A stretch of DNA of 64,000 nucleotides from Turnera subulata (taxonomy: Eukaryota > Streptophyta > Magnoliopsida > Malpighiales > Passifloraceae): NCBI GenBank assembly GCA_028386065.3, contig JAKUCV010007482.1, forward strand, positions 17,800-81,799, written 5' to 3'. A program made the position numbers and the translations under genes. The notes below the pieces were generated by a model. It was not told where the DNA came from. It saw nothing but the letters and a program-made list of their open reading frames with translations, and did no database searches. Positions 1-64,000 of this stretch are shown here, piece after piece (within the stretch, counting starts at the first letter, position 1; each line of letters starts with the position of its first letter).

Positions 1-1076
1 GAGTATGAGTGAGGTGTAAGCGGAGTCGCGCTGCGAAAGCGTGGTTAGTTTATTTGGGATGTAATTGGCACTCTACAGTGTTGTTGGTGCCCACTTGGCA
101 TGCTGCAGTGCTGTTGGTGCGCAGTTGGCATGCTGCAGTGCTGTTGGTGCCTAGTTGGTGCGTTGCTGATCTAATTGGTGTGCATTGGTATGGGAGTAGT
201 GAACTTCGTCGCTTAGTAGGGAAAGTTGGTCCCGTTGGCTGATTCTAGGGCCAGTACCTTCACTAGTGTGCGAATAGTGCATTTTGAGGTTCGGATGGGG
301 TAATTGGCCTTATTGGACAATTGGCATCATAATGTGCGGATAGTGCATTGTAGTGGTGTGAATAAGATGTAGAAGTTACCAGTGATGAGAGAATGAGTAT
401 ATAGGTTATAGTAGCTTATTGAGAGATGTTATGAGAAGAGTTAAGTTAAGACTTGTATGGTTACATTTGGAAGGCTAACGGTACATCGCAAGTTTTGTTC
501 ACTTGGACAATGTGGCCACAGTTTATAACGGTTTTGCAATTATTGTTTTGGAAAATATTTTTGAAGGCAAGAAATAAGCATGTTAAGCAAGTTTGGCATA
601 AGTACCGTATAGCTTATCCATTTGTACCGTGGTAAGAAGCGATAGATAGTTGAGAGAAATAGAATCTACAAGATTGTGATTGACAAGCGACATAGATTGG
701 TGTGTGATACGGATTGGTGTGAGAGTTACGAGTGTGATATGACAATTTGAGGTAAGTGAAATGGATTATAATGAGATGTGACCATGAGAGAGTATTGGAT
801 GTATATAGACAAAATGAACATGTCATTTGAGGTTTCTAAGTGAGGAGTTGAGGTTGAAGGCTATGAATTTTGAGGTAAACAAGTTGGAGATATATTAGAC
901 TGAGTTATCACTTGAGTACCAGGATTGAGATATAGTGGGAGGAATATGGACTAATAGAGTAGCAAATGAGATTGTTCAGGAAGATGATTGGAAGTTACAG
1001 GAAAGAATTGATATTGCCTTTGAGGTTATAGTGGCTTCTGAATTTCGAGGACGAAATTCCTTGAAGGAGGGGATGA
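1..1076 (+). mobile_element. Element A: degenerate 3' internal end of a Ty3/gypsy retrotransposon
   Basis: No open frame of convincing length survives here. The identification rests on the right end: a GAGGACGAAATTCC-type motif at about 1048-1061 followed by a purine tract (GAAGGAGGGGA, about 1062-1072), which is the polypurine-tract context next to the 3' LTR of Tekay/Del-like elements, and then an LTR beginning TGTGATACCCC. The rest of element A lies left of the window. GT-rich sequence with a short tandem array fills the first 240 bases. Confidence 0.7.
65..184 (+). repeat. 30-bp tandem repeat, about 4 degenerate copies
   Basis: TTGGCA-type units recur with an exact 30-base period at 65, 95, 125 and 155 (for example TTGGCATGCTGCAGTGCTG). 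Because 30 is a multiple of three, a chance frame reads as ten-residue repeats. The array lies in the internal 3' part of element A. Confidence 0.75.
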
Positions 1077-3329
1077 TGTGATACCCCAGGTATACCCTAG
1101 AATATAGAGAAGTACTTACATGATGAGAGCCAGGGTGTAGCTTGTCCTTCCGAGACGTTCATGTAGGTTGGATTGGGTATTCGGGAGAAAGTGGGAAATG
1201 TTAATAGTGTTGGTGTGCACATTAGTATGGGCTTAGGCTCGGTAGCATGTGCTGGTGACGGATTGAGAGTAATGGTGAGCATAGGCTTGGCCTAGTGCAC
1301 TCAAATGGGCTCATAGTGATCCGATGGCACGGTTGGCCTAGTTTGGTGTCCCGAGTGCTCGATTTATCTTATCGGTCGATAAATGACGGGAAACACTAAG
1401 AATATAATTATTTGGTGTAATAGGTTCATTAGAGGCATGATTGGCCAAGGGGATTATCGGGTGGCTCGATTAGGTGTGAAATGGTGCACAACCGGGGCAT
1501 CGGTATGCCCGTTGGTGCACAATTAGGCTCGATAAGGGTAAATTGGTAATTGGCCAAACCGACCAATCAGAATGAGCCAAGTAGATCGGGAATAAGGTGC
1601 TGGAAGCCTTAGGTGTGCAAGCTAGCAGCTTGTGTGGCATAGGCTAATTGGCCACAACTAAGCATGAGGTGGCACCAACTTGGTGCAAGTGGCACCAAGT
1701 TGGCTAGTGTGGCAAGTAGGAGCTTAGTCACCTACTTACCATCACTTAAGGGGTGAAACCAGGCTTCTCTCTCCCATTTTGATCAGACCAAATTCGTGGC
1801 TAAGGATAGAGAGAGAGAGAGAAGGAGAGAAAAGAGGGGAAAGGAGGAAAGTGAGCCTAGGGGTTCTGCTCTCGGCCAGACAGACCCCTGTCCACTAAAA
1901 TAGGTATTTCGGCCAAACCACCAGTTAGAATTGAGTGAAACCAAAGCCCAGAGTTAGATAACTCCCATAGCTTTAATTGGGCACCGGTTTGGTTGATTTT
2001 GGAGCTGAACTGAGAGAGTTATGCACTCTCAAAGTCCACTGTTATGCAGCAGACCTGCTGCAGGAACCCGAGTTGGTGTAGGAGCCATATCTGGAGCTAG
2101 AGAGCTTAGAATTGAGTGATTTTTGTGGCTCTTGAAAGCTAAGAGACAGGGCCACAACTTCGATGTTGGTGCCGAAAGCTGATTCTGCTTTTAGGTTCGT
2201 GGTTGGGGTCGGTGAAGTCTCTGCCTCTACAGGGCAGATTCTACCCGAGTTACTGTAAGGGTGATTTGTGTGATTGAATTGTGGATTATGTTCTATGTTT
2301 GCTATGTTGGGTTGTGATGTATATTCATGTGTATGTTACAGGGCAGTATGAACCCTAGATGCCCAAGGGTTCCAGAGTGAAGGGATGAATAGCCATGATG
2401 TGCCTAATGACTTGGTTGATGTGTTTAATAGTTTGGTAAGTTTGGTTGCATACTTGTGTGATGGCTGTGATGCTTATTGGCTTGGTGGATGATCCAATTT
2501 CCTATTGAGATGGCACCTATGGTGCAATTGTGATGTTGATAATGCCTTGGCTTGAGATGAGTCCGATATTCGGGCTATGCATTCCATGCATTCCATTTGC
2601 ATCATGACATTACATGAGATGGTATGAGATGTTGAGATGTTGGACCTTGCAGTGCTCCTAGGCTGCTTGGTCAATTGAGATGATGGTGGTGTTGTGCTTG
2701 GCGCCGTGTGTGGTTGTGGTAGCCAAACTGATATGCCTCGTACGTGGGGCTGTAGGCTAAGAAGTAACACCTGTTGGCAAGGCTACCAGACCCGCAGGTA
2801 GGCTAAGTACAACTCCACGATAGCTTACCCGTGGGCTGATCACGGTGATTGAGATGTTGGTTGTTGGATGTAATTTGCCGCTTGTTTGTGTCTATGCTAA
2901 TGCCCTGTATGTCACCTGCTTATTGAGTTTTATACTCACCCCCCGTTTCCTCCCCTTGTCTTACAGGTGCGAGATTGAGAGCATGGGCTGTAGGTCGATG
3001 GGTATAGCCGAGTCGGTCTTGTTATTGTATTGTTTAATACATAGAGGTTATGTCTTTGTACACCATGAGTTAGTGTCCCTTGTAGTAATGGTTTTACAAC
3101 ATTAGTGGAGTTGTTTCTATAAATGAGTCTTGATTCCCTTTAATTATCTTTGCTGCCTTTGCATTTGTTTGTTGGGACGCTTCCATTAACGCTGCGCATA
3201 TGAGCTTAGTAACCCGCGAGGCTCAGACAGCGAGCTTCTGGCTGAGTTGGAGAAAGGCCTTTGGGTGCCTTGTGGCACATGGTGGGTGCGCAAGGTACCT
3301 GGCCGGTCGCGCTTAGCGGGGGCGTGACA
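1077..3329 (+). repeat. Element A 3' LTR (2253 bp)
   Basis: Starts TGTGATACCCC directly after the polypurine tract and ends GGGGGCGTGACA, so the ends form the imperfect TG...CA inverted termini of an LTR. The following bases GTGAG (3330-3334) are the expected 5-bp target duplication. From 3330 on, the sequence is colinear with the interior of the LTR at 10931, which shows that element A jumped into the 5' LTR of element B. The LTR includes a purine-rich run at about 1808-1850. No gene is seen in it. Confidence 0.85.
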
Positions 3330-3556
3330 GTGAGTAACCATTAAGCTGTTATTTGTGAGTAATTAGTGATATGAAATTGCTGGCTGGTTGAGCCTGAGGA
3401 TTAATCTGAGATAATAAAAAGTTGAGTAATTGATGATAGAGTAATGGAATTGGAATTGAAATTAAGATGATGATATAATTGTCACGTGGAAAGTAGTGGT
3501 ACGACTAGATGGTTAGAGACTAGTTCAGTGGTGTCATGGCCGGTTTGGTTGGTTGA

Positions 3557-3694
3557 TGGGGATGTTGATCCCGGATGATGTTGTTATTGGGATGTTGATC
3601 CCGGATTTGTGATATTGGGATGTTGATCCCGGATTTGTTGATATTGGGATGTTGATCCCGGATTGTTGGTATTGGAGATGTTGATCCCGGATTG
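3557..3694 (+). repeat. Hairpin-unit tandem array GGGATGTTGATCCC (5 units)
   Basis: Each unit contains GGGAT-GTTG-ATCCC, a perfect 5-bp stem with a 4-base loop, spaced roughly 25-30 bases apart. The same array is in the 3' LTR (11158-11296) and, in diverged form, in solo LTR K (about 19616-19770), so it is a family feature and not a local accident. Confidence 0.85.
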
Positions 3695-3831
3695 TGATTT
3701 GGCCTGGCATCCAGAATTAGTGAATAACTAGGTACGACCCTAGATTGTCCAGTGACGGGGCCCGGTAGATAAAATTGGTAATAAAAATAATAAGCATTCT
3801 TTTGGTCTTGGCTTTGTTATGTTTTAGTAAG

Positions 3832-3900
3832 ATTCTTCTGTCGTGTTGTTTGTGTTGGATTCTTCTGTCATGTTGTTTGTATTGGATTCTTCTGTTGTGT
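3832..3900 (+). repeat. 27-bp tandem repeat in LTR B (3 copies)
   Basis: ATTCTTCTGTCGTGTTGTTTG-type units recur three times with a 27-base period. The homologous array in the 3' LTR is at about 11432-11508. The nine-residue repeats in the overlapping chance ORFs come from this array, not from a protein gene. Confidence 0.75.
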
Positions 3901-4365
3901 TGGTTGTGCTACTTCGAAAGTATTACGGTTGATTATATATCTCTGTTTATCCTTCGTCAGTGAGCACTTCGGAGTCACCCCTCGCCTGCGGGGTTTCATC
4001 CCGTAGGTTTGGTTGCTTCGTAGTTCAGGTACGATGTACGTTGGCTGCTGCTTTCTTCTCCACCTGATTCCGGATCCATACCTTCGTTGCATGTGCATTT
4101 AAGTCTTCCGCTGCTGTACCATATATTTTGTTGTGTTGCTGTTATCCTTTATAGCTTGTTGTTGTCTATTTGGATTAAGCTGTTGTTGTTGAGTGGATTG
4201 AATAATGGTCCCCGGGTATGGGAGACAGTTGTATTATATTCAGTGAAATGTTGTATTTGATTTACTGTGTAGTATTTTACTGCGATGTACTGTCTGTTCT
4301 ATCAATAAGAATAGTTTCGGCACGTGTTTACTGTCTATGGTGAATACGAGTCGGGGCGTTTCATT

Positions 4366-4383
4366 TTGGTAGCGAAGCAGACA
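4366..4383 (+). other. Primer-binding site of element B
   Basis: TTGGTAGCGAAGC starts two to three bases after the LTR terminus. It resembles the TGGTATCAGAGC site complementary to initiator tRNA-Met, with a few mismatches. Element E carries a near-identical site at 37762. Confidence 0.6.
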
Positions 4384-4438
4384 GTAGGTCATTAGGGACA
4401 TAACTGTGATTGCATGATTGATTGTTTGTGCATAAGAT

Positions 4439-6334
4439 TTGTCACGACATGATATGACATGCATACATATACATTTTCATATAGGTACGAATGGATCCGG
4501 TTGGAGGGAATCAGCATGCTGGAGGCCACCTAATGACGATCAGGTATCGGTGGATCAACCGCAGCAAGTTGCGGGAGGTCCGGAACACCTTCCGAATATT
4601 CCTTTGGGAGACCCTACGCAGATGCTGAACGTGGTAACTCAGATACTGCGAAGGCAAGAAGCCAAGGATGCACGTATTGATGCTATGGGAGCCCGGGAAT
4701 AGGAAAATCAGGGACCAGTTGAGGATCCAGTGTACATGAAGCTGGGGAAGCTTGCGGCAGAGATCTTCACCGGTGTCACTACACCAGAGGATGCTGATCG
4801 ATGGCTCAGATAGATGAACAGGGTTATGCTGAAGCTGACATGTAAGAATGACAAGTGGGCCAGATATGCCGCTGTAATGTTCCGAGGGGATGCCGTTGAT
4901 TGATGGGAGTCTACCACCAGGGACATGCCGACACCTATCACTATGTCGTGGAACCAGTTCATGGAGAAGTTCCGAAGGAAGTTTGTTTCCGAGGCATACT
5001 AGGACCAGCTGAGACGGGAGTTTTTGGGACTACAACAGGGACCAGATCAGACGGTCAACGATTATGAGATCAAGTTCAACCGCCTGTCCATCTATGCCAG
5101 TGAGTTTGTGGCTACCCCGGAGGCCAGATGTAAACGTTTCTGGGATGGTCTTCGATCTGGCATCCAGACAGTTATGGGGTGCAAGGTCTACGAGACTGAC
5201 CAGGACATGCTGACAGATGCCCTGAGAGCTGAGATTATTTGGCTGGGTAATGAGAGGGAGCAACAGGAGATCCGTAAGAGACATGTCGCACAGAGTTCTG
5301 GGTGACAGAACAAGAGGTTCCAGACACCAGCGAATCGGTCAGGATATGGACAGAGCCGGTTCATGCCAGCTAGTCAGGGACGTGGATGAAACAACAACTA
5401 CAACAACCGAGGCAGTTCTTGGACTCAGTCTGGAGGGACTTTATCTTGGGGTGCTCGCCTGAGACCTCTTCTGTCTCAGGTGAGGTGTTATAAGTGTAAC
5501 GAAGTTGGGCACTACCGTTATGCTTGTCCCAAGTTGGGAAGATCTGGAGGTTCGGCACCTGTTCAGATGGTGCAAGCTTCAATTGCTAGTGTTCCTAGTG
5601 GTTCTGGAGTTGGCCGAGGCCGAGGACGTGGAGCTGTTCCTGCTAGGACCCAGTCAGCCATGAACCAGAGTACAACAGTGCCGAGAGCATTTGTGATCAC
5701 CGCTGATGAGGATCCAGAGAATGCTGATGTCATAGCAGGTACCTTTACAGTTTTTGGTAGTACTGCTTATACTTTGATAGACCCTGGTGCTACGCATTCG
5801 TTTATTGCGCAAAGCTTTGCCATACTACATAACTGTACGGGAGAGAGCTTAGCTTGTCCGATGAGGGTTAGGTTACCTGCGGGTATAGTGGTCAGATTAA
5901 CCCATGTGTGCAGAGACGTTTCGCTTTCATACGATAGCGAGGTTTTTCTTGCACGGTTGATTGTGATGAACATGGGAGGTTTTGATATCATCTTGGGGAT
6001 GGATTGGTTGTACAAGCACAGTGCTATGGTGAACTGTCGAACCAAGGAAGTGCTGTTGACTTCCGATGGTGGACATAAGATTTTGTTGACAAGTATTGGG
6101 AGAGCTGCTACTACATGTAGTATCTCTGCTAATCAGGATGTTGGGATGAAGCCGTTGGGCCCAGATTCTTTGTTGACCCACGTTAAGGGAGAAGAAGTTC
6201 AGACTCCGGTTTTGGGGGACATCATAGTTGTGAGGGAGTTTCCAGAAGTGTTTCCAGAGGACCTGCCAGGATTGCCACCTGACAGGGAAGTCAAGTATAC
6301 CATCGATTTGATGTCGGGAGTGACACCTATCTAG
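4439..6334 (+). pseudogene. gag-protease of element B (broken)
   Basis: One frame can be followed through the capsid region, a CCHC zinc knuckle (CYKCNEVGHYRYAC, about 5487-5528) and a retropepsin-like domain with the DPGATHSF motif near 5782, where this chromovirus clade has DPG in place of DTG/DSG. The frame has stops at 4700, 4811, 4901, 5000, 5303, 5387 and 6332. Gag would package element RNA and the protease would process the polyprotein. The frame runs directly into reverse transcriptase, as expected for a Gag-Pol polyprotein. ATGs at 4439 and 4491 are both possible original starts. Confidence 0.88.
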
Positions 6335-9104
6335 ATGGCACCGATAGAACTACAGGAGTTGAAGAAGCAGTTGGATGAGCTGCTTGAGAAGGGATTCATC
6401 AGACCTAGTACATCACCTTGGGGATCACCAGTCCTCTTTGTGAAGAAGAAGGATGGCAGTTTGCGGATGTGTGTGGACTACCGATAGTTGAACAAGGTGA
6501 CAGTGAAGAACAAGTACCCGCTTCCAAGGATTGATGACCTCTTTGATCAATTGCAGGGTGCTACTGTATTTTCTAAGATTGATCTTCGATCTGGCTACCA
6601 TCAGGTCAAGATTGCACAGAAGGACATACCGAAGATGGCCTTTTGTACTCGGTATGGGCATTTTGAGTTCACGGTGGTTCCTTTCGGTTTGACCAACGCA
6701 CCTGCAGTTTTCATGTGCTTGATGCACTTGGTCCTGAACGAGTTCTTGTACAAGTTTGTGGTAGTCTTCATCGACGACATTCTGATATACTCCAAGAGCA
6801 GGGAAGAACATGAGGAGCATCAGAGGGTAGTGCTACAGAGGCTGCGAGAGAAGGAGTTGTATGCTAAGTTTAGTAAGTGTGAGTTCTGGCTGGAGGAAGT
6901 TGCATTCCTTGGAATGTTGTATCCAGAGATGGGATTAAGTTGACCCTGCCAAAGTGAATGCTGTTCTAGAGTGGGAGCCGCCCAAGACGGTACCTGAAGT
7001 CAGAAGTTTTCTTGGCCTTGCAGGATATTACCGGAGATTCATCGAGGGTTTTTCCTTGATAGCCAGTCCCATGACCATGCTATTGAGGAAAGATCACACC
7101 TTTTATGGAGTGATGCCTGCCAAAGGAGTTTTGATGAACTGAAGAAGAAGTTGACAATAGCACCAGTCTTGATAGTACCTAAGCCCGGAGTAGAGTATGT
7201 GCTGTTTTGTGATGCTTCAGGTCTTGGTTTGGGAGCAGTTCTGATGCAAGAAGGCTGAGTGATTGCCTATGCTTCGAGACAGTTGAGACCACATGAGAAG
7301 AACTACCTGACACACGATCTAGAGATGGCCGCAGTGATCCTTGCTTTGAAGATTTGGCGACATTATCTGTTTGGAGAGAGATGCCGGATCTTCACAGATC
7401 ATAAGAGTCTCAAGTACATCATGACTCAGAAGGAGCTTAACCTACGACAAAGATGTTAGGTTGAGTTGCTGAATGATTATGATTGTACTATTGAGTATCA
7501 CCTTGGAAAAGCTAATGTTATAGCAGATGCCTTGAGCCGGAGACAGCCAGAAGATGCTTCCATAACCTACTCGGTGTCCTCACTCATCGAGTTAAGGAGG
7601 ATGGGAGTTGATTTGTCAGTGGATGAGACAGGAGCTTTTTTGACCCATATTGAAGTCAAGTCCAACCTGAGAGGCTAGATTGTGGAACTACAAGATAGAG
7701 ATCTCGACCTGATCAAGCTGAAGGAAGCAGTTCGTAGCGGAAGAGAAGACAAATTTTGTATAGCTAAGGATAGTGCATTGATGCTGGGGAAACGTCTATG
7801 TGTACCCACTATTGGTGACCTACGCAGTCAGATTTTGGAAGAAGAACATATGACGTCGTATGCTATGCACCCTAGGAGCACCAAGATGTATCAGAACTTG
7901 AGGAGTCATTTCTGGTGGCCACGTATGAAGAAGGATGTAGCCGAGTATGTGGCTAAGTGTATCACTTGTCAGCAAGTGAAAGCCGAGCATCAGGCTCCAG
8001 CAGGGAAGATGAGATCTTTGTCAGTGCCAGAGTGGAAGTGGGAGATGATCACTATGGATTTTGTGGTTGGATTACTGTTGACCCGGAGACAGCATGATGC
8101 CATCTGGGTTATCGTTGATCGACTTACAAAATCAGCTCATTTCCTTCCCATCCGACAGACAGATACTATGGATAAGTTGGCGAAACAGTATGTTGCAGAG
8201 ATTGTGAGACTACGTGGGATTCCTAAGTCCATAGTCTCAGACAGAGATCCGAGATTCACCTCACGGTTTTGAAAAGAGTCTGCAAGCAGCTTTGGGAACG
8301 AAGCTGAGTTTCAGTACCGCGTTTCATCCTCAGACAGACGGACAGTCAGAGAGGACTATTCAGACGCTAGAGGACATGTTAAGGGATTGTGCTCTTAATT
8401 TCAGTGGGAGTTGGGATCAGTATTTGTTTTTAGCGGAGTTCGTCTACAACAACAGTTTTCATTCCAGCATTGGCATGCCACCGTTTGAAGCTCTTTACGG
8501 ACGGAAATGCCGAAGTCCAGTATGTTGGGATGAAGAAGGTCTCCGTTTGATTGTGGGTCCAGAACTGGTCAAGCAAACAGTTGACAAGATTCAAGTAGTT
8601 AAGCAGAGTATGAGAGCAGCGCAAGACCGACAGAAGAGTTATGCTGATAAGCATCGCCGTGAGATGGAGTACCAAGTGGGAGAGAAAGTTTTCCTCCGAG
8701 TTGCACCATGGAAAGGTGTTATCAGATTCGGGAAAAGAGGGAAGTTGAGTCCCAGGTACATTGGACCATATGACATTGTAGAAAGGGTTGGACCCTTGGC
8801 ATACAGACTGTCTTTACCAGAGGAGTTGTCCCGGATTCATGATGTGTTTCATGTTTCCATGTTGAGGAGGTACAGATCCGATTCGAGTCATGTGGTTACT
8901 ACAGCAGATGTCGAGGTCCCAAAGGATCTTACGTACACAGAATTGCCGGAGCAGATCCTTGGTCGAGAGGTCAGACAGTTGAGAAACCGAGTCATACCGA
9001 TGGTAAAAGTCAAGTGGAGCAAGCACTCTGCGAACGAGTCTACATGGGAAGTTGAGGAGCACATGCGTTCTCAGTATCCGCACCTGTTTACAGCACCGGA
9101 GTGA
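6335..9104 (+). pseudogene. RT-RNase H-integrase-chromodomain of element B (broken)
   Basis: Reverse transcriptase shows the [10 protein letters not shown] catalytic box near 6769 after the VPFGLTNAP region. RNase H follows (CDAS near 7211, TDHKSL near 7396, ADALSRR near 7525). Integrase has the HHCC finger (about 7840-7975), the D,D residues in the TMDFV and SDRDPRF contexts, and the FHPQTDGQSE segment after 8320. The C-terminus carries the HDVFHVSMLRRY motif and a chromodomain ending at 9104. Stops lie at 6485, 7256, 7457 and 7676; frame changes occur near 6937, between about 7080 and 7105, and near 8271. Domain order and chromodomain place it among chromoviruses, most like Tekay/Del. Confidence 0.93.
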
Positions 9105-9140
9105 ATTTTGGGGACGAAATTCTTTTTAAGGTGGGTAGGC

Positions 9141-11964
9141 TGTAACAGCCCGGGTAATTTTTACGTTTTTACCGTCACCGTAAAATTTATTTTACAGTTA
9201 TTTACCATAAAAATTAATCTTGGGTAATTAATTTATGGTAATTCGTGCACCGGGTTCCGAAACCGAGCCTTGTCCCACGCTCGGGATTTTTCTGCGGATT
9301 TTCCGGACCAAGTTGGAATTTTTCGGGTCCAGGAATCTTCAGAAAAGTCATGATTAACCCCGAGTTATCAGACCAGAATAAAATCAAAGGGGGTGCATTA
9401 GTTACTTTCTGGTCCGGACGGGACACGCCCCACAAGCTGCACAACACGAGGCAGCCGCCACCTACTGTGAAGCTTCTGAGTGGACTGTGCCACCCGTGCT
9501 TTGATAGTTGTAGCCCATGAGTTCTTTCTTTTTCTTTTTCCTGCACCATCTCTTCATTTTCACTCTGCCTACAACCATCTCACCCTCTGCAATTCCCGTA
9601 ACCCCTTCCTGCAACTAAACCGAATATTGTAAAAAAAAACAACACACCTGCACCAAAAGCGCCGCCGTTTTCCCCCTCTTCCCTTCTTCTTTTCTTTTTT
9701 CTTTCTTCCCACCGTGAACCCACGCCGGCAGCCGCCTCCACCGAGACCATCCTCTCCCCACTTGCAACTCGAGTCGTCTCTCCTTTCTCCCTCGCTGCTG
9801 TCGTCCCCCCTGCACGCTGCCGCCGTCACGACGACCTGACGAGTCGAGCCGAACTCCTCTTGCTGTCGTGCATGCCGCCCGTTGCCGCCTCCTGCTGCAC
9901 CGCCATCTACAGCCACCAGCCAACGAGTGCCTCCCTCGTCCGATCTCCTCCCTCACGCCACCTTTCCGCCGTCGCGCCACCACCTGCACACCCAAGGTGA
10001 GCTGCAGACCCGCGTAGCAGTCAATCGGGTCGGGGTGACCCATTTCCTTCAGCCGGTGAGGGCTCGTGTCGCGCCAGCCTGGGCCTTAGACCTTGGGCCT
10101 GGGCTGTGAGTATGGGTTTGGTTAGTTGGGCTGAGTGGTTTGGAATGTGGGTTGGGCTGCTGGCCGTGGGCTATGTTCTGGGCCTGCACGTGGGCCTGCC
10201 CCTGGGCTCGTGTTTGGGGCCTGGGCTTGGCACTGTGCATGGCTTGATTTGGCACTATTTAGGCCCAGCCTAGATTTTAAAATAAAAAAGAAAATGAAAA
10301 TAAAATTAAATCTGGAAAAAAAATTATAATTCTGGAAAAATAAAATGTAAATTGTGGAAACAATATTTTGGAAAAATCTTGGGGAATAATAATATGGAAA
10401 AGAATATACAAATGGTAAATAATAATTTTGGAAAGCACATACTTGTAGAAAAAAATATATGGAAAGGGTATTATCAAAGTAGGTATTGTATAGGTATACG
10501 TATAAATATAGTATTATTTTAGACACTGGAAATAAATGGTGAATGATGATGATGATAGAAAATAACCCGGGGGAGTAACCGAGACGAGTCCGTATTTAAT
10601 TTCCGGTATACAGTAGTAGCATGACATTATATCACTTATGTGTGCATATTATTTGTTTGATATAGGAGTTGATAACGAGCAGATACCTGAGGAACCGGAC
10701 TTGGAGTCTGTGGGGCATTTCCAAACTTGATAATCGGCTAAGGTGAGGATGGATAACCTTGGATATGTGACTGTAATACTGTGTTTGATTTTGTTGTTTG
10801 ATTGAACTGCTGAATCGATTATTGGCTGTTATATGATTGCTATGGAAATTGTTGATGATTATTGTTTGCTATTTAATTGCTATGGATTTTGCCATGATGT
10901 TGCTGGAATGTGTTGTTAGATTGTGGTATTGTGAGTAACCATTGAGCTGTTATTTGTGAGTAATTAGTGATATGAAATTGTTGGCTGGTTGAGCCTGAGG
11001 ATTAATCTGAGATAATAAAAAGTTGAGTAATTGATGATAGAGTAATGGAATTGGAATTGAAATCAAGATGATGATATAATTATCACGTGGAAAGTAGTGG
11101 TACGACTAGATGGTTAGAGACTAGTTCTGTGGTGTCATGGCCGGTTTGGTTGGTTGATGGGGATGTTGATCCCAGATGATGTTGTTGTTGGGATGTTGAT
11201 CCCGGATTTGTGATATTGGGATGTTGATCCTGGATTTGTTAATATTGGGATGTTGATCCCGGATTGTTGGTATTGGGGATGTTGATCCCGGATTGTGATT
11301 TGGCCTGGCATCCAGAATTAGTTAATAACCAGGTACGACCTTAGATTGTCCAATGACGAGGCCCGAAAGATAAAATTGGTAATAAAAATAATAAGCATTC
11401 TTTTGGTCTTGGCTTTGTTATATTTTAGTAAGATTCTTCTGTCGTGTTGTTTGTGTTGGATTCTTCTGTCGTGTTGTTTGTGTTGGATTCTTCTGTTGTG
11501 TTGGTTGTGTTACTTCGAAAGTATTACGGTTGATTATATATCTCTGTTTATCCTTCGTCGGTGAGCACTTCGGACTCACCCCTCGCCTGCAGGGTTTCAT
11601 CCCGTAGGTTTGGTTGCTTCGTAGTTCAGGTACGATGTACATTGGCTGCTGCTTTCTTCTCCACCTGATTCCGGATCCAAACCTCCGTTGCATGTGCATT
11701 TAAGTCTTCCGCTGCTGTACCATATATGTTGTTGTGTTGCTGTTATCCTTTATAGCTTGTTGTTATCTATTTGGATTAAGCTGCTGTTGTTGAGTGGATT
11801 GAATAATGGTCCCCGGGTATGGGAGACAGTTGTATTATATTCAGTGAACTGTTGTATTTGATTTACTGTATAGTATTTTACTGCGATGTACTGTCTGTTC
11901 TATCAATAAGAATAGTTTCGGCACGTGTTTACTGTCTATGGTGAATACGGGTCGGGGCGTTTCA
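9141..11964 (+). repeat. Element B 3' LTR (2824 bp, complete)
   Basis: Preceded by GGGGACGAAATTCTTTTTAA and a short purine tract. Starts TGTAACAGCCCGGG and ends GGGGCGTTTCA. The five bases after it, ATAAT, are the expected target duplication; its partner is off the left edge. A GC- and proline-codon-rich segment (about 9540-10110) ends in a donor-like AAGGTGAGCT at 9994. The chance ORFs in this LTR look like none of the known retroelement proteins. Confidence 0.92.
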
Positions 11965-13232
11965 ATAATAATAAGAGGAAGATGAGTATTTTTTTTCAAA
12001 CAATTAAAGATGAAAAATATAAAAGTAATAATTAAAGAAAAGATGAAAAAAACACTATCTTCCTCCGTCTATTATCTTTTTATTTTTTTCATTTTTTTGA
12101 AAAATATTCATCTTCTCCTCATTATTCTTTAAAGGAGAAAGAAGGGTGTTATTTTTTTCTTTTTTATTTTAAAATATTTTTGTCTTTAATTTTTTTTAAA
12201 AAATAATCTTTTCCTCCTTATTATTTCTCAAAAAATTAAAGAATCATTTTTGAACAACCTTGATGAGGTCATGTGTCGCTCATCAGTACCATTTATTGGC
12301 AAGTAAAATATATTTAACCCCCTACTCAGTCCAAGTTCTCAGATTTGGAGTGAGTTCCCTGTATTTTCCATGGTTTATCAATATTAGCTTAATTTCTTAT
12401 GCTCTACATGTCAAATAAGGGTAAAAAGTTTATTTATAGGCCTTAATGATAAGTGGATTCTCAATGACTAAAAATAATTGAGATAAGCTTTCTATTGGAA
12501 AAATGCAATCATAAGTAGATTAAACCAAACATAATAAGTTCCCCTTAAGATAATATTTGCAATACAAGTACATAGTAATAATGATATGTCATATAAATAA
12601 GCGAATGACTAACTATATATTATGCTTAATACATGTCAGAGGAAGCCATATACATAAAAAAAATATCATTGCAATGAATTTTCATTAACTTGAAGTTTTG
12701 GGTAGACTTAGGAGAAGTTTGAATATAGGTTAATCACCAAAATAATTGACTCCTCTCGGGTTTTAAAATTTGTGTAAGAGCCTTCTACCCAAATTTTGAA
12801 CTCATTACACTTGGTGCTCTCGGGTTGCAACATTTGTGTAAGTGCCTTCTACCCAAATTTTAAATTAATTACAGTTGGTTATTCTCGAGTTATAGAATTT
12901 GTGTAGGTGCCTTTTACCCAATTTTTCATGAATCAATGGGAATTTAGCAATCATCCAACTCCTTTCTCAACTAATTTGAATAAGAATTCTCAAGACCCTT
13001 CCTAATGATGTTTTTCATCATTACTCATGTATGCAATGCATGAATTTAAGATACACAAAATAATCAAATAAGCATCAAAAACATCATTAAATGAATACTA
13101 AAAAGGATACAAAATGGTTCAAGCCAATCAAGGATGAGTATTTTAAAGTTGTCACCATATCTTCAAACACACCTCATCCTTTCTTACCTACAAATATGAA
13201 TCAAGTTTTTTATACCCAATTTGTCTTGGGCC
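11965..13232. other. AT-rich intergenic stretch
   Basis: No gene is seen. About 11970-12250 holds AT-rich segments that match each other in inverted orientation (AGAGGAAGATGAGTATT near 11975 against AATATTCATCTTCTCCTC near 12104), a possible decayed foldback. A 65-bp tandem repeat lies at 12746-12940. Confidence 0.5.
12746..12940 (+). repeat. About 65-bp tandem repeat, 3 diverged copies
   Basis: Units start at 12746, 12811 and 12875. All share CTCGGGTT (CTCGAGTT in the third), an ATTTGTGTAAG block and CCTTCTACCCAAATTTT. They are diverged enough to be old. No protein is implied. Confidence 0.75.
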
Positions 13233-13420
13233 TTAGGGGTTAGTCATACTACTTTTTGGTACCCAAATATACTTAAATATGGCAATATCTTTGTCTAAAC
13301 ATACAAGTGCAAGTACCATGGCCATATTTTTCACAAAAATGACATGTGATATTTTCCTAAGGATGTGAAGAAAAAGATCGGTGTTCTTCAAAGTACTACT
13401 TATTTGGTTTGGGTAAGATA
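13233..13420 (-). pseudogene. Possible gag zinc-knuckle remnant (copia-like)
   Basis: On the minus strand, in a frame other than the longest ORF, the sequence reads a CHFC...GHG...C-like string with a downstream VYLGTKK-like tail, reminiscent of the region around the Gag knuckle of Ty1/copia polyproteins. The resemblance is short, stops interrupt it, and no LTR can be tied to it. Confidence 0.3.
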
Positions 13421-13468
13421 TTTTAATCCAATTGCAACTCAGTTCTGCAACTATTTTTATTGGCATTT

Positions 13469-13841
13469 TGTCATGGACACAGAGAATTGCGTAGCACAAT
13501 CGCCAGTGCGGTCCAAGTCTTCGGCTTGTCAAACTAAAGGATCACATGTGAACACACACAAAAAGAATAAAGTAATAATATGAAAGACAAAATGTGGGAG
13601 AAGATTCGGTATTATTATTAAGCAAACTCTTAACAACAATACACACCCAATAACTCCCCCTCACGCATCTTATTTATATATGTACTGTAAGGCTCTCTCC
13701 TACTTGTCTAACAACATGTCTATTCTTATTGGATCTCTAAGTGGCCAGTTTAAGCCTAATAAAAATAGTTTGACAACCAACACGCACACTATCAAGCCCA
13801 ATTAGAAACCCTGTTTGTCTTGGGCTTCTTAGGTCGTGACA
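13469..13841 (-). repeat. Element C 3' LTR (373 bp, minus strand)
   Basis: Read on the minus strand it begins TGTCACGACCTAAG and ends GTCCATGACA. It is preceded (plus side 13842-13860) by the complement of AGTGGGGGAGAATG, a polypurine tract. A short LTR beside a chromodomain-bearing integrase fits the Reina type of chromovirus. Confidence 0.8.
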
Positions 13842-14342
13842 TTCTCCCCCACTGAATTTTGCGACGCCCTCATCACAACTAGCTCGTGATATGCCTCGAC
13901 CATATCTCGAAACTACCAAAGGTGATCTTCACGCTCCCAACTAGATTCGCGCTGTAGCAACCCTTTCCATCAAACAAAGTACTCCAAATGAGGTGTGTTT
14001 TGACCACACCTAAGAACCTACCTGTGCAATACGGTCTCTTCCACTTGCTTGTCATGCATCACTGTCACAATGATTGGTGCTTGTTTTGACACATTCCTAC
14101 TGTCATCTCCCTTGTCAGCACGAAAGGGCTTCAACAAACTCATATGGAAGACTGGATGAAAAGCAACAGTTTGGGGTAACTCGAGCTTCTAACCAGTGCA
14201 ACCAACCCTCTTCTCCACTCGAAAAGTTCCTTCATACCTATGAACCAAACCCTTATGTAACTTCTAGAAAGTTCTTTATTGGTGCGGTAGCATTTTCACC
14301 ACTACTTTCTCCCCCTCCACGAACCCCAAGTGCCTCCTCTTC
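13842..14342 (-). pseudogene. Element C integrase C-terminus with chromodomain (broken)
   Basis: Minus-strand translation, with stops and frame changes, gives the GPY/F-like region (KGLVHRYEGTF...GYKLELP...HPVFHMSLLKPF) at about 14110-14300 and then a chromodomain (EYFV*WKGL...SSWERED) at about 13890-13960, ending next to the polypurine tract. The upstream side is cut by the LTR of element D. Confidence 0.8.
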
Positions 14343-15177
14343 TGATACAACAACAATCCTAAAACTAAGCTAGAACCGCCTCCAAATCAATAGTTGTCCT
14401 TAACCTAAATTCAATCAATCTGAGATAAATCCTTCACCACTAAATCAACAAGGAATTGGTAACGAAAGGTATAAGTTTAGCAATAGAAACGCTTCACCCC
14501 CAAATCAGCAAGGAATTGGTAACAAAGATTACAATCAATTGCAAGGAATCGAAGTAAACGCCACAAGTAAACTTACTTGATAAGTAGAATCAATCCCGAA
14601 AGTAAAGTCAGCAAGAGCTAATCTTCCTGAATAAAGCTCTCAATTGTTGAGAAGAAAATACCTCTTGTTTTCAATAAGTCATGCGTCAAATTTAACAGCT
14701 AAAAGGAGCTATTTATACTAGCTCTTAAAACCCTAGGTCGGCCACCCATCCCATAGTGGATTGGATTTGCAAAACTCACCTAAACTTGTACTAGACTATA
14801 ACTAAAATAAATAAAATAAGTCCAATTAGTAACTAGCCCAAGTCAGCTCAACTAATAAATAGTAAACCCAAGCTAGCCGACATTAATTAAACAAACAAGT
14901 CCAAGTCAGCTAATTTATAAAATAAAATAAAACACATGTCGACTAAGCCCATAAACAGAATAATCAGCCTAAAGTCGACTCCTCCAATGTGTGCATATAA
15001 GTAGGCTTCTCTTTAAGCTCCTCTCTATGTTTGATCATCTTGTCCTATTGAAGTTCTTGCGAAATCAAAGCTTGTACGAACACTTGAAGTTGAGCTTTCA
15101 ACTTGTTGGCGCGTGACCTTGTAATTGGACCTAATGGCATGGTCAGGTTTCCATTGCTTCCTTGTCGATTTTCATCA
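14343..15177 (-). repeat. Element D 3' LTR (835 bp, minus strand)
   Basis: Minus strand starts TGATGAAAATCG and ends TTGTTGTATCA. On its internal side is the complement of GAGGAGAGAGGGA preceded by GATTCGAAAACGAATC, the usual 3' end of this lineage. It belongs to the same LTR family as element E: both carry ACTTGTGGCGTTTA followed by a CAATTCC/GATTCC block. It interrupts the integrase of element C; TCTTC (14338-14342) is the candidate left target duplication. Confidence 0.78.
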
Positions 15178-16260
15178 TCCCTCTCTCCTCAAATGATTCG
15201 TTTTCGAATCAAGACCTATATTATCAAAGGGAGATAGATCAGAAACACTAAAAGTAACACTAACGCCATACTCGCATGACAAATCCACTTGTACGCATTG
15301 TCATTGATGCGCTCAAATACTTGAAAAGGTCCATTACCTATAGGATCCAACTTAGACTTCCTTTGCTTAGGAGATCTCTCCTTGATAAAGTGCACTAAAC
15401 CTAATCTCCAGGCTCCAATTTCATCACTCAGCGTCCCTGATTGGCTCTATAAGTATACTTCTTGTTCTTTTCCTCAATGTGCTTCCTAGCCTTCTCATGT
15501 ATGGTCTTAACCAACTCGGTCATTTATTGTCCATCTACATTCACAATCTCATTTAAGGGTAAAGGAAACAAATCCAAAGAAATTAATGGATAAAAACCAT
15601 ACATAACTTTAAAAGGCGAATAACCTATAGAAGAATGTATGTTTCTATTATAAGTAAATCCAATCAATGGCAAATAATCTTCCCAAGTTTTCAGATTATT
15701 ACCCACAATAGCACGCAATAAGGTACCAAAGTCCTATTACTACTTGAGTTTGGTCATCACTTTGAGGATTACAAGTAGTAAAAAAATCAACTTACTCCCA
15801 ATTTTTTCCCATAAAACATGCCAAAGTGACTCAAAAACTTAGAATCTCTAGCAGAAAAAATTGTCCTAGGAATGCTATGCAATCTATCCACATCTCTAAA
15901 GAACAAATCAGTAACAAGTGTAGCATCATCAAATTTATGTCATGCAATGAAATGTGTCATCTTACTAAACCTATCAATTATAACAAATATGCTGTCATGT
16001 CCTCTCCTTGTCCTAAGCAATCCTAACAATAAAATCCATAGAAATATCAACCCAATGACTAAATCCATGAGGAGGTTGCACCGTGGACTTGGCTTGCCTA
16101 CATTCTATACAACTAGAGCAAATTCTTTCGATATCCTTTTTCATGTTAGGCCAATAAAAATGCTTCTGCAAAATATCCAATCTTTTAGCAATCCCAAAAT
16201 ATCTCATCAAACAACCATCATGAGACTTCCTAACAAGCAATCCAAAAATTCTATACCAAA
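15178..16260 (-). pseudogene. Element D integrase remnant (minus strand)
   Basis: Minus strand, right to left: HHCC finger with HFYWPNMKKDIERIC..CIECRQAKS and DISMDFI (16240-16013), core segment TYNRNIHSSIGYSPF...YGFYP (15718-15524), then a GDGPFQV/INDNAYK-like tail before the polypurine tract (about 15210-15400). Stops and frame changes separate the pieces. The rest of the element is missing to the right, where a telomere-motif-like tract begins. Confidence 0.8.
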
Positions 16261-16261
16261 A

Positions 16262-16830
16262 ATTTTTAAATCTTAAACTCCTAAATCCTAAAACTCTTAA
16301 TCTTAAATTACTAAACCTAGAATCCTTTAACTTGAAATTCCTAAATCCTAAATATTAAAGCATAAATTCTAAACTCTAAATCTTAAAGCTCTAAATTTTA
16401 AACCTTTAAACCCTAAATCCTAAAATTTTAAACCTTAAACTCTAAAAATCCTAAACTGTTAAAGCTTAATCTCCTAAATCTTAAACCCCTAACCCTGAAA
16501 TCCTAGGATTTATGATTTAGGGATTAGTGCTTTACGGTTTAGGAATTAGAATTTTATGTTTTAAGGTTTAGGATTTTCGATCTTAGATTTAAGAGTATTA
16601 GGATGCAGGGATTGAGGTTTTTAGGTTTTAAAGTTTAAGATTTAAAGGTTTAAGGTTGTAGGTTTAGGATTTATAATTTAGGGATCAAAACCTTCGAGTT
16701 TAGGATTTAGAATTTTGTGTTTTGAAATTTAAAATTTTAGGATATAAAATTTAAGCTTTAGGATTTAAGATTCTTGGGTTTAGGGTGTTAAATTTAGGGT
16801 TCATGGTTAAGGGTTGAAGATTTTTGGTAT
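16262..16830. repeat. Degenerate telomere-motif-like tract with strand switch
   Basis: From about 16262 to 16505 the sequence is dominated by CCTAAA/CTTAAA-type heptamers (CTAAACC, CCTAAATC). From about 16505 to 16830 it changes to TTTAGG/GTTTAGG-type heptamers. The units are imperfect throughout. See the finding for the orientation argument. Confidence 0.65.
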
Positions 16831-17050
16831 AGTAACAAGAAAGTGCCTAAAAGTTTTTAAATTTATATCAATCCCTCGTGTTAAATTATTTAACAAAAAT
16901 CTAATAGTTCAGGAGTTTCTTGTTAAAAAGTAAAAAATTCAAGATACCTCCACTCGTATTTTTTTTAGTCTAGGTTTTTCTAAGTTTAAGATATCTCCAT
17001 TCCAATTTTTTTAGTTCAAGGGTTTTTTTTTGTTTCAAACCAAAAGTTTG

Positions 17051-20000
17051 TGTAACGGCCCGGGTAAAAATTTGGATTTTTACCGGGATTGTTAAAGTCG
17101 TTATACAGTGATTTACCGAATGAATTAATCTTGGGTAGTTAATTCAGGATAAATCGGGTGCCGTTTTTCAAAACCGAGGGTTTTCCCGCGCTCGTAATTT
17201 TTTCGTGGATTTTTCGGACCTAAGTTGGTATTTTTCGGGTCCCGGAATCTTCGAAAAATCACATCGGAAAATAACCAAGGGGGGTATCAGTTATTTTCTG
17301 GTCCGGTCTGGACACGACTGCGTGACTGAGTCACGCAGCCGCCTCTTCCCTGTGCAGCTCGTGATATGTTTTACTGTGCGCTTGTGAGCTTTGCCTGTGA
17401 TGCTCGTGAACCTCCACCATCACCACTACTAACCCATAGCCACCTATCTCTTCTTCCTGCAAAAATCCTGCAACCCATCCTCTGAAAACTTCCCCTCGCT
17501 TCAGTTCTGCAACTCCCTGCCACAACCCAATCATCAAGCCAAACCAGAAATATATAAAAAAAAGAAGAAAATGAAAACACAAAATACAAACACACCAACA
17601 CCACCGAGCCACCCCCCCCCCCCCCCCACACACAACACAACCACCGACCTCACGCACAAGTCGCCACCCTCCCTTCTCCTTCTCCTCCTGCTCCACCGTC
17701 GCGCCGCCGCCAGCCATCACGCAACCGTCATCGTCGCCCAGCCGCCTTGTCTCCCTCCTCACCGCGACGACCAAAGCAGACACCGAGCTGAGACCGTGCC
17801 GCCCTCCTCTCTTCCTCGCGTCGCTGTTCCGTGGAGACCTGACGAGCAGAGCCGCCCGGATCCACCGCCGCCAGCGCCTCGCTGTCCTGTTGCTGCACCC
17901 AGCCACCGCCGTTCCTTCCTCGTCGCTTCCCGCTGCCGACGCCACCGGAAGAAGCCGCTGGAAGCTCAGGTCGTGTCTCTACCAACCTGTGCGACCCGCT
18001 GCCACCAGTGAAGGCGCCATGCCTGTGTCGTCAGACCTGCACCGCGGTCGCCTCGCGTGTGCCGTCGCCGCTCTCATTCCGTTCGTGCCGCCGCCGGAGC
18101 CCACAAGGTGAGCTTAGATGTTGACGACCCGTTTGATGATGGGTGGGTAGGGCCGACCCGCGTGAAGGGAGTTGAGCTTGAAGGTTTGGGTGTTATGGGT
18201 TTGGCTTCGGGCTGGGCTAGGCAACTGGGCCTGTTGCGCGGGCCTGCGCCTGGGCTCCTACCTGGGGTCTGGGTTTGGCCTGTGCAATAGGCTGGGCTTG
18301 TACTGTTCGGCCCAGTCCGTAATAAATTAAAAAAATAAAAATAAAATAAATAAAAAGAGATAATTAAATAAAATCAAGTATATATTCTGGAAAAAAAATA
18401 AATATGGTATATGGTGAAATAAATTGGGAATGAACATGGTATATATTTATATATTGGAAAAAGAATGTACGTCAAGATAAACAATTTCTATAAGAATATT
18501 TTAGAAAAGTATAAAAATTTTATGTATAATTTAGAATATATATATATAAATATATACATATCTTCCTAGAAAAATTATTTTATGATAATTATATTTTTGG
18601 AAATGATAAATATCCTCGTAAAAATATTTTGGAAAGAGTTTTAATTAAAGTATTAAATACCGAAGTAATATTCGGATATACGTACGATATATTATTTTCA
18701 GAAAAAGGTTAAATTATGGTAAAAGATGATAATAAAGGATATGAACCGGGATGGGTTTATTTCGCAGTATTGGCATCATAGCATAGCGATTATGTGCATT
18801 TATGTGAGCATGTTATTTTTCTGTATAGGTTGGGATATCGGACAGTTTTCCGAGGAGCCGGCTTGGGACCGGTCATTGTCTCCGGAATTGAGTAATCGGC
18901 TAAGGTGAGGATGGATAACCCTTGAGATGTGCCCGTAATACTGTGTTTGATTTGTTGTTTGATTGAACTGCTGAGATGTTTATCGATTGTTGTTTGTTTG
19001 CCATAGATGTTGTTGTTGATGATGCTGGTTTGTGATGTTGGATTGTGGGTACTGTGAGTAATCATTGAACTGTTAATTGTGAATAATTGGTGTTATGAAA
19101 TGTTGATGGTTTAGTCTGTGGATTAACCGGTGGTAATGATAAGTTGAATAACTTGAGGGAAATGAATATTGGAAATTGAGATGATATATATATTATTGTT
19201 GGATATTTGATGATACGGATTTGTTGATGCCGGTTTTGTGTGTGATTCTTTGTTATTGTTCTGCTTGATTGAATTGTTGTGTTGATTGTTATTGGTTTAT
19301 TGGAAACTGTGTTGTGATTGACGTTGGTTTATGAGTAATTGATGCTATGAAACTGTTGACGGATTAGTCTGTGGAATAACTTGAGTTAATAGGAAGTTGG
19401 ATAATTGTTTGACTGTTATGGATATTGTGATTGTTGTCGGAGGACTGTGTTGTGATTGGATAATTGGAATAAATTATGAAATGGATAATTGGGAAAAAGA
19501 AAATGGAAAATGGAAATTGATTTGAGATGATGACTTTATTGTCACGTGGCAAGTAGAGGCACGACCGGATGGTTTGAGGCTGTTTTGTGGTGGTCATGAT
19601 CTGGGTTACTTGTGATGGGCATGTTGATGCCGGTTTGATTGGGATGTTGATCCCTGAGATTGTGATTGGGATGTTGCTCCATGAGATTATTATTGGGATG
19701 TTGATCCCTGAGATTATTATTGGGATGTTGATCCTTGAGATTTGATATTGGGATGTTGATCCCGGGTTCTTTTTGATCTGGCACCACAAACAGGTTGATA
19801 GCCTGGTACGACCTTAGCTTATCCATGACGGGGGCCAGAAAGATAAAAGTGGAATAATAATAAAGTCTTTGGTATGCTTGAGACGAGTCTTTGAGTTTGG
19901 TCTGTCTTGTACGGTATTGTCTTTGGTATGGTTGTGACTATTGTCTATATTTCTTCTTTGAAGTATTATAGTTGCATATTGATTGTCTATCCTTCGTCGG

Positions 20001-20358
20001 TGAGCACTTCGGACTCACCCCTCACCTGCGGGCTTTCATCCCGTAGGATGAGTTATTTGTGGTACAGGTTTGATGCATTCCAGACAGATTGCGACGACAT
20101 CCCTTGGACAGGACTCGGATCCATAGTTTGCATCAGTGTCGCATACAGTGTTTTTGTGAGTTGTTAAGTCTTCCGCTGTGCATTATGTTGCTATTGTTGG
20201 GCCATTGGGCCGGTTATGACGTTGTTGATGTTTTTTATTTTGGGCTGTTGAGCCCGAGTTTCTGTTGTGTATACTGTATGTTGGGCTTTATTTGGTCAGG
20301 TCGTTACAGTTCTGGGACGTGTTTACTATGTACGATAAATACGGGTCGGGGCATTTCA
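17051..20358 (+). mobile_element. Solo LTR K (3308 bp, Tekay-type), TSD GTTTG
   Basis: Starts TGTAACGGCCCGGG and ends GGGTCGGGGCATTTCA, as in the element B LTR. The 5-bp repeats GTTTG at 17046-17050 and 20359-20363 flank it exactly. No internal sequence or second LTR is present, so it is a product of LTR-LTR recombination. It shares the GC-rich segment (about 17560-18290, including a 17-C run at 17611-17627), the donor-like AAGGTGAGCT (18105) and the ATGTTGATCCC array (about 19616-19770). Confidence 0.93.
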
Positions 20359-20363
20359 GTTTG

Positions 20364-21631
20364 AGGGGTAAAAAGTAATTAACCCGTTGCAATTTGGTTA
20401 AATTGTATACTTTAATTTGTAAATTTGAGTTGTTTGTGCCCATTCAGAACATAAACTAAAAAAGAACATAAGCTAAACACGAAGGAACCGGGCTTAACCC
20501 TAGCCAATTTTTTTGTCCAAATAACTTATTATTTTATTCCAAATCCAAAGTGAACATGCACTGTACTAGTGGCTTTTTTTTTTTTATAAGAAGAAATTTA
20601 TTACGTGACATTAAAAAAGGAGAAATATATCAGCGATAAACTTATGAGTAGCAGAACCGCAATTAATAATGGTTACTACCGCACGTATTTGTATATAGCG
20701 GCTAGTATAGCTTTCTTAGTAGTCATAGTATTAGTTTATTACCACAACATATTTTCCAAAGGAAGAAGAACCAAAGGAGAGAGACAGAGAGTAGATGATA
20801 AGCATAATAAAGAATTCCATTTTGCAGACAAAAATAAAGTCCATATATACAACAAGCAGCACAGATTTCAGTATCTCGTTTCATCTGTGCCTGGTTTCCT
20901 AAATTCCAATCCCGTTAAAACAAATAACATAAAGAAACCAACCCACAACAAATCCCACAATGATTCCCACTTGAAACTCCTAAAACATCCTCTTCGCATT
21001 TTCTGTCTAGCCACCTCCTCTGTTTGGTTCCTATACGATCAGGTACTTACTGCAAAAACCTCGTGAATGTAAAAAACCCAGAATCAGATTGTGTATTATG
21101 TTCATTTGCAAGCTCACTTTATGCATTTTTCCTGCGATCTATGGTTCATCTTCTGCAATTTTAAATTGAATCGGGTTTAGCAGCAAAGATATGAGAGTTT
21201 CTATCTCAATACTCAAATTCTTGCAGCGTCATTTGATTTGAATGTGTTCCTTTTCTTCCTTTTTGTTGTGTGGAAACGCATAATTTCATTTAATCCGAAC
21301 CCAAATGTGAAAGATTTTGTAATTGGTAATGGCCGTTGAACACACAAATTTTTAGTTTGTCAGCTGCGGGAAAACAAGAGCGCTGTAATTCCCAAATTCT
21401 CTCTGGAGAAGGTGTACAAATCTAATTGCTTTTCGTCCTGGGAATTGGTGATGGTCGGCATTGGATTGGGGTTATTGCGTGCTTTTGTCTTTTGGGGGTT
21501 TTTGTAATGTTCACATAATTTGTGCTTAGTTAAGTGTTTTGGGATTGTAGCATTAGAGAGGTTGACGCACTGTGTGGTATTTGAATGGGTTTTGCAGATA
21601 TCCCCTGAAAGGGTTTGAAGCTTCTGGTTTG
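20364..21631 (+). promoter_or_regulatory. TRB upstream region and 5' UTR with intron
   Basis: A likely leader intron runs from a GTACTT donor at 21043 (after GATCAG) to a TTTTGCAG acceptor at 21597, leaving 34 bases of leader before the ATG at 21632. Upstream is AT-rich with no clear TATA box. A 153-codon ORF (20605-21066) overlaps the leader but looks like a chance frame. The solo LTR ends only about 680 bases upstream of this donor. Confidence 0.5.
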
Positions 21632-23758
21632 ATGGGTGCTCCAAAGCAGAAGTGGACTGCAGAAGAAGAGGCAGCCCTTAAAGCTGGGGTTCGAAAGCAT
21701 GGGATGGGGAAATGGCGTACCATTCTTATGGATCCTGAGTTTAGCTCCACCTTGCGCTTGCGTTCCAATGTTGATCTCAAGGTATATTTCCTGTCAAAGT
21801 ATCTTGCTTTTTTGCTGCATTCTTATATGTTAAAAAGAGTGTTTTAATGCTGGACAGGATAAATGGAGAAATATAAACGTCACTGCAATATGGGGATCTA
21901 GGCAGAAGGCTAAGCTTGCCTTGAAAAGGAATCCTCAAACCCCTAAGCGTGATGATAACTCCAAGGCTCTAAGCACCGTAGTTCATGGAAACGAAGAATC
22001 CCTTGATGCTAAGCCTCTTGCAATTTCTATTGGAACACCAAGGACTATTGGTTATAGAGAACTACTTGCAAGGTTACATTCCCTAAAATCTTGTTGGTTT
22101 GAGTATATTAGTCATGAACACAGTCACCGGTGTCACTGGATTACTTTGTTCCTTTGCAGTTACTTGGATTATCGTTTCTGTCCAACGTAGCCGAGCTTTA
22201 AAGTTTATACTTTGTAGTAGAAATGATTCTGTTTGTGAGAAGCGGACTAGCTGCTTGTATCTCCTGTTTTTCTTTTTAATTAGTTAATAACGTTATGTTT
22301 CCCGAGTCAGTTTATTGCCAATCTTGGTTGCAAGCCATATTGGCCTTGTGACATTTTGTATGATGTGGTCGTCTCAGTCTTTGCCTGAAATTTCCTTATT
22401 GTTTTAACTTCTGTTAAGGTGCATATTTACACATTTAGTTACATAAATAAGATAGTCTGATTGGAGATATAGGAGGTATATGAAATAGGATGTTTTGATG
22501 ATAGCACTTGGTAGTGAAGTAAAGAGATCATGATAACATAGCCGCAAAAACCTTGAGCCTGATGTGTTTTTAAATGCTTTGGACATTGACGGTATGGATG
22601 GATAAGAAGCTTTTTCAAGTTCCTTATACTGGAAATGTTACTTCCTGTCATAAGCCAATAAGGTTAACTACTTCTGTTGAAATTTTATGATTGTAGGTTG
22701 GATAATCTCATATTTGAGGCCATTGCTACCTTGAAGGAACCAAGTGGTTCTGACAAAGCTTCAATTGCTGTGTATATAGAGGTATGTGAAAAATGTGATG
22801 CATTCATTTGTAGAGCGGGAAGTTATATGATTGCTTAAAGGAATACTGAAAGTAACCGAAACTGCAGGATAGTTGCTCATAGTCCTCAAATATCTTGAGA
22901 GTTCAAGATTTTCTCATCAATTTCTTTATTAAGTAGGTCTCTTCTTTATCTGGAGTTTGTCTCCCTTATCTATGTTGCAAACCAAAGATGTTGTTTCTCC
23001 AATGTTAAGATCACATCTCTAGAATAGCATTACTTTTCCAGATTTTTGTTTGCTCAATTTTCTGATTCACCTGTTATAAAATCAGGCCAAACATGCCAAT
23101 AAATGCATGCTTTATACAACCCACACAAATGTATGTTGTCATTATGATTGTGTTAAAAGTGACTTTACATTACAGTTTCAAACATTGTAGGAGAAACACC
23201 CGGCACCCCCAAACCTCAGAAAGCTATTGGCTGGAAAGCTAAAGCTTTTGACCTCGAATGGAAAACTGATCAAGGTAATCTCTCTGCCAAGTGGTACAAC
23301 ACAGGGACATGTATTGCTTGTATCTGAGCTTATATAGCGTCCAATTGCTTGAAGAGGAGGTGCAGCTCTATCATATTGAGTCTGACATCAATTTTTATCA
23401 ATATTTGTTGAAGGTAAAGCATAGGTATAGGATTGCGCCTACTGCCATTGCTTCTGAAGGAAGAAAACATGGTGTTCCAGAGGGAAAGCAAAAGGATTCT
23501 TCGAAATCAGAGAAGAATAACAGCAAACTTCTCACAAAATCCCAGGTTGAGCAAGAGCTGTCAAAGATTAGGGGCATGACTGCAGCGGAAGCTGCTGCAG
23601 CTGCTGCAAAGGCAGTGGCAGAGGCTGAAGCTGCAATGGCAGAGGCTGAAGCGGCAGCAAGAGAGGCAGAGGCTGCAGAAGCTGAAGCTGAAGCTGCCCA
23701 AGTTTTTGCCAAAGCAGCGATGAAGGCTTTCAAATACCGTGGATGTCGTACCTGGTAA
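21632..23758 (+). CDS. TRB: Telomere-repeat-binding factor (single Myb-histone type, TRB)
   Basis: Five coding exons: 21632-21781, 21858-22072, 22697-22781, 23191-23274 and 23414-23758, all GT-AG, giving 292 aa with no internal stop. Residues about 5-60 form a Myb domain (KWTAEEE...GMGKWRTIL) ending in the telobox-type signature VDLKDKWRN across the first junction. Residues about 115-190 form a histone H1/H5-like globular domain ([16 protein letters not shown]..., [13 protein letters not shown] end). The last exon encodes an Ala/Glu-rich coiled coil. Length matches the family (about 300 aa). Known members bind TTAGGG-type telomeric and telo-box DNA in the nucleus and recruit Polycomb and telomerase partners. 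The second codon of exon 1 context (MGAPKQKW) is the standard family start. Assignment to the TRB2 branch rests on neighbourhood. Confidence 0.93.
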
Positions 23759-24906
23759 CTTCTCTCTGTTTGAAGCATTCATAATGTTTTAAATACATAC
23801 TGTGTAGTGATTGAGCCTGACTTTGCTTTGCTTTTTTCTTACGTTGTGAGTTGAAACCTTGTTTTAGATCTGTAGGAGAGATATTGTTAATAGTTTTTGT
23901 GTATTATGTAAAATTTTGCCATGCTTCCTAAAAACTTGTGACTTAATCCATCAGTTGTGTCGTGCAAAGGAAATATGGTTCAATTATATTCTGCGTCAGC
24001 ATTATACAACCCTCTTTTACGTTCCAGAATTGCGAGTTAAATTGTGAAACCCTTATTGTTTGGGAATTTTGTAACCAAGAGCAAAAGGTAGCTATATCAT
24101 TCGTGTTTCTGGAATAATTTCCCATTTTCTCTTGGAAATATTTCAGATTTAGCCAATCTTCCACTTTGTTGAATTTGTGTTTGCAACATATGTATGCTTC
24201 AACCAAGTGGTTAACTGTAATTTAATCTTCCAACCTGTGCAGATGACAACGACTTTGCAAATGGATGTCTAGATTATTGGGCATGAAAAGCATCAGTCTT
24301 GGCCTCATCTTCTCCGCGCAGCTGTATGCAACCTTAATTTTGTCCATAACTGTAAATGTGGTTAGGCTTGTACATTGCAAAGATGCAAAATTCATCCATG
24401 AAATCATGTTTCCTTGTGGGTGTGATCCATTGGCCAGGAGCATAAAGGTTTTTTGACTTAAGAACTCTAGTATGAGGTAAGTATCGTGAAAGAATTAGGG
24501 TTAGAAAACTAGACAAGTGAAATGGGAGATTGAATGCAATGAACGTGGAATTTTAAGACTCTTATGGGATTGTGAGTGTGATGAATATGGAATTTTAAGG
24601 TTCTCTATTTGTTGTCTTCCCCTAAGTGTTGTTTCCTGTCTGCTGAGTTTGAAGGAAAAAGAAACAAAAAAGATGAAAACGTTTGCAGTCCTTATTACGA
24701 GAGTTTAGTCTGGAAAAAAAAAAAAAAACAAACAAATAGATATACAAGACAAAAAAAAGGTAACGGTGACAATCATTCAGGTTAAAAATTTTGTGGTCCT
24801 AAAGTTTCTAACCCTATTATGACCTATCTATATATTAATGAGAAAAATGCAAAATTTTATTTTTTTGATTGTAAAATGCTTAAGCATGTTTACAAGCTGA
24901 CAGATT
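23759..24906. other. TRB 3' flank, no further gene seen
   Basis: Probably contains the TRB 3' UTR. A CTGTGCAG acceptor-like site at about 24234-24241 could belong to a 3' UTR or alternative terminal exon: joining from the GTAACT after codon ACC TG (donor 23755) would bring in an immediate TGA and change only the last residue. Short ORFs here have no recognisable similarity. Confidence 0.35.
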
Positions 24907-25706
24907 GAACTTACCTTGCTTTTTTTTTTTTTTTTTGAGGGTGAAAGATTTCACTGCATTACTTCAAGCATGTGCAACAATATCTTCTCGAACCAACTGC
25001 TCAATGCTAGCTGGTAGAGAGTTTGTCCAGGAAATAAAAGGCCTACTACTAGATGGCCACCGACTAATAGCATCAGTAACCTTATTACATGATCTAGGAA
25101 CATAACATGAAATAGGAACATAACATGAAATGCAGTCTTAAAAAAAAGATAAGAACTAAAGAATATCAGAAATAATATGGCCAAAAGATGAAGGGCCAGA
25201 ACGACGGGCGTTGATTGCAGTAATAACTTCAAGGCTGTCAGACCCTAAGACGATTCTTTCCAGATGCATATATAGATCGAGCCAGTTGCAGACCCCAGCG
25301 GATACTCATGGCTTCACCATCCCGACTACAGTAGTCGGATTGGACCAAAGAAACTTGAGCAACAATAACTGATCCATGAACATCCCGAATAACAGAGCCA
25401 AAGCCCGAGCCATCAGCCAAGCTAGAGATATCAGTGTTGAGTTTAACAAAGCCAGCAGGGGGAGGTGACCACCGAGATGGGCGAACAGGGGTAGTATGCT
25501 GAGTGGGAAGCACCTGCACCTGTTGATAGTGAGTGAGAAGAGATAAAGCACTTTGAATAATTGTCATGACAAAAAATTAACAGATTTCTATCCTTCCACA
25601 TACATCAACATTCGTTCAAGGACACCCCATTCATGCGTCAAGGCAACTTGGTGAAGCCATTCCCCACAATTTCGAATGCCGTCAGCTGGAACTTACCTTG
25701 CTTTTT
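24907..25706 (-). mobile_element. 5'-truncated LINE insertion with RNase H relic
   Basis: The insertion lies on the minus strand with its poly(A) end at the left (T run 24920-24936). GAACTTACCTTGC followed by Ts occurs at both edges (24907 and 25689), a target-site duplication of at least 13 bp. Minus-strand frames encode an RNase H domain as in plant L1-type ORF2 C-termini: FVKLNTD...GFGSVIRD (about 25440-25380), GEAMSIRWGLQLA, LGSDSLEVITAIN and VPRSCNKVTDAISR, with a frame change near 25235 and a stop after the third motif. Only about 770 bases of the element were inserted. Confidence 0.85.
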
Positions 25707-27038
25707 ATAAGCAACTTCACAACTTCAAAAAGCTATGTAGTAGTGTAGGATAAACCCAAAAAACTACAAAGTGCTCCAATCAAAAAAAGGAAGAAGAAGT
25801 GGGAATCCCAGCAAATGCATGAAATATGCATTTGTAGTACGAAGCTTATTTAAATGAAAGGACTAACAACAATTTGGGCTTGATTTACAATAGCCCATGG
25901 TGACAATTGTGCTTCGGCCGGAGGTTTAACATATATAACTGTCTATAGTTTTTTTTTTTTTTGAACATAATGTCTAGTGTCTATAGTTTTCAGCCAAAGA
26001 AATTCACAAAGGAAAATAAATCAATAGTGTGTATGGTTCCAAGTATAAAGGAGTGGGGTTTTCTTTAGACGGGAAACTTATTTCGTTTTGTTTAGGCTTG
26101 CACATTGTCATGTTTTGCCTACAAGCTCACCCTGTTGGTTTGGTAAATCCATGCACCCTGGTCATATTGGAACCATGCATTATATATGAGTTCAAAGAAA
26201 AAAAAAAAAAAGGAAAAGGAGCCCAAAATTGATCTCCGTCTATGATGTTTGGGATCAGCAAGTGCCCCTGATGTCTTAGTGGGCAGATTCTTCTTAAATC
26301 ACTTGGCATTTGGCAGGTCTCTCCTGTAAGGAGGGTCTAATGCCGGATATAATTAGTATTTACTAGAGCCTGAACCGATAATGATGACACCACTGCCGCA
26401 AGCCGCAACTTCCCTGTTTTTTTCCTCGGCAAAAAAGAATAAAAGGAAAAGTATCTATGCATTATATTCATGTCGTGCTTATATGTGGCTAGGTTGTGAA
26501 GCTTGTATGAGGACCGAGACATCCAGACACCACGGGCCTGAGAGCCAGTTACAGAGCAGGACCCGATACATGCAAAGGAAAAGGATATGTTGGCTTGATT
26601 TGTTATGTGAATGTGTTATGTCATGATACCTGCGTGTTTGAGTTCTTTTTTGTTTTTTAATGGTGCATACGTGGATATGCCATCCGTATGTCTAATTACT
26701 CGTACCATAGTATATAATTAGTTGTGCTCCTCATTCCTGAGGAACAGGAACTTTAAGAAAAGAAAATTTTCATCCTGGCAAAGTAGCATCTCGAACGAAG
26801 CTCAGATAGGGATTTATATGCACAGTTAATGAAAGCAAGTATTCTTGTACCATATAATCTGATGAGATAGCAGATGTTTCCAACCAAGAAAAAAAAAAGA
26901 TATGACCGCAATGCCAAAAGACACCAACAACCAGAACCCACAGGAAAAAAAGTGCACCATCTTTATATAAACTGCAGTTCGGAACCTGTTACCCTCGAAT
27001 TCAATGTTCCACAGAATTAAAACCTCATCCCGGTTCAG
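25707..27038. other. Intergenic region between LINE and DG1
   Basis: AT-rich with short homopolymer runs (T run near 25950, A run near 26200). No gene, terminal repeats or RNA gene is recognised. The part next to 27038 should hold the DG1 3' UTR. Confidence 0.5.
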
Positions 27039-30000
27039 CTATTTGTGCTCGCTCCCTGTACTTTTCTCCCAAGCATCTAGTATTTCATATGCTGAAGGCG
27101 AGTTGCCTGGGTGAGGATCATCACCCTCGTTTATCAGCATTTCAAATTCCATGTCATCATCTTCTTTTGAGAGTCCAAGGGATGCAAAATCTGAGAGCTG
27201 CTTGTCTGGACAATCAGTAAATACACTGTCTGTCATGTCTGCAGTAAGACACTCCATGTTGCACAAGTTGGTTGTCTCACATAGTTCAGTAGTTTTGACT
27301 GGTCGGGCAGATACTACACCTGAATCATCATCACCCTCTCCATTGGTGTTGCACTGATTAATGTTACCGGTATTAGTTGTGACATCAATTTCACTAACAA
27401 GATGGTCTTTGTCCAGCTCAGTTCCTCTATTTATCATACTGGCGGAATCGCCTGTATATTGATTGTTGTTCAAAGGATTTGAAGCACTGGAACTTGGTAA
27501 TAAGTCCCTTGATGTTCCATGTCCGCAGAGAAATTGCAGTGATTTCAAAAAGTTTGTGACACTGGCATCTGATGCCATATCCCAGTCACCGAGGACTTCC
27601 AACAGCTTTTGCAGGCTGTCCCGACCAAATTTGACCACATTTCTCTGAAAAAGATCTGTCCACTGCCTTTCACTGACTTGAAATGGGGTATGGACCAGAC
27701 AATTGACCAGTATAGCAGCTCTCTCATAATCTTCTTGAAGTATGGCTTGAAATACCATTTCAGTGAAAATTTTTGAGCAAGGAATTTCTCCAGCTTCCAA
27801 AATGGCATCAAACGCATGATTCAGAAGATGACACTGCATTCAAAAACATAAGAAGCCAAACAATTTAACAACCTTCATTCTAAAAGGTGCTATGCCCATA
27901 TGGCCAACAATTAAAAAAACAATTAAATCAGGAGAACTAAAATTGGTGCCATACCTTCCCAGCTCTGGATGCATCCACAAGTAGAGATGCATGTTTACTT
28001 TGATCCAGCTGATATCCAGAGAAAGTCATCTCCTTGTACACGTACTCAAAGTATTCCCACTGGAGTGCTCTGGCAGATGCCTCGAGCATTGAACAATACG
28101 TGTATTTGTCAGGGACAAGGCTTGTACTGCCACCATCAGCTTTCTTAATTTCCTCGAACAGCTCCTTGGCTTCAGAGAATAAGTCATTCTTCCCATAAAT
28201 TCTCAGCATCGTATTTATAGTTCCTATGTTAGGGGAACAAAGAGCTTTCATATGTTCAAAGATTGATATGCAATGGTTGACGTATCCACCGTCCAACGAA
28301 GACAGTATCAAACCAGTAAAAGTAACCTCCAAAGGTTTTCTGTGTCGCAGTTTCTTCATCTTCCGAACCTGCAAGCAGGAACCAAGAAAATAGATTTTTC
28401 TGACGCATATCAACTATAAGTAGACATAATAGTTTAAGAGGAACAAACAGTCTTAATCTAAAAGCGAAACAATTTCGCTCACGACTCAAACAGGATCCGT
28501 AGTAGACTGTAAAAAGGGATACAGACACCTACGGTTTAACCCCACATAAAAAAAGTTCAAGCAAGTAAGGCACTAACCACTGGCATCGCATCTTGCCACC
28601 TTCCATCATTGCAAAGGCAGCAAGCTAGCTCATAATATACACTGGCTGTCCCTACTACTCCTCTCCGTTCCATATCCCTCACTGCCTCCACAGCTTCATT
28701 TACTTTGGCTTCCTCCCAAAGCGTTCTGACAAGAACTGCAAAGCCAGAACAAATAGATGCATGAGCCACTGAAGATGAGCACCTAACCCAAGCAGAGACC
28801 AACTGTAATACCTTTGTAGGTAAGAGCTTTAGGAGCTTGCCCACTGCGGTTCATTTTCCTAAATAATTCATGGACAAGGTCATACTTCCCCGCGCTCAGC
28901 ATTACCTTTCAACAAGCATCTCTTGTAAGAGTGGAATACAAGCATAATTTCCAGAAAGAAAAAAAAGAAGTTGTTGCAGAGATTGATATTTTCCAGCCCA
29001 GATCAAATAAAGGCTTCTGCCCTACTGGATAGAAACCTTTCATGGATAAGCATCTGAATTATACTACTTGGTCAATTTTTTTGAATAAATTAGAAAACAA
29101 ACCATCCAATGGACTCAAATTTTAAGGAGTAAATCGCATATATAGGGTCCGTACTATTTCAAAAGTACCGTTTGGGGGTCTGTACTGTTTTTCGTCCTCT
29201 TTACGGGTCTATACTCTTATTTCCGGTTCCTTTTAGGGGTCTCGGGCAGCTCCCCGGATGACGTGGACTGCCCGGCCCGTGGGTGAGGCATACGCCCCCT
29301 TTTTTGACACGTGGAAGCGCGTGTTAGGCACGCACTGTCCAGCAAGTCAAGTGGGCCCTACTGACATATTTTTTTATAAAAAATTATTTCTATTTTTTAA
29401 TATAAATTTAATTTATTAAATTTTTAAATCGAAATAGAAAAAAGAAAGAAAGAGAATTCAAAATACAACAAAACTCGGGGACTATAACTGAAAAAGGAAA
29501 AGAAATAATTTCTCTATTTTCCCTTTCTGCTACAAACCATCCAAAATCCAAAAGAAAATCGTCCCCAACCTCTTCTCCCCTTCTCTCCCAAATCCACCAT
29601 GGCCTGAAAACTTGCGCCCCCTGCTCCTCTCTCTTCATTCCGCACCAAACCCATCTCCATCCCCACACAAAAGCAAATTAAATTGAAAAGAAAAACACAC
29701 AAAAAAATCCCTATGAAGGACCCGAGATCCATATCAACTTTTGCAAAAAATTGTACAGCAAGCTTTGGTAGCGGCCGTCTGACGCGCATCAATTGGAGCG
29801 GATCGCGAGCCATGTGGTGGTTAGGGGCTACTTGTTGTTGTTGTTGTTGGCGGTGGTGGTGTCCCCAGTGGTGGTCTTTCTTGTTGTTGTCGTCTCTGGA
29901 AGCCAAGTAAGCGAGGTGCTCCAAGGCCTCGCTGGCGCGCTTCTTGGCGAGGGCGGCAGTCCTGACGTGCTTCTTGGCCTCGAGGCAGGCTGCGGTGGCT

Positions 30001-32911
30001 TTGGTCATGGAAGGGCGGCGATTTTGGCGGAGGCAACGAGGGCAGTGGCCGAGTCCTTGAGGGGGTTTAAAGATGGATTATTGGAGGAGGGGTTAGGGTT
30101 ATCGGGGAAGAAGGAGAAGTTGGGGGAGGAGCAAGGAGGGCAGAGGAAGGGTTAAGGGTAGAGGAGGAAGGGGGAGGGGGGAGGGGCGCAGGAGGAGTGG
30201 GCGATGGAAGGCCACTTGAAGCACATTGTTGTTTTTGGGATGATGTTGGACGCAACACCGTTTGGTGTTGTTTGTGTTTTTTTTTTTTTTTCCCCCTTCA
30301 TTTCTTGTGTGAAAAATTTGTGGGAGAAGTGAGTAATGAATGAGTTGTAAGACTGATCAGTTGGGAGTTCTTTTTTTTTCTTTATTTGGGTTAAACAATT
30401 TTAGTATTTTTCCTTCTTTTTATTTATGCCAAAAATTTAGCTCAAACAATTTATGAAATTAAAATTTCATTTAAAAACTAAAAATTATTTTTTTAATAAA
30501 AAACAGAAAGTGGGTCCCATAGTACACAGTGGACAGCGCGTGCCCAATACACGCCTCACTCTCTTCCACGTGTCAGAAAAAGGGGGCGCGTACGGCACAC
30601 CTACGGGCCGGGCAGTCTACGTCATCCAAGGAGCTGCCCGAGACCCCTAAAAGGGACGGGAAATAAGAGTATGGACCCGTAAAAGGGATGAAAAAAAGTA
30701 CAGACCCCCAAACGGTACTTTTAAAACAGTACGGACCCTATATATGCGATTTACCTAATTTTAAGCATAACAAAAACCTCCTAGAGTTATAATACTAGTG
30801 AACATTGATGAGAAATTCTGAAGATGGTTGCTTTGGGTTATGTGAATCAAGCAAAAAGGGATATAGAAGGTTGAAATCATTGCACAAGTATATGTCCACA
30901 TCATACCAGAATGACACCTTCTACAAACAATATATGGGTCACTATGAACTTCCATAGACAGAGTATCAGTATCAGTTAGTAGTGCAACAGATTTATAAAA
31001 AGAAAAGGTAGGATGAACACTCCAAATTTATAGCACTTCTATCCACTATTCTACTTTCTCATTTTTTTCACATGACAGCAAGTAAACCACAAGAAAGTGC
31101 TTTAGTCACTTCTAAACAGGGTACCACAGACCTACCAGTGAAAATTCAAACTCAACAGTCAATAAATTCACGTATTTACATATCATGATAGAGCAATTAC
31201 CTCCATGGCTAGTCCGTATGATGCTCCATTGGGTTTAAGACCACTCTTTCTCAATTGCTGAAACACCCATGCTACACCCTTCCATTGCTTTGAGGGAATA
31301 CATGCATTCAATATCTAAGAAATGGGCATAATTGCATCATTAAGCAGAGAAAAAAAGCATCAAGTACTTGTGGAAATAAAAGAGAGGACATGGTTAATAT
31401 CTCACAGCATTATAGATAACCAAATCTGGTTCAAGGACTGTTTTCCAGTTCCTGTGTGGCATATTGCTAATCCTTTTAAGAGGTCTCTGTCTCATGCATT
31501 CAATAACTTTCAGCAACTCTTTCAAAAGACCAGCTTGACCAAGTGAAACTGCAATGGTGTGGTACGTGGCCATATCAGGATATATGTTCCAGTCTTCCTG
31601 CATTTAATATAAGAGTGAAACAAGTAAGCAACATCAGAATTGGCCATGCAAGCACAGAGTAAGCAAAAAAACAAGAATAAAGAAACTGGTCTGTGGAATA
31701 ACAAAATCCAAGGACTATTACACGCATCAGATTAAAAATACGAAGTGCTTCCAGGGGCCTCCTTGCCTTCCCAAGAACCGACAAGAGTTTTGTGTAAACA
31801 AACCTACAAAAAGTATTCATTTTTTTTTTTCACTGGAAGAAACAAACACTTTAAAGAGAAGCTATTTAGAACTGCAGCAAGATTTTTCGACATATGAACA
31901 TATGAGACACATATGCCATAGTCAATGCGGATGCAATTCAAAGAATAATATGAAGAAGGCTAGCTTCCCTCGACCTCAAAACTAAGCCTACATAATTCCC
32001 AACAAAACGCCAATAAAAAGAAAAAACTCACCTGCTCCTGGAATGTCTACGTCCCTTATCATTATACACCCAATCCACAACAGCCATAGCTTGCGCCCAT
32101 CTACCCTTGTCCCCAAGCCCCTCCACAATTCTCAGCAACTGCTCTTCAGTGAACCGGAGCCCGGACTGCCTCATTACCCTCGCCAACTTCCAGTCCCTCA
32201 GACTCACTTCCCTGCAACTTAACCTGCAGAAAAAGGGGGGAAAAACTACGCATTATTTTTAAAAAAAAAAAAAACCAAGAAAACAACCATAGCAAGACAC
32301 ACTAAAGGGTGGAAAAGAATGGCAAACCTATCAACAAGAAACTGAATGGCTTCCTTTTCGCTGCGCTTCCTTCTCTCCCGCTCCCGTTGATCATCGCTCC
32401 CTGACCCATTACCACAATTTTCCACTTGAACGTCAACATCATCATCATCCAAGAAAACCCACTTCAGATTGCCCTCAAAAATCGCCTTCAACTCCCTCAA
32501 GCTCTGTTTATTCAGCTTTTCTCCAACAAAGAACTCTTCTTTACCACCGCTGGCAATCTCTCTCAACTCCACCTTCTCTATTCTCTCCCAGGGCTTCCCC
32601 ACCAGCAAGCCCCCGCACCCAGTAGCCTTCTTCACCGCCCTGGTGAAGTCTCTGTACTCCCGCTTCAGCGTCTGGAAATGGGATTCTTCCTGGAGGGCCT
32701 GCTTCTGGGAGGGAGTGAGTGGGTCGGCCTGTGATATTTTGTTGAGTTTGCGGTTGTGCTTTTGGATTTCTTTCCTACGGATATTGTGGATGATTTTGGG
32801 AGTTGGGTAGACCCCTTTCTCCAAGAGCTTGCGTTTTATGGCTTCAGTGTCTGGTTCAAATTGGGGCCGCGGCGTGGGTAGGGAAGAAGAGGGAAGTGTC
32901 GATGACTCCAT
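27039..32911 (-). CDS. DG1: DELAYED GREENING 1-type pentatricopeptide repeat protein
   Basis: Nine exons on the minus strand: 32911-32328, 32223-32032, 31803-31722, 31597-31406, 31314-31201, 28905-28812, 28735-28578, 28368-27955 and 27833-27039. All junctions are GT-AG and the sum (2625 nt) gives an unbroken 874-aa frame. The N-terminus starts MESSTLPSS and has a basic helical region (YPTPKIIHNIRRKEIQKHNR). PPR motifs run through exons 3-8 (KLLSVLGKARRPLEAL, YNAILNACIPSKQWKGV, YGLAMEVMLSAGKYDLV, VLVRTLWEEAKVNEAV, FTGLILSSLDGGYV). The C-terminus is a long acidic extension. In Arabidopsis DG1 is a chloroplast protein that works with sigma factor SIG6 in early plastid transcription; that role is inferred by family. 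The N-terminus is Ser/Pro-rich, fitting a plastid transit peptide. Intron 5 (2295 bp) carries a Pack-MULE. Confidence 0.93.
29127..30758. mobile_element. Mutator-like element (Pack-MULE) in DG1 intron 5, TSD AATTTTAAG
   Basis: Long terminal inverted repeats (about 260 bases each) begin GTAAATCGCATATATAGGGT at the left (29129) and read the same on the opposite strand from 30756. Both arms carry the TTTGGGGGTCTGTACT, GGTCTCGGGCAGCTCC and GACACGTGGAAG blocks. The 9-bp repeat AATTTTAAG flanks the unit at 29118-29126 and 30759-30767. Nine-base duplications and long TIRs are the Mutator hallmark. No transposase is encoded, so the element is non-autonomous. The interior carries a gene fragment. Confidence 0.92.
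29514..30258 (-). pseudogene. Captured host gene fragment inside the Pack-MULE
   Basis: Between the TIRs the minus strand is GC-rich and codon-structured, unlike its AT-rich surroundings. One frame gives a Pro/Ser-rich N-terminal stretch after an ATG near 30227 (MCFKWPSIAHSS...), then a stop. A second frame gives SLNPLKDSATALVASAKIAA. A third gives TKATAACLEAKKHVRTAAL, LEHLAYLASRDD and a His/Gln-rich run. This looks like one former exon broken by frameshifts. I do not recognise the donor protein family. It lies in the same orientation as DG1. Confidence 0.65.
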
Positions 32912-33292
32912 GGAAGTAAAGTGAAAGAGCAGCCTGGCTTTCTGTAGTGTGGCTACGTTGCTAAGATAAAGTTGAAACGTGTTCTTGTTGAGAAAAAAGG
33001 ACACAAATTTATTTTTTTTTCTATCTAAAAGTGTTTTTCTCCCATCGAACAAACTTATTGTTTTTTTTTTGGTTGCAACAAACTTATCGTTTTCTACAAA
33101 AGCATAATTTCCTTTTTTATGCCCTCACACATAAATTATAAACTACTCAATTGTGATATATTAAAATTAGGAGAAGCTAATAATAAAATTTAATATAATT
33201 GATTTATAAATTTTTACTTTCATATTTCATGTTGGTAGACGTTTTAAGGTGAATAAGAAAAGAATAAAGGTTAAAAAAAATTCCGTTCCATT
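32912..33292 (-). promoter_or_regulatory. DG1 upstream region
   Basis: About 380 bases separate the DG1 ATG from the hAT-type MITE, so the core promoter and 5' UTR should lie here. The sequence is AT-rich with T runs at 33013 and 33061. I see no confident TATA box. Confidence 0.35.
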
Positions 33293-33873
33293 TAGACCTG
33301 GCAATTCGTGTTGTCGTGTCGGGTTCGTGTCGGGTTGAACAGGTAATCGGGTTCTAAATCTCTAACCCGACCCGACCCATTTAATAATCGTGTCGTGTCG
33401 TGTCCAACCCGTTTATTATCGTGTCGGGTTCGGGTTGACCCGCGGGTTACCTATTAAGTCTAACAGGCCTAAAAATGAGTTTGAAATTTTTTTATTTTGC
33501 GTATTTTTAAGCAAATAGGCATATAATTAGTTTTTTTTATACATCAAATAAAATTATAAATTGCAGAATCATAATATAATAATATTTTAAAGCATTTATA
33601 GAAGTATTTTTGGATAATTTTAGTAACTTTAGCCTTAAATATTGGATAAGTCTTATATTAAATCAGTAAAATATCTATACCCTAAATATAATCGGGTCAT
33701 AAACAGGTACCTATCGGGTTGGCGGGTCAACCCGCTACCTGACCTGCTAATTTTCGTGTCGTGTCGGGTCGACCCATTTAACTAAACGGGCTGGAAATCT
33801 CTGACCTATACCTGCTAATTTCGTGTCGGGTTCGTGTCGGGTTGTCGTGTCAATACCCGTTTTGCCAGGTCTA
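33293..33873. mobile_element. hAT-type MITE (581 bp), TSD GTTCCATT
   Basis: Ends are TAGACCTGGCAA and its complement TTGCCAGGTCTA, with subterminal GTGTCGGGTTCGTGTCGGGTT repeats in both orientations. The 8-bp repeat GTTCCATT is present at 33285-33292 and 33874-33881. An eight-base duplication with short TIRs fits hAT transposons. The AT-rich interior has no coding capacity. It inserted about 380 bases upstream of the DG1 start codon. Confidence 0.92.
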
Positions 33874-34174
33874 GTTCCATTACATCAATAACTTTCTTCA
33901 ATAATATTAAATTGAAATTCTCCTTATCTAATGTTGAATTGAAATATTTGATAAAGACATTTGGAATGGATTAAGTATGAGTTCTCTTCCACGACAAATG
34001 TCAACAATATCAAAGTTAATGTATCAAGGCGTTATAACTTTCTTGGTGGTAATTTGGAACTTTTACCATGTAGAGTTAACTTCTGAAAATTTTCTACGAT
34101 AAACCGAATCTCGGATTCTAATTTTGAGTGTTCCCCGACGATCTGGAAATTTTTGCCAAATTTTTAGGATCAAG

Positions 34175-36225
34175 TGATGCACATAAGATATGCATAGTTT
34201 TAGGTATGATTTTAGATATATTTTTTCTCAATTCATCATGATTATATGCCTTACTTTGTATTATTTCATCATATTTCTTTAAATACCATCCCTTACTGTA
34301 TGATTAGTGATTCCAGGTGCATTTTGAAGGATTTTAGAGATTTTATTGAAAATTCGAAGAAATAGCCTCTGGCACAGCATGAGCCTGTTTCGGGCCTGTT
34401 GTTCATTGCAGAATCGGTAGAAAGCCGCGAATACCCCTCCAATCACAACATTTTCACTGGATTCCACCATCTTTGCCTTGATCCACAAAGCCATCATGCC
34501 CCCCACATCAATCGCAAGGAGAGCTGAATTCAACTACAGAAAAGAATGGAAAGAGACTGCACACAGCCTCACCACAGGCCCAGCACAGGCTCAGCCTGTG
34601 GAATCTGCAGATGGCCAGAAAAAGCGAAGAATGAATTTAAAACTCAGCCACTTGCAGAGCTTCACCACTTGCAAAACTTTCAACTCTGCAATTATAACCT
34701 GAGCATTGCAGAAGACCTTAGGCATGGGAAAGAGGGGATAATCATTGCACCCAAAGAAAATTATAATTAAAGAACTATTATCCTCCCCTAAAGTCTTCTA
34801 AAATCTGCAGATCTGAAGAACTCACCCTATCGGCACACCTCCCATGGCATCTTACCCCGAGGAACAAAGATGGACAACTGAACTCCAACTTGCCCAACTT
34901 CCATACCTTCCAGCAAGTGGGAGAAGAGAGAAGTGGAGGATTCACGCCTATAAGTTGGAAGAAGGAAGAAAGAACTGGCATCAAATAAGCCCTCGATCGA
35001 ACACCCAACTCTACAGAAGCTTTGAACCAAAGGGTTCAAGGGGAAACACGATTCTGTAGCCTTTTCTGGGCAGAAATCGTGTTGTCCCTAACCTCCAGAT
35101 TTGTTTCAAACATCATGCACCCTTTTATTTCTTTTGATTTTGTAACTAAGATTATGAACTAAACAGCCCCTCTTAGGTTGAAGGGGTGAAGCATGTTTCT
35201 GTTCTTAATGCAATAAATTGCTCATCTTATGTCCTTAACCCGACTTCTTGTTTGGTTGTTGCAAACCTGCTCCATGTCTGAGTCTTGATCAAACCCATGC
35301 ATGATTATAGGTAGCTAGGTGAAGGATCGAAAGGAGAAACTATAGTTGCTGGAACAACAACAACCAACCCTTAGTTCTTAGTTTTGAAAGAAATTAGGAG
35401 CTAATTGATGAATTAGCCTCAACACTAATTCTTAATCCCTTTGGTTTGACCGATGCGAAAGCATTAGGATGAGTGAGAATCTTGGGAGGAACCTGTGAGT
35501 AAAAACAAGTGGGCTCAGTATAGGTTGAGAGCGCCTGCAAGAACCAACCTTATAATCGATTTTGTGTTGTCCACAGGCTCCGCACTGGCTCGGCCTGTGG
35601 CAGCACAGTCGAAAAGATAATACAATTTTAATCTGATTCTTGATTGACTTTTGAGAAGCCTATCTTAATCAAGTAGCAGCTTGGTGAAGGACCGAAAGGA
35701 AGTTAGCTAGACCAACAATAGTCAGCCTTCACTCCATAGCCGTTCGAAAGAAGATAGGGAGAGACTGTGGGTAATTAGCACCAACATTAAACTTCACCTC
35801 TAAGTAGACGTCTATTCTAGTGACAGGGGATAGATGGAAGCTTAGGGAACCATCAATAAGATCGAAAGCCGTTGGTGGTATATTAGGTTGGGAGCCCCTT
35901 CAAGACATCTTATTAAACATAGGGCGTCAAACAGGCTCAGCCTGTTGTGATGCTATTGAGAAATTTATAGCAAAAGAGCAAGACATGTGAACCCCGGATG
36001 CCTAAGATTTTACCAATTATGATCTTCTCCTACTTCAACACTGATATTACTTTCTACTCTTGCTCATTTTAATTTTAATTTGCACTCACCCAAATTTCCA
36101 CTTCTGATCAATTGTTTCAAGCCTAATTTGTCTAAATTAAGGAGTAACAGACTCATCCCAGTCCTTGTGGATACGACCTTGATAGAGTACTACAACTATC
36201 CTGTGCACTTGCAGGACGCCTATCA
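34175..36225 (+). mobile_element. Solo LTR I (2051 bp), TSD TCAAG
   Basis: Begins TGATGCACATAAG, ends GGACGCCTATCA, and is flanked by TCAAG at 34170-34174 and 36226-36230. The 3' portion (CCTTGTGGATACGACC...CTGTGCACTTGCAGG) is typical of Tat/Athila-type LTRs just before the primer site, but no primer site follows, so it is a solo LTR. It has inserted into LTR F. The ORFs inside have no retroelement similarity. Confidence 0.88.
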
Positions 36226-36817
36226 TCAAGTTAGATCTTTCAGATAATGGTTAAAAATGATAAAGATGCCCTTATGGTTTTTTAAAGGAACAATGGTCAT
36301 TTTATCCTTTAGTCACGTTTTCTTCCTGCATCTAGCTGAGCTATACTACCAACCTGCTCATCTAACTCCATTGTTGCCATGCCCATTCCTGAGCTTATAA
36401 ATAGAGCCGCCGAGCAGCAGCTCAAGCCATCCCAATATCCAACACTAGCCTCCCACTGATGTGTCAAATCTTCAAGCGCACATATTGCAGTAGCACACGT
36501 GGTCATATCCTCAAGGACTAGGCAAAATAATCAATTAAGAGACTCACTCTATTAGGCAGAAACCAGAAAATAAAATAACGAATTGGAGATTGTGATTTGA
36601 AATTGTGATCAACAATAAAGTAAACAATGATAAACTGTAAATAATATGAAAAGTTCAGATTATGGAAGAATTAGATCAGCCGGGGTTCACTACTCTATCC
36701 TTTTATGCATTAATTATCCTCCTAGATTCGTCAACAGGTAGACTCTGTTCCATGTCTGTGAATAAGGTGACACTGTTCACTAAAACCTACAGATTTCTTA
36801 TTCGATTTCTTGATGGG

Positions 36818-37758
36818 TGATGCAAATCACCTAGGCATGATTGGATATGGCAAGATTATCGTTAGAGGCATCAAAGAGGAGCATCGGTTTCACAAGAATT
36901 TCAAGAAGAGTTGGACATCAAAGCGAAGGACGCAAAGAACGCGTGCAGAAATTCCTGGATCGTGCAGTATCGGGAATAAATTCATATCTCGAGCTCTAAA
37001 ACTTGGATTGCTGCGATCTTGGACTCTCTGGAAAGATAAGACGAAGATCTACAACTTTTATGTTGAGCCCAGAAGCTGAATCGTCCGTTTTCCTTTACTA
37101 AAAGGCGCTTGAAGTCGACGGACAGATTCTGTCCGGAAATTCGGTTTAGTTTTTATTATTTGGGCTAAAGTGTTTTTAGTTGGGTTTTATTTGTAAATGT
37201 TTTAATTAGTGTCCAAGTTATGTGGGCTCAGTTTTAAACCTAGTCTATTTACGGTTACTATTCACGTGAATAGTACCCGCGTGAATAGTGACATAAAGTC
37301 TTTTATTTTAATCTAGTTACAAAGTCCAAGTCCATTAGGGTTTAGTATTAGACTAGTATAAATAGAGGGTCTTTCTATTGTTTTCGGGAGAGTTGATTAT
37401 TGATAATAAAATTTCCCATTGAGGTTTTCTTTGATTGTGGATTCAATCGTAGTTGAGAGTGGATTCTCTTGATTTTATATTAGGGTTTGAGTTTACTTAT
37501 CAAGTTCTTACTTGTGGCGTTTATTCAATTCCTTGTGATTCTAATCCCTTTGTTGCCTATTCCTTAATTGAGTCTAGGAGGTAAAGAATAGAATTGCTAA
37601 AACCCTTTGTTGTGTTTGTACTTCTTTGTTGTCTAATCCGGTGCAGAGATTAGAAGGTGAAGGAGACTTACTCGGCGAGTTTGATTGAGATTGACGATCG
37701 GGACGAACAGATAGTTACGGAGGTGGAACTAGTGGATTCTAGGGCTGTTGCCGTATCA
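36818..37758 (+). repeat. Element E left LTR (941 bp)
   Basis: Starts TGATGCAAATCACC, ends GTTGCCGTATCA, and is followed by a TGGTAGCGGAGC primer-binding site at 37764. Same family as the element D LTR. It has a 33-base segment (CTGTCCGGAAATTCGG..., about 37128-37160) that the right LTR lacks, which accounts for the whole length difference between the two. Confidence 0.9.
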
Positions 37759-37999
37759 TCTTTTGGTAGCGGAGCGAAGGTTTCAATCAATCATATCCTT
37801 TTGTGTTTGTGTTTTTAATTTCGTTCGTGGCCTTTTCAATTCTGTTGTCGATTTATTTAAGAAAAAAAAAAGTGTCGAGTACTGTTCATCGTTACTGTTC
37901 ACCGGTACTGTTCATCGGTACTGATCACAAAAAAAAAAGAGTTGAAAATCGACTTGTTGGAATTGTGGCCTTGAATTGCAAGATTATCAAGTGTTTCTT
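37759..37999 (+). repeat. Element E left leader with primer-binding site (241 bp)
   Basis: Begins with the primer-binding site and continues through a short GTACTGTTCATC-type minisatellite (about 37888-37926). The segment up to position 37999 (GTGTTTCTT) is repeated in inverted form at 39891-40183, where the minisatellite has more copies (293 bp in total). Confidence 0.85.
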
Positions 38000-38504
38000 G
38001 CAGGAAATTTTATTGGTTGATTGATTGATTGATTGAAAACAAGGAGAAGTTGGATTATTTGCTATTTGGGATCGATTTCTGCAGGGAAGATTTCTGCCGG
38101 ATTATTTCTTTGTTGAGTTCGATTTGAGCTTTCTATTGTGTTGGGTGATTGTTGTTTCATAATTGCTCAATTGTGCAGATAATCTTTCACATACTTATTC
38201 TTGTTCTTGTGTGTGATCAATCTTTTCTTTCTTGGTGTCGAAATTTGCCTCTAGAATTGATATCTTATCTTTCTTTCTTTAGGTTTCTTTGACTCCTTGA
38301 ATTAATTGCTGCTGGTTGGTTGCTTGATTGTGTTTATTTGAACCTAACGTATAAAATTGAAGCAGAATCAAGAGTGGTAAAAGGCTGAGTGTTACATCTA
38401 TTGCCATTGAGTGCAAACACGAGAGAACAATTCAAGAGAGTAAACACGTGAGGGAGTGGTGAGAAAATATTTTTCTACTAACACCTTCTTGCAGGTGATA
38501 CATC

Positions 38505-39236
38505 ATGGATGGTTCTAGTGATGATGATAGGCCTGCTACTATGGCGGATTTTCTGGAGATGCTCCAACGATTGGATATGTCATTTAAAGAGGCGATTGAT
38601 CGGATGAATAGGCATGTGCTTGATACTCAAGTCAAGGAAGATGGAGTTGAGCAGAGGGAGAATCTTTTTCAAACTAGATGTTTGATTAGTGACAAGGCAC
38701 ATAGCATGATCATGGATGGGGGAAGCCACACCAATATGGCAAGCACATATATGGTGGAAAGTTTAGGATTGGAATGTTTGGAGCATCCTAGACCCTATCG
38801 GCTACAAAGGACGAGTGACATGGGAGCAATTGAGGTAACCAAACAAGTCCTTGTTTCTTTTTCCATTGGCCGGTATTTTGACCAAGTGTTGTGTGATGTT
38901 GTGCCTATGGATACATGCCATATATTGCTTGGGAGACCATGGCAATATGATAGGAATGTGGTACATGATGGTCGAAGAAATAGGTATACATTCACCATGG
39001 GTGAAAGGCCAATAACGCTTGGGCCACTGCCACGCACGGAAGTTTATAAGGATCAATTGCATGTTAAAAGTCAAGTGGAAGCATGGCAAGCCGAGAAGGC
39101 CAAAGCTCAAGCAAAGCATGATGACTTTGAAGAGGGCTTTAAGAGAATAGATGAAGCTGCTACTAAATTTTTGAAGTCATTCGAAGAACTTTGGATAAGA
39201 GAGGAAGAGAGGGAGGCTGAGAGCCTTGCAAAATGA
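38505..39236 (+). CDS. Element E gag-N-terminus/protease remnant ORF (243 aa)
   Basis: Begins MDGSSDDDRPATMADF, a gag-like N-terminal stretch, and by residue about 60 enters a retropepsin-like domain: IMDGGSHTNMAS (with DGG at the catalytic position, as is usual in this gypsy lineage), VTKQVLVSFSIG, CDVVPMDTCHILLGRPW. The capsid body and zinc knuckle expected between them are absent. The frame then runs into a charged linker and stops at 39236. Intact length and open frame suggest an internally deleted, non-autonomous derivative. Confidence 0.78.
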   Translation: MDGSSDDDRPATMADFLEMLQRLDMSFKEAIDRMNRHVLDTQVKEDGVEQRENLFQTRCLISDKAHSMIMDGGSHTNMASTYMVESLGLECLEHPRPYRLQRTSDMGAIEVTKQVLVSFSIGRYFDQVLCDVVPMDTCHILLGRPWQYDRNVVHDGRRNRYTFTMGERPITLGPLPRTEVYKDQLHVKSQVEAWQAEKAKAQAKHDDFEEGFKRIDEAATKFLKSFEELWIREEEREAESLAK

Positions 39237-39890
39237 GAGGAGAGCTCAAAAGAAAAATTTGAGGGGAAAGAAAAGAAAGAGGAAGCCGAGAGTGAGAGAA
39301 GAAAAGAGATAAAAGAAGCCTCAAAAGAAATTGTTTTAAAAGGCTCAAATGAGAGAGATGTGAGGGTTGAATATAAGGAAAAGAAGAGTTTGTTTGTACT
39401 CTTGTACAAAGAGGCTTGGTTTAAAGCTAATATTAACCCTTGTCTTTTTAGATGTGAAGTGTTTCTTTTGCAGGTTCCTAAGGATGCTTGTCTTAAAGGA
39501 TCGCCGGTCCTAGAAGAAGATGGAACTATATATAGGGCGCCGATTACAATCAAAAGGGAGCATCAGGTTTTAAGTTCCTTTTCTATGACTTTAATGCCTA
39601 AATTAGACAACATGATAAGTAATTTAAATGCTTGTTTCATTAATTATCATCCATATGAATTACTTGTTACGCATGCTTCTGAGTTAATCTTTAGGGATGA
39701 ACAAAAGAGTGCTAATTGTGTTATGCTTGAACAGGGAGGAGAAGCTAGGTGCCTCAAGCTTGGTCCTCTGCGCATTAAGATTGGTTCACAAGGTGAGTAT
39801 AATGTTCATACTATTTTTGATGTTGCTGAATTTTCTCCTATTGATTTTGTAGGAATCGATTCGAGGACGAATCGCTTTGAGGAGGGAGGG
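39237..39890 (+). pseudogene. Element E pol-linker and pol 3'-end remnant with polypurine tract
   Basis: The frame open from 39360 starts with a KKSLFVLLYKEAWF segment, the linker usually found between protease and reverse transcriptase. It ends with FDVAEFSPIDFVGIDSRTN, the segment that ends pol in this lineage (compare element D). No RT, RNase H or integrase catalytic motif lies between, so pol is deleted. It finishes at a polypurine tract GAGGAGGGAGGG (39879-39890), after which the inverted leader starts at once. Middle residues are unassigned. Confidence 0.7.
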
Positions 39891-41091
39891 AAGAAACACT
39901 TGATAATCTTGCAATTCAAGGCCACAATTCCAACAACTCGATTTTCAACTCTTTTTTTTTTTTGTGAACAGTACCGATGAACAATAACGGTGAACAGTAC
40001 CGATGAACAGTAACGGTGAACAGTATCGATGAACAGTATGGTGAACAGTACGATAAACAGTACTCGACACTTTTTTTTTTCTTACATAAATAGACAACAG
40101 AATTGAAAAGACCACGAACGAAATTAAAAACACAAACACAAAAGGATATAATTGATTGAAACCTTCGCTTCGCTACCAAAAGATGATACGGCAACAGCCC
40201 TAGAATCCACTAGTTCCACCTCCGTAACTATCTGTTCGTCCCGATCGTCAATCTCAATCAAACTCGCCGAGTAAGTCTCCTTCACCTTCTAATCTCTGCA
40301 CCAGATTAGACAACAAAGAAGTACAAACACAACAAAGGGTTTTAGCAATTCTATTCTTTACCTCCTAGACTCAATTAAGGAATAGGCAACAAAGGGATTA
40401 GAATCACAAGGAATTGAATAAACGCCACAAGTAAGAACTTGATAAGTAAACTCAAACCCTAATATAAAATCAAGAGTATCCACTCTCAATTACGATTGAA
40501 TCCACAATCAAAGAAATCCTTAATGGGCAATTTTATTATCAATAATCAACTCTGCCGAAAACAATAGAAAGACCCTCTATTTATACTAGTCTAATACTAA
40601 ACCCTAATGGACTTGGACTTTGTAACTAGATTAAAATAAAAGACTTTATGTCACTATTCACGCGGGTACTATTCACGTGAATAGTAACCGTAAATAGACT
40701 AGGTTTAAAACTGAGCCCACATAACTTGGACACTAATTAAAACCTTTACAAATAAAACCCAACTAAAAACACTTTAGCCCAATCTGTCCGTCTACTTCAA
40801 GCGCCTTTTAGTAAAGGAAAACGGACGATTCAGCTTCTGGGCTCAACATAAAAGTTGTAGATCTTTGTCTTATCTTTCCATAGAGTGCAAGATCGCAGCA
40901 ATCCGAGTTGTAGAGCTTGAGATATGAATTTATTCCCGATACTGCACGATCCAGGAATTTCTGCACGCGTTCTTTGCGTCCTTCGCTTTGATGTCCAACT
41001 CTTCCTGAAATTCTTGTGAAACCGATGCTCCTCTTTGATGCCTCTAAAGATAATCTTGCCATATCCAATCATGCCTAGGTGATTTGCATCA
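39891..41091 (-). repeat. Element E right arm: inverted leader (39891-40183) and inverted LTR (40184-41091)
   Basis: The complement of this arm matches 36818-37999 closely along its whole length, apart from the 33-base LTR gap, minisatellite copy number and scattered substitutions. The arm begins at the exact base after the polypurine tract, where a normal 3' LTR should start. Confidence 0.9.
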
Positions 41092-42117
41092 ATGGGTAAC
41101 AACCTAGGGTAAGATCATCAACTTTTGGAAGTATAATCTCATCTTAAAGGTCAATTTTACTACTGTCGTAGATCAAACCTATTCCTAAGAGCAATGATGT
41201 TCTTTGTTTTTACTTTTTCCATAATAATCTACCACCTTTCACCACCTAGATTAGGGTTGATTTATGTTGTTCCGGAATTAAACTTCTCCTTTCGGTATTT
41301 AGTTTAAAACCTAAGACAAGAAATAAAGATGGCCAGTCTCAATTCTCGGATTAAGCACACATAAATCAATCAAGAAAACCAAATAAAATAAACTGTCAAG
41401 GAGTAATTAAACCACAAAAGTATTCAAGTAGCTATATCCCTTATGATCTAGAAAAGAGAATTTAGTTCATAGCAAAATAGAAAATAAACATGGAGAAATT
41501 ATTCTTAACAAACCGAAACTAGAACTAGCAAAAACTCCATAAAGGATCCTCTGCCTTCAAGTTGCTGCTGTCGTCCAGAATAATATATCTTTCTGCTGCA
41601 ACCGACTTCTTCTTTTTATCCTTTGGAAACCCTAGCACTAATTTCTAAAAGTTAGCTCGGCTAGCTAAAATCTCGAAATTAATGTTTCTAGGATTCTTCT
41701 CTTATTTCAACAGCAGCAGGTTTTCTTTCTTTAATAGGAGTGGCCCCTAAGTTGGTGAGTTAATAGATCTCCAAATAAATAGCAAGCAATCTTGACGCAA
41801 AAAATATAATAAACTTCAGGTTTTGTTCTGCGGGACGCAACAGAGTCACTCTGTTGAAAACTCTTTGACAGGAAATCATCAACAAATCAGCTTCAATCCA
41901 TCCAGAAATCCACAAAGAGCTTGAATCCCACGAAACATAGGTTATTTTGCATCAAAAGGCACCTGAAAACAAAAATCGATTAGCAAAGGCAATCCTAGTG
42001 AGCATTAAACTAAAACAGTGAATAAAATGCATGATTCTTAACTAAATGCTTGGCCAGAAAGGATATTTAATGCTCTAATTACTACATGATGTGCACACAT
42101 ATCACCCACTACCTAGA

Positions 42118-42138
42118 AACACACACACACACACACAT
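42118..42138 (+). repeat. (AC)n microsatellite
   Basis: About ten AC dinucleotides inside LTR F. Confidence 0.9.
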
Positions 42139-44045
42139 TAAAAAAAAGAGGAACCAAGCATCAAAAGACGTCAAAACCATCTTCTTCCTTAAGAAGACGA
42201 TGCTTGCACCACCACCAACGGCCACTGAAACCACCACCCTAGTGCCGACATCAACACCACATCAACCTCTCCTAAGCCCATCGTCACCTCTTCCTCTCCT
42301 TCGTCACCACGTCTCCAATTGAGTCAGGCTCGACTCGACGTCTTATGTACGCGGCTGCCATATCGTCGTCCACGACTTGAGGGTGTCACCACTGATGATG
42401 CTGCCACAATTCGCCCCCACCGCAGCCAACTTGGCCGACAACCCTACTGCCTCCCTCGCGTCACGCCGCCACCAGTCTTCTTCTTCCTCGCGTCACCATC
42501 ACTGCCCGAACTAATAGCCAACACGGGGTTGAGCAAGTTGAGTCGACCAACCGGGTTGGGTTGGTTGTCTTGGGTGGACCACTCATTTGTTTGGACCAAT
42601 CTTCTGGGCTCGTTTTTAGTAAGTTAAGTAAATAGATGGGCTTGGTGTCTTGGATCAAACCTGGGTTGCGGGCTATATCATGTGGTTGGTTTGGGTTATA
42701 AAAATTAATTTGGCTTTGGAGGAATTAGTGATTAAACTAATTGATAACCCATAATAATTAAATTGATACTCAAAATAATATACTATATAGGATATAAATA
42801 TGGGAATATAACCCGGTTTGATTAATTTGGTATACTTAGTGTTTATACAAATATTATTTGGGTGATTTGGATTTATTATTAGAGTAATTTATAAATTTTT
42901 ATTTTTTATAACAATGGGATAATGGTTAGTATAAAAGGCTTTATATACTCGGGATGATTTTCGAATAATTTTATATTGCACTTGGTATAATACGACCGCA
43001 TAGGAAACGGTAGAATTCATCATACATGCCATATAGATTGTGCATTATTAGCAATTATATGTGGGTATAAAATACATGAATGACGAGATAAGAATATTCA
43101 CCAGCATCCAAGGAATATCTGGTGAGGATGAGTAAGCCTCACTATGTTGTCATAATATCCAGGGTGTTTATTTTGCTTGTTTGAATGATTTGGCTGTGAA
43201 TGTTATCACGATGCCTGTAATTGATCCTGCATTTGTTGCTCAAGAGTCGAGTGTCGTATTTGAGAGTCTCATGGGTAGTCCGGTAAGCATATGTCTATGG
43301 TCTGTGAAGCGGAACACTAAAAAGCGATAATGAGCTATGATTTGATGACATGAGATATTGGATTCCCGAGCAATGAGGTAGGTAGCCTATTCAGGGAACG
43401 TGATTGATGAAAAGGTTCAGTAAATAGTGAAAATAGTGAGAATGAAAATGAGATAATATAACTTAGACGATTAGAGTCATGACATTATGTGAAGGTACGG
43501 CCAGACGGTAGTCCCAAAGGGTCGTGCAAAGGATCGCTTAGGTACCCTCTAGAGTTGTTTTGTGATTCTGGATGGCCTTTTGTTAATGTGATATGAAGGG
43601 TCTTGCAGGTAGCACCTTCTGCCAAGAGGTACCCGACGCAGATACCCAGTTTGTTTTACAGGAAGTACCATGGCGCTAACTAGTCTGGCTACCATGGCAC
43701 GACCGACACTTGACACGTGACAGGGGTCCTAATAATAAAATTGAAAAATTTTTCGTCAGTTGCCAGTGAGTCTAAATGGTTCGTATAACAATGAGTGGTT
43801 AGTCAGATAGTATGGTCGGGTGAGTTGTCTATCGATGTTTCTGCTTAAGCTTGCCAAATGACTAGTGCTGCTTCTCTTGTGTGTTGTGCATTCTTGTGAT
43901 TGTTAATTCTTGTTGTTACATGTATATTACGGTTTATTTGTTTTATAGTGAGACAGTGGTTGGTCTCACCCCTCACACAGTCCATATAGGTTAGTTGATC
44001 ATAGATCAAGACTGCATTCCGACGGCTGCGACGTTTCCTAAGATA

Positions 44046-45875
44046 TGTGAAGGCCAGTATCCCAATTTAGTAAAATAAACTAATAAATGATAGAGATTTA
44101 CCAAAATACCCTTGAAACCCGGGATACGAATATCGGTGCTTCAGCACACAATCATTTTTCATAGAAATTTATTAACACCGAGATGTCATAAAATGAAAGA
44201 AATAAACCGGCTTAACGGGTCATAGCCACCAGCAACACGCCGAAATAACACCACAAAATCATACCCCGGCAAAACGCAGACAAAGAAGTAAAACATTTAT
44301 GACATCTCAAATTGATCCTCATGCAGCGGAAGATGAAATAATATAAAAAAAAAATCAAGGTAGAGAAAATAACATGCATATAGGCCCTATTGATCCAATC
44401 CGAGAGATGATGCACAACTACCTGCTGAGGTATCCGCGTCTGAACTCCGAGTCGAAGGTAAAGGTGAGACAGCTCGCTAACTAAAGTCTGAAAAACAACG
44501 GTGGTGATTATGTGAGTCGCCTACTCAGTGAACATTAAAAGTCTATGCATACATGAAAGTGAAGTCATGCTCGTAGGGTGAGTAGTTCACGAGCACAAGT
44601 ACAACATACAAGCAAAATCAGAATCACACACCAACACATAAACATCTTATTGTGTTATTGTCCTTATTATTTAGATTCAATGCATTTTATTATTATTATT
44701 ATTATTATATTTATGGGCCCTCTACTGTGAGTCAAGTCTCGGTAGCGCATCTGATCAGATCCGTGTGTGAAACCCAAGTGTCGAACCTCAGAAGGGGTAG
44801 ATTCTGAGGTCTAAAACCACCGATAAATCTCGAGTGGCCGCTAGCTACCTGAGGGTGCACTCAGACACACCAAACTGGTGCAAGTCTTCCAGGGGTGCAC
44901 CTACATCCCCTGGGATACCATGCTAAACAGCATAAAGTGACCCGAGGGTACCCAACCCTCCCTCGGGGCTACCAGTCGACTCCACAGTAGAAATTAGTAT
45001 TTTATTCTTAGTTATACTCTTCCCTTTCCATTAGTAATACATTATGTTTTCCAGGGATGTGTGAATTTATGTATTTTTGTTTCATCCGGGCCTCCGGCCC
45101 ATAACCACACACTATCACCAAAATATAATACATGTTATATTCCATAATAATTAGGCATGTGAGAACAATCAGGTATACAATTCCAATCCCTCATGTAGCA
45201 AACAAGGCAAGTAAACAAACAAACCACACCAACATGCATTCACACAACATATATAAAAGACTTGTAATGTCACCTCAAAAATGCAGATAAAGACTTCTCC
45301 CCAATCTGAGTCTACAGCTCCTAAGGTATCTCCCGTGACTGAATATCGGTACATAATATAATCATTAAACCAATTTTAGAAGTAAAAACGTGTATGCATG
45401 CTAAAGGTATGCTCCAATCGAGTAACTCCCGACCCTAACTATCCGATTATAAGATTTCCGGTCTAAGCCCAAAATAATATTTTCTCATCAATGACTCCAA
45501 AGAAAAAGGAATCTAAGGTTCATCGGTTTAAGTCCATAAACAATTCTCGGGCCTAAGGCCCACTAAATCCTTAATCACGAATTCCGGGCCGAGACCCTAA
45601 ATTCATGTTTACCGATTATGAAATTGGGCTTCGAGCTCGTTTCCGAAGAGTTTGTAATTTAATTATCTGAGATTAGGCCTTGAGTCCATATCTTAAGTCC
45701 ATGAAACGTTCTTAACTTTATAATTAGGTTATTGGGCTTGGGCCCGGTTTCTCCTAAACATTGCTCTAAAGTCGTTCCCGAGCCCAAGAGTTATCGGCCT
45801 AAAGTTCTATCCGTGTCGGTGGTTCTTCCCGGCCACACACTCTAACTCTCCGCTCTCGGTAAACCACAATTCACT

Positions 45876-45934
<59 letters not shown>

Positions 45935-47464
45935 TAAATATGTATTTCGATAAATAATTCAAAATTTATGTACAAGGCATAACCGAGACAAAACATAGGT
46001 AATTACCGTCTAACAGTCGTAGAACGAGAAATATATTCGTTGGACAGAATCCGAGCCTTCGCCGGAAAATTCCCGAGCCTCGCCGGATTCCGGTCAACTC
46101 GCCAGAGACTTCCACATTGCCGCCGAAAACAGCCGCTACCCACTGCCATCATCCAAAAAGTCACCCAACCCTAAAAACTCAATTCAATACACACCCACAG
46201 AATTCCAATTCATCCTTATTTTTTCCACATTGACAGGCATCAACGTCCAATTGAAAACTGAAAAAAAAATGGGTGAGTAGAAGCTTACCGGAAAATACAA
46301 CCCACTGCCAAATCAAGACCTGTGAATGGCAGCAACCCGAACACACACACACCGCCAGAACAGTCCGCAGCAGCAACCTTCAAACCGTCGAGCCAGCAGC
46401 AACTCTGCCCAGCACGACCCGCACCAACAGCACCAAATCCGGCAACATGAACCCGAACACCACAACCCAACACCGCCACCAAGCCACCACAATACACACA
46501 CCGACAACACAACCCGTCACCACCATTGAACAACAAGACCGCCACATCATCAATCCGTCTCCATAAACGAAAAGAAGGAGAAGAGGAGGGACGACGGAGA
46601 TACTCACCAAACGATGGCGGTACAAGTTCAGCTTGTTCGCAGCCTTGTCTTCTTTCCAACATGCCCGTCGAATACAAACACACAGCACGCACAACGCACA
46701 CCCAATTAAAGCCAATCCAAGGAGGTAAACTGAGGGAGAAAGCAGAAGGGACGACGCTTACCAGTGAGGAAGCGAATCGCCTTGAACTCGCCTCGAGTCC
46801 CCCGTAGTCGGTCCTTGGATGGCGTGCTCGTCTCCGACCTCGATGCAGCAAGGAGTTGCCTACCTAGCTCGTGGATGCAGCGGCGATAAGCGAAGGAGAA
46901 GATGACCGACAACAGCGTGAAGGAAAGAGGAGGAGTGAGGGGTTTGGAATGAAATCGAAAAGGGAAGAAGAAGAAGAAGAAGAGACCGAAAAAGAAAAGG
47001 GAGGGGTGGTGGGGTATCATGCCGTTGACGGCATGATTGAAGGCAGAACGTGGGAGACAATACCGTTGAGGATGGCGGCGGCAGAGTGGAGAAGGAACGG
47101 GAAGAAAGAAAAAGAAAAGAGAAGGAGAAAAGAAAGAAAGAAAAGAAGAAGAGGAAGAAGGACGCGCGCCTGGCTGGGCTTGACTGAGCCAGCCAGATGA
47201 CGTGTCGTCTGGTTTGGCTTGGTCAACCCGCCAGGTTGACTTTTTTTTTTCAAAACCTAAAACGACGTAGTTTAACCTAAAACTACGATAAACCTTGTGT
47301 TTCATCCCGAAACGCATTTTAGGTCCGACAAATCTCAAAAGCGACATATTACCACTTATAATTAATAAATACAATGGATAAATAAATTAATTTTATTTCC
47401 ATTTCCGAAATCTAAATTTTTTTTTCTCATAAATCAAAAAAAATGAGAAAACCGGGGCGTTACA
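44046..47464 (-). mobile_element. Solo LTR J (3419 bp, minus strand), TSD AGATA
   Basis: Minus strand starts TGTAACGCCCCGG (47464) and ends GGCCTTCACA (44046). AGATA flanks it at 44041-44045 and 47465-47469. Its left and right flanks join into continuous LTR F sequence. It includes (ATT)n near 44687, a long (TA)n run at 45879-45930, and a GC- and proline/serine-codon-rich portion (about 46290-47200) with donor-like TGGTAAGC sites on the minus strand. The several long ORFs there overlap on both strands and look like composition artefacts. Confidence 0.88.
45879..45930. repeat. (TA)26 microsatellite
   Basis: Uninterrupted 52-base TA run inside solo LTR J. Confidence 0.95.
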
Positions 47465-47689
47465 AGATAGGACTTGGATCCAATAGCTTGCGTCGATTTT
47501 TGCATAAGCTGTCACTGAATATATATAAAATACTTCCGTTGTGCAATTGATGATATCCCCGTACCCGGGTGATGGATGAGTGACGTTATGCTTGCTTGGC
47601 TATTTCACTACTATGATTGTGTATGTTGTTTGTTTGCTAGGTGGCGGTCGTGTTTCTTGATAATTACAGAGTCATATCGTTTCGGTTAA

Positions 47690-48159
47690 AGTAATGATTG
47701 AAGATTGATAAAAAAAAAAGAAGAAATAATGATTGAAGAGAGTACAAATAAATATGATACTCTCTCTTTTTTTTTTCATTTCCTATGGTCACTAAAGAAA
47801 AATAAAATAATGCATATAAAATAACTTTAACTAACAAGGATTCCTCCATGCTCTATAATAATTCAAGCAGCTATAAAAGTTTTAAGCGAACAATATAATT
47901 GATATGGATAAGTATCACATACGTTGTATTTATATATAAATTAGTTACGGAAAATGCCAAACATATATTGGACGAATTGTCTTTAAGAAAAATTATTTAA
48001 ATGTAAGAAAATTTATAAATAGATCATTAAATATTTCAAGGGTAAGGACTTAATAATAACATTTATGTATTTTACTTTATACATTTTTTAGATTCTATTT
48101 TACCTTATACATTGAAAGTATTAGAAGACAAAGAATAACACTTTAAACATTAAAGATAA
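47690..48159. other. AT-rich spacer between solo LTR F and element G
   Basis: No gene, terminal repeats or RNA gene recognised. It includes short A and T runs near 47710 and 47767. Confidence 0.5.
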
Positions 48160-48164
48160 AGATC

Positions 48165-48613
48165 TGATATGGCCAAAATACTCCTAAGCCTAATAAACTT
48201 GAGCCCATGATCTAGAAAGCCTGATTGTCCGATTGAAAGAGGCCAAAGAATGACCAGCCCATCCTCATTTACCGCTTACACCCACATATACCCAAAATGG
48301 AAGCCCAATATGGGGGATCCCGTACTAGCTCAGAGGGACCCTCCCTGTGGCTTCCCCAAGGAAGCTCCACGGCAGCTCAAGGCGGGAACCTCGTGGCATC
48401 CAGCTTCCCAAGCACGGCTTGCTCAAGAAGCTATGACAACTTCTTAAATCATGGCATAAATCAAGGAACAGTGGGGCCACCAAAACTTGCCCACAAAGTA
48501 AATAATAGTGTATTTTTGACTCTATATATATTGAGTCCAACTTTTGTACAAACTAATGGCAAATTGAAGGGAATAATACAATTTTCATTTACTCTCTCAA
48601 TTTCTCCATGTCA
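48165..48613 (+). repeat. Element G 5' LTR (449 bp) with adjacent primer site
   Basis: Starts TGATATGGCCAAAATAC and ends CTCCATGTCA. The sequence right after it, CTGGCGACCACAGTGGG (48615-48631), is in primer-binding-site position. A 55-60-base direct repeat (GAGGTTC...GAGAAAT...TTTTGAGGAAAGGTGCA) follows twice at about 48630-48728. Confidence 0.92.
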
Positions 48614-49285
48614 ACTGGCGACCACAGTGGGAGCCCGGGAGGTTCGCTGCGAGAAATCCTTTTGAGGAAAGGTGCAACTGGAGCCCGAGAGGTTCCCTGC
48701 GAGAAATTCTTTTGAGGAAAGGTGCAGTCGGATTCAACCGACATCATCAATCCGAAGAACAAATCAAGTATCAATGAAACTCACTTCAAAGAGCAACAAT
48801 CAAGACATATAGAGTCATGCACGAAACCACAAACCGAATTCAACAATCCATCGAAGAAAAAGCACGCATCAACAAGTTTGATTCCATCAGCGAGTCGAGT
48901 GCATCAACGACAACAAAAAATCAAGCATGAAAACAATCAGATCTGTGAGATCCACATAATCTGAGCTTTGTATTCATACAACAAGGATTGAAAGGGAAGA
49001 TATCGGACAAGAAGAGTTGAATCTAATAACCTTGCATGGCCCAGTTGCTGCTGCAACCTCCAAACAACCACGTGTTGATTTTTTTGACCACCATGGCGTG
49101 AGGACGCGCACACTGCCGAGAAGGATAACACTATCAGAGCTGATTCAACAAAATCCACAGTATCAACAACCAATAATCAACGCAATCAAAGAAAACAACA
49201 AAGGGAAGCTACCGAGAACCAGCCAAGAAAATGGAGCCCGAGTGCTTCCCGTGGCCAGGACGTGACCTGATGACCACCGCCTTCC

Positions 49286-50513
49286 ATGGATATAGCCTCA
49301 CGGGACTGCAATCTAGGCAGATCATGGCATTACCGCACAAGTTACAACCAAAGAGGGGTAGTTTACAGCAACCAACAAGAGAGTTCGACTACTCCACACG
49401 GCGGAACTACAGTAGTAGATTTCAAACAACCGAGGAATCAGGTCGTCATCTCGCCCCTCGCGCAAGAGCTGGTCCACCGGAAGCTCCCTAAGAGGTTCAA
49501 AATCATGCAGCTTGATGCCTACCACGGCACCATGGACCCGACAAGACATGTGGCCTATGTACGGATCATATTGGAGCTACAAACCACGGACAGGGCTGTG
49601 TTTTGTAGAATAATGGCACCCACTCTTCGTGACGATGCACAGGACTGGTACAACGGGCTACCTTCAGGCTCCATCACCTCCTTCGCTGATCTAGCAGGGA
49701 AGCTGGTAGAGAGATTCCAGGCCTGTATCCCCCTAAGAGGGAGTCCGCCCTCCTTTTCAACATACTTGCAAAGTGAAGCCGAGATGCTGCGAGACTACAC
49801 CGCACGCTTCAACAAAGAAATGCTACAAGTGAAGGACCTGAATGTGGGGGTCGCCGTAGAGGCTCTCAAAAAGGGGTGGCGCCTACGAGACTTTGCAAAT
49901 TCACTTTCCAGGCTCCCGCCAGCAAACATCACGCAACTGGTGGAAAGGGCTGTCGAATACATACGACAAAAATGACATGTTTTGGGTTCTCAAAGTCGAA
50001 GGGTACCCTCAGGTACCCAAACGGAATGAAATTTTTGCTGCCGAGACCAAGAATCCCAAGAAGTCGAAAAAGGACTTCCGAGATGACCCTTTCCAACTTC
50101 TGCCCTTTTTGGCACCTCAAGTCCACATTTTGGCAGCCATCTCTGCACAAGGGGACATCGAAATACACTGTCCAAAACAGGTCAAAGTACCCACTGCGGC
50201 CAAAAATCATCCGGGGTACTACAAGTTCCATCGGGACCATGGTCACGACACGGAAGAATACATCTATCTAAAACGGGAAATAGAGCTCCTCATCAGGGCC
50301 GGACACCTAAAGGAGTTCATCCGGGAAGCAAGCAAAGGTCCAAAAAGGCCGTCGCGAGAGGCCAACCCATCCCGGGAAACCGCCGAGAGGATCCACGTCC
50401 GGGAGGGACGAAAGCTAGGAAGGTCCAGAAAGAGAAAGGCAGGAGTACTTATTGCTTGCAAGCGGACAAAACTTTTCCCTGAGCAGATTTGCTTCGAGGA
50501 AACAGACCTCTAG
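49286..50513 (+). pseudogene. Element G gag (broken)
   Basis: The capsid-like Retrotrans_gag region is seen in 49286-49975 (MDPTRHVAYVRI..., DDAQDWYNGLPSGSITSFADL, LRDYTARFNKE). A frame change near 49970 leads to a C-terminal part ending at 50513. There the lineage's single CCHC-like finger is recognisable as YYKFHRDHGHDTEEY, but both expected Cys flanking the FH...GH core are Tyr, so zinc binding is lost. An upstream ORF (49017-49265) probably belongs to the same gag N-terminus in another frame. Confidence 0.85.
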
Positions 50514-50540
50514 GGAATTAAAACACCCCACGACGACGTC

Positions 50541-53500
50541 ATGGTGGTAGAGATGACCATCGAAGGGTTTGCCATAAAAAGGGTCCTGGTAGATACCGAG
50601 AGCGTCTTCAACCTCATCCACGCTAACGTCCTGGCACAGATAAGAATAGGGGACGAGCAAATACGAAAGGAGGCTATCTTGCTATTTGGCGCTGGCCGAA
50701 AACAACTGAGCGTATGGGGAAGCATGGACCTCCTGACCACCGTAGGGGACTCATCCAGAGCTGATACCCACGTTCAGACATTTGCGGTATGCGAAACCAG
50801 TACCGCGTACGACGCCATCTTGGGACAAACTTTCCTAATAGAGTTCGAGGCGGTTCTACACCCCAAGTTGCTCACTATAGAGTTCCTGATCTCCTAAGGA
50901 GTGGCTAGGGTCCAGGGCAACCAACAACTTGCCTAAAGGATAAACGACATCAATATTGATGGAACCTTTATGGGGGCAATCGAGGAGGAAAAATAGGAGC
51001 ATCAGGTACCCAGTCCGGGAGTTCCGAAGCCCGAAGGTACCTCCAACAAACTCCTACTCTCCGCTGAACACCCCGAGTGGCTAATGCGAAAAGGAGCACA
51101 TCTTATTCCACAACAAACCGAGCAATTGCGGAATCCTCTAGGACGACATCAAAAGGAATTCGCACGGGAAGGTACCGTCATGCCGGGCCTCTCTCTAGAT
51201 GTGGCCAAACACACTCTAAATGTGGACCCAAAGCACCCTCCTGTCACGCAAAAGAAGAGAAAATTTTGCCAAAGACAAGAGCGATGCCATACGTGAGGAG
51301 GTTCATTGCCTACTCCAGGCTGGGTACATCCGGAAGGGTACCATCAGATCCCAATAGACTCGGCGGACGAAGAGAATGCGGCTCTTGTCACTGACCAAGG
51401 AACCTACTGCTATCGCATGATGCCCTTTGGGCTCAAGAATGCCGGGGCCACATGTCAATGAACAATCAATCAGCTACTTATAGGAAAAATCAGGCAAAAT
51501 GTAGAAGCCTACGTGGACGATTTGCTCGTCAAAAGACACACCTTCAAACAACCCCTCCAGGATCGGGAAGAAGTCCTAGCAATCTTGCAAGGATAACAAA
51601 TGAAGCTTAACCCGGCAAAGTGCTCCTTTGGCATCAAAGAAGCAAAAATTTTTGGGGTACCTGGTGAGCCACGACGGAACAAGAGCCAATCCTGAAGAAC
51701 TGAAGGCCATCCCAGAGATGCCCTTACCACAAAACATCAAAGAGGTGCATAGATTGGCCGGAAGGGCTATCGCCCTAAAGCGCTTCATATCCCGATCAGC
51801 GGATAAAAACCTGCCCTTCTTCAAAATTCGAAGGGGGCCTTCCAACAGCTCAAAGGGTACCCCACGTCCCCTCCATTGCTGATGAGCCCAAATGAGGGGG
51901 AAACTCTGAATCTCTGCCTAGGAATACGAACTCCATCGTAAGCTCCGTACTTGTGGGAAACAACCAATCGGGGCAAAAACCCATATAATACATCAGCCAC
52001 CTCCTGAAGGGAGCGGAGACACGTTATCCCCGCATTGAGAAAGCTGCATACGTTGTCATCCTATCGGCTTCGCAGATGAAGCCTTACTTCCCGGCACATC
52101 ACGTCAAGGTACTTACGGACCCCAATTGCGGTAGGCCCTCTATAAGCCCGTAAACTTCAGGAGAATGATCAGCTGGAGCAAAGAACCCAGTGAGTTCGGA
52201 ATCACTTACAAATTGCGAACGGCCATCAAGGCCCCGGCCCTAGCCGACTTCGTCGTCGAACGTACGTTCCAGGAAGTACCCACAGGGGAAATTACCAAGG
52301 TCTGGATACTGCATACGGATGGATCAGTAAGTACCCTCGACGCCAATACCGGAGTAATCCTCGAAAGCCCCTCGGGTACACAAGTTCTCTATGCCCTCCG
52401 ACTGAACTTCCCTGTGACCAACAACCAAGCCAAGTACGAGGCCCTAATCGCTTGGCTCAAGCTCGCTACCGAGGCTGAAATAACCACCTTCCGAATCATG
52501 TCCGACTCCCAACTAGTGGTTTCCCAGATCAACGGAACCTATGGGATAAAGGAGCCCACCTTGGGACTCTATCACGTAGAAGTCAAACGGCTCTTCTCAG
52601 GCATGGTCATCGATGGGGGCTATGTCACCCTCGAACATGTTTCGCGGGAGCAAAACCAAAAGGCAAATGCCTTACCAAAAATAGTCACCCTCCCTGACAC
52701 CGAGCTGCCCTTGGACGTACTGATCGAACAACTGGATCAACCCAGCACGGGAGGAACGGGGGAAATTTTGGCAGTCCAACAGGGTCCCACCTGGATGGAC
52801 CCTATACGACACTACCTGCAGAACGGGGACCTCTCGGCTGACCGACTGAAGGCAGCCCAACTTATCAAGCGCTCAGCCCATTTTGCGGTTGAGGGAGATC
52901 GCCTATATCGCAGGGGGCTCTCAAGTCCCTCACTCCTTTGTTTCACTGAGGAAGACAGGGAAGTTCTCCTTAAGAAGGCCCGCTAGGGGACTTGCGGTAT
53001 GCATGTGGGAGCCCGAGCTTTGGCCAAACACATACTCCGCAAAGGCTACTATTGGCCTAACATAAGTCAGGATGCGGAAAGTCTGGTCAGGACCTTCCCA
53101 GACTGCCAATTCCACGGGAACATACCCCAAAAACCACCAACCTACTTGACGGACATCTCAGCGTCGTACCCCTTCGCACAATGGGGATGGACATCGTAGG
53201 ACCGTTTTCTAAAGCCTCCGGTGGGAGGAAGCGTATCCTAGTAGCTGTGGACTCCTTCACCAAATGGGTCGAAGCCGAGGCTATGACAAAGATCACCTAC
53301 TCCAAAGTGACCATCTTTGTCCGTAAAAATATATTCTCCAGGCTCAAGGTACCCCTGACCTTCATTATTGACAACGGGACTCAGTTTGACAGTGAACAAT
53401 TTAGACGGTTCTGTGCAAGATACAAAATAGAACAGAGGTTCTCCTCCGTCAGTCTCCCCCAAACAAACGAGCAAACAGAAGTGATCAATCGTATCCTCCT

Positions 53501-54096
53501 AGATGGCATAGAAAAAAACTTGGAAAGGCCAAAGGAGCATGGCCGGATGCTCTAGAAGAGGTGTTGTGGGCTTATTGGGTCACGGAGCGGAGTACCATAG
53601 GAGAAACCCCCTACCGTCTGGTATACAGTCCAATGCAGTGACACCTATTAAGAAAATGATTGCTTCCCCGCGCCTCATCGATTTCCGACAGGATACCAAC
53701 GAGGGATTCCTCAGGGCCGAACTCGATCTCATCGAGGAAACCTGAGAAATCGCCGCTCTCAGGGCGTCACGGCACAAAATCCGAGCTGCCAAATTTCACA
53801 ACTCCCGAGTGAAGGAACAAACTTTCAAAGTAAGAGACTATGTCTTAAGGAAAGTGGAGGCAACCGCCCAAGCCTCCCAAAAGGGAAAACTCGACCCTAA
53901 ATGGGAGGGGCCCTACCGAGTGGCCCGAATCCTTCGCAAAGGAACCTATCTTCTGCCTCCCAGAATGCCTAGAAGATCGTTGAAACTCTCCTCCCTAGCG
54001 GCCAAAACAAACTCGTATGTACTGGTTAGGGTTCAGGCATATTTTGTGATCTTGGTTGATTATCTATATATTGTGGTGAAGCCTTATTTTAAATAA
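50541..54096 (+). pseudogene. Element G pol (protease, RT, RNase H, integrase; broken)
   Basis: Protease 50541-50897 has DTES where DTGS is expected, plus a DAILGQTFL flap-end motif. RT is scattered over 51080-52140, with its catalytic box YVDDLLVK at about 51511-51534. The archaeal-type RNase H at 52300-52680 shows LHTDGS, NNQAKYEALIA, MSDSQLVV and VSREQNQKANAL. Integrase starts near 52999 with HILRKGYYWP; one finger Cys is Phe (RTFPDCQ). The core gives MDIVGPF, VDSFTKWVEAEA and DNGTQFDSEQF. The tail (53809-54096) has the KLDPKWEGPYRV motif. Multiple frame changes make it non-functional. Confidence 0.9.
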
Positions 54097-54279
54097 AAGA
54101 GCCCTTTATGTTTTGAAATTCCAATTGATGTGATTTGAGTGCATTTCATGCATAGATCCCATGCATTTTAAGGAACTTGGCATTCACAATCTGTTCATAT
54201 AGTGGTTAAGTCATAGAGCATATGCATCTCATACATCAACGGGCTACCTTGATATCGAAATTCAAGAGGACGCCCATAA

Positions 54280-54795
54280 GGTTCTTCTCTCAACGGGACC
54301 TCACGAGACGGGACATCCTCTAAGGAACACCCAAGGTTGCCCCATCTCTTAACGGGGCACTTACACAGGAGGTCCATCCCTTAATAGGACCTCATCAGAT
54401 GGGACATCCTCTAAGTAACACCCAAGGCTGCCCACCTCTTAAACGGGGCACCTACACATGAAGTTCATCTCTTAACGGGACCTCACGGGACGGGACATCC
54501 TCTAAGGAACACCCAAGGCTACCCATCTCTTAACGGGGCACCTACATATGAGGTTCATCTCTTAAACGGGACCTCACGAGACGAGACATCCTCTAAGGAA
54601 CACCCAAGGCTGCCCATATTTTAACAAGGCACTAACACAGGAGGTCCATCCCTTAAAAGGACCTCATCAGATGGGACATCATCCTAAGAACACCCAAGGC
54701 TGCCCATCTCTGATTGAGGCATCTGCAAAGAAAGTCCATCTCTTAATAGGGCACCTATATAAAAGGTTTATCTCTTAAAGGAACCTCGCGCTCAC
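54280..54795 (+). repeat. 91-bp tandem array after pol of element G (about 5.5 copies)
   Basis: Units begin at about 54280, 54371, 54463, 54553, 54644 and 54734, with a shortened one at 54765. Each carries CATCTCTTAACGGGACCTCA, GGGACATCCTCTAAGGAACA and CCCAAGGCTGCCCATC. Tat-lineage elements commonly carry tandem arrays between pol and the 3' LTR. Confidence 0.88.
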
Positions 54796-55618
54796 AGAAG
54801 GCCCAAGCAAGGGTTCATCTTCCGACAGGATCCCATACCCAGAAAGGGTACTTACAGCTGCGAGAAGGTGCAAACTCACTACCACCCTAAAGGACCTCAC
54901 GTGGGAACAAACACCTCCAGGAAAGGTGTCAGCAAAGCCAGGACATCATAAGACCCTGCAAGAGAACATTTTCAGTCCCTTCAGAGGACCCAATGCAATA
55001 AACCCAAGAGAGGGTACTTGCCACAGGATCTCTAGTAGATCCTGCAAAATAGCCTCTATGTCTAATCAAGGGACAAAGGCAACAAACCCCGAAGGGGATA
55101 CCTGCAGAAATCAAGAATCCTACACAACATAGTCCCCAAGAGGACCAAAGCCTCTCAACAATAGGACAAGGGGGCTACCTTAACGACATGCTCCGAATGA
55201 AAACACATCTTATGCAAAAAAACAATAGGGAACCTTAATCATCAAAAGGTACCTCAATGACAAGGAACGCTCGTAGAAGGTTCCACCCAAACAAAGGGTC
55301 AACTAAACTACTTCGAGCCTATCAGGCACGCCTACCAATTCAACTTACATAAACGAGTTCTCAAATATCTTCATGCATGGAAAAAAATGCATAATGAAGC
55401 AACAGTAGCTACCATCGTAAGATAGAGGCAAGAGTTGCCCAATACATATCATGCGGGAGCCCGCAACAGTCCTACACAAAAGGATTACATGCTAGCTAAT
55501 TATCCTGGCCTATCATAAGATACAACAACAGGCGGGGGAAGTCCTGAACCTTGATAAGAAAGATCTATGATGTTACAAAACACAAAAGAGGGTCCAGATA
55601 AATAGGCCCAAGGAGTCA

Positions 55619-56520
55619 CTAAGCTTCACCCTCCTCCATAGAGGTCCCACTTGGTCCGGCACCATCCGCAGAAGCTGGGAGTTGATTCTCACTCGCCGGT
55701 ACCTCCGGTCCATCAAAAGTTGGGTTAGCCGGAAGCTCCTTCGTGTCATCAACGATCTGCTCCTCTCCATAATCAGGGCCCGGAGTAGCAGATATGAAGG
55801 AGGCATCCGCACCAGGTACCTAGCCAGAACCCCCTTGCGATGTTTCTCTGCCAATTTACCCAAACAATCTTGGGTCAGCTCCACAGTAGCATCCACTTGC
55901 ACTTTTAGAGCGATAATCTCCTCCTCCACAGCAGCATTCTTCTTCCTCTCTTTTTCCAAATCTTGGCGAAGGAACTGAGGGTTCCCCACCTTGACAAAGT
56001 CCATATAGAGGGAGAAGTACTTGTCAAATTGAGCCCTATAGCGGTCCCTTTCCTCCTGCAACTCCGCAATCTTCTGCTCCGATTCTTCGTTTTCACGAAT
56101 AAAGATGGCGACGCGATGACACCAAATTTAGAGCTTGAGGAACGACTGGAAATCGCAAAACCCAGTAAGATATCCACCAGGGAAAACAAAAACAACAAGT
56201 AGTAAACACAACTACGAATGGGCAGGGTACCTTCCAAGACCTAGAGGCTTGCGCCACCTTGGCCTTCCTCAGGTCTTCCTCCCTAAAGCTCTCCATGGAG
56301 GATGATCCATCCAGGTACCTGTTCACCACTTTGTTCATTGCATGGTACCCACTTCGAGAGTCGAATGGGTCACATAAAATGTCACAAAGAGCCGAGAGCT
56401 CCAACTCTCTTATCCTCACACAAAAAATCAAAGGCCAAAAGGTAATGACGAGGGAGGACGACGAGGCGCCGAATCTTCCATTCGGCTGCATTACTTGGCC
56501 GCCTTGAATTGCGGGCCCAA
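55619..56520 (-). pseudogene. Antisense ORF of element G (spliced, coiled-coil, acidic tail; broken)
   Basis: Minus-strand exon 1 (about 56520-56229) contains KIRRLVVLPRHYLLAFDFL and DPFDSRSGYHAMNKVVNRYL. A donor-like AAG|GTACCC at 56228 and an acceptor-like TTTCCAG|TCG at 56148-56147 would remove an 80-base intron and keep one frame into RENEESEQKIAELQEERDRY and VEEEIIALKVQVDATVELTQ, a coiled coil. One TAA follows the acceptor. A frame change near 55815 leads to an acidic tail (PDYGEEQIVDDTKELP, TSMEEGEA) ending at 55619. Antisense ORFs between pol and the 3' LTR are reported in Tat-type elements; their function is not established. Confidence 0.65.
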
Positions 56521-57089
56521 CCCGTGCACCGAGGACCCCCAGGAAAGAACAAGTGGGTACGCACTTGTTGTACGCACTTGATATAGGTTAAAATACCTAG
56601 CCCAAACAAAAGCCATCATGGGCCAACACATCAAGCCCGATCCAAGGCCTTCCAAGCCAAACCAGCAGGCCCCCACATTATCCATGCACTCCATAGACCA
56701 GAAGACAACTCAAGGGCCCAACAAGTCACTCAAAACTTGAGCCCTACTCAACAGCCAGCTGCGGACCCTGTTCACAAACGGCCGCGTAGTACCCTCTGGA
56801 AAATCAGGGTCCCGGTTTCCTGCCCCAAAATCCAGGACTTGGCGGCCAAGGATCCCCTAAGTCCTTGCTGCCCAAGTCTGGTTCCAGCTTCTTCAGCACC
56901 CTCTAAACCTTCTTTACACTGCACTCTTTTCTCCTTCATCAGGTTTTTATCCCATTGGGTTTTTCCTGATAAAGTTTTTAACGAGGCAGTCTTCCTTAAA
57001 GCCTATTCCACAAATACGGTGACATCCAAAGGGCCATAGATATTTAAATGCCCGAACTTGTACCAAGTTCAACCATTTAGGGGGCTAAG

Positions 57090-57539
57090 TGATATGGCCA
57101 AAATACTCCTAAGCCTAATAAACTTAAGCCCATGATCTAGAAAGCCTGATTGTCCGATTGAAAGAGGCCAAAGAATGACCAGCCCATCCTCATTTACCGC
57201 TTACACCCACATATGCCCAAAATGGAAGCCCAATATGGGGGATCCCGTACTAGCTCGGAGGGACCCTCCCTTGTGGCTTCCCCAAGGAAGCTCCACGGCA
57301 GCTCAAGGCGGGAACCTCGCCGCATCCAGCTTCCCAAGCACGGCTTGCTCAAGAAGCTATGACAACTCCTTAAATCATGGCATAAATCAAGGAACAATGG
57401 GGCCACCAAAACTTGCCCATAAAGTAAATAATAGTGTATTTTTGACTCTATATATATTGAGTCCAACTTATATACAAAATAATGGTAAATTGAAGGGAAT
57501 AATACAATTTTCATTTACTCTCTCAATTTCTCCATGTCA
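57090..57539 (+). repeat. Element G 3' LTR (450 bp)
   Basis: Follows the polypurine tract at 57077-57089 and matches the 5' LTR with few differences by eye, including CTTAAGCC for CTTGAGCC and one inserted base near 57270. Confidence 0.92.
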
Positions 57540-57544
57540 AGATC

Positions 57545-58978
57545 TATGTAAAGTTATGAGACTAAGGAATTGTAATTTAAGAGCTAAATTATTTCTAAAA
57601 ATATTTTAAAATAAAATGTTGCGTTACATTGTTATGTCTTTGATTATACACTATATAAATCACTATTTGTGAGAAAATTATTCTAATCACTAAAAACATA
57701 ATACTCGTTAATTATGAGAATTTATTTTTTTTAAAAAACTAATTATGTGATTTTTTTTTTTAACTAATGAGCTTGTTGTTTATTGGCACTTGGAGACTCA
57801 CTTTCCTATCTATTTTTTTTCCAGAACATGACAGGATAAGGATATGCCACGGAGGCACCAAAAGGTGATCACGCGAAATAATGTAAATACAAGCATCAAG
57901 TGGTTGATAGTAGTACTTATTAAATTGGACATCAAAATTCAAACATAGTATAATCATTTTTTTCTTCATAGAAAAAAATGAAGAAAAAGTAGTGGAAAGA
58001 GTAAATGAGAGGGTACACTAAATTCATTAAATTCGTCAATAAGAAAAAGGTCATTAATCCGGGAAGCAATAAGAGTAGGTGTTTGCCCGTGACCTCTATA
58101 ATTACCACTTCCCTAACTTACTACCGGGAACGAGAATTTAATTATGGAGATTTGCCAAATTTGATTAATTATAAACACTTTATTTATAAAATATTTTTAA
58201 GGGTTCATTCCTTTTATTTTTAAAATTTATTTATTTATTCAATTTATTTTAGGGGTTTTCTTTCTGTCTCTTAGAATTTATATTTTTCCTAGTTTATCTT
58301 GTATTATTTAAGAAATAAATCCACACATTTAATATATATACTCACATCACAACCAATCAAACTTGGGGGAATCCGTTTCTATAAAAGTTTCTCCCAACCA
58401 GAAAACTCTTAATAGGGCAAATTACCAACTCATGATTACACATATTATTGGACCAAAATGAGAAAGCTTTAATTAACATAATAATAAAACGTATCATATA
58501 ATCTCTCCCTCCCCAACACAAAACGGGCCTTCTATTTCTTCTTAGATATCCTCCTGCTTCTGGCTTCTAGACATTTTTCGTTTTCTTACCATTTCCACCC
58601 TGTCAAGAGACTTGCTAACAAAATCTCGCAAACACACACTTGGAAGAAAAAACACCTTAGATTATAGAAACAGAGGAAGTGGGCATCATCTTTGGTCCTA
58701 AGTCATCATCATCAACAATCAACAACCTCTCTCTAGATCCGAGTTTGAACCTGAAATCGACTGCCCAACTTACCATTTCATCAATTCTCTTCATTTCTGT
58801 TTCTTATCTTTGACTTTGCTGAAATCGTTGGATCAGTTTATATTGAATGGTAAAGTGAAGTGGGTTATGGATTGTTTGGTTAGTTGAGCTTAGTTCAGTG
58901 GTCTAAAGCTGAGAAGAGACTCATCATTGAAACCCATGTCTGGAAATTCGACTCAGTTCATGGTTCGGTTATTGGCAG
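57545..58978 (+). promoter_or_regulatory. GH43 upstream region and first (non-coding) exon
   Basis: AT-rich to about 58480, then a CT-rich leader-like stretch. TCTATAAAAG at about 58378 could be a TATA box. The leader exon appears to end at 58978 (TTGGCAG|GTAAGT), with intron 58979-59583 closing at CTAATTGCAG. No other gene is seen between element G and this leader. Confidence 0.45.
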
Positions 58979-59590
58979 GTAAGTTCTATTTGATTGTAGC
59001 CTCCATGTTCTTCTTATTTGGTTGCTCTTGCTTTTGGTGTGCAGCAGTATTTTAGAGTTATTTTTGGCTCAACTGAGGCTTTATACTATGTTCTACAGTT
59101 TTGGCCGATTGCTAAGTTTGGTCTTTTCTGTTGATTTCCTCTGTTGGATTGGATGATTTTTTATGACTTCTATGGGAAATGAACCTCCTTTGTAGCTTCT
59201 GATGCTTGATGAGTGAAGTAATAATTTTTCTGGTTTTAGTTCCATCATACTATGGTACACGATGATCTTGATGGCCAAAAATTGCATAAAATATTAGTTT
59301 CTAATGACAAATAGGTTGGCAATTGATTGCCGGTGACCGATTAGTTGGGGAACCAATCTGTCGCTTCTTAAATGAGTTGCAACCATATTCGAGAATACTC
59401 ATGGCCAATTTGGTTTAAAACTTAAAATTATTCTTTTGTCTCTAGCCTTGTCTGAGCGTTCATTCTGTTTTCTATCTTAATAAAATTGATAAGTTTTTCC
59501 CTTTTAAACTTAGATAAGATTGGTTGTGACTTATGTTTGGTTGGGTTTGTTGAATCTGCACTGTTGCATTTTCCTAATTGCAGCATTGTC

Positions 59591-62397
59591 ATGGAGATAG
59601 AAAGGGGAGTGAAAATGAGGATGAGGAACAAATACAGGAAACCAACCACTTTCCATTGCAATGCAGGGAGCAGATGCTCATTATCCGTTGCTGTATGGAG
59701 CTTGGTGGGGTTTCTACTTTTCCTTCACTTATACACCCTTGTTGGCCAGAATGGTGGAAAAGGTGGAGAATTACAATTGCGCAGAAGTCACCTCCACCCT
59801 TTGTTCTGGGAACTTGAAGAAGTAGAGGAGGAAAATATCCAAATTCCTCCTCCGAGGGGGAAAAGATCCCCTCGTGCTGCAAAACGAAGACCTAAGAGGC
59901 CAACTACATTGATTGATGAATTTCTTGATGAGAATTCTCAACTCAGGCATGTATTCTTTCCAGGAATGCAAACTGCCTTGGATCCGAGGAAGGCATCTGG
60001 GAATGAAAGCTTCTACTACCATCCTGCGAGAATATGGCTGGACACAGAGGGAAATCCTATTCAAGCTCATGGAGGTGGTATTCTATTTGATGAAATGTCA
60101 AGGACTTACTATTGGTATGGAGAATATAAGGACGGACCAACCTACCATGCTCACAAAAAAGGAGCAGCACGGGTAAGCTCAGAATATTCTGATTGTAACA
60201 TCAAATTGCTCGATTTCCATTTAATAGCCGTCATAGTTCTATTTCCTCCATGCAAGTATTGCATACAGCATCCACCTGCATTTTTTTTACATGTACTAGG
60301 ACAATGCAGCAGTTTAGTGAACTTCCTTGACAATGTCTGTTTCTCTGTCATGAGGTTTAAAGTGCAGAAACAGCTTCACGTAGAGAATAGTTAAGGTCTC
60401 AATGTCATGAATCTCTTCATAACGTAGTGTTATGTAGGAAATCCATCTTTCCACCTATTGCTGGAATGTTGTTTTATTTCCATGGATGAACGACTTTCAT
60501 GGGTAAGTCTTACTCCAGGTGAGCCTGGTGCCACAGTTAGCACATGCCAGGAGCCAGCTACGGACATTGTTCGGAGGAGGGTAGGGTGAGAGTAGTCCGA
60601 GAGTCTTGAGTCAAGTCATAAAAATGGTGTTATATTCTGCAAGAGCAGTGACATTGATGAATATGTTTCTTAGAGAATGCACATCAGCTTTGGAGCTTGT
60701 ATGCTTCTATGATCAGTGTTAATTCAGCAGCAAAGTAATATTCTCCATGTATCTAGTCCATTTTTTTTATGGGACTTGCTCAAAATAGGCCTAGCTACCG
60801 AAAAGAACATGTCTTGACTTGCCACTCTGAATAAATGATTTTGTATAACCTACTGAATAGAGCATATAATTTGCTGGATGGCTAGGGTGTTATGTTTTAC
60901 CTTGCTGTTTTCACTACAAAGAATGTACCATGTGAGCATCTGTTATTGATATTTCATTTAATTCATCATGGTGAATGTGGGCATACAATATAGTAGCCAC
61001 TGGTGTCAAGAATGGTTACTCAGAAGTGTTAATCCATGGTACTGCTTGTAAGAATGCTGGTATGATGTTTATGATGATGAACTGGTGTTTTCATATGCTG
61101 TTATTTTCCTGTAAGAATCATTTCTCTTGTTCCCTCTTTTTCCCTGTTTGTATTCTAGTTGTCAAACAGTGCTATCATTTTCGGCAATCTCTCTGTTGTT
61201 GATTTTTGTGTCGTTCACTAGCTGGAAGTTTCTTTAGTGTTATTCTGGTGCTCGTTTTGTAATTTGTCATGTAATTTGCACCCGAACCACGTAAATATTG
61301 TCATCAATCTAGATATTGTAGATGATGGTCGATTTTTACTCCTCTTCTGGTTGCATCTTCTTGAATACATTTGTAATGGAATTTTTCATGCCAGCACCAA
61401 AATTTCTGACACTACGTCAGATTTCATATCTGCAGTTGTGCTTGTGATGGCATTGAACTTTTATTTTAAAACGCAGAGATGAGATTAATGTACTTCACCT
61501 CCAAATTAACCACACTTATTTATCAGGTTCTCTCTGTGTACTTCTCTTCAGGTTGATATCATTGGCGTTGGTTGCTATTCCTCTAAGGACCTTTGGAGAT
61601 GGAAAAACGAGGGCCTTGTGCTGCTAGCAGAGGAGACAAATGAAACACATGACCTCCATAAATCAAACGTGCTTGAGCGGCCAAAAGTCATTTACAATGA
61701 CAGGACAGGAAAATACGTAATGTGGATGCATATAGACGACGCTAACTACACCAAAGCTTCAGTTGGCATTGCCATTAGCGATTACCCAACTGGTCCTTTC
61801 ACTTATCTCCGTAGCCAGCGGCCTCATGGATGTGACAGCAGGGACATGACCATCTTCAAAGATGATGATGGTACAGCATATATCATATACTCCTCTGAGG
61901 ACAACAGCGAACTCCACATTGGACCACTTACAGAGGACTATCTAGATGCTACACGCTTTGTGAGACGAATTCTTGTTGGACAACACAGGGAAGCTCCAGC
62001 TCTATTTAAGCACCAAGGGACTTACTACATGATCACATCAGGGTGCACTGGCTGGGCGCCAAATGAGGCACTTGCCCATGCAGCTGAGTCAATCATGGGG
62101 CCGTGGGAGACCATGGGAAACCCATGCATTGGTGGAAACAAAGTGTTTCGGTACACAACATTTTTTGCTCAAAGTACATTTGTAATTCCCTTGCCGGGAT
62201 TTCCAGGTTCGTTCATTTTTATGGCGGATCGGTGGAATCCAGCTGATTTGAGGGACTCGAGATATGTGTGGTTACCTTTGATTGTTGGCGGACCGGCTGA
62301 TCAGCCACTAGAATACAATTTTGGGTTCCCTGTATGGTCGAGAGTATCAATTTACTGGCACAGAAAGTGGAAACTTCCTTCCACTTTGGTTGGTTAG
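59591..62397 (+). CDS. GH43 exo-beta-1,3-galactosidase-type enzyme, type II membrane protein
   Basis: Coding exons 59591-60172 and 61552-62397 (intron 60173-61551, GT-AG) give 475 aa. The start MEIERGVKMRMRNKY follows a 5' UTR splice acceptor; a downstream Met at residue 9 or 11 is possible. Residues about 29-51 form one membrane segment after a basic cytosolic tail, then a Pro/Arg-rich stem. The GH43 five-bladed propeller starts near residue 145 (QAHGGG at 158-163, YYWYGEYKDG). KDDDGTAYIIYSS (about 297) and the RPKVIYND, HREAPALFK and WAPNEALAHAA motifs follow. Arabidopsis GH43A and GH43B, its closest relatives in my recall, are Golgi exo-beta-1,3-galactosidases acting on arabinogalactan-protein glycans and affecting cell expansion. 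The frame is intact. Confidence 0.93.
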
Positions 62398-63505
62398 AAT
62401 GAGAGCTTTATTTCCCATTTGAGTGTACAATATGTGAATTCTCTCTGCTTATTCTTTCACTACCTTTTACTAGAAGATTGTACTTAGATCATAGATTGTG
62501 TTTAGGCGACCATCAATTTAGCTTGTACAAGGAGTGAATGTTTGCGGATAAAGATTATTGATCAGGTGAAAATTTTACCAATAATTCACGTTTGTGTTCA
62601 TTGACGCTTCATTTCTTAAAACTTGTGACCAGTTTATGCTTAATGTGTGAAAGTTGAAAAAGGTTGCTATCTTTTTTATCACTCCATACTGAAGGTGGGA
62701 CGGACTTGGGTCGATACTTCATCCTTCTTGCTTTTGGAAGAATGCGAATGAGCTACAAGTCGAATGGTAAGGGTTGTATCTTTGAGCATCCATTTGGAAA
62801 ATTTTTCTTATATGGGGGATTTGACTTGGCCCCCCTTGTGTTGTGTTAGCGGGTCGTACATAAAAGCTACTCTCTGGAACAGACAAGACTGGTAAGAGTG
62901 ATTCCCTTGAGCCTACAATAATATGTCTTCTCAAAAAAAGAAAAAAACATGTCTTCTCTTATCAGTTTCTGACTGGCACAACACCTAGTCTCGAAATTTT
63001 GGCAAGTTGGTATAGAAAAGTCGAAGCAAACGTTAAAAAGTCGATAACTCCTCTTGCAAACTACAACCGTTGACAATGAATGGAGAGTACATAATTAATC
63101 TCTTAATAATAGTGATGAAGTTGCCATTTTTTAAGGTTCAATGAGTGAAGGCATTAAGTTGGCCCTTAATCCACGCATCCATAACAGGACAATAGTTCAA
63201 TTTCCATTTCTGCCCCATAAGAAGACAGACCGGCAAGTCTGGAGCTAATGCCATACATACCAACCACGGACAAGCTGTTCACCAAACCAAGGCCAGTGGT
63301 TAAAAAATATAATTCGCCTGGTAGTGTTTGAGAATGAGAAGCAAGACGTTAGTTCCTCTTGTTTGGAAAATTTGGGAAGTAATATTTTATCAATTTATGC
63401 ATATATCCAAAAAAAATTTGTCGCTCTAAATAAAATCAAATTAAGGTTTCCTGGACTTACTAATTTGTCTTGTTTGATCTGTAATTGAAGATGAAAAACC
63501 GGACT
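62398..63505. other. GH43 3' flank, no further gene seen
   Basis: Contains the GH43 3' UTR and AT-rich spacer. The short ORFs here have no recognisable similarity. Confidence 0.5.
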
Positions 63506-64000
63506 TTTTTTTTTTTTTTTGAGAAATAGTTGTTCCATTCATTCAAGCATGGCCATATAGCCGTTCATACAAAGCATAAACACAAGATCATCATTACATA
63601 GTATTACTTAGACAACCAAAATGGAGGGGATCCTCAAGCCAAACACATAGATCAATTAAGTGTTGCGCTCGTCTGGCCAGATGATGCGCCATGCTATTCT
63701 ATGCTATTCTGAGCTCGGGGAATGTACTTAATAGTGGATACTCGGCCAAGATTATGTATCGCCTTTATATCAGAAGTCACTGACCCCAGGTGGGATAGAT
63801 CTACCGTACTTACATTGTTTAGACGCTGTGCAAGCAATTGAGAGTCCGTTTCCACTCGCAGCTGATGAAAGCCACAGTCCTTGGCTAAGTTTAGGTAGTC
63901 CTTTAATGCAATGACTTCAGGGATCAAAGATCAAGTACTCTAGGCAGGCGTTTTGAGAAAGCTGCCATAAACACATTATCAGCATTAACAATAACTGCAC
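63506..64000 (-). mobile_element. LINE 3' end with RNase H relic (runs off window)
   Basis: A T run at 63506-63521 marks the poly(A) tail of a minus-strand retroposon. Reading left from the window edge, the frame gives EVIALKDYLNLAKDCG, LRVETDSQLLAQRLNN and the KYIPRAQNSIEHSMAHHLAR region, matching the RNase H-like C-terminal domain of plant LINE ORF2. It continues past 64000, so the left target site cannot be paired. Confidence 0.75.

Follow-up and report, generated by a model that had tools for sequence, protein, structure and literature searches.

The window, by which we mean the whole 64,000-nucleotide stretch of Turnera subulata DNA analyzed here, contains at positions 36818–41091 a non-autonomous LTR element, probably of the gypsy type, whose two LTRs stand head to head. 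Both of its termini are U3 ends, and ATGGG lies outside each of them. Our preferred explanation, which we consider probable, is that it arose as a by-product of reverse transcription in a non-autonomous and probably gypsy-type family and was inserted by integrase in one step. The one-step insertion of a U3–U3 product is well supported; we infer a polymerase switch, the polarity of that switch and the use of two different templates. The structure recurs in at least four further insertions, and this suggests that the DNA copy has repeatedly been made wrongly.

The left copy of the duplication, ATGGG, occupies 36813–36817. It is followed on the forward strand by the left LTR of 941 bp, with U3 outermost (36818–37758; TGATGCAAATC...GCCGTATCA), whose boundaries are as in the LTRs of the relative L012 and which is 97–98% identical to other genomic LTRs among the 40 scored of 2901 candidates in a whole-LTR search. 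On the same strand lie a PBS-like site, TCTTTTGGTAGCG, with the leader, up to the point at which homology to the right arm stops (37759–37999), and then a single-copy internal region that is complete to the PPT (38000–39892). This region matches the internal region of L012, with 28 substitutions in 1753 bases; L012 also has two gaps, one of 1 bp and one of 139 bp. The PPT itself, GAGGAGGGAGGGAA (39879–39892, forward strand), immediately precedes the 3' LTR in L012, L009 and L014. Its end shares AA (39891–39892) with the start of the inverted leader, and the leader and PBS-like site of the right arm run on the reverse strand over 39891–40183, followed by the inverted right LTR of 908 bp, again with U3 outermost (40184–41091, reverse strand), and the right copy of ATGGG (41092–41096). 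As in the relatives, TCTTTTGGTAGCG adjoins the inner side of each LTR. The initial annotation had described precisely this arrangement, with head-to-head LTRs at these coordinates, a primer-binding site and leader inside each, ATGGG directly outside both and U3 at both integrated termini, and we find it as described.

The arms are inverted repeats, aligned by BLAST in blocks of 97.5% (769 bp), 97.1% (311 bp) and 94.3% (122 bp) identity; over the whole arm, identity is 91.0% with gaps counted. In their LTR part, 17 of the 908 compared bases are different, and 33 bp that match 37127–37159 are absent from the right arm. A Pfam scan of two frames of the element gave an aspartic protease match alone, weak and below the cut-off (Asp_protease_2, 38499–39236; E 0.0053, 17.9 bits against 24.3), and no polymerase. 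For one further protein, which is GH43-like, the best named hits among the top 120 of 7933 come from several flowering plants, at up to 87%.

The normal relative L012 has direct LTRs, a 5-bp duplication (CATTA) and U3 at one end with U5 at the other. In the window element, the LTR termini read TGATGC...TATCA, with the TG...CA ends of an LTR retrotransposon, and a 5-bp duplication is found; a PPT precedes the 3' LTR in the relatives. The direct orientation of the LTRs is seen in L012 but not in the window. There, the PPT is present but the 3' LTR behind it is missing, and an inverted leader-PBS-LTR begins exactly at the expected start of that LTR, after the last base of the PPT. The inner junction is the exact PPT/3' LTR boundary of L012, L009 and L014, with a microhomology of 2 nt only, and its sequence has no second site in the genome with up to 3 mismatches allowed.

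A junction so placed bears on whether two neighboring elements of opposite orientation could have been fused, after their integration, by a chromosomal deletion or inversion. Neighboring opposite insertions do exist: C439 is a head-to-head pair at a distance of 7.3 kb, with flanks that differ, and its U5 ends lie where two ordinary insertions would have them. A rearrangement of this kind would, however, miss the PPT/U3 base, and the flanks of independent insertions would match by chance in about 1 case in 1024, yet they match in all five pairs described below. We find such an origin scarcely credible, and the initial annotation, which had argued against a chromosomal inversion after insertion, is upheld on the same two grounds. 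Its proposal that palindromic DNA was made before integration and inserted as one unit is likewise sustained by the duplication, the junction at the PPT/3' LTR boundary and the five matching pairs of flanks.

A link to autointegration, in which integrase inserts an LTR terminus into DNA of the element itself, is not supported for the window element. Had integrase carried out such a strand transfer, one LTR terminus should be found where the two halves meet; instead, PPT is joined to leader. The pairs C309 and C708 similarly have no LTR terminus at their inner joins, although these lie away from natural plus-strand ends, which counts against our preferred explanation. In C3866, the inverted LTR has its U5 terminus on the inner side, adjoining the leader, so that an LTR terminus is joined to internal sequence as autointegration would have it; as an account of the window element, the process is nonetheless extremely improbable.

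A genome-wide search for LTR pairs in opposite orientation with 5-bp duplications, as proposed in the initial annotation, yielded five including the window element, which is therefore not a single case. Because the second arm of C708 measures just 18 nt, the whole-LTR search, in which 40 of 2901 candidates were scored, would overlook this pair, and the 18-base U3 end was used as the query instead. This has 706 genomic places at up to 2 mismatches, and the full listing comprised the 156 exact outer U3 ends with a flank other than AA. Among these 156 ends, five head-to-head pairs lie less than 5 kb apart, with identical 5-bp flanks in every one (ATGGG, AACTA, GTATA, AGAGA and CTTTG), and there are no tail-to-tail pairs within 5 kb. 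Five inverted pairs among at most 151 exact-ended insertions is a rough figure and a lower bound, because AA-flanked and mutated ends fall outside the count. The expectation under uniform random placement of 156 ends is about 0.06 head-to-head pairs under 5 kb and, if the 5-bp flanks must match as well, about 0.00006; against this, five were found, all matching, and we therefore take the structure to be real. Each of the four elements whose inside is known can be written as U3-to-x followed by the reverse of U3-to-y. In C708, there seems to be a second small switch, at which the sequence can be read as slipping back into the ACTGTTC repeats.

Two of the five pairs carry assembly blemishes, and an error of assembly in this draft genome has to be weighed as the source of the structure. 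The assembly has N gaps; C1155 holds 2585 N inside and has an AG-rich flank, both of which weaken its AGAGA duplication. In C309, 105 bp of the left arm complement the right arm base for base without being reversed (104/105), a product that no cell makes. That arm at first appeared foreign, at 78% identity, and a reading of C309 as two subfamilies was discarded once the unreversed complement was recognized as an assembly error. The window element, C708 and C3866, in contrast, are free of N and of 20-mers found only as complement. Misassembly would create neither matching 5-bp flanks nor a junction on the PPT/U3 base, and an assembler could not join sequences on an overlap of 2 nt; we judge it very unlikely.

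Whether the arms derive from one template or two was approached through their differences. The simplest route to an inverted repeat is snap-back, in which a plus strand folds its 3' end onto its own leader and copies itself, and both arms would then share one parent and differ by later mutation. The join in C309 lies near a small U3 inverted repeat, where folding back would be easy, and sister arms are compatible with the KH and SH tests (p about 0.11). The AU test does reject them (p 0.014 and 0.013, one of the runs being without the second L010 copy). Furthermore, no state common to both arms is rare elsewhere, and several arm differences fall at sites polymorphic in the family: 7 of the 17 do so in the window arms, as against 2 of 14 in the LTR pair of L012. 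This comparison has L012 as its single control pair, because L010 (C993), tried as a normal two-LTR control, proved to be a solo LTR within a tandemly duplicated segment and has no LTR pair. Judged by their sequences, the arms do not look like sisters, and we regard snap-back as possible but rather unlikely.

Our preferred reading, joining of two strands during reverse transcription, takes as its starting point what can be read directly from the DNA, namely two U3 termini, matching 5-bp flanks, a junction at the PPT/U3 base and recurrence. Plus-strand DNA starts at the first base of U3, beside the PPT. A first plus strand, consisting of U3-R-U5-PBS-leader-body, would have stopped at precisely the PPT/U3 boundary, where it should halt if the older U3-primed strand stays undisplaced. 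It may then have been joined, via the 2-nt homology, to the leader of a second plus-sense strand, with copying continuing back to the U3 start of that strand; just as well, synthesis of the second strand could have paused in the leader and switched to the 3' end of the first. Two plus-sense DNAs placed 3' side to 3' side would yield a double-stranded product with a U3 terminus at both ends. Since U3 (TGATGC) and U5 (TGATAC, read inward) start alike, integrase could use two U3 ends and leave the usual 5-bp duplication. The same product would result if cellular end joining had linked two broken cDNA fragments before integration, one ending at the PPT/U3 gap and the other in the leader, and integrase had then acted on the two U3 ends; the joining enzyme is the sole difference. 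Homology of 2 nt fits microhomology joining as well as template switching, but a break exactly at the PPT/U3 base requires a plus-strand discontinuity there in any case, and the apparent second switch in C708 is more polymerase-like. End joining thus appears improbable.

More tentatively, and with some doubt, strand joining may be suggested to be general, with U3–U3 integrants as a regular side product of LTR retrotransposition that arises by plus-strand joining. They could then be fossils of unfinished plus strands, with breakpoints at strand ends, and their LTR hairpins could silence the family. Under this reading, the outer ends would always be U3 and never U5, because it is the 3' sides of plus-sense DNAs that become linked. 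No outward U5–U5 pairs within 20 kb occur among 100 listed of the 188 outer U5 ends. Counted by insertions, the contrast between U3–U3 and U5–U5 is 5/151 versus 0/100 (p 0.16, not significant) and, counted by ends, 10/156 versus 0/100 (p 0.007); with 100 of 188 ends, this control is too small to decide.

LTR-element finders search for direct repeats, and the U3–U3 class has therefore probably been missed or filed as TIR elements, although it can be scanned for in any long-read plant genome. If the interpretation is correct, the integrase of a living plant accepts two U3 ends, abnormal plus-strand products can reach fixation in a genome, and the inner breakpoints are a record of plus-strand ends, which are otherwise studied in unintegrated DNA. 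A transcript of the window copy could form an LTR hairpin with arms of ~1.2 kb. For EVD of Arabidopsis, LTR hairpins of head-to-head insertions have been suggested as a possible trigger of silencing (PMC11624286).

Long-TIR and foldback DNA transposons resemble the window element in their long inverted terminal repeats with a short duplication. In the window element, however, the arms consist of LTR and leader, this LTR is present as a direct repeat in relatives such as L012, and inverted pairs number 5 among at most 151 exact-ended insertions. Unintegrated retroviral DNAs with inverted segments exist, as does test-tube integration via two U3 ends; these are alike in form but circular or in vitro, and are not known as integrated elements with a duplication. 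To our knowledge, DIRS-type retrotransposons lack a target-site duplication, whereas the window element has one of 5 bp. The two frames of this non-autonomous element that were scanned gave no tyrosine recombinase match. Dictyostelium DIRS-1 shares the inverted LTRs but is described with a tyrosine recombinase and a circular intermediate (PMC5633606), unlike the relatives of the window element with their direct LTRs, PPT and 5-bp duplications.

The initial annotation had supposed an integrated form of this kind to be rarely if ever described. In the literature searched, mostly outside subscription journals and in part as excerpts, there is no clear description of integrated U3–U3 elements, and to that extent the supposition stands. 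It is qualified by the recurrence seen here and by a locust element of a gypsy subfamily, Gypsy-25, in which the classic structure is worded as an inverted LTR pair, possibly loosely, in a passage that, unlike our account of the window element, gives no duplication or mechanism (PMC8786324). The phrase "LTRs in opposite orientation" also occurs in an excerpt of another paper (PMC2151762). The template-switch complex LTR elements of the Triticeae (Sabot & Schulman 2007, PMC1950507) are likewise abnormal products of reverse transcription, inserted once, with one 5-bp duplication around the whole. They have three direct LTRs and two internal regions, and their outer ends are the usual U3 and U5, whereas in the window element the LTRs are inverted and U3 stands at both outer ends.

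The element at 36818-41091 is 4274 bp in length and is bounded on either side by ATGGG. It begins with a left LTR of 941 bp, followed by a PBS-like site and leader (to 37999) and by the remaining internal region, up to a polypurine tract (PPT) that ends at 39892. Beyond this lie the leader and PBS-like site in reverse orientation and then the inverted right LTR of 908 bp; the alignment of the two arms (LTR, PBS-like site, and leader) spans 1182 and 1201 bp. U3 is outermost on both sides, which, together with the flanks, bears out the initial annotation in its claim that both integrated termini are U3 ends. The window, which corresponds to C6764:17800-81799 in the draft assembly, contains no N. 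The element is only probably of the gypsy type because the sole domain match in the two frames scanned is a weak aspartic-protease match below the Pfam cut-off. Its U3 carries a small inverted repeat, CGGACAG-ATT-CTGTCCG (37118-37134), within which begins a 33-bp stretch that is absent from the right arm.

A normal relative, L012 (C6273:13132-16987), carries the same LTRs in direct order and the same leader and body, which show 28 substitutions in 1753 bases; L012 also has gaps of 1 and 139 bp. The duplication around it is CATTA. In L012 and two further family copies, L009 and L014, the PPT TTTGAGGAGGGAGGGAA leads directly into TGATGCAAATC, with which the 3' LTR begins. The PPT of the window element is intact through its last A, and the next sequence is GAAACACTTGATAATC, the reverse complement of the leader; AA are the only bases common to both sides of the junction. 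The internal region is therefore whole and the 3' LTR is missing to the base, its place being taken by the inverted leader-LTR. With up to three mismatches allowed, this junction occurs once in the draft assembly (518.7 Mb, 7125 contigs).

U3 ends were listed as perfect matches to the 18 terminal bases with an outer flank other than AA, a requirement that leaves out copies behind a PPT. This gave 156 ends on 138 contigs, with outer flanks of C or G (76), T (53), or A preceded by another base (27). Five head-to-head pairs within 5 kb are found among them, where uniform random placement would give about 0.06, and the 5-bp flanks are identical in every pair: ATGGG in the window (4274 bp), AACTA on C309 (619 bp), GTATA on C708 (1190 bp), AGAGA on C1155 (3172 bp, of which 2585 are N; the flanks are AG-rich), and CTTTG on C3866 (2540 bp, no N). 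Tail-to-tail pairs within 5 kb are absent among the 156 ends, the closest being 6.8 and 7.6 kb apart. The next head-to-head pair, on C439, is spaced at 7.3 kb, has differing flanks (CCACA versus TGATG), and has U5 ends placed as in two ordinary insertions. Because five were found among at most 151 insertions represented, the U3-U3 share is ∼3% for exact ends with outer flanks other than AA. The duplications flanking the insertions show that integration occurred in a single step, and their matching in all five upholds the earlier proposal that palindromic DNA was inserted as one unit. Fusion of neighboring elements would not yield matching flanks and is set aside.

The other insertions differ in anatomy. 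That on C3866 consists of a full LTR, a PBS-like site, a stretch of ∼350 nt (leader or additional sequence) whose final third has no match among the other loci compared, and a full inverted LTR that abuts this stretch at its U5 terminus or one base past it; there are 33 differences between the two arms over 1094 bases. C708 has a full LTR, leader, a short stretch that reads as a slip back into ACTGTTC repeats, and an 18-nt inverted U3 terminus beside GTATA, which also precedes its LTR. Autointegration, to which the initial annotation had linked the element, predicts that the inner junction should hold an LTR terminus. Among the four insertions of known inside, C3866 does show one and is alone in this; the window junction runs from PPT to leader without one, and autointegration is set aside. 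On C309, two ∼310-bp U3 pieces are joined near the small U3 inverted repeat (CGGACAG / CTGTCCG), and 105 bp of the left arm (1594-1698 in locus L041) match the complement of the opposite arm without reversal (104/105). As no cell makes such sequence, this stretch is an assembly or gap-filling error in the palindrome. C1155 has two U3 starts flanking a gap. Errors and gaps thus do occur in such palindromes of this assembly, but assembly error cannot account for matching flanks together with a PPT-exact junction, and it too is set aside.

In their LTR part, the two arms of the window element show 17 differences over 908 bases. Both states are found in other copies at 7 of these 17 positions, versus 2 of 14 for the LTR pair of L012, and states common to both arms but rare in the family (in at most two other copies) are absent. 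A tree with the arms forced as sisters is rejected by the AU test (p 0.014 and 0.013) and not by KH and SH (p about 0.11), whereas the L012 pair comes out as sisters (99%) at no cost of forcing. The AU rejection, the shared polymorphic sites, and the L012 control suggest that the window arms came from two parents.

It is established that plus-strand DNA of LTR elements starts at the first U3 base. The PPT/TGATG boundary here fits such a start, and U3 starts stand at both ends of all five insertions. The four of known inside can be written as a plus strand A (U3 to x) joined to a plus strand B (U3 to y) reversed; for the window element, x falls on the final base of the PPT and y within the leader, 241 nt beyond the LTR. 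A plus strand failing to displace an older U3-primed strand would stop at the PPT/U3 boundary; discontinuous plus-strand synthesis is known in avian retroviruses (PMC3187697). Most probably, the polymerase then switched between two plus-sense strands and copied back to a U3 start, giving DNA with two U3 termini, and integrase would have to accept U3 paired with U3. The U3 and U5 termini agree in their first bases (TGATGC and TGATAC). We infer the polymerase switch and its polarity; a less likely alternative is that cellular enzymes joined two cDNA fragments before integration. Joining of plus strands would predict that U5-U5 elements do not occur, and among the 100 outer U5 ends listed (out of 188) there is no outward U5-U5 pair within 20 kb. 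Set against the U3-U3 pairs, this absence has p 0.16 when insertions are counted and p 0.007 when ends are counted, and it favors joined plus strands in a suggestive manner only.

Inverted unintegrated DNA is known from older retroviral work. The closest printed case found is that of Sabot & Schulman 2007, whose three-LTR elements, with one duplication, are attributed to template switching; their LTRs are direct, whereas those of the window element are inverted (PMC1950507). In DIRS elements, inverted LTRs are the normal form (PMC5633606). Integrated U3-U3 elements are nowhere clearly described in the literature matches listed, with subscription journals mostly outside coverage, which agrees to that extent with the initial view that such an element is rarely if ever described; locust Gypsy-25, however, is said to have an inverted LTR pair, in passages that give no duplication or mechanism (PMC8786324).

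Elsewhere in the family, locus L010 on C993 has, at 2184-8501, a solo LTR within a segment repeated in tandem. The LTR is present in two repeat units, and one stretch at least (7225-8501) corresponds to the sequence beyond it but lacks the LTR; the array therefore combines a duplicated insertion with a natural empty site. In the window, a 1034-bp direct repeat (3330-4363 and 10931-11964, 96.8% identical) encloses long open frames (5390-6334 and 8235-9104); by eye, these resemble the gag-protease and the integrase of a different LTR element. A short tract at 45878-45945 with many overlapping self-complementary matches is a simple palindromic repeat, and 54275-54787 is a tandem repeat stretch with copies 81-86% identical.
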